24,651 nt of DNA from a virus: positions 1-24,651 of the IMG/VR virus record IMGVR_UViG_3300044626_000683; one strand, written 5' to 3'. The notes under the pieces are model-generated. The model did not search any database, was not told the DNA's origin, and saw only the letters and a list, made by a program, of their open reading frames with translations. A program made the translations under genes and the position numbers. Of this stretch, positions 1 to 24,651 are shown piece after piece (within the stretch, counting starts at the first letter, position 1; each line of letters starts with the position of its first letter).

Positions 1-930
1 TTGGAGAAAGAACGTGTTTACTTGGGACTTAATAATACTTTTGATGCTGTACTTGGCGGTGTGGCTAGACAAGAACTCATACTCATCGGCGGTAAACGAG
101 GCAGCGGCAAAAGTATTACTAGTAGTAATATTTTTATTAATCAGTATGAGAATGGGAATAGTTCTATATATTTCTCAATTGAAATGACCGCTTATGAGGT
201 TATGGAACGCAACCTTAGCATACTAGCAAATGTAGATTTACAGCGATTAAAACAGAATAAACTAACAGATGAAGAAGTACTAAAAGTGGTAAAAGCCAGA
301 GCAGGTATGTTTCAAGAATCAGATCAAACTGTATTAGATTTTTTGCGTCATCGCGATAGATTTAAGTTTGAAGAACAACTAGTGCGTAATCATCAGTTAA
401 AGCCAGACAATCAAATGATTATTGTTGACGACAGAGATTTAACTATTAGCAGTATAGATTTACATATTGGTAAAGCTAAAGCTAAATTTGGTGATAAATT
501 GCAAGTTGTAGTGGTAGACTACTTAAATCAAATTGTGATTGAAGGCGCGGATATGTATGACTGGAAGCCTCAGATTGAAGTGTCTAAGAAACTAAAGAAT
601 TTGGCAAGAAAGTATGAAGTTGTACTAGTAAGTCCCTATCAGATTGATGCAACTGGTGAAGCAAGATTTGCTAAAGGTATTTTAGATGCGGCAGATATTG
701 CACTGGTAATGGAAGCACACGATAAAAGCAGCAATGCTATTAGTTTTGAAACTACTAAAATTCGTGGCGGAAAAGAGATGAAATTTACTAGCCCAATAGA
801 CTGGGAAACTCTTAGAATTAGTCCACAAAGTATTGACAAACCACAAGAAAAAGAAACAATTAAAAAAGCCGGAAAGAAAAAAGATCTTAAACAAGACGAC
901 ACAGCAGCAGATTTACCTTGGGACGCATAA
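1..930 (+). CDS. Replicative DNA helicase, DnaB/gp41-type RecA domain (5'-partial)
   Basis: ATP-dependent 5'-3' helicase of the phage replisome, expected to act with the primase encoded next. The visible 309 residues are a RecA-like motor domain. The Walker A motif GGKRGSGKS is at residues 30-38. A DnaB-like IEMT segment (SLEMS in DnaB) follows near 60. The Walker B strand ends in VVVDYLNQI with Asp173, matching the DYLQL box of DnaB. An SPYQ/DATGEAR stretch near 213-222 sits where DnaB has its sensor and arginine finger. The C-terminus is Lys-rich and ends in LPWDA. The frame is open at base 1 and TTG is the first codon, so the true start and any N-terminal primase-binding domain probably lie upstream of the window. 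The stop abuts the primase ATG with no gap. Family assignment is firm; the exact start is unknown. Confidence 0.88.
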   Translation: MEKERVYLGLNNTFDAVLGGVARQELILIGGKRGSGKSITSSNIFINQYENGNSSIYFSIEMTAYEVMERNLSILANVDLQRLKQNKLTDEEVLKVVKARAGMFQESDQTVLDFLRHRDRFKFEEQLVRNHQLKPDNQMIIVDDRDLTISSIDLHIGKAKAKFGDKLQVVVVDYLNQIVIEGADMYDWKPQIEVSKKLKNLARKYEVVLVSPYQIDATGEARFAKGILDAADIALVMEAHDKSSNAISFETTKIRGGKEMKFTSPIDWETLRISPQSIDKPQEKETIKKAGKKKDLKQDDTAADLPWDA

Positions 931-1779
931 ATGAGTGATCCAATCCTAGAACTACTACAAAAGAACGGCCTAGGCTATAGTGTAAGTGGCCGTGATTACC
1001 TAATTAAATGTTTAAATCCAGAGCATGAAGATAATAATCCTAGTTTTAGAATCGACCGTGTTAGTGGTGCTGCCCATTGTTTTAGTTGTGGGTTTAAAAC
1101 TAACATCTTTAAATATTTTGGGGTCTTTACTAATCCTGTGCCACTTAGGATTGCTAATCTCAAGAAGAAATTACAAGAACTTAGCGCAAATCAAGAGATT
1201 GCCATACCATTAGGGCACACTCCGTGGACTAAACCATTTCGTGGCATTAGTGCTAGTACACTAAAACATTTTAATGCGTTCTATACCAATCAAGTAGAAA
1301 AACTACAAGATCGTATTGTATTTCCTATACAAGATGTTACTAATAGAATTAAAGTGTTTGTCGGCAGACATACACTTAGTAATGTAAATCCTAGATATAT
1401 AAATTACCCCAGTGGAGTACAACTACCACTATTTCCCAGCTACCTAGAAGAACCAAGTCGCAGTATAGTTTTAGTAGAAGGCGTGTTTGATATGCTTAAT
1501 CTTTATGATAAAGGAATTAAAAATGCGGTCTGCTGTTTTGGCACAAATACATTGCAAAATACTGCAAAACAAAAACTATTACCATTTAAAGCACAAGGTG
1601 TTACAAACATATACATCTTATTTGACGGCGATGAAGCAGGCGAAAAAGCAGCAAAACAACTTAAGCCGGTTCTAGAAGAAGATGATTTTATAGTAGAAAT
1701 AATGAAGCTGCCAGACGGTGTTGATCCTGGTGAATTAGATCAATTTGATGTAATGAGCATAAAAGAGTATATTCAATGA
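931..1779 (+). CDS. DNA primase, DnaG-type (CHC2 zinc finger + Toprim)
   Basis: Makes RNA primers for lagging-strand synthesis. An N-terminal zinc-binding domain is visible with Cys27, His32, Cys50 and Cys53 (CLNPEH ... CFSCG). The catalytic Toprim domain has the conserved Glu183 in LVEGVFD and the DGDEAG motif with Asp232 and Asp234. At 282 aa it is about half the length of bacterial DnaG and lacks the C-terminal helicase-binding domain, which is usual for phage primases that work with a separate helicase. It starts directly after the helicase stop (TAA-ATG) and its TGA overlaps the polymerase ATG by 4 bp, so helicase, primase and polymerase are probably translated from one message. Confidence 0.93.
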   Translation: MSDPILELLQKNGLGYSVSGRDYLIKCLNPEHEDNNPSFRIDRVSGAAHCFSCGFKTNIFKYFGVFTNPVPLRIANLKKKLQELSANQEIAIPLGHTPWTKPFRGISASTLKHFNAFYTNQVEKLQDRIVFPIQDVTNRIKVFVGRHTLSNVNPRYINYPSGVQLPLFPSYLEEPSRSIVLVEGVFDMLNLYDKGIKNAVCCFGTNTLQNTAKQKLLPFKAQGVTNIYILFDGDEAGEKAAKQLKPVLEEDDFIVEIMKLPDGVDPGELDQFDVMSIKEYIQ

Positions 1780-4055
1780 AAATTGCTGTAATTGATAAAG
1801 CCCCTAACAGAACCAGATATAAAGATTATTTTCAGTTTGACTTTGAGCATTTTCACATGAGTTCAAAGCCAATTACTAAATTGCTGAAAAAAGACGTTGA
1901 TCTTGATATAGATACTGATCTCTATGACCTAGTGATCTTGGTAGGTGCTGAAGCGGCTAAAGAATATGCCAAAATTACTAGTGTTACAAATTACGCAGGT
2001 CAATTAGTAAACGAAAAGTTTATACCTATTAGCAATCCTGCAATGCTGGCATTTAAGCCAGAGGGAAAACCAGACTTTGAACGTGCCCTAGACAAAATAC
2101 ACAAACATATTAACGGTGAAGTTAAGGGTGTTAAGCAAGGTGATTTTTGCGGTATTGACCGTGAAGAAGATGCTTATGCCTTTTTCCAAGAAGTCTTAGA
2201 AAATGCACAAGGTGTGGTTGCTATAGACACAGAAACTACAGGCCTATATCCCCGTGATGGATATGTACTAGGCGTTAGTATAAGTTATAAGCTAAATCAC
2301 GGCAGATATATTAGTTGTGATTGTATTGGTGAGAGTGCCTTTAAATTACTAGAAGAAATTTGTAGCCGTTTTACTATAGTCTTTCATAATATGAAATTTG
2401 ACTATAAAATGCTGAAATATCACCTAGGCCTAGACTTTGACCGTACACGAGTACATGACACTATGGTTATGCACTATGTGCTTGATGAAACTGATGGTCA
2501 TGGCCTAAAAGACTTAGCACTAAAATATACCGATTATGGTGACTATGACGCTAAACTGGATGAATTTAAAAAAGAGTACTGTCGTCAGCATGGTATGCTC
2601 AATGAGAACTTTACCTATGACCTAATTCCTTTTGACATTATCAGCGAATATGCTAGTATAGACACAGCAGTTACACTAGAGCTATTCAACAAGTTTTGGC
2701 CTATTGTTCAAAAGAATACTAACCTACATAAAGTATACACAGAAATCTTAATTCCAGGTACTCTATTCTTAATGGACATGGAAGAAGTAGGAATACCTAT
2801 TAGTCGTGAGCGTATGCAACTAGCAGATACTTACCTAACTACCAAGATTGAAGAAGCTAAACAGCATATTTATACTTTTGACGAAGTTAAGCTGTTTGAA
2901 AATAATGAACAGAAAATGTTCAATCCTAACAGTGTTATGCAACTGCGTAGTATACTATTTGATTATGTTGGATTAACACCAACTGGTAAGAAAACTAGTA
3001 CAGGTGCTATTAGTACAGATGCAGAAGTCCTAGAGCAATTGAGTGAAGAACATGAGCTTCCTAAAGCGATCCTACAAGTACGTAAACTATCCAAAATCCA
3101 AAACACATATATACACAAAATACTTCCTGAGCTTGATAGGGATGATAGGATTCGTACTAATTTTAATCTTATCTTTACCACTAGTGGCCGTCTTAGTAGT
3201 AGTGGAAAGTTTAATGCGCAACAGATACCGCGTGATGACCCTATTATCAAAGGTTGTATCAAAGCTCCAAGTGGCTACAAGATTGTTTCGCAAGACTTAA
3301 GAACTGCTGAAATGTATTATGCTGCTGTGCTCAGTGGAGACAAGAATCTGCAAAAAGTGTTTACTGATGGCGGTGACTTTCACAGTAGTATTGCTAAAAT
3401 GGTATTTGATTTACCCTGCGACGTTGAGCAGGTAAAAAAGATTTATCCAGATATGCGTCAAAGTGCCAAGGCTATTAGCTTTGGTATCTTGTATGGCAGC
3501 GGAGCAGATAAGGTTAGTGTAACAGTTACTAAAGCAACAGGTCAACACTACCCTGTAGATCGTGCCCGTGATGATATTAAGCAGTACTTTACAACTTTTA
3601 AGAAACTTAAACAGTGGTTAGATACCCGCAAAGAATTTATTCAACAAAATGGATATACTTACTCGTTTTTTGGCCGAAAAAGACGGCTTCCTAACGTATT
3701 CAGCAGTGACAAAGGAATCGCAGCCCACGAAGTACGAAGTGGAATTAATTCAGAAATCCAATCGCTGGCAAGTGACGTTAACCTACTCGGAGCTATTGGA
3801 ACTGCTAGAGAAATTATCGAGCGCGGACTTGACGCAAGAATCTTCATGCTTGTCCATGACTCAATCGTGGCACTTGTTAAGACCGAGCATGTAGAAAAAT
3901 ACTGTGACATTTTACGAAAAAATACTCAATATGACTGGGGCTGCAATATTAGTGGCTTTCCTATTGGTGTAGATCAAGACATTGGAGATGACTATAGCTT
4001 TGGACATTTTGAGGAAACCTACAGGACTGAAGGACTTAGTTTGGCCCGTATTTAG
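1776..4055 (+). CDS. DNA polymerase, family A (Pol I type) with 3'-5' exonuclease domain
   Basis: Replicative polymerase of the phage. The proofreading domain has Exo I (Asp151, Glu153 in IDTETTGL), Exo II (Asn205, Asp209 in HNMKFDYK) and Exo III (Tyr292, Asp296 in YASID). The polymerase domain has motif A with Asp507 and steric-gate Glu512 (QDLRTAE). Motif B has Arg561, Lys565, Phe569 and Tyr573 (RQSAKAISFGILYG). Motif C is VHDS with His694-Asp695. Phe569 aligns with E. coli Phe762, a residue class usually linked to virulent phages. Motif C has Ser696 where Pol I has Glu883. No 5'-3' exonuclease domain is fused; that activity is encoded separately at 10528. The 759-aa length is normal for phage Pol A. 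Codon use changes over about 3640-3910 (see findings). Confidence 0.95.
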   Translation: MKIAVIDKAPNRTRYKDYFQFDFEHFHMSSKPITKLLKKDVDLDIDTDLYDLVILVGAEAAKEYAKITSVTNYAGQLVNEKFIPISNPAMLAFKPEGKPDFERALDKIHKHINGEVKGVKQGDFCGIDREEDAYAFFQEVLENAQGVVAIDTETTGLYPRDGYVLGVSISYKLNHGRYISCDCIGESAFKLLEEICSRFTIVFHNMKFDYKMLKYHLGLDFDRTRVHDTMVMHYVLDETDGHGLKDLALKYTDYGDYDAKLDEFKKEYCRQHGMLNENFTYDLIPFDIISEYASIDTAVTLELFNKFWPIVQKNTNLHKVYTEILIPGTLFLMDMEEVGIPISRERMQLADTYLTTKIEEAKQHIYTFDEVKLFENNEQKMFNPNSVMQLRSILFDYVGLTPTGKKTSTGAISTDAEVLEQLSEEHELPKAILQVRKLSKIQNTYIHKILPELDRDDRIRTNFNLIFTTSGRLSSSGKFNAQQIPRDDPIIKGCIKAPSGYKIVSQDLRTAEMYYAAVLSGDKNLQKVFTDGGDFHSSIAKMVFDLPCDVEQVKKIYPDMRQSAKAISFGILYGSGADKVSVTVTKATGQHYPVDRARDDIKQYFTTFKKLKQWLDTRKEFIQQNGYTYSFFGRKRRLPNVFSSDKGIAAHEVRSGINSEIQSLASDVNLLGAIGTAREIIERGLDARIFMLVHDSIVALVKTEHVEKYCDILRKNTQYDWGCNISGFPIGVDQDIGDDYSFGHFEETYRTEGLSLARI

Positions 4056-4545
4056 ACTAGGCGAACGTGAGCCGCAGCAGCTAGGCGGCTTAATTTTTTA
4101 TAGTAAACAATATATAGATACCGACACAGTAACCTTTACACACAGGTATCGCGTAGTAGATGATAAAAATATTGATAAACCAACTCTTGGCTTACGCAGA
4201 TTACAGATAGGTAAAGAACTGTTTCCTATTGGTACAGCAATATATTTCTTACAAGATGTTATAAAATTAGCCAAGTCTACTACCTGGTTTATTGACAGCA
4301 GTGGACAACTATTTCAGCACAAAAAATCTACGCGCGCCAAGCTGGCTACATACAGGATCAAACAAGTTTTACCCGCGCAGGGCATAGGATGTGTGTTAGA
4401 AATTACAGGTCTAGCTGAACGCTTTAAAAGTCTACAAATACCAAAAGATACCGAGCCTTATGCAGGTATACTAACTTATAGCGGTAGCAATTTATTATAC
4501 GGATATTACAGTGAACCAATTAAAACAACCTGGAGACTAGTGTGA
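3988..4545 (+). CDS. Hypothetical phage protein downstream of polymerase
   Basis: A protein of about 185 aa with no motif I recognise. The frame is open from TTG 3982 (the longest form, 187 aa). The only ATG is 3988, inside the last 68 bases of the polymerase gene. A CTG at 4027 preceded by GAGG is another possible start, so the N-terminus is uncertain. The body has alternating hydrophobic and aromatic residues (GGLIFYSKQY, TYRIKQVL, AGILTYSGSNLLYGYY) suggesting a small mainly-beta fold, with no Cys pair, signal peptide or TM segment. Its last codons overlap the GTG of the UvsW-like helicase by 4 bp (GTGA), so it is translated with replication genes and probably serves replication. Codon use matches its neighbours. 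Confidence 0.72.
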   Translation: MTIALDILRKPTGLKDLVWPVFRLGEREPQQLGGLIFYSKQYIDTDTVTFTHRYRVVDDKNIDKPTLGLRRLQIGKELFPIGTAIYFLQDVIKLAKSTTWFIDSSGQLFQHKKSTRAKLATYRIKQVLPAQGIGCVLEITGLAERFKSLQIPKDTEPYAGILTYSGSNLLYGYYSEPIKTTWRLV

Positions 4546-5834
4546 AAGCTATTATTAGTAATAGAATCTACATGGATAATCCAGGTAGTGCTGCTAGTAA
4601 ATTTATAATGAACTCACTAACCTATAAAATTCAAAAGAATACTGGATCTAAGAAGTTTGTTAGTGTAGAAACTATTAAAAACTATAAAAGTTTTACTGGT
4701 GGCATATTAAGTGTACCGCAAGGTCGCACAGACCTAATACCTGAAGGTTATACTATAGTAGATAAACGAGTAACTAATCCTGTACCCTTTCCTACAGCCA
4801 AGTATAGTTTACGACCAGATCAACAAGAAATATACGATCAAGTTACAGATACCTGCTTTATTAATGCCTTAGTAGGCTGGGGTAAAACTTTTACTGCACT
4901 ACACATTGCACGCAAATGGGGTCAAAAAACACTTGTAGTAACGCATACTACTGCGCTACGGGATCAGTGGCGTGAAGAAATTGAAGCATTGTTCGGATTA
5001 ACACCTGGACTAGTAGGCAGTGGCACATTTGACGTAGAAGATCACTTTATTGTAGTTGGCAATGTACAAAGTATAGTAAAAAATTTAGAAAAGATTAACA
5101 AAGAATTTGGCACGATCATTTTAGATGAAGCACATCATTGCCCTGCTAGTACATTTAGTCAAACTATAGACAGCTTTCATGCTAGATATAGACTAGCATT
5201 AAGTGGCACAATGATTCGTAAAGATGGCAAACATGTAATATTTCAAGACTACTTTGGTACAACAATATTTAAGCCAGAGCAGGCCAATACTATAAATCCA
5301 GTAGTGCACCTAGTAAAAAGTAATATTACACTAAAACACAATGTGCCTTGGGTAGAAAAAATCAATGAGCTAACACAAAGCGAATATTACAGAAAATATA
5401 TTAGTGCATTGGCCAGTTATCACATTGAGCATGGACATAGTGTACTAGTAGTAGCTGATCGCGTAGAATTCTTGGAGAAAGTAAAAGAATATGTTGGAGA
5501 AACGTGTTTGTTGGTTACTGGCGACACCAGCTTTGAAGAACGCCAATATGCAAAAGAGCAAATCCTCACAAAACAAAAAATGTGCATTGCTGGTAGCCGC
5601 CAAATCTTCAGCGAAGGAATCTCAATTAACATACTCAGTTGTGTCATCCTAGCAGTACCAATGAGTAATGACAGTCTACTAGAACAAATCGTTGGCCGAA
5701 TTATGAGACCACATCCAGGTAAATTAAATCCAATAGTAGTAGATATTCAATTTAGCGGCTGGGCAGATAAAAAGCAAAATAATGACAGACTAGGACTGTA
5801 CATGAAAAAGGGCTGGGAAATAGTATCGGTATAG
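4542..5834 (+). CDS. UvsW-like SF2 DNA/RNA helicase
   Basis: Superfamily 2 helicase resembling T4 UvsW, which unwinds branched DNA and R-loops and helps switch from origin- to recombination-dependent replication. Motifs: Q-like RPDQQ at 91-95, Walker A VGWGKT at 111-116, DEAH at 195-198, SGT at 221-223, and motif VI QIVGRIMRPHPGK beginning near 382. The 430-aa length is shorter than T4 UvsW (about 500). The GTG start overlaps the previous stop by 4 bp. A role in fork remodelling fits the neighbouring SbcCD-like and resolvase genes. A generic DEAD-like helicase remains possible because the small N-terminal domain (1-85) is not distinctive by eye. Confidence 0.87.
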   Translation: MKAIISNRIYMDNPGSAASKFIMNSLTYKIQKNTGSKKFVSVETIKNYKSFTGGILSVPQGRTDLIPEGYTIVDKRVTNPVPFPTAKYSLRPDQQEIYDQVTDTCFINALVGWGKTFTALHIARKWGQKTLVVTHTTALRDQWREEIEALFGLTPGLVGSGTFDVEDHFIVVGNVQSIVKNLEKINKEFGTIILDEAHHCPASTFSQTIDSFHARYRLALSGTMIRKDGKHVIFQDYFGTTIFKPEQANTINPVVHLVKSNITLKHNVPWVEKINELTQSEYYRKYISALASYHIEHGHSVLVVADRVEFLEKVKEYVGETCLLVTGDTSFEERQYAKEQILTKQKMCIAGSRQIFSEGISINILSCVILAVPMSNDSLLEQIVGRIMRPHPGKLNPIVVDIQFSGWADKKQNNDRLGLYMKKGWEIVSV

Positions 5835-5844
5835 AAATTTTAAC

Positions 5845-5873
5845 TTGCCTGGGACACTACATTGTGTTATAAT
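5845..5873 (+). promoter_or_regulatory. Sigma70-type promoter with extended -10
   Basis: TTGCCT (5845-5850), a 17-bp spacer, then TATAAT (5868-5873) preceded by TG-n (5865-5867). It lies in the 41-bp gap after the UvsW-like gene. The expected transcription start, about 7 nt after the -10, falls on the two ATG codons of the next gene (5876 and 5879), leaving essentially no leader. A small imperfect inverted repeat (ACAC 5854-5857, GTGT 5864-5867) lies in the spacer. Confidence 0.75.
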
Positions 5874-5875
5874 AT

Positions 5876-6238
5876 ATGATGAATCAAAGAAAAAGTTTCC
5901 GCTTCAATCTTAGTAAATTAGAGCACGCCGCTAAAGGCGACGCAATAAAATTAGTTGAATTACTAGAAGATTACTATAAGGGATTTAATCTTGGGTTTAG
6001 CGGCGGAAGTAGTTACTTAACTAGTCCTGGTCAGCTTTTCTTTGATCGTAACACAGATATACTATTTAAATCGCAGTATATACAACTAGCGGCACGTAGA
6101 AGCTATCAGCAATACAGAGATTTAGGTTACACATATTTAGACTTAAGTTATTATCCAGACCTAAAAATCGACGCAATAAAATACAATCCGCTATTAACAA
6201 TTACAAACAACAAATTATATTTCAAATACGAGGAATAA
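5876..6238 (+). CDS. Hypothetical protein, first gene after an internal promoter
   Basis: A 120-aa protein (119 aa if the second ATG at 5879 is used) that I do not recognise. The N-terminus is basic (MMNQRKSFRFNLSKLE), followed by a helical segment to about residue 40 and then a Tyr-rich part (AARRSYQQYRDLGY, YLDLSYYPDL). There is no signal peptide or TM segment. Both candidate ATGs sit within 8 bases of a strong -10 box, so no Shine-Dalgarno leader is possible on a transcript from that promoter; it may be translated from a leaderless mRNA, or from the upstream read-through transcript. It ends directly at the start of the SSB gene, whose ribosome site lies in its last codons. Confidence 0.75.
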   Translation: MMNQRKSFRFNLSKLEHAAKGDAIKLVELLEDYYKGFNLGFSGGSSYLTSPGQLFFDRNTDILFKSQYIQLAARRSYQQYRDLGYTYLDLSYYPDLKIDAIKYNPLLTITNNKLYFKYEE

Positions 6239-6880
6239 ATGGCACTTAGCTTTAAACAAACTAAAGGTAAAGCAGCTACAAACAAAGTAGAAACTTACGA
6301 ATACAAAGACGGTGAAAATACTGTTAGATTAGTTGGCGGAGTTTTGCCACGTTATATTTACTGGACTAAAGGCACTAACAATAAAGATATTCCTATTGAG
6401 TGCTTGGCCTTTAGCCGTGAAAAAGAAAAGTTCGACAATCTAGAAAAGGATCATGTACCCGATTATTATCCTGATCTAAAATGCAGCTGGAGCTACTCTA
6501 TTAACTGTATCGATCCTAAGGATGGTAAGGTCAAAGCACTTAATCTAAAGAAGAAATTGTTTGAGCAAATTCTTACAGCAGCAGAAGATTTAGGTGACCC
6601 TACCGACTACGATACAGGCTGGGATGTAGTATTTAAACGTCAAAAAACTGGCCCACTTGCATTTAATGTCGAATACACACTACAAGTATTACGTTGCAAG
6701 CCTCGTGCCCTTACAGAGGTAGAACGAGCAGCTGCAGATAGTGCACAAAACATTGACGACAAGTTTCCAAGACCTACAGCAGATGAAGTAAAAGCTCTCT
6801 TAGAAAAAATCACCACAGCTAGTGCTGAAGATGATGATTTGGATGAAAGTCAAGCTGAAGCCATCAAAGAGTTAGGTTAA
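6239..6880 (+). CDS. gp32-like single-stranded DNA-binding protein
   Basis: Probable ssDNA-binding protein that coats replication and recombination intermediates. The N-terminal basic region (SFKQTKGKAATNK) leads into a beta-rich core with many aromatics (LPRYIYWTK, DYYPDLKCSWSY), consistent with an OB fold. The C-terminal tail is acidic (SAEDDDLDES), the hallmark by which gp32- and SSB-type proteins recruit partners. The 213-aa length is reasonable for phage SSBs (T7 gp2.5 is 232). A strong GAGGAA site (6230-6235) precedes the ATG, fitting a protein needed in large amounts, and an intrinsic terminator follows the stop. I do not see the zinc-binding Cys/His set of T4 gp32, so the assignment rests on the tail, composition and context. 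Confidence 0.75.
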   Translation: MALSFKQTKGKAATNKVETYEYKDGENTVRLVGGVLPRYIYWTKGTNNKDIPIECLAFSREKEKFDNLEKDHVPDYYPDLKCSWSYSINCIDPKDGKVKALNLKKKLFEQILTAAEDLGDPTDYDTGWDVVFKRQKTGPLAFNVEYTLQVLRCKPRALTEVERAAADSAQNIDDKFPRPTADEVKALLEKITTASAEDDDLDESQAEAIKELG

Positions 6881-6885
6881 TAATA

Positions 6886-6921
6886 GGGCCCAGTAATTTA
6901 GGTTACTGGGCTATTCTTTTT
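6886..6921 (+). terminator. Intrinsic terminator after the SSB gene
   Basis: GCCCAGTAA (6888-6896) pairs with TTACTGGGC (6903-6911) around a 6-nt loop and is followed by TATTCTTTTT. It ends the helicase-to-SSB gene set 6 bases after the SSB stop. The arm core GCCCAGTA is the same as in the bidirectional terminator at 15634-15669. Confidence 0.85.
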
Positions 6922-6930
6922 GGAAAAACA

Positions 6931-7890
6931 ATGCAAGTATTATTTACAGCCGATATTCATATAAAATTAGGGCAAAAGAATGTACCTGTAGAGTGGGCTA
7001 GAAATAGATATAAATTGTTATGGCAACAATTAGCTGAGCAACAAAGTAAAGCAGATTTATTTGTAATAGGTGGTGATGTATTTGACAAATTACCTAGTAT
7101 GGATGAACTAGAGATTTATTTTGATATGATTAGCCACTGTAATATAAATACAATTATTTATAGTGGTAATCATGAAGCTGTTAAAAAGTCCACAACGTTT
7201 TTAACAAATCTAGCACGAGCTACTAATTTAATGAATCGTAAAGTTATAGTAGTAGATGACTACTATAGTGACTATGGTATTGAATTTGTACCCTATAACA
7301 AACTAAAAGACTTTGAACAAAATAATCCTTGGCCTGAAGGTGGCCAAGTACTTTGCACTCACGTTCGTGGTGCAATACCACCACATGTAACACCTGAAGT
7401 AAATTTAGATATTTTTAAACCTTGGAATGTAGTATTAGCCGGAGACCTACATAGCTATGAAAATTGTCAACACAATATTCTTTATCCTGGCAGCCCTGTC
7501 ACTACCAGTTTTCACCGCCATCCTGTTGACACAGGTGTAATTTTACTGGATACAGATACACTTAAACATAGTTGGATTAGGCTAGAATTACCGCAGCTTA
7601 TACGCAAAACTGTTAGTGCCAGTGACCCTAAACCGCCAACACCGTATCACCATACAATTTATCAAGTTGAGGGTGATTTGCAGGAGTTGGGTGAACTAGA
7701 AGATAATGAGCTAATTGACCGCAAAGTAATCAAGCGTACCAGTGATGTGCAATTGATGCTAGACAATGAAATGAGCTTAATTGAAGAAGTACGTGAGTAC
7801 TTGCGCTATATACTTGGCCTGCCTGAAGAAACTGTAGAGCGTGCTGCGGTTGAGGTGCAAAATCAACTGGACAAAATAGAAAATGACTGA
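6931..7890 (+). CDS. SbcD/Mre11-like nuclease subunit (T4 gp47 equivalent)
   Basis: Metallophosphoesterase subunit of the SbcCD/gp46-gp47 complex, which resects DNA ends to start recombination. Metal-binding motifs are in order: Asp8 and His10 (TADIH), Asp49 (GGDVFD), Asn80-His81-Glu82 (GNHE), a later His in CTHVRG, and GDLHS near residue 172. The 319-aa length is close to T4 gp47 (339). The C-terminal third is acidic and helical and would carry the SbcC contact. It begins after the SSB terminator with no obvious promoter in the 50-bp gap. Its stop is overlapped by the next small gene, which sits between it and its partner sbcC-like gene. Confidence 0.93.
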   Translation: MQVLFTADIHIKLGQKNVPVEWARNRYKLLWQQLAEQQSKADLFVIGGDVFDKLPSMDELEIYFDMISHCNINTIIYSGNHEAVKKSTTFLTNLARATNLMNRKVIVVDDYYSDYGIEFVPYNKLKDFEQNNPWPEGGQVLCTHVRGAIPPHVTPEVNLDIFKPWNVVLAGDLHSYENCQHNILYPGSPVTTSFHRHPVDTGVILLDTDTLKHSWIRLELPQLIRKTVSASDPKPPTPYHHTIYQVEGDLQELGELEDNELIDRKVIKRTSDVQLMLDNEMSLIEEVREYLRYILGLPEETVERAAVEVQNQLDKIEND

Positions 7891-8074
7891 ATATCATCCC
7901 AACATGATCTATGTAGCTAGAATAATGGCTGAGCGTGATTGCGGCGATCAAGAACGTTGGTTTGATTACTATGAACAGGCAAAAAGCACAATATTGTTAG
8001 TAGAGCAATTGGGCTTTTTAAATAAAAAGAAGTTTTGGAAAAATGATAACAATCAAAGAACTACGTTGGAGTAA
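7883..8074 (+). CDS. Small hypothetical protein between the SbcD- and SbcC-like genes
   Basis: A 63-aa reading frame starting with ATG 8 bases inside the SbcD-like gene and ending 32 bases inside the SbcC-like gene. The sequence is helical and charged with several aromatics (ERWFDYYEQAK, GFLNKKKFWKND) and no known motif. Without it a gap of more than 150 bp would separate two genes that are otherwise tightly packed, and the codon use matches the neighbours, so it is probably real. It might tune or bridge the nuclease complex; that is inference only. Confidence 0.6.
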   Translation: MTEYHPNMIYVARIMAERDCGDQERWFDYYEQAKSTILLVEQLGFLNKKKFWKNDNNQRTTLE

Positions 8075-9845
8075 TTGTTTTAGTTATGGAGCTAATAACG
8101 TTATCAACTTTGTAAAAGCTCCACTAACGCAACTAGTAGGAAAAAACGGTCACGGAAAAAGCAGCATAGCCCTTATACTAGAAGAAGTATTATTTAATAA
8201 AAATAGCAAAGGTATTAAAAAAGCTGATATTCTTAACAGATATATCAAAGAAAAATCTTATAGTATAGAGCTAGATTTAGAGCGCGATAACAATGAATAT
8301 ACTATTAAGTGTACTCGTGGCGCACAGCAAACTGTAAAATTGCTAAAAAATGGTCAAGATATTAGTGGGCATACAGCTACACAAACCTATAAGATTATTG
8401 AAGATATTATAGGCATAGATCACAAGAGTTTTGCACAAATCGTTTATCAAAGTAATGCTAGCAGCCTAGAGTTTTTAACTAGTGCTGATACTGCTAGAAA
8501 AAAGTTTTTAATAGAAATATTAAATCTTACCAAGTATACCCGTGCAAGCGAAGTATTCAAAGAGATTACGCTAGAGTTAGGCAAAGAATTAAGTAGTTGT
8601 CAGGCAAAAATAACTACAATTAATAATTGGTTAGACAAGTATGAAAAAACTGACTTAACAGTAAAAAGTTTTCACATAGTAGAAACCTTAGACAGTGAAC
8701 TACCTAAACAAGTTGCAGAACTTGAATTAGAAATCGCCAACTTAGATAAAACTAATCGTAAAATAATACAAAATAATACTTATAAACAACAGTTTAATAG
8801 TATAGATCTTATGATACCAACGCCTGCTGCTGTAGATCAGGGCGAGATTAAAAAGTTACATCAACAACAAACTGAGCACATGAAAACTGTGCGAGATGGT
8901 GAAACGTTTATTAAAAAGCTTAACAGTTTGCATGGTATATGCCCTACTTGCTTTAGTAACATAGATGAAAATAAAGTACAACAACTTGTAACAGAAAAAA
9001 CTGATGAAGTTGAAAGTGCCAGAGCTAGTGCTGCGGCTGCATTAATAGTCAGCAGCCAACTAGAAGAGCAAGATAAATTATATCAAAAAAGCGTTAAGCA
9101 GCACGCAGAATGGGAAAAATTACACCTACTAATAGATAACTCACTACCACAAAAAACACTAGTAAAAGACGAATTACAAACTAAATATGATACTCTTGCT
9201 AGTACACTAGCACAAACTCAACAACGTATCAAACAAGCAGAAGAAAATAACCTAAAAATTCAGCAACATAATAGTCGTGTAGAAACTATTAAGCAGCAGT
9301 TGCAAGAGATGGCTGCAGAGTTAGAAGAGCATAGTTTTCAATTAAATATAATGAATGAACGTATGAGTATACTACAAGTACTCACTAAAACGTTTTCAAC
9401 TACAGGTCTTGTAGCATATAAAATAGAATGTTTAGTAAAAGATCTAGAAGATATTACTAATAAGTATCTTGTAGATTTAAGTGATGGTAGGTTTCAAATT
9501 AGTTTTAAGGTAAATAGCAGTGATAAATTAAATGTTATTATTACCGATAATGGCAAAGATATTGACATTAACGCACTTAGCGGTGGCGAAAAAGCCCGTG
9601 TAAATGTTGCCACACTGTTAGCCATACGCAAGTTAATGCAAACTCTAAGTAGTAGTAGAATTAATCTGCTTATCTTAGATGAAACTGTTGAAGCCTTGGA
9701 CATGGATGGCAAAGATAAACTAGTAGAAGTATTATTAGGCGAAGAGCACCTAAATACATTTTTAGTTAGCCACGGATTTAGTCATCCGCTATTAGAGAAA
9801 ATTAATGTTATCAAGCGTAATAACGTATCTCGTATTGAAGGATAG
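8043..9845 (+). CDS. SbcC/Rad50-like ATPase subunit (T4 gp46 equivalent)
   Basis: SMC-type ATPase partner of the SbcD-like nuclease. Walker A is at residues 33-40 (GKNGHGKS). A long coiled-coil region is broken by a zinc hook CPTC (Cys300, Cys303). The ABC signature LSGGEK is at 512-517, and Walker B ends in LILDETVEAL with Asp546-Glu547, followed by the LVSHG switch near 575. At 600 aa it matches T4 gp46 (560) and not bacterial SbcC (about 1000), so the coils are short. Function: ATP-controlled tethering and processing of double-strand ends for recombination-dependent replication. The start overlaps the upstream small gene. Confidence 0.95.
   Translation: MITIKELRWSNCFSYGANNVINFVKAPLTQLVGKNGHGKSSIALILEEVLFNKNSKGIKKADILNRYIKEKSYSIELDLERDNNEYTIKCTRGAQQTVKLLKNGQDISGHTATQTYKIIEDIIGIDHKSFAQIVYQSNASSLEFLTSADTARKKFLIEILNLTKYTRASEVFKEITLELGKELSSCQAKITTINNWLDKYEKTDLTVKSFHIVETLDSELPKQVAELELEIANLDKTNRKIIQNNTYKQQFNSIDLMIPTPAAVDQGEIKKLHQQQTEHMKTVRDGETFIKKLNSLHGICPTCFSNIDENKVQQLVTEKTDEVESARASAAAALIVSSQLEEQDKLYQKSVKQHAEWEKLHLLIDNSLPQKTLVKDELQTKYDTLASTLAQTQQRIKQAEENNLKIQQHNSRVETIKQQLQEMAAELEEHSFQLNIMNERMSILQVLTKTFSTTGLVAYKIECLVKDLEDITNKYLVDLSDGRFQISFKVNSSDKLNVIITDNGKDIDINALSGGEKARVNVATLLAIRKLMQTLSSSRINLLILDETVEALDMDGKDKLVEVLLGEEHLNTFLVSHGFSHPLLEKINVIKRNNVSRIEG
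9837..9842 (+). promoter_or_regulatory. Ribosome-binding site fixing the GTG start at 9850
   Basis: GAAGGA followed by 7 bases and GTG. It lies across the end of the SbcC-like gene and supports 9850, not the in-frame ATG at 9805, as the start of the next gene. Confidence 0.6.
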
Positions 9846-9849
9846 TATA

Positions 9850-10026
9850 GTGCGAGCTAAAAGATTTGAGAAGTTACTAGAGCGCAAGCGCAAAAAAGTA
9901 GACAAAGCTCAACAAAAAATTGAACAAGCAGATCAAAATAGTCAAACACTGTATACTAACCTAGACGGTAGTATTGACTGGGATAGATTGGCTAAGCACG
10001 TAAGTGAGGCCACACGTGGTAGATAG
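9850..10026 (+). CDS. Small basic coiled-coil protein
   Basis: A 58-aa protein. The frame is open from an ATG at 9805, but that would overlap the SbcC-like gene by 41 bases. GTG 9850 has GAAGGA 7 bases upstream and gives a compact product. The first half is strongly basic and heptad-like (RFEKLLERKRKKVDKAQQKI); the second half contains LDGSIDWDRLAKHVSEA. No family is recognised. Its position between the SbcC-like gene and the resolvase suggests an accessory role in DNA recombination. It overlaps the next gene by 11 bases. Confidence 0.65.
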   Translation: MRAKRFEKLLERKRKKVDKAQQKIEQADQNSQTLYTNLDGSIDWDRLAKHVSEATRGR

Positions 10027-10477
10027 TCGTCAAAAAGGCGCACGTACGGAAACTATTGCACGTGATATGCTGCGTAAGCATACTGGTTTAAATTGGGAAA
10101 GGGTGCCTGGAAGTGGTGCCCTTGACCCTAAACATCAGCTAAAGGGCGACTTATACATACCTGGTGAAAAGAACAGGTTTTGTGTGGAAGTAAAAGGCTA
10201 TGCTGATGACCATATAAATAGTGGGCTACTAACACATAAAACACCACAATTGCTAGAGTGGTGGCAACAAGCACATCGTCAAGCACGTCAAGTAGATAAA
10301 CTACCACTACTTATATTCAAGCATGATCGCAGCAAATTATTTGTGGCAACTGTGGTATTTGATGATGACGCAATGCTAGAAAAGCGTTGGCTAATGTATT
10401 GTACAGATGACTATGAGTTCTATATTTTCTTGTTAGAAGATTGGCTTAACTTGAGCAATGTTAAATTTATAGATTGA
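10016..10477 (+). CDS. Holliday-junction resolvase-like nuclease (Hjc-type PD-(D/E)XK)
   Basis: Predicted endonuclease that cuts branched DNA made during recombination and packaging, the job of T4 gp49 or T7 gp3. With GTG 10016 as start the catalytic set is Glu12 (GARTE), Asp45 (KGDLYI), Glu58 and Lys60 (CVEVKGY), with PGSGA at 31-35. This order and spacing closely follow archaeal Hjc (Glu12, Asp42, Glu55, Lys57). Start choice: GTG 10016 has GAGG at 10006-10009 with a 6-base spacer; an upstream in-frame GTG at 10004 adds only four residues. Length 153 aa fits the family. Fold assignment is good; junction specificity is inferred from similarity and context. Confidence 0.8.
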   Translation: MVDSRQKGARTETIARDMLRKHTGLNWERVPGSGALDPKHQLKGDLYIPGEKNRFCVEVKGYADDHINSGLLTHKTPQLLEWWQQAHRQARQVDKLPLLIFKHDRSKLFVATVVFDDDAMLEKRWLMYCTDDYEFYIFLLEDWLNLSNVKFID

Positions 10478-10502
10478 CAAATTTTATCAACAGTGATATA
10501 AT
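10474..10502 (+). promoter_or_regulatory. Consensus sigma70 promoter with extended -10 and overlapping palindrome
   Basis: Perfect TTGACA (10474-10479), 17-bp spacer, perfect TATAAT (10497-10502) preceded by TG-n (10494-10496). The stretch 10474-10490 (TTGACAAATTTTATCAA) is a 17-bp imperfect palindrome, 7 of 8 base pairs matching about a central T, and covers the -35 box and most of the spacer, as an operator would. It drives the exonuclease, dUTPase and RNR genes. Confidence 0.85.
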
Positions 10503-10527
10503 AATAGATTACACTCAAGAAAATGAT

Positions 10528-11364
10528 ATGAAACCTTTTACAGAATTTGAAACAACTGAAAAAACACTAATGATAGTTGATGCGCTTAATCTTGCATTTC
10601 GCTATAAACATAGCGGCGCAAGAGATTTTGCAGAAGATTATTATCGTACTGTTGAAAGCCTAAAAAAGAGTTATAAAGCTAAGTGGGTTATTATAGCAGC
10701 AGATCAAGGGTCTAGTAGCTATCGTAAAGAAATCTATCCGCTGTACAAACAAAATCGTAAAGACAAGTACGAATTGCAAACCGAGCAAGAAAAACTAGAA
10801 TTCGAACTGTTCTTTGAAGATTTTACAGCTACACTAGAACTACTTGGCGAACACTATCCAGTATTACGTTTTCAAGGTGTAGAAGCAGATGATATTGCTG
10901 CGTATATAGTAAACAAAAAACGAAAGTTACCTGCTGATCAAATCTGGTTAATGAGTAGTGATAAAGATTGGGATTTGTTAATTAGACCTGGCGTAGGGAG
11001 ATTTAGCTATGTTACTAGAAAAGAAGTTACGTGGGATAACTGGAACGATCACTACGCATTTGAACCTGAGCAGTATATTAGTGTTAAGTGTCTTATGGGC
11101 GATACTGGCGATAATGTCCCTGGTATTCCTGGTGTGGGACCTAAACGTGCTCAGCAACTTGTTGAAGAACATGGTACTACTTGGGACATTATTAACAGTA
11201 TTCCTATACATGGTCGTTATAAGTATATTGAAGCGATCAACCAAAACAAACAACAATTAGAGCTTAATTACCAACTTATGGATCTTGTTACCTATTGCGG
11301 TGATGCAATAGGTGTGGACAATTGCAAACAAATTGACGAAATATTAGAGTTAACTATCCGATGA
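10528..11364 (+). CDS. 5'-3' exonuclease / flap endonuclease (RNase H-like, FEN family)
   Basis: Removes RNA primers and 5' flaps, supplying the nuclease domain missing from the phage polymerase. Residues numbered from ATG 10528: Asp18 (IVDALN), the arch segment PLYKQNR near 71-77, EADD at 119-122, SSDKDWD with Asp145 and Asp147, and a helix-hairpin-helix segment GDTGDNVPGIPGVGPKRA with Asp192 and Asp195. At 278 aa it matches T5 D15 and T4 RNase H in size. The frame is open to a TTG at 10474, but that codon is part of the promoter -35 box, so a promoter-driven transcript cannot use it; ATG 10528 gives a leader of about 19 nt with only a weak Shine-Dalgarno. The stop overlaps the dUTPase ATG by 4 bp. 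Confidence 0.93.
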   Translation: MKPFTEFETTEKTLMIVDALNLAFRYKHSGARDFAEDYYRTVESLKKSYKAKWVIIAADQGSSSYRKEIYPLYKQNRKDKYELQTEQEKLEFELFFEDFTATLELLGEHYPVLRFQGVEADDIAAYIVNKKRKLPADQIWLMSSDKDWDLLIRPGVGRFSYVTRKEVTWDNWNDHYAFEPEQYISVKCLMGDTGDNVPGIPGVGPKRAQQLVEEHGTTWDIINSIPIHGRYKYIEAINQNKQQLELNYQLMDLVTYCGDAIGVDNCKQIDEILELTIR

Positions 11365-11846
11365 AACAAACTATAGACTTTTTTAATATTAATAAAACTT
11401 ATGATCACAATCGTGATTTAACGGTCAAGCAAGTAGTAGAGTGCAGAGTAGATAATGCTGCCTACTTACCCAAACGTGCTAATCCTACAGATGCAGGTGC
11501 AGATTTACGCAGCACTGAAAAGTGTGAACTCTATCCTGGCGAAACAAAATTGTTAGATAGTGGTGTAGCCATAAAAATTCCACAGGGCTTTGGTGGCTTT
11601 GTATTTAATAGATCGGGACAAGGCTCAAAGGGAATTATTGTGCTTAATGGCGTAGGCGTTATTGACAGTGATTATCGTGGAAATATAAAAATCGCACTAA
11701 AAAATATTAGTGACAACAGATATACAATAGAAGTTGGAGATAGAATTGCACAGCTGGTTATCTTACCAGTTATCTTATGCGATTTTGTCGACAGCTGGAA
11801 TGATACAGAACGTGGTACTGGAGGGTTTGGTAGCACAGGAAAATAG
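11361..11846 (+). CDS. dut: dUTPase (trimeric, Dut family)
   Basis: Hydrolyses dUTP to dUMP and PPi, keeping uracil out of phage DNA and feeding dTMP synthesis. All five trimeric dUTPase motifs are present: I AGADLR (45-50), II RSGQGSKG (84-91), III GVIDSDYRG with Asp102 and Tyr105, IV GDRIAQLV (127-134), V RGTGGFGSTG (151-160). The 161-aa length is normal; a short N-terminal extension of about 25 residues is unassigned. The ATG overlaps the exonuclease stop, and the RNR gene follows with a strong ribosome site, making a nucleotide-supply pair. Confidence 0.96.
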   Translation: MKQTIDFFNINKTYDHNRDLTVKQVVECRVDNAAYLPKRANPTDAGADLRSTEKCELYPGETKLLDSGVAIKIPQGFGGFVFNRSGQGSKGIIVLNGVGVIDSDYRGNIKIALKNISDNRYTIEVGDRIAQLVILPVILCDFVDSWNDTERGTGGFGSTGK

Positions 11847-11854
11847 GAGCAATT

Positions 11855-13819
11855 ATGCAGGTAAGTACAAGAGCACAAGTCATTACACGACGAACATATA
11901 ATAGACCCACCAGTGATGATGGCAAACAATTTGAAACATGGGCACAAACAATTAGACGAGTACGTGAACATCAACACTGGTTGTGGGAACGCAGCGTAGG
12001 TCGTCAACTGTATTTTAACGAAGTAGAAGAATTAGAACAGCTAGAACAATTAATGCTAGCTAGAAAAGTGTTAATGAGTGGCCGTACATTATGGCTAGGT
12101 GGTACAAACGTAGCGCAAACCCGTGAAGCGTCACAGTTTAACTGCAGCTTTACACAAGTAGAAACAGTATATGACGTAGTAGACGTATTATGGCTACTAC
12201 TACAAGGCTGTGGCGTAGGATTTAAACCCATTGTAGGTACGCTAAATGGATTCTCAAAACCTATTAAAAATATCAAGGTTGTTAAAAGCCAACGAACAGC
12301 TAAGGGTGGACTTGAACACAATGTTGAAACCTGGGATGCAGGCACAAAAACTTGGACGATACAAGTTGGAGACAGTGCCGAAGCCTGGGCCAAGTCTATT
12401 GGAAAGTTGCTTGCGGGTAAGTATCCTGCTGATACTCTCGTACTTGATTTTAGCCAACTAAGACCTGCTGGGGAAAGGTTAAAAGGATATGGATGGATTA
12501 GCAGTGGTGACAGTGCTATCTCAAAAGCTTATGTTGCAATTGCCAACATACTTAATGGTAGGGCTGATAGCCTTCTCACTAGGATGGATATTCTTGACAT
12601 TGTTAATCATCTCGGAACGATCTTGTCCAGTCGTAGATCGGCTGAAATTGCTCTTTTCGACTATGGTCAACCGGAGTGGGAAGAATTTGCAATAGCTAAA
12701 AAAGACTTTTGGTTGTATGGTCGTGAACACCGTCAGCAGAGTAATAATAGCTTAGTATTCAAAGAAAAACCAACTAGAGCCGAGCTAAAGCATATATTTA
12801 ATCTTATGCAAGAAGCTGGTGGTAGTGAACCAGGATTTATTAATGAACAAGAAGCTCTCAGACGTGCTCCGTGGTTTAAAGGAGCAAATCCATGCGTCGA
12901 AATCTTATTGGGCAACAAGTCCTTCTGTAACCTTACAGAAACGGACATCTCCAAGTTTAAAGGCGACACCGCTGGACTACACGATGCGATCAGATTGGCT
13001 GCCAGGGCAAATTATCGTCAAACCTGTGTTAACCTTAAAGACGGGATCTTACAAGAAGCATGGCACCTTAACAACTATTTCCTACGTCTCTGCGGGGTTG
13101 GTCTAACAGGTATTGCAATGCGTCCAGATATGAATAGTTATGACTATGAATATCTTAAGCGTACAGCAACTAGTGCTGCTATTAGCATGGCTGATGAACT
13201 AGGATTACCACGTCCTAAAAATGTTACCTGCGTTAAGCCATCAGGCACGTTAAGTAAAATCATGGATTGTACAGAAGGTGTGCACAAGCCACTAGGCAAG
13301 TACATTTTCAACAACGTACAGTTTAGTACCTATGATCCTGTTATTCCACTTATGCGTGAAGCAGGATACAAAGTGATGAATCATCCTACAGACCCAACTG
13401 GTGTGCTAGTAACATTTCCTGTTGAGTGGAAAGATGTGCCATTTCATAAGGAAAACGGCAAGGAAGTCAATCTTGAAAGCGCAGTACATCAGCTAGAACG
13501 TTATAAGCTGTTGCAAACTAGTTGGACACAGCAAAACACATCGGTAACAATTAGTTACGATCCTAGTGAAGTCTCGGAGATTATTGACTGGTTATTAAAT
13601 AACTGGGATTGTTATGTAGGTGTAAGTTTTATTTATAGAACTGATCCTACAAAAACTGCACAAGATTTAGGCTATCTCTATCTTCCACAAGAAGTTGTAG
13701 ATGAACAAACTTATAAAGATTATGTATATAATCTCAAACCCGTTGATCTAGAAGGCGCTAACAGTTTTGATGAGATTGTTGGTGATGATTGTAGTACTGG
13801 AGCTTGTCCAATAAAATGA
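11855..13819 (+). CDS. nrdJ: Class II ribonucleoside-triphosphate reductase, adenosylcobalamin-dependent
   Basis: Reduces NTPs to dNTPs with coenzyme B12, independent of oxygen. The reducing Cys97 (FNCSF), the active-site block NPCVE with Asn345, thiyl-radical Cys347 and Glu349, and partner Cys358 keep the spacing of the Lactobacillus monomeric enzyme (Cys119, Cys408/Glu410, Cys419). The C-terminal redox pair is Cys646/Cys651 (CSTGACPIK). PSGT and EGVH segments near 465-480 also match. At 654 aa it is shorter than the 739-aa Lactobacillus enzyme. A strong TAGGAG site precedes the ATG. The phage supplies no cobalamin gene here, so the host must provide or import B12. Bases from about 12250 to 13110 have different codon and CTAG use from the flanks. 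Confidence 0.95.
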   Translation: MQVSTRAQVITRRTYNRPTSDDGKQFETWAQTIRRVREHQHWLWERSVGRQLYFNEVEELEQLEQLMLARKVLMSGRTLWLGGTNVAQTREASQFNCSFTQVETVYDVVDVLWLLLQGCGVGFKPIVGTLNGFSKPIKNIKVVKSQRTAKGGLEHNVETWDAGTKTWTIQVGDSAEAWAKSIGKLLAGKYPADTLVLDFSQLRPAGERLKGYGWISSGDSAISKAYVAIANILNGRADSLLTRMDILDIVNHLGTILSSRRSAEIALFDYGQPEWEEFAIAKKDFWLYGREHRQQSNNSLVFKEKPTRAELKHIFNLMQEAGGSEPGFINEQEALRRAPWFKGANPCVEILLGNKSFCNLTETDISKFKGDTAGLHDAIRLAARANYRQTCVNLKDGILQEAWHLNNYFLRLCGVGLTGIAMRPDMNSYDYEYLKRTATSAAISMADELGLPRPKNVTCVKPSGTLSKIMDCTEGVHKPLGKYIFNNVQFSTYDPVIPLMREAGYKVMNHPTDPTGVLVTFPVEWKDVPFHKENGKEVNLESAVHQLERYKLLQTSWTQQNTSVTISYDPSEVSEIIDWLLNNWDCYVGVSFIYRTDPTKTAQDLGYLYLPQEVVDEQTYKDYVYNLKPVDLEGANSFDEIVGDDCSTGACPIK

Positions 13820-13977
13820 ACGATATTGAATTAAAATTTACACTTACTTATTCAGAAGCAAACGCAATCTTAGCTGGCTTGCAGGAACTGCCAGCTAAGA
13901 TTGCAAATCCTATTATTCAAAAAATGCAGCAGCAAGCACAAACGCAGTTGCCTAAACCTGAAGAAACTAATAGCTAG
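13816..13977 (+). CDS. Small conserved-looking phage protein (53 aa)
   Basis: The ATG overlaps the RNR stop by 4 bp and the frame runs 53 codons to TAG just before a terminator, so it is the last gene of the promoter-10474 operon. The product has a beta-like start (NDIELKFTLTY), then SEANAILAGLQELPAKIA and a Gln-rich helix (PIIQKMQQQAQTQ). I recall small phage proteins with the same 'NxILxxLxxLP ... PxIxKxxxQ' layout, but cannot give a family name or function. No signal or TM segment. Confidence 0.7.
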   Translation: MNDIELKFTLTYSEANAILAGLQELPAKIANPIIQKMQQQAQTQLPKPEETNS

Positions 13978-13978
13978 G

Positions 13979-14010
13979 AAAAAGCCCGCGATATGCGGGC
14001 TTTTATTTAT
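13979..14010 (+). terminator. Intrinsic terminator after the RNR operon
   Basis: AAAGCCCGC (13981-13989), loop GATAT, GCGGGCTTT (13995-14003), then TTATTTAT. A 9-bp GC-rich stem with flanking A and T runs. It lies between the 53-aa gene and the carbamoyltransferase, whose ATG follows at 14011. Confidence 0.88.
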
Positions 14011-15648
14011 ATGAGAATATTGGCTTTTAATATAGCGCACGATAGTTCAGTATGTGTTATTAACAATGGTATAATCGAATACTTTTGCAAAGAAGAACGG
14101 TTAAGTAGAGTTAAGCGAGACAAACATCCTTTTAAAGCATTAGAATTATATAAAAGTTTAAATTTAGGCAAAGTAGACTACGCATTATATAGTGTTCCTA
14201 GTAATGATGAATCTGATATAGAAATTACATATAAGCACTATATTAGAAAAATGTTTGGTGTTGAGCTAGAAAACTTTTCTAGTTTACTACATCACAGCTG
14301 TCACGCAAATTTAGCCTACTACAACAGCAAGTTTGATACAGCTTTGGTTTTTGTTATTGACAGAAATGGGTCAATATTTTTTGTAAATAGACATCCTGCT
14401 GCGCGTGAGTCTGAATCTGTATTTTTATTTACTAAAAATACTAGCAAAGCTATCTACAAACGTTTTTGGCTAAATGATAACTATCAAGGTCAAAAGTTAC
14501 TGATAGCACGCGAACTAGAGGGTTTTTATCCAGATTGTGATATAATGGCTAATACTCATATGGGTATAGTAAAAGTATACGAAGCAGCAACAACTCTTAT
14601 AGGTCAAAATGATTTGGAAAATGGTAAGACTATGGGTTTATCTGCCTATGGAAAAAATGATTTTGACTATAAACTTTTTGATAGTTATGGCAACCCACTA
14701 GATCACTTATTTACTACAGCACAACAAACCTGTTTCCTAGAATTACAGGACAAAACTGTTAATAAAATAACTACTGATAACTATGAATTTTATGCAGACA
14801 TTGCAAAACAAGTGCAACTTCAAACACAGTTTGTAGTTAAAAACTTAATAGAATACTATGTAAATAGTACAAATATTAACAATGTTTGCATTGTTGGTGG
14901 ATATGGTTTAAATATTGTAGCAAATAATTATTATATTAAAAGTATTCCAGGTGTAAATTTTTATTTTGAGCCTATATCAGACGATACTGGTGTACCTATA
15001 GGTGCTGCTATGTTAAAATATAACATGCTAACTAATAGGGTTCCTAAACCAATAGATAATAGCTTTTTTCACTACTACAACTACAACGAACCACTAACAC
15101 TTGGTAATAAAACTACACTAAAAGAATTGTGTAAACTTTTAGCAAATAAACAAAGTTTAGCTATTTTTGAAGGTCAGCCAGAATCGGGACCAAGAGCACT
15201 AGGACATAGATCAATATTATTTGATCCTAGGAACTTAGACGGAAAAGATCTGGTAAATAAAATAAAGCAACGAGAGTGGTATAGACCATTTGCAGCAGTA
15301 GTACTAGAAAGTGAATTTACAAAGTATTTTGATACACTAGGACTTGATAAGTCTAGGGATATGACTATAAACTTTGATGTAAAACCAGAATTTGCTGAAT
15401 ATATACCTAGTGTTATTCACGTAGACAATACATGTAGAGTTCAAACTGTATCCCATGGATTTTTATTTGAGCTACTATTAGAATTCTTTAACCAAACAGG
15501 TTGTCCAATACTACTAAACACAAGTTTAAATTTAGCAGGCGAACCACTAGCACAAACAAAAAATGATGCTATTAATATATTCAATAACAGTAGCTTAGAC
15601 GCAATTTATTTTGTAGACGATAATAAATTAATAAAAAAAGCCCAGTAG
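14011..15648 (+). CDS. Carbamoyltransferase, NodU/CmcH/TobZ family
   Basis: Predicted O-carbamoyltransferase: carbamoyl phosphate plus ATP give a carbamoyl-adenylate that is passed to a hydroxyl acceptor. The N-terminal Kae1-like domain has HDSS (10-13) and HHSCHA with His94 and His98, then Asp117 in VIDRNG. These have the spacing of the TobZ metal ligands (His114, His118, Asp137). The C-terminal YrdC-like domain begins with SGPRALGHRS and continues with NKIKQREWYRPFA. From ATG 14011 it is 545 aa, normal for the family. An in-frame ATG at 13993 lies inside the terminator stem and is rejected. There is no clear Shine-Dalgarno or promoter between terminator and ATG, so expression may depend on read-through. 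The acceptor is unknown; phage DNA bases (as 5-hydroxymethylcytosine derivatives) or a glycan are the two obvious options. Confidence 0.9.
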   Translation: MRILAFNIAHDSSVCVINNGIIEYFCKEERLSRVKRDKHPFKALELYKSLNLGKVDYALYSVPSNDESDIEITYKHYIRKMFGVELENFSSLLHHSCHANLAYYNSKFDTALVFVIDRNGSIFFVNRHPAARESESVFLFTKNTSKAIYKRFWLNDNYQGQKLLIARELEGFYPDCDIMANTHMGIVKVYEAATTLIGQNDLENGKTMGLSAYGKNDFDYKLFDSYGNPLDHLFTTAQQTCFLELQDKTVNKITTDNYEFYADIAKQVQLQTQFVVKNLIEYYVNSTNINNVCIVGGYGLNIVANNYYIKSIPGVNFYFEPISDDTGVPIGAAMLKYNMLTNRVPKPIDNSFFHYYNYNEPLTLGNKTTLKELCKLLANKQSLAIFEGQPESGPRALGHRSILFDPRNLDGKDLVNKIKQREWYRPFAAVVLESEFTKYFDTLGLDKSRDMTINFDVKPEFAEYIPSVIHVDNTCRVQTVSHGFLFELLLEFFNQTGCPILLNTSLNLAGEPLAQTKNDAINIFNNSSLDAIYFVDDNKLIKKAQ

Positions 15649-15669
15649 AGCAATCTACTGGGCTTTTTT
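15634..15669. terminator. Bidirectional intrinsic terminator between convergent gene blocks
   Basis: A perfect 16-bp stem: AAAAAAGCCCAGTAGA (15634-15649) pairs with TCTACTGGGCTTTTTT (15654-15669) around a GCAA tetraloop (GNRA type). A-run on the left and T-run on the right make it work in both directions. The TAG stop of the carbamoyltransferase (15646-15648) is inside the left arm, and the stop of the leftward 214-aa gene is 4 bases beyond the right arm. Confidence 0.95.
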
Positions 15670-15672
15670 GTT

Positions 15673-16317
15673 TTATAGACTTAGTGGCGTATCTAAGTCG
15701 CTATCTTCATCATCTATAGTATTATCATTATCATGCATATCGTCTAGTTGACTAAATACCTCTACAAGTATATCACGATATGGTTGATCTACACGGTGTA
15801 AGTCTAAGAGGTAAATATCTAGGTGATCATTTCGCAATAATTCAGCATGGTACATAAACTGACCAAATGCTTCTAAGTCTTCGCTGATGTTTTCGTTGGC
15901 ATAATTTTCAATTACCTGTGCTGCCATCATACGCAGTGGCTTACTAATCATGCCTTTTTGCGCTACACGTACTAGCTGCATTGCTTTGTTTTCACGATCA
16001 CGCATAATTTGATTGCGCTTGGCAGTACTCCAACTATATCCGCCGTCACCGCCCCAAAGATCCCAAGCTACACGACCTTTACTAGGAAATCCTTCTTGTC
16101 CACTGTAAAAACCAGTTGCCTGTTTATCTACTTCATGTCTGCTAAAAAAGCTGTACATGCGTAATACTACGCTTGCGCTTAATGGATCTCTATCTTTTAA
16201 TTGATTAGCTCTGGCTAAGCCAACAAGTGTACCGCCAGCTTTACCTTCACTTTTCCATTTTAGTGCTCGTCTAGCAGCACTAGCCATTCCGCTTGTTGGT
16301 TTATAAGTTTTAGCCAT
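15673..16317 (-). CDS. Phage protein with an N-terminal domain recurrent in phage structural/assembly proteins
   Basis: A 214-aa protein. Residues about 10-100 form a distinctive domain: ARRALKWKSEGKAGGT, VGLARANQL, MYSFFSRHEVDK, then VAWDLWGGDGGYSW. I recall this pattern (helical, ending in a Trp/Gly-rich LWGGD box) from many phage proteins near head or packaging genes, but cannot give a proven function. The middle is helical, and the last 30 residues are very acidic (DDMHDNDNTIDDEDSD), as in scaffold- or DNA-mimic-like tails. An AGGAG ribosome site precedes the ATG. It is the last gene of the leftward operon, 11 bases after the cyclase stop. Could be a head-assembly or DNA-associated protein. 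Confidence 0.7.
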   Translation of the reverse strand: MAKTYKPTSGMASAARRALKWKSEGKAGGTLVGLARANQLKDRDPLSASVVLRMYSFFSRHEVDKQATGFYSGQEGFPSKGRVAWDLWGGDGGYSWSTAKRNQIMRDRENKAMQLVRVAQKGMISKPLRMMAAQVIENYANENISEDLEAFGQFMYHAELLRNDHLDIYLLDLHRVDQPYRDILVEVFSQLDDMHDNDNTIDDEDSDLDTPLSL

Positions 16318-16328
16318 TACAACTCCTA

Positions 16329-17549
16329 TTATCGCATACGATTGTCATCAATAAATTTAATTTCATCTACTAGAGCATCTGCATCCGTTTTAAAATTATT
16401 AAAGTCAGCTTTACTAATAGTCTTTAATAATTCTTCTAGTAGTTTTTGTGCTTCTTGATTATGTTCGTGCCTAGCAGCATATAACCAACGAAAAGCATTT
16501 TTATTATCAGCAACTTGTAAGTAGTATTTACCCAAATTTAGCATACTAGATACGTTGCGTTTCATTCCACTGTCTTTAAGGTCGCCTAAAATACTTTCTA
16601 TTTCGCTTTGGCTGCTTAATGGATCATTAAAAATCATAGTAGCTAATTTTTGATTAGCAGTTTCATTGACTTTAGCTGCATGCCGTAAAAATTGCATAGC
16701 TAAACTATGGCTTTCGTCTTTTACTAGGTCTACTATTTTTAATGCCGTTTCACTACTAACTTTTTGATGTATTTCTCTAAAAACAGCATACGCATAGGTT
16801 TTTAACTCATTGGGCAAGCTGCTTTTCTGTAACAAATTTATTAATTCATCTAGTGCCTTTTGATCGCCTTTTAGTGCACGCCACATAAATATTCTAGTAG
16901 CTGCACTATAATTACCGTCTTGTTTGAAAGTTATACCATCATTTAAACTACGATTTCTGGCTGCTTGATCATTAACTACGGCTGAAATTAATTCATTGTG
17001 TGTTTTTGCAGTGGATTTTTTAGTACTTTTGTTTAAGTGTGGGTTAGGTTCACTGCCCTCTATTACCACACTCCAAATTTCCATTGGTTCTACATTTTTA
17101 AATTCTTGCAAGCCACGACTAACAAATTTATAATCTTTTATTTTTGTACTAACTAGTCTATATACACTATCAGTTAATGTAACACCACCATAATCAGCAA
17201 GACTTTCTGTACGAGCTGCTAAGTTTACAGCATCACCCATTAAGTTAGTGCCATAGACCCAAACTTCGCCTACATGCATGCCTATACGCCAACGCATGCC
17301 ATTATTTAATTTGCGGATATGGTGTTGCATGTCTATGCCAAATCGCACTGCATCTACAGCACTGGCAAATTCAATGAGTACACTGTCTCCGCCTGTATTA
17401 AATAAACGTCCTCGATAAGTGTTTATTAATTCGTCAATAACAGCACGGCAAGCATCTAATTTAGCTAGTGTTCCTGCTTCATCACGCTGCATTAGGGTAC
17501 TATAGCCAATAACATCACTACAGATTATGGTGGCAAGTTTAGTTTCCAT
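16329..17549 (-). CDS. Class III nucleotide cyclase with C-terminal helical-repeat region
   Basis: Residues 1-165 are a class III (adenylate/guanylate-type) cyclase domain of the kind common in Alphaproteobacteria. Metal ligands Asp12 (CSDVIGYS) and Asp55 (GGDSVLIEF) and the transition-state pair Asn109 and Arg113 (VNLAART) are present, so the enzyme should be active. The two base-selecting positions are altered: Asn51 stands where adenylate cyclases have Lys, and Asn102 (TNLMGD) where they have Asp, so the product need not be cAMP. A Lys/Ser/Thr-rich linker (about 172-185) leads to a 220-residue all-helical region with Sel1/TPR-like stretches (LNLGKYYLQVADNKNAFRWLYAA). No TM segment or signal peptide: cytoplasmic. 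The start overlaps the preceding 62-aa membrane-protein gene by 11 bases. Cyclase fold is certain; substrate and role in infection are not. Confidence 0.92.
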   Translation of the reverse strand: METKLATIICSDVIGYSTLMQRDEAGTLAKLDACRAVIDELINTYRGRLFNTGGDSVLIEFASAVDAVRFGIDMQHHIRKLNNGMRWRIGMHVGEVWVYGTNLMGDAVNLAARTESLADYGGVTLTDSVYRLVSTKIKDYKFVSRGLQEFKNVEPMEIWSVVIEGSEPNPHLNKSTKKSTAKTHNELISAVVNDQAARNRSLNDGITFKQDGNYSAATRIFMWRALKGDQKALDELINLLQKSSLPNELKTYAYAVFREIHQKVSSETALKIVDLVKDESHSLAMQFLRHAAKVNETANQKLATMIFNDPLSSQSEIESILGDLKDSGMKRNVSSMLNLGKYYLQVADNKNAFRWLYAARHEHNQEAQKLLEELLKTISKADFNNFKTDADALVDEIKFIDDNRMR

Positions 17550-17727
17550 TATGCTTTTGTTCTTTTATTAATCTGTTAACTTGATCCCAGAGTGCAGTAA
17601 TCTGTCTATCATAATTTTTTTCAAGATAATCTAGTCTAACTTTAATCGTAACAGCATAAGCAGCTATAGCAACTATTCCAGCACCTAAAAACCATAATTT
17701 ACCAACAGCGTCTGTAACTGCTTCCAT
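17539..17727 (-). CDS. Small single-TM protein with C-terminal coiled coil
   Basis: A 62-aa protein. Residues about 11-29 (LWFLGAGIVAIAAYAVTIK) form one membrane helix. The rest is a heptad-like amphipathic helix (LDYLEKNYDRQITALWDQV) ending in basic and polar residues. A strong AGAGGAG site precedes the ATG. The last 11 bases overlap the cyclase start, so the two are translationally coupled. It could be a membrane anchor or partner for the cyclase, or a holin/XhlA-like lysis protein; the sequence alone does not decide. There is no cyclic-nucleotide-binding domain. Confidence 0.78.
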   Translation of the reverse strand: MEAVTDAVGKLWFLGAGIVAIAAYAVTIKVRLDYLEKNYDRQITALWDQVNRLIKEQKHNGN

Positions 17728-17729
17728 GC

Positions 17730-18026
17730 TTATAACTCCTCTTTATACTTATTACTTAAAAACCCAACTGTAGCATTTATCTTTTCCATGTGTTTGCTAG
17801 TAATTCGTTTTAGTTGAAGTATTCTTTCTAGTTCTAGTATAAATTCGGCTATATCTTCTGGATAGCTAGACTGCGTAAAGCAGTCTAGCATCTGTACTAT
17901 AGTTTCTCTATATTCGTCTTGTTTATTTATTCTTGGTTTTGCGGCAGGCCTATCTACATGATCTAAGTAATATCTAACCCAGTATATTCCTTGATTACGA
18001 TTTTTAGGTGGGAGTTTAAGTCTCAT
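17730..18026 (-). CDS. Hypothetical 98-aa protein between phoH and the small membrane protein
   Basis: Unrecognised. The N-terminus is basic with aromatics (LPPKNRNQGIYWVRYYLDH). The rest is helical with a regular hydrophobic pattern (IAEFILELERILQLKRI), ending in SNKYKEEL. No TM segment or signal peptide. The ATG overlaps the PhoH stop by 4 bp (ATGA), and its stop is 2 bases before the 62-aa gene, whose ribosome site lies in its last codons. It is therefore part of the phoH-cyclase operon. Confidence 0.75.
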   Translation of the reverse strand: MRLKLPPKNRNQGIYWVRYYLDHVDRPAAKPRINKQDEYRETIVQMLDCFTQSSYPEDIAEFILELERILQLKRITSKHMEKINATVGFLSNKYKEEL

Positions 18027-18709
18027 TGTTTATAGGCCATAATTATTTGTTTACAGAGTTTACTGCGAACAATATCTTCATCACGAAATCTAACAACCTC
18101 AATGCCTTCGATATGTTCTAATCTATTAGTAGCATCTAAGAGTCCGCTATTGCTAATATCGCTTTGCTCGTGATCTCCGCTAATTATAATTTTACAGTTT
18201 TTACCTATGCGTGACAAGATCATTTTCAGCTCATCCCTAGTAGCATTTTGTGCTTCGTCTAGGAGTACTATACAGTCGTCAAATGTTAGTCCTCGCATAA
18301 ATCCTAACGGTTTAGGTTCTATTTGTTTTTTACTCAGTGCATACTCATAAAATCCTTTACCTAGGCTATTAGTAAAAATTTGATCAAACGGTTCTAGGTA
18401 TGGTGCGTATTTTTCTTCTAGTGTACCAGGTAAGAAGCCTAATCCTCGTCCAGTTTCTATATTAGGTCTGGTTAGTATTATTTTTTTAATGCGCCGGTGA
18501 AATAACTCACCGGCTGCATATGTGGCTGCAATATAGGTTTTACCTGTACCTGCGCTACCTATACCAAAAACAATACTATTACTATGTATTGCCATTAAAT
18601 ATTCTTCTTGAATATAATTTAATGGAGTTACATTTTCAAAACCTATTTCTAGCGGGATTACGTTATCGCGTTGAACGCTTCTTAGCTTTTTAGCACTGCT
18701 CTTGGCCAT
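18023..18709 (-). CDS. phoH: PhoH-like ATPase
   Basis: P-loop ATPase of the PhoH family, common in phages. Walker A GSAGTGKT is at 51-58, TRPNIETGRGLGFLPG at 80-95 is the family signature, Walker B is CIVLLDEAQN with Asp151-Glu152, and GDHEQSD follows near 178. The 228-aa length is typical of the phage form, which lacks a fused PIN domain. In bacteria phoH belongs to the phosphate-starvation regulon, but the role of the phage copy is unproven; RNA or nucleotide metabolism is often suggested. AGGA lies 9 bases before the ATG. It heads the tightly overlapped phoH/98-aa/62-aa/cyclase set. Confidence 0.95.
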   Translation of the reverse strand: MAKSSAKKLRSVQRDNVIPLEIGFENVTPLNYIQEEYLMAIHSNSIVFGIGSAGTGKTYIAATYAAGELFHRRIKKIILTRPNIETGRGLGFLPGTLEEKYAPYLEPFDQIFTNSLGKGFYEYALSKKQIEPKPLGFMRGLTFDDCIVLLDEAQNATRDELKMILSRIGKNCKIIISGDHEQSDISNSGLLDATNRLEHIEGIEVVRFRDEDIVRSKLCKQIIMAYKQ

Positions 18710-18730
18710 ATTATATCCTAGTAGTTAAAG

Positions 18731-19033
18731 TTACTTTTTATCAGGTACTTTGTGTCCGTCTAATTTTTCGTGAACCTTAACTTCTTTACACACTTGTTCT
18801 GGCTTACCATCTTTGCCAATAACAGGCTTACCATCTTTTACTTTATCAATACAAGCCTTTTCTTTTTTAGCTTCTTCTTTTTTAGCAGGAGCCTTTTCTT
18901 CTTTCTTAGCTGGCTCATCCTTTTTAGCTTCTACTTTAGCTGGTGCTTTTTCTTCCTTTTTAACTGGATCAGCTGCTAATGCTGGTTGTATTAAAAGTGC
19001 TGAAGCTACAAATGCTAATAGAATTTTAGTCAT
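18731..19033 (-). CDS. Small exported Lys/Glu/Ala/Pro-rich protein
   Basis: A 100-aa protein with a textbook Sec signal peptide: TK, then ILLAFVASALLIQPALA, cleaved before or after Ala21 (PALAA/DP). The mature part starts with repeats of KKEEKAPAK type (about 25-58), an extended highly charged linker like those that span the periplasm in TonB or spanin proteins. It ends in a Gly/Lys domain with two Cys (ACIDKVKDGKPVIGKDGK ... QVCKEV) that could form a disulfide. AGGAAA precedes the ATG. Function unknown; predicted periplasmic. Confidence 0.8.
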   Translation of the reverse strand: MTKILLAFVASALLIQPALAADPVKKEEKAPAKVEAKKDEPAKKEEKAPAKKEEAKKEKACIDKVKDGKPVIGKDGKPEQVCKEVKVHEKLDGHKVPDKK

Positions 19034-19044
19034 ATAGTTTCCTA

Positions 19045-19497
19045 TTATAGTTCTGGAAATGGTTGTTGAGGAGGTGCGGCTTTGCCGCCAAACCCAACAG
19101 TTACTTGATTGCCGCCAGTTGATGGTGCTATGCTTATGCTGCCGTTGTTACCTAGGGTAACCATAGGAGTAGACATAGGTGGTGGGCTTGGTGGCTTATC
19201 CCAACCTTTATTTGCAGCTTGTAGGGCTGCTTTTTGAGCTTCCTTATCACCACTAGCTAACATAATACCACTAAGAGTACCTGTTAAAAAAGTAGCTATA
19301 GGAATAATCAATTCAAAAAATTTGTTATCTACAGGGCTAATACCATTCATAGGTTGTGTTACAAATATTAAGCTGTAGAGTACTACAAATACGATACCAA
19401 ATAATGTTAATGCTAGTACCATACCTATAAAAAATTTAAGCCTAGCCATTAACTCATCTTCAGTATAGCGCGGGCCTTCCCATAGGTCTTTAATCAT
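19045..19497 (-). CDS. Two-TM membrane protein, holin-like
   Basis: A 150-aa protein. A charged N-terminus (KDLWEGPRYTEDELMARL) is followed by TM1 at about 21-46 and TM2 at about 61-82 (LIIPIATFLTGTLSGIMLA). The C-terminal tail from about 84 is Lys/Ala then Pro/Gly-rich, carrying SPPPMSTP and a QVTVGFGGKAAPP end. Two TM helices with a short loop and a soluble tail fit a class II holin, but the tail is long and no endolysin is visible in the window, so this is only a suggestion. The ATG overlaps the lipoprotein stop by 4 bp. Confidence 0.75.
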   Translation of the reverse strand: MIKDLWEGPRYTEDELMARLKFFIGMVLALTLFGIVFVVLYSLIFVTQPMNGISPVDNKFFELIIPIATFLTGTLSGIMLASGDKEAQKAALQAANKGWDKPPSPPPMSTPMVTLGNNGSISIAPSTGGNQVTVGFGGKAAPPQQPFPEL

Positions 19498-19739
19498 TTA
19501 CAATCCTTTGCTGCTTGAACTGGGGTTGATGTTGGTAATTTATTGTTATTATTTACACGATCTTTTTCGTATGGTGTTAAATCTTCAGGACAAGTGCCAT
19601 TAGCACTACAATAGGGTCGTTTACATACCTTATGATCCCAGTTATCTGGATTTTGGCAAGGATACCTGTACATATCGCTACAACCAGATACTAATAGCGC
19701 AATAAGTATTACTAACCTAACCACGGAATCCACATCCAA
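19494..19739 (-). CDS. Small Cys-rich lipoprotein
   Basis: Signal peptide with lipobox VSGC; the lipidated Cys is residue 20 if ATG 19739 is used, or 15 if the in-frame GTG 19724 is used, which gives a tighter signal peptide. Ser follows the Cys, so Lol sorting predicts the outer membrane. The mature part has five more Cys (RYPCQNPDNWDHKVCKRPYC, GTCPED, DCK), probably paired by disulfides. I recall similar 'YPCQxPxNWxxxxCKxPxC' lipoproteins in other phages, function unknown. It overlaps the end of the DUF4337-like gene and the start of the two-TM gene. A small outer-membrane lipoprotein could be an o-spanin, although Rz1-type o-spanins are Pro-rich and not Cys-rich. Confidence 0.82.
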   Translation of the reverse strand: MDVDSVVRLVILIALLVSGCSDMYRYPCQNPDNWDHKVCKRPYCSANGTCPEDLTPYEKDRVNNNNKLPTSTPVQAAKDCK

Positions 19740-20239
19740 AGAGCTTGACTAACTATTAGTGCACCAGCTACACCTACTACGGTACTTACATAAAACATAG
19801 CCATACTAGCAGCTAATATACTGGCCGTTAATAATACAATGCTAATTTGTAGTATACTGCCGCCCCAAGTAAACCAAGGACTACGCTTTTTAGCCTCATC
19901 ACGCTCTGCTTCTAGTGCCTTGGCTTTTTCCATAATCTCTTTTTTATCGTCACTCATGCGTTTAGCTTCTGCTAAAAACTTATCACGATTTTCGGGTTTG
20001 CTAGCTTCAGCAGCACTTATTTCGTATAGTACGCCACGAACATTTTTAGCCTGATACCATGCCCACATATTATTAGCTTGTATGGTATTATTTTGTATTT
20101 TACTGCTGTTACTACCACCTATCATTGTATTTATTGCTAGTAGTGCTGCTAAAAATACAATAACAAAACCTGCTTTGTCCTTAATTTTAGCTTCTTTTTC
20201 ACTACGTGTTAGTGGTTTAACTTCTACTTTTTCAGTCAT
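19712..20239 (-). CDS. DUF4337-like membrane protein
   Basis: A 175-aa protein matching what I know of the DUF4337 family. A basic N-terminus leads to TM1 (about 24-42, FVIVFLAALLAINTMIGGSN), then the family box NNMWAWYQAKNVRGVLYEI (57-74). A charged coiled coil follows (about 80-120), with TM2 (about 128-149) and TM3 (about 151-170) at the end. Function of the family is unknown. It follows the TM/coiled-coil gene by 9 bases with an AAGGG ribosome site, and its end overlaps the lipoprotein gene by 13-28 bases depending on the start used. Confidence 0.82.
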   Translation of the reverse strand: MTEKVEVKPLTRSEKEAKIKDKAGFVIVFLAALLAINTMIGGSNSSKIQNNTIQANNMWAWYQAKNVRGVLYEISAAEASKPENRDKFLAEAKRMSDDKKEIMEKAKALEAERDEAKKRSPWFTWGGSILQISIVLLTASILAASMAMFYVSTVVGVAGALIVSQALWMWIPWLG

Positions 20240-20248
20240 ACTATACCC

Positions 20249-20914
20249 TTATTTATTGGCTAGTGGATTATCTAATGCCTTTTTGAGATCTTCATTGATC
20301 TTCTTATCAAGTGCCTTAAGTTTAGCATCTACTTCTCTATTATTAGCAGCAATAGCTTTGGCATTATCAGCACTCATTTTATTCATTTCTTTTGTGGCAG
20401 CGTTAAGTGATTGATCTGCAGCTTTTTGTATAGATCTAACTTCAACTTTAATTTCCTGCACAGTTTTATCTATTTCGCGCTGTTGAGTTTTATTGCTAGC
20501 TTCTACGGCTTCAACAACTTTTTCAAGTCTGCGTATATCGCCTTTAAGATCGTTTTTAATATCACGAGTATATTCTGCTGTTTTATCACTACCTTCCTGT
20601 ACAGCCTTAGCCGTTTTTGTAGAATTTTCTTCAATAACGGCTAATCGCTTATCAAATTCGCTAAAATCTGGTGCTACATACTCAGCAATCTTCTTTTTCA
20701 TGCCAATATAGTCTTTATATACTTCAAAAGCACCATACAGTGCACCAAGCACGCTACTCAATAATGTAGCTACAACCATTAGTTTAGCAGGCGTAAAATC
20801 ATACCCACCTACACTAATAACAGTATCTTTACTAGCATACTTTTTAGCGGCAGCTTCTAGCTCATCTACTTTCTTATCTAAGTTTACTTTTTCTTCACTC
20901 ACGGCTACCTCCAT
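20249..20914 (-). CDS. Membrane-anchored coiled-coil protein
   Basis: A 221-aa protein. A short N-terminal amphipathic segment (1-30) precedes VGGYDFTPAKL, then one TM helix (about 43-63, KLMVVATLLSSVLGALYGAF). About 150 residues of highly charged coiled coil with no Pro follow (85-215), rich in Lys, Glu, Asp and Ala. No Cys. The layout (N-terminal membrane anchor, long periplasmic or cytoplasmic helix) recalls i-spanins and phage membrane tethers, but it is longer than Rz. It starts 10 bases inside the end of the 791-aa exported-protein gene. Confidence 0.78.
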   Translation of the reverse strand: MEVAVSEEKVNLDKKVDELEAAAKKYASKDTVISVGGYDFTPAKLMVVATLLSSVLGALYGAFEVYKDYIGMKKKIAEYVAPDFSEFDKRLAVIEENSTKTAKAVQEGSDKTAEYTRDIKNDLKGDIRRLEKVVEAVEASNKTQQREIDKTVQEIKVEVRSIQKAADQSLNAATKEMNKMSADNAKAIAANNREVDAKLKALDKKINEDLKKALDNPLANK

Positions 20915-23280
20915 TGTTGGTCTATCATCTGCTGGTGCAGCTGGTCACTACGTAAGTTTTGCAGTGCACGTCTGTTATCTACAGTACGTTGATTACGATA
21001 AATTTCTTTTGGGGCATAAAATGCTACATCTTTTAGTGCAATATTGTAGGCATTAAACCCTACAGGTACAACTGCTATACTGTTAATATCAACACCGCCC
21101 GCAACTTCATTATTTTGAGTATTACGATTTACTGCTGCTAAATTTGTTTCTATTCTTTGTTCTGCAACTGTTGGCTTACTATCAATAATATCATTGATTG
21201 GATTTGTTTTATCTGTAGTAAAATTTCTTTGTTGTTGTGGTTGTTCTGTTTCTGTTACTGCTACCGGTGCAGCTGGTTGAGATAATGTTTGTGTAGTGTT
21301 TTCTAGCGTACTTGTAGGTGCTTGTAGTGGTAATGTACCTGCAGAAGATGCTGCATATGCCTGCTGTACTTCTGATATAACTGGTTGTATAAATACGGAT
21401 GATTGTTCCTGACTGCTAAATGTGAATGTTTGTTCTTGTTTTTCTTCTTGAGTTCTTGTTGGATTTACAGGCGGCAAATTTGGTAACACAACCGCTAGTT
21501 CTACTGATTTAAACATAGCATTTGGCATTAGTATTTGTGCTGCTGATTCTATGGTTATGGGTGTCGCTGATGTTGCTTGTATAGGCAATTCTTCTCTGTT
21601 AGTAGTCGCTATTTGTTGGGCAGATTGAGTAAATGGTTGAGCAATAGAACTTGTAATATTGGACAGGTTTATTCTGCTTACTTGAACATTAATTGTTGAA
21701 ATTTGCTCATTTTCTTGTGTGCCAATACTTGAAGCTGTACTTGTTTGAATATTATTACTATCTGCTATACTTTCTGCTTCTTTGATAGACGAGCTGGCTG
21801 TTTTATTAGCTTCAACAATAGCACGTTGTGCTAGTGATAATGATCTTGTATTTTGATTAGCATTTCTTGTAAGCACGGCAGGTATTTCTGTAGCTACTAA
21901 TTGTTGAAGGCTTTGGGTAGCATCTATTCTATTATTTTGTTGTGTTGATTCGTTAATAGTGGTAACAGTCACTGATGGATTAGTTGAATTAACATCATTT
22001 AATGTCACAATAACTGATCCACTAGGAGTCAATGAAGTACTTGATGGATTTAATGCTGCAATCTTTTCTTGCTGTGCTTTAATATCAGCAACAACTTGAG
22101 TTAGTGTTTGTTGAAAGTTACTACAATTAGGACTATATAAACCATTGGTATAACAAGGATCAGGTGTCCATATAGGTCTAGTCCAACCTACCCAACCAAA
22201 ATGATTCCAAACATCACTAGCCCACCATTGCACTGAGCCCATATCTAAACTATTCTTAGATTCAGTGAACAGGTGTCTTGAACTAAAACTACCAGCATTA
22301 TTGTTACCACCTACATACCATTGTTGCTGAAGCATAGTTGTATTATTTTTATCACTTATTCTAAAATTAATATTACCTCCACCATCTGTTCTCCAATCTG
22401 TACACCAGAACATAAATGTATTATAACATGCTCCATAGTTATACCAATTGAAGCCATAGTCATATCCATGCAATACAACACCTCCACCTATATGTGGTAA
22501 TGATTGCGCTATATTATAACTGTAATAGAAAGTAGGACTTTTACTACCTTGTAAAATATTTTGAAATCCAGGGCAGCTTGGATTAAATGCAGGATTAAGT
22601 ATGCAAGGATCAACACTATAGTTTAACTTTATGTAGGCATCTTTAATCTGAGGACCATAACAGTCTGGATTACATGCCCAATATCCTGCATCCATGCCTG
22701 TTATACTTAATCTAGCTGAACCGACTAAATTAATGCCTTTAGGATTAGCAAAAGTATACGTTTCAGCTAATTGTTGCCATGTTGGATTATATGCTGGATT
22801 GCCATCATTAATATTTTTCAATCCTAATTGATGAACATTAGTGGCTTCTACTGTTCCGTTCGGCGCACTATATGTAAATGTTGCATTTAAATTATCTTGA
22901 ATTGTTCCTGTTTCACATGTTAGTCCTACTGCTTGGGCACATTGAAATCTATATTTGAAACCATACATGATACTTGTAGCAAATACAGCACTTGTGTTTT
23001 GGTATCCAAAATTAATAGTATTTAAGTTTATATTTTGCTGTATAGTACCAGATGCGTAACTAAAAATATACCCATCTGGCGTATAAGATCCGGTCATACC
23101 AGAAGTAGTCCAACCAGTTCCAGACGTCATAGTTGGATTTTGTATTAAGTTACCAGTTTGCCCATCAATACTATAACCACTTGGTGTATTAGGTGAAGTT
23201 TGGCTATGTACGAATCCAGGCAATATAGCTATAATCATTAATGTAGCTAATATAGACCAGACTATTAGTTTATCTTTCAT
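20905..23280 (-). CDS. Large exported protein: signal peptide, jelly-roll-like N-domain, conserved C-tail
   Basis: A 791-aa protein with a Sec signal peptide (about 1-26, LIVWSILATLMIIAILPGFV then HS/Q). The mature N-terminus (NLIQNPTMTSGTGWTTSG) is typical of carbohydrate-binding jelly-roll domains. Two related Cys motifs, DPCILNPAFNPSCPGF (about 224-239) and DPCYTNGLYSPNCSNF (about 378-393), flank a Trp/Tyr/Gly-rich region (about 243-375). Residues about 395-690 are low-complexity Ser/Thr/Gln/Asn, predicted disordered or fibrous. The last about 70 residues (AGGVDINSIAVVPVGFNAY, then FYAPKEIYRNQRTVDNRRA) look like a compact conserved domain. No enzyme motif seen. Signal peptides are unusual for virion proteins, so it probably acts in the periplasm, envelope or outside the cell. 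Confidence 0.82.
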   Translation of the reverse strand: MKDKLIVWSILATLMIIAILPGFVHSQTSPNTPSGYSIDGQTGNLIQNPTMTSGTGWTTSGMTGSYTPDGYIFSYASGTIQQNINLNTINFGYQNTSAVFATSIMYGFKYRFQCAQAVGLTCETGTIQDNLNATFTYSAPNGTVEATNVHQLGLKNINDGNPAYNPTWQQLAETYTFANPKGINLVGSARLSITGMDAGYWACNPDCYGPQIKDAYIKLNYSVDPCILNPAFNPSCPGFQNILQGSKSPTFYYSYNIAQSLPHIGGGVVLHGYDYGFNWYNYGACYNTFMFWCTDWRTDGGGNINFRISDKNNTTMLQQQWYVGGNNNAGSFSSRHLFTESKNSLDMGSVQWWASDVWNHFGWVGWTRPIWTPDPCYTNGLYSPNCSNFQQTLTQVVADIKAQQEKIAALNPSSTSLTPSGSVIVTLNDVNSTNPSVTVTTINESTQQNNRIDATQSLQQLVATEIPAVLTRNANQNTRSLSLAQRAIVEANKTASSSIKEAESIADSNNIQTSTASSIGTQENEQISTINVQVSRINLSNITSSIAQPFTQSAQQIATTNREELPIQATSATPITIESAAQILMPNAMFKSVELAVVLPNLPPVNPTRTQEEKQEQTFTFSSQEQSSVFIQPVISEVQQAYAASSAGTLPLQAPTSTLENTTQTLSQPAAPVAVTETEQPQQQRNFTTDKTNPINDIIDSKPTVAEQRIETNLAAVNRNTQNNEVAGGVDINSIAVVPVGFNAYNIALKDVAFYAPKEIYRNQRTVDNRRALQNLRSDQLHQQMIDQQWR

Positions 23281-24651
23281 CGAAACCAGCCTACCTGTTT
23301 ATGTTCTTTAGGCACTTCAGTTTCCGTTTTATAGTCATATTGTGGAATTTTATGTGGGTTTGCCATCCAAAGCTCTTTAGCACGCTCACCGATTTGACCT
23401 TCATAAGGACATGGAGTTCCAGCTGCCATCATTGCCTCAAATACACGACGATCTTGGCACATCGTAGCAACAGCAGCAACCTTCATACCCATATCAAAAA
23501 GAGTCTTGGATAACTTTAAGCGTTCACAATTCAAGTCACGTTGTGTGCCGCCTAGTGCCATACCTACTATTTGTGTTTGTATAGCTCCACTGCTACCAGT
23601 AGTACACAAGTCCTGGCCTCCGCCACTCATCATTGCTGGTGCAATAGCAGTAGGAGGTGGCTGTATTACACGTTGTGTTATATTAGTTTCGTTAATATTT
23701 TTATTAGTATTATCAGAAATTACCTTTTGATCACTATTACTGTAAGCATTAGTAAAACTAGAACTTTGATTTACATTTAAATTGTTTGTTGTAGCTGTAG
23801 TTTGATTAATATTACGATTGGTCATATCACCAGTTTGAATGTTATTATTTGTGCTAACACTAGTAGAAGTATTTTGATTTACGTTTGTATTTACGCTGGT
23901 ACTATTATTTGTATTATTAGTAGTAGAGTTACTTGTAGATGTACTAGCATTATTGTTGTTGTAGGTCATTGTGCCAGTATTAATATTATTGTTTGTATTA
24001 ACACTTGTAGACGTACTAGCATTGTTATTATTGTAAGTCATTGTGCCAGTATTAATATTATTGTTTGTATTAACACTTGTAGAATTATTAGTATTTACAG
24101 CTGTACTTGCTGATACATTATTATTATTAAATGTTTGAGTACCACTATTAATATTGTTATTAGTATTAACATTAGTACTATTAGATGACGATATACTAGC
24201 GTTATTGTTATTGTAAGTCATTGTGCCAGTATTAATATTATTGTTTGTACTAACGCTCATATTGTTTGTAGTGCTTGAGCTTGTACTTTGATTAATATTA
24301 GTATTTGTAGCTGTGCTTACATTATTATTATTAAATGTTTGTGTGCCAGTATTAACATTATTGTTATTATAGGTAACTGTACCACTCATAACATTGTTGT
24401 TATTATTAGTTACTGTGCCGCTTTGTATATTATTATTTGTATTTACATTGCTGCTTGTGCTAGTGCTTGTATTAACATTATTGTTAATATTTGTAGAATT
24501 GCTATTTACAGTACTAGTATTAACATTATTACTAGTACTAGTAGAAACATTATTAGTTGTTACACTACTAGTACTATTAGACGTAGAATTAGTATCTACT
24601 AGACTTTTAGAATCGTAAGCACCTTGATTTAATGGATTAATTGTACTAGTT
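23277..24651 (-). CDS. Asn/Thr/Ser-rich repeat protein with Cys-containing C-terminal domain (5'-partial)
   Basis: The frame has no stop up to the window edge: 87 further in-frame codons lie upstream of the ATG at 24389, so that ATG is an internal Met and the real start is beyond 24651. The visible 457 residues begin with INPLNQGAYDSKSLVDTNST. They continue as a low-complexity Asn/Thr/Ser region carrying at least seven copies of an [ST]GTxT[YFN]NNNN[VA] unit. The end is a different, folded domain of about 125 residues with four Cys (GGGQDLC, DLNCERLKLSKTLFDMGMK, MCQDRRVFEAM, GTPCPYEGQIG). The Asn ladder resembles amyloid or beta-solenoid fibres such as curlin, but the repeat is not the curlin consensus. 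The stop overlaps the start of the 791-aa exported protein by 4 bp. Confidence 0.85.
   Translation of the reverse strand, partial: TSTINPLNQGAYDSKSLVDTNSTSNSTSSVTTNNVSTSTSNNVNTSTVNSNSTNINNNVNTSTSTSSNVNTNNNIQSGTVTNNNNNVMSGTVTYNNNNVNTGTQTFNNNNVSTATNTNINQSTSSSTTNNMSVSTNNNINTGTMTYNNNNASISSSNSTNVNTNNNINSGTQTFNNNNVSASTAVNTNNSTSVNTNNNINTGTMTYNNNNASTSTSVNTNNNINTGTMTYNNNNASTSTSNSTTNNTNNSTSVNTNVNQNTSTSVSTNNNIQTGDMTNRNINQTTATTNNLNVNQSSSFTNAYSNSDQKVISDNTNKNINETNITQRVIQPPPTAIAPAMMSGGGQDLCTTGSSGAIQTQIVGMALGGTQRDLNCERLKLSKTLFDMGMKVAAVATMCQDRRVFEAMMAAGTPCPYEGQIGERAKELWMANPHKIPQYDYKTETEVPKEHKQVGWFR
23940..24440 (-). repeat. Coding tandem repeats, [ST]GTxT[YFN]NNNN[VA] units
   Basis: Imperfect DNA repeats inside the Asn-rich gene. 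The best copies, read on the + strand, start near 23949, 24020 and 24201 and share the core GTCATTGTGCCAGTATTAAT. More diverged copies with AAATGTTTG in place of GTAGGTCATTG lie near 24120-24150 and 24320-24360, and two more near 24365-24435. The unit length is irregular because Ser/Thr/Asn linkers of varying length separate the cores. Confidence 0.85.

Follow-up and report, generated by a model that had tools for sequence, protein, structure and literature searches.

A candidate exported envelope module of aquatic phages that includes an Asn-rich repeat protein

Introduction

A 24,651-nucleotide stretch of viral DNA (positions 1 to 24,651 of IMG/VR record IMGVR_UViG_3300044626_000683; hereafter, the window) ends within a gene encoding a long Asn-rich repeat followed by a Cys-containing domain, raising the question of what such a protein does for a phage. 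A preliminary description of the sequence had suggested a beta-solenoid or amyloid fiber that is exported and ends in a disulfide-bonded cap or anchor, and had pointed to curli-related genes in some marine phages while noting that this repeat is not the curlin consensus. Few cases are known in which a phage exports a large multi-domain protein of its own. Here we analyze this gene (A) together with the two genes that follow it, B and C (Table 1).

Table 1. Features of the A-B-C locus and its followers, in window coordinates.
Feature	Position	Strand	Basis
Gene A, probably exported Asn-rich repeat protein, 3' 457 codons	23277..24650	minus	ORF; phrog_20531 (unknown function), E 6.8e-11
N/T/S-rich region of A	23691..24596 (residues 19-320)	minus	two-residue alternation
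Seven [ST]GTxT[YFN]NNNN units of A	23919..24422 (residues 77-244)	minus	pattern count
Predicted solenoid part of A	23763..24338 (residues 105-296)	minus	AlphaFold
Cys domain of A	23358..23660 (residues 331-431)	minus	alignment, selection, AlphaFold
Gene B, exported 791-aa partner	20905..23280	minus	ORF; 4-bp ATGA overlap with A
Gene C, one membrane segment and coiled coil ending NPLANK	20249..20914	minus	sequence, synteny
DUF4337 membrane protein, frequent follower of C	19712..20239	minus	PF14235, E 1.7e-31; synteny
Small lipoprotein (LVSGC lipobox), frequent follower	19494..19739	minus	ORF; synteny
Two-segment membrane protein (phrog_25359), frequent follower	19045..19497	minus	PHROG match; synteny

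Results

Repeat and Cys domain of gene A

As the preliminary description had recognized, gene A runs off the window: no start codon lies upstream of the window end, leaving the 5' end open, and comparison with two relatives that are 88-91% identical (L013 and L014) indicated that about 37 N-terminal residues, comprising the signal peptide and a short linker, are missing. Asn accounts for 33% of residues 1-320, and N, T and S together for 71%; the region also contains Val, Ile, Gln, Gly, Tyr and Met, such that the earlier characterization of this region as Asn/Thr/Ser-only captured the dominant composition but was slightly overstated. At least seven [ST]GTxT[YFN]NNNN units had been counted, and we found exactly seven matches to [STQ]GTxT[YFN]NNN[NV] (residues 77, 89, 101, 141, 169, 201 and 225, at spacings of 12, 12, 40, 28, 32 and 24 residues), compared to a mean of 0.001 and a maximum of 1 in 1000 shuffles of the region. 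Tandem arrays of 24-72 bp were detected here by TRF. Differences between units fall mostly at synonymous sites, although low pN is expected by construction for units picked by amino-acid pattern; the synonymous divergence itself indicates that the units are not the product of fresh DNA duplication.

Within the N/T/S-rich region, T, V and I fall mostly on one parity and S, G, M and Y on the other, with TxT recurring regularly every 12 residues. Across A relatives, unit spacing was even in 540 of 543 cases (540:3), and each of 87 non-redundant sequences kept Thr on a single parity, exceeding the 99th percentile of its shuffles. Indels between close relatives were even in 179 cases versus odd in 35, part of which could be explained by hexanucleotide slippage, and the N-run following GxxT[YF] was four residues long in 344 of 392 cases despite the slippage-prone nature of AAT runs. 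As a sequence signature, this strict two-residue register is strong evidence that the repeat forms beta-strands, and a register-locked beta-structure is strongly indicated for the long N/T/S part.

AlphaFold predicted about 14 consecutive strands of 9-10 residues with a 12-residue period across residues 105-296, at pLDDT mostly 50-69. The VIA structure list for this low-confidence model was headed by SufB/SufD beta-solenoids (Z about 15), a match that would signify a two-sheet solenoid only and not kinship. Foldseek gave no match to the model below E 1, and the A profile had no match among PDB sequences. The register, together with the low-confidence model, supports the beta-structure that had been proposed for the repeat, and the N/T/S part is probably a solenoid-like stalk.

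The four cysteines noted earlier in the C-terminal domain (C349, C375, C398 and C414) proved invariant in 51 aligned homologues. Purifying selection acts on the domain (pN 0.06-0.12 versus pS 0.49-0.85), which is mainly helical in the AlphaFold model, with pLDDT about 70-92 at residues 391-440. A compact folded end is strongly indicated, and its cysteines could form disulfide bonds in the periplasm.

Distribution and export of the A family

Two IMG/VR scans yielded 322 and 520 confirmed A relatives, which occur in T4-like, T5-like, podo- and jumbo-phages. The phrog_20531 profile matched 48 of the 51 aligned members (best E 2.8e-18), its match to the window copy (E 6.8e-11) extending over the repeat and the Cys region, and represents the same family, but the PHROG entry describes no function, structure or operon; a literature search found no paper describing the family. 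Thus the A family is widespread among unrelated aquatic phages of fresh and marine waters and is apparently undescribed. A bacterial origin was considered and rejected: the 21 matches in a contig scan were all MAG contigs or uncultured assemblies, probably binned phage sequence.

Complete A relatives start with a Sec signal peptide, in line with the export that had been suggested, and no virion-attachment domain is found there. Relatives of both A and B carry signal peptides, and 163 of 172 sequences passed an automatic check; one of the remaining nine is the truncated window copy, and the others appear signal-peptide-like by eye. Because complete relatives carry these signals, the A protein is probably exported by the infected bacterium. 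Several relatives have a short linker only, and many marine relatives lack the repeat, indicating that conservation in A lies outside the repeat. Short versions of A-B-C are carried by the cultured pelagiphages HTVC023P, HTVC202P, HTVC115P, HTVC033P, Mosig and Baldr, so localization and function are testable in existing laboratory systems.

Gene B encodes a predicted sugar-binding-type head

The B protein comprises an FBA/Fbs1-like galactose-binding-type head (about residues 30-222) that carries D197-A-G-Y-W, a second beta domain, a low-complexity linker, and a constant C-terminal tail (FYxPKEIYxxQxxxDN). The head matched the Fbs1 sugar-binding domain (1umh/2rj2) with Z 15.7 over about 160 residues and an rmsd of 2.4-3.0 over about 155 residues, and the B profile matched FBXO6 at E 4.5e-5. 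PF04300 was detected with a best E of 2.6e-4 among 39 members, the window copy having no Pfam match. An [FYW]W pair, Y200-W201 in the window, is present in 85 unique B proteins and aligns with the FBXO6/FBXO44 motif and with Tyr279-Trp280 of Fbs1, which stack on GlcNAc (PMC4603797). B thus shares with the FBA domain of Fbs1/FBXO2 both the fold and the motif D-x-x-[FYW]-W-x-G-x-YGP; unlike Fbs1/FBXO2, it is an exported bacterial-virus protein that has no F-box and bears a large linker and tail. FBG3 has the same aromatic pair yet does not bind sugar (PMC4603797), and therefore the pair in B is no proof of lectin activity. Together, these results indicate that B carries a sugar-binding-type head, sorted here by regex classes, that varies between phages and is interchangeable on a constant tail.

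A, B and C form a conserved locus with variable neighbors

A is almost always followed by B. When B was searched for in its own right, 107 of 111 unique cases had A no more than two genes upstream; of 143 unique A loci, 97 had B after A by the HMM, with the remainder including divergent B-like genes. The A-B gap was -70 to +20 bp in 101 of 116 cases, the ORFs usually overlapping or abutting. C follows B in most loci, and short C homologues do so in pelagiphages. A-B or B-C fusions were sought as proof of interaction, and none were found. C has one transmembrane segment and a coiled coil, and the charge bias of the window copy is ambiguous for topology. Matches of C to ZorA in a defense library were coiled-coil noise, and we rejected this relationship.

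Depending on the phage, A-B-C adjoins polB, lysis or terminase genes. Genes for i-spanin-like and o-spanin-like proteins and a GH19 endolysin lie directly upstream in 13 non-redundant loci, which include two close relatives of the window (L017 and L026) and represent one lineage; relatives carry spanin-like genes separate from C. In another locus, L192, A-B-C is followed by Rz-like, Rz1-like and T4-type lysozyme genes. In a limited search, lysis genes were adjacent in 12 of 74 complete neighborhoods. The late-promoter sequence TATAAATA preceded A in 10 of 24 T4-like loci versus 21 of 452 other ORFs, a count that includes related sequences.

The A module differs from phage curli clusters

Pelagiphages carry CsgF-CsgG-CsgA/B clusters (PMC9599517, PMC7029224) which, like A, are phage-encoded and Sec-exported and have Asn-rich repeats, with a strand-turn structure that is predicted in the case of A. 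The period in A is 12 or 24 residues, with predicted strands at pLDDT 50-69, compared to a curli coil of about 22-24 residues. A class III cyclase is encoded near both curli clusters and A-B-C, but the HTVC008M cyclase has membrane domains that are missing from the one in the window. In contrast to curli, A carries a Cys domain and is paired with a lectin-type protein, and the module lacks both the curlin consensus and CsgG: a Pfam scan of A at E<=1 gave no family, including the curlin repeat (PF07012), and CsgG (PF03783) was found in 0 of 86 A-bearing records with positive controls, many of these records, including that of the window, being fragments. The initial 50 kb of HTVC008M contained no match to the A, B or C profiles, and the curlins of this phage look different from the A repeats. 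Records bearing CsgG (16) and A (11) did not overlap, a sample too small to establish mutual exclusion. The missing curlin repeat and the absence of CsgG from the 86 records led us to reject the curli link that the preliminary description had raised.

Discussion

We tentatively favor the reading that A, B and C constitute an envelope or surface module, encoded by the phage and exported through Sec, that is made late in infection and is not part of the virion. The B head would grip an envelope glycan, whether peptidoglycan, LPS or surface polysaccharide, with C tethering the complex to the inner membrane and A acting as its spacer or extension, such that the envelope of the infected cell, or its debris, might be coated around the time of lysis. 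Late expression of A would be supported by the enrichment of TATAAATA in T4-like loci. By analogy, the most likely benefit would be masking of phage receptors, providing superinfection exclusion and reducing progeny loss on debris; direct aid to outer-membrane lysis ranks second. Llp of T5 masks phage receptors (PMC4728585). The likeness to A-B-C would lie in the proposed role only, that of an exported phage protein masking receptors, as Llp is a single small lipoprotein with no known sequence relation to these proteins. If A-B-C is indeed a common, mobile module with a register-locked Asn-rich stalk and interchangeable glycan-binding-type heads, late remodeling of the infected cell's surface or envelope would be a trait of many aquatic phages. 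A more specific version, which we consider rather doubtful, is an undescribed, horizontally mobile system common to T4-like, T5-like, podo- and jumbo-phages of fresh and marine waters, in which lectin heads would be displayed on infected cells by a beta-solenoid, possibly amyloid, that is extracellular or spans the envelope and is built without curli export machinery.

We regard two other readings as unlikely. As a curli-like functional amyloid, A would be secreted and form extracellular cross-beta fibers, with the effect of aggregating cells ("sibling capture") or of shielding the infected cell; pelagiphage curli have been proposed to act in this way. Sec export, the Asn-rich strand-turn repeats with their 12/24-residue period, the two-sheet solenoid of the low-confidence model, and the occurrence of curli clusters in pelagiphages are all consistent with this idea; the lack of the curlin consensus and of CsgG, the dissimilarity to HTVC008M curlins, and the existence of repeat-free, short-linker relatives argue against it, as does the lack of clumping with Melnitz, a phage that carries curli pore genes (PMC9004378). 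A lysis accessory, disrupting the outer membrane or peptidoglycan from the periplasm in concert with endolysin and spanins, is similarly improbable. It would account for the position of A-B-C directly beside spanin and endolysin genes in one lineage and ahead of lysis genes in L192, for the i-spanin-like layout of C, and for the GlcNAc-GlcNAc-binding fold of the B head. However, those phages already encode spanin-like proteins, most loci have no recognized lysis gene adjacent, and A, B and C have no enzymatic domain.

The remaining alternatives are less likely still. A virion tail fiber or adhesin seems quite improbable: repetitive beta-structure with a glycan-binding-type head is typical of fibers, and tail-fiber-like genes lie upstream in some loci (cluster 24, with a Laminin_G_3 domain), but signal peptides in essentially all complete A and B relatives, an operon shared with the membrane protein C, and neighbors that vary by phage all argue against it, and no relative is annotated as a fiber. 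Tail-fiber homologues and a virion-attachment N-terminus had been named in advance as grounds for abandoning the amyloid idea, and neither was encountered. Insect antifreeze solenoids display T-x-T motifs on one face. By analogy, the T/V/I parity and regular TxT of A might form a Thr array that binds ice, chitin or another regular surface, but we give this very little credence, given that A does not resemble antifreeze proteins, that the one ice-binding protein among the listed folds had a poor score (Z 3.6), and that the repeat is missing from many marine relatives. Least probable of all is that the repeat is meaningless low-complexity sequence generated by DNA slippage. Its N/T/S richness and TRF arrays fit such an origin, and slippage of six-base units would also yield even-residue indels; yet the units have diverged at synonymous sites, the register is kept in every one of the 87 sequences, most N-runs hold at four residues, and the flanks and Cys domain are conserved. 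The A family may also be viewed as a natural experiment on the sequence rules of Asn/Thr beta-structures.

An optional repeat and a constant cysteine domain in A

Reading the minus-strand ORF confirmed that the Asn-rich repeat gene A runs off the window, and comparison with the close relatives L013 and L014 showed that the missing part is just its signal peptide plus a short linker. The seven [ST]GTxT[YFN]NNNN units (at residues 77, 89, 101, 141, 169, 201 and 225) described from the sequence were upheld by this reading and by shuffles, in which 0.001 were expected. The reading also bore out the C-terminal Cys domain with its four cysteines (C349, C375, C398 and C414).

Features of the A-B-C module and its surroundings
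Feature	Location	Strand	Remarks
A, 3' 457 codons	23277-24650	minus	ORF reading; open at window end
B	20905-23280	minus	directly downstream of A, ATGA overlap
C	20249-20914	minus	after B
100-aa Lys/Glu/Ala-rich low-complexity protein, predicted exported	18731-19033	minus	between module and phoH
Class III adenylate/guanylate cyclase	16329-17549	minus	PF00211, E 1.4e-10; downstream of module
Carbamoyltransferase	13993-15648	plus	PF16861 and PF02543
D-alanyl-D-alanine carboxypeptidase, signal peptide	L244 3340-4074	minus	Peptidase_S11, E 2.5e-32; near module

A relatives were found by tblastn in 11 annotated phage records, including the Pelagibacter phages HTVC202P, HTVC115P, HTVC023P, HTVC033P, Mosig and Baldr and two roseophages; all 11 proteins share the Cys domain, preceded by an N-terminal signal peptide and merely a short N/T/S linker. 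In IMG/VR, repeat patterns confirmed 322 relatives and Cys-domain patterns at least 520, in records of up to 352 kb. Carriers include T4-like phages (with an adjoining DNA polymerase B gene), Kyanoviridae (Mosig) and Autographiviridae, and matches in the bacterial genome collection all came from MAG or uncultured-assembly contigs. The Pfam scan found no family for A, which matches phrog_20531, a PHROGs family without assigned function. The four cysteines were invariant across 51 aligned sequences and, with the relatives' signal peptides, bear out the predicted export and Cys cap. Because several relatives carry a short linker without the two-residue register described below, the repeat is an optional addition to A, whose constant part is the exported Cys domain.

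In 115 long members, self-identity was in excess at lags 12, 24 and 2; over lags 1-39 it fell below shuffles at all odd lags and rose above them at all even ones apart from lag 6 (-0.01). Among 87 non-redundant sequences, the distance between consecutive G-units of the repeat was an even count of residues in 540 of 543 cases. Thr (92%) and Ile (91%) kept to a single parity, Gly, Met and Tyr (92-99%) to the opposite one, and Thr parity exceeded the 99th percentile of shuffles in all 87. Of the internal indels between close relatives, 179 had an even length and 35 an odd one, two-residue indels being far commoner than single-residue ones; slippage of six-base units could contribute. The natural reading is that selection separates two faces of putative beta-strands, and the beta-solenoid proposed in the preliminary description is well supported by sequence register. 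AlphaFold, run on window A with 41 relatives, predicted strands with a 12-residue period at residues 105-296, where pLDDT was mostly 50-69. It drew the Cys domain as helical, and there pLDDT reached about 70-92 over residues 391-440. In arrangement only, the model resembled two-sheet beta-solenoids of the SufB/SufD kind (Z about 15).

By simple count, 71 of 181 unique A proteins have a hydrophobic C-terminal tail (e.g., GIGALLGVLVHKLF; loci L045, L047, L168, L176). Since many tails are hydrophobic and the window tail is polar, membrane attachment may vary from phage to phage.

B, C and the module

Of 111 unique B genes retrieved by a search for B itself, 107 had A no more than two genes upstream, and the A-B distance was -70 to +20 bp in 101 of 116 pairs. 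B has a signal peptide and a head, joined through a low-complexity or acidic linker to a tail that is constant (FYxPKEIYxxQxxxDN). In its model, the window head (about residues 30-222) takes the fold of the N-glycan-binding domain of eukaryotic Fbs1 (Z 15.7, rmsd 2.4-3.0), and the family profile matched FBXO6 at 4.5e-5. An aromatic-Trp pair in 85 unique B proteins aligns with Fbs1 Tyr279 and Trp280, which stack on GlcNAc-GlcNAc (PMC4603797). The pair is no proof that B would bind glycans, because FBG3 has it and does not bind (PMC4603797). In other phages, as classed by regex, a tail of this type bears a nidogen-like or a CBM4/9-like head instead. C has one membrane segment, a coiled coil and the end NPLA(N), and is frequently followed by a DUF4337 membrane protein, a small lipoprotein and another membrane protein.

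In marine L155, L168 and L176, three more small predicted exported proteins follow A-B (genes +2 to +4 from A; starts VPIMGTVTSKCVIYTE, HQFLPTYPKFQ and SLNLALPSAPGSYQSDRFRAGELDCS); they look pilin-like and had no Pfam match. C follows them in L155 and L168.

Expression, neighbourhood and possible roles

Of 24 distinct T4-like loci, 10 have the late-promoter sequence TATAAATA ahead of A, against 21 of 452 other ORFs, a comparison of related sequences with inflated significance. On the most economical reading, A-B-C would be a late-expressed, exported module of the envelope or surface, whose function we infer: B would supply a glycan-binding-type head, A a beta stalk bearing a disulfide-type domain, and C would act as membrane partner. 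Its benefit may be T5-type receptor masking, for which Llp is the best precedent (PMC4728585). A virion fibre is unlikely because A and B both carry signal peptides.

Help in lysis is a live rival, as is a role in cell adhesion. A directly follows i-spanin-like, o-spanin-like and GH19 endolysin genes in 13 non-redundant loci, an arrangement present in the window's close relatives L017 and L026, and marine L192 reads A-B-C, Rz-like, Rz1-like, T4-type lysozyme (the last three named by eye). The lysis link is only partial, because just 12 of 74 complete A neighbourhoods have a recognised lysozyme.

The suggested curli-like phage amyloid failed on both curli features tested: the Pfam scan found no curlin repeat in A, and CsgG was not found in the 86 A-bearing records searched, many of them fragments.

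Genome context

The 24.6-kb virus record encodes a DnaB-type helicase, primase, PolA-type polymerase, SbcCD-like proteins, dUTPase and RNR. The polymerases of Vibrio and Enterobacter phages (e.g., Thalassa) share about 48-49% identity with the one encoded here. We take these phages to be T5-like, and the window phage, itself an A carrier, with them.

About ten non-redundant loci have a relative of the window cyclase close to A-B-C, in most of them on the other strand. The cyclase found in pelagiphage curli clusters is longer and of membrane type, unlike that of the window. Pelagiphage HTVC008M has an annotated carbamoyltransferase, as in the window. Synteny of the 100-aa Lys/Glu/Ala-rich protein with the module is conserved, and relatives of the L244 carboxypeptidase occur in about 12 loci.
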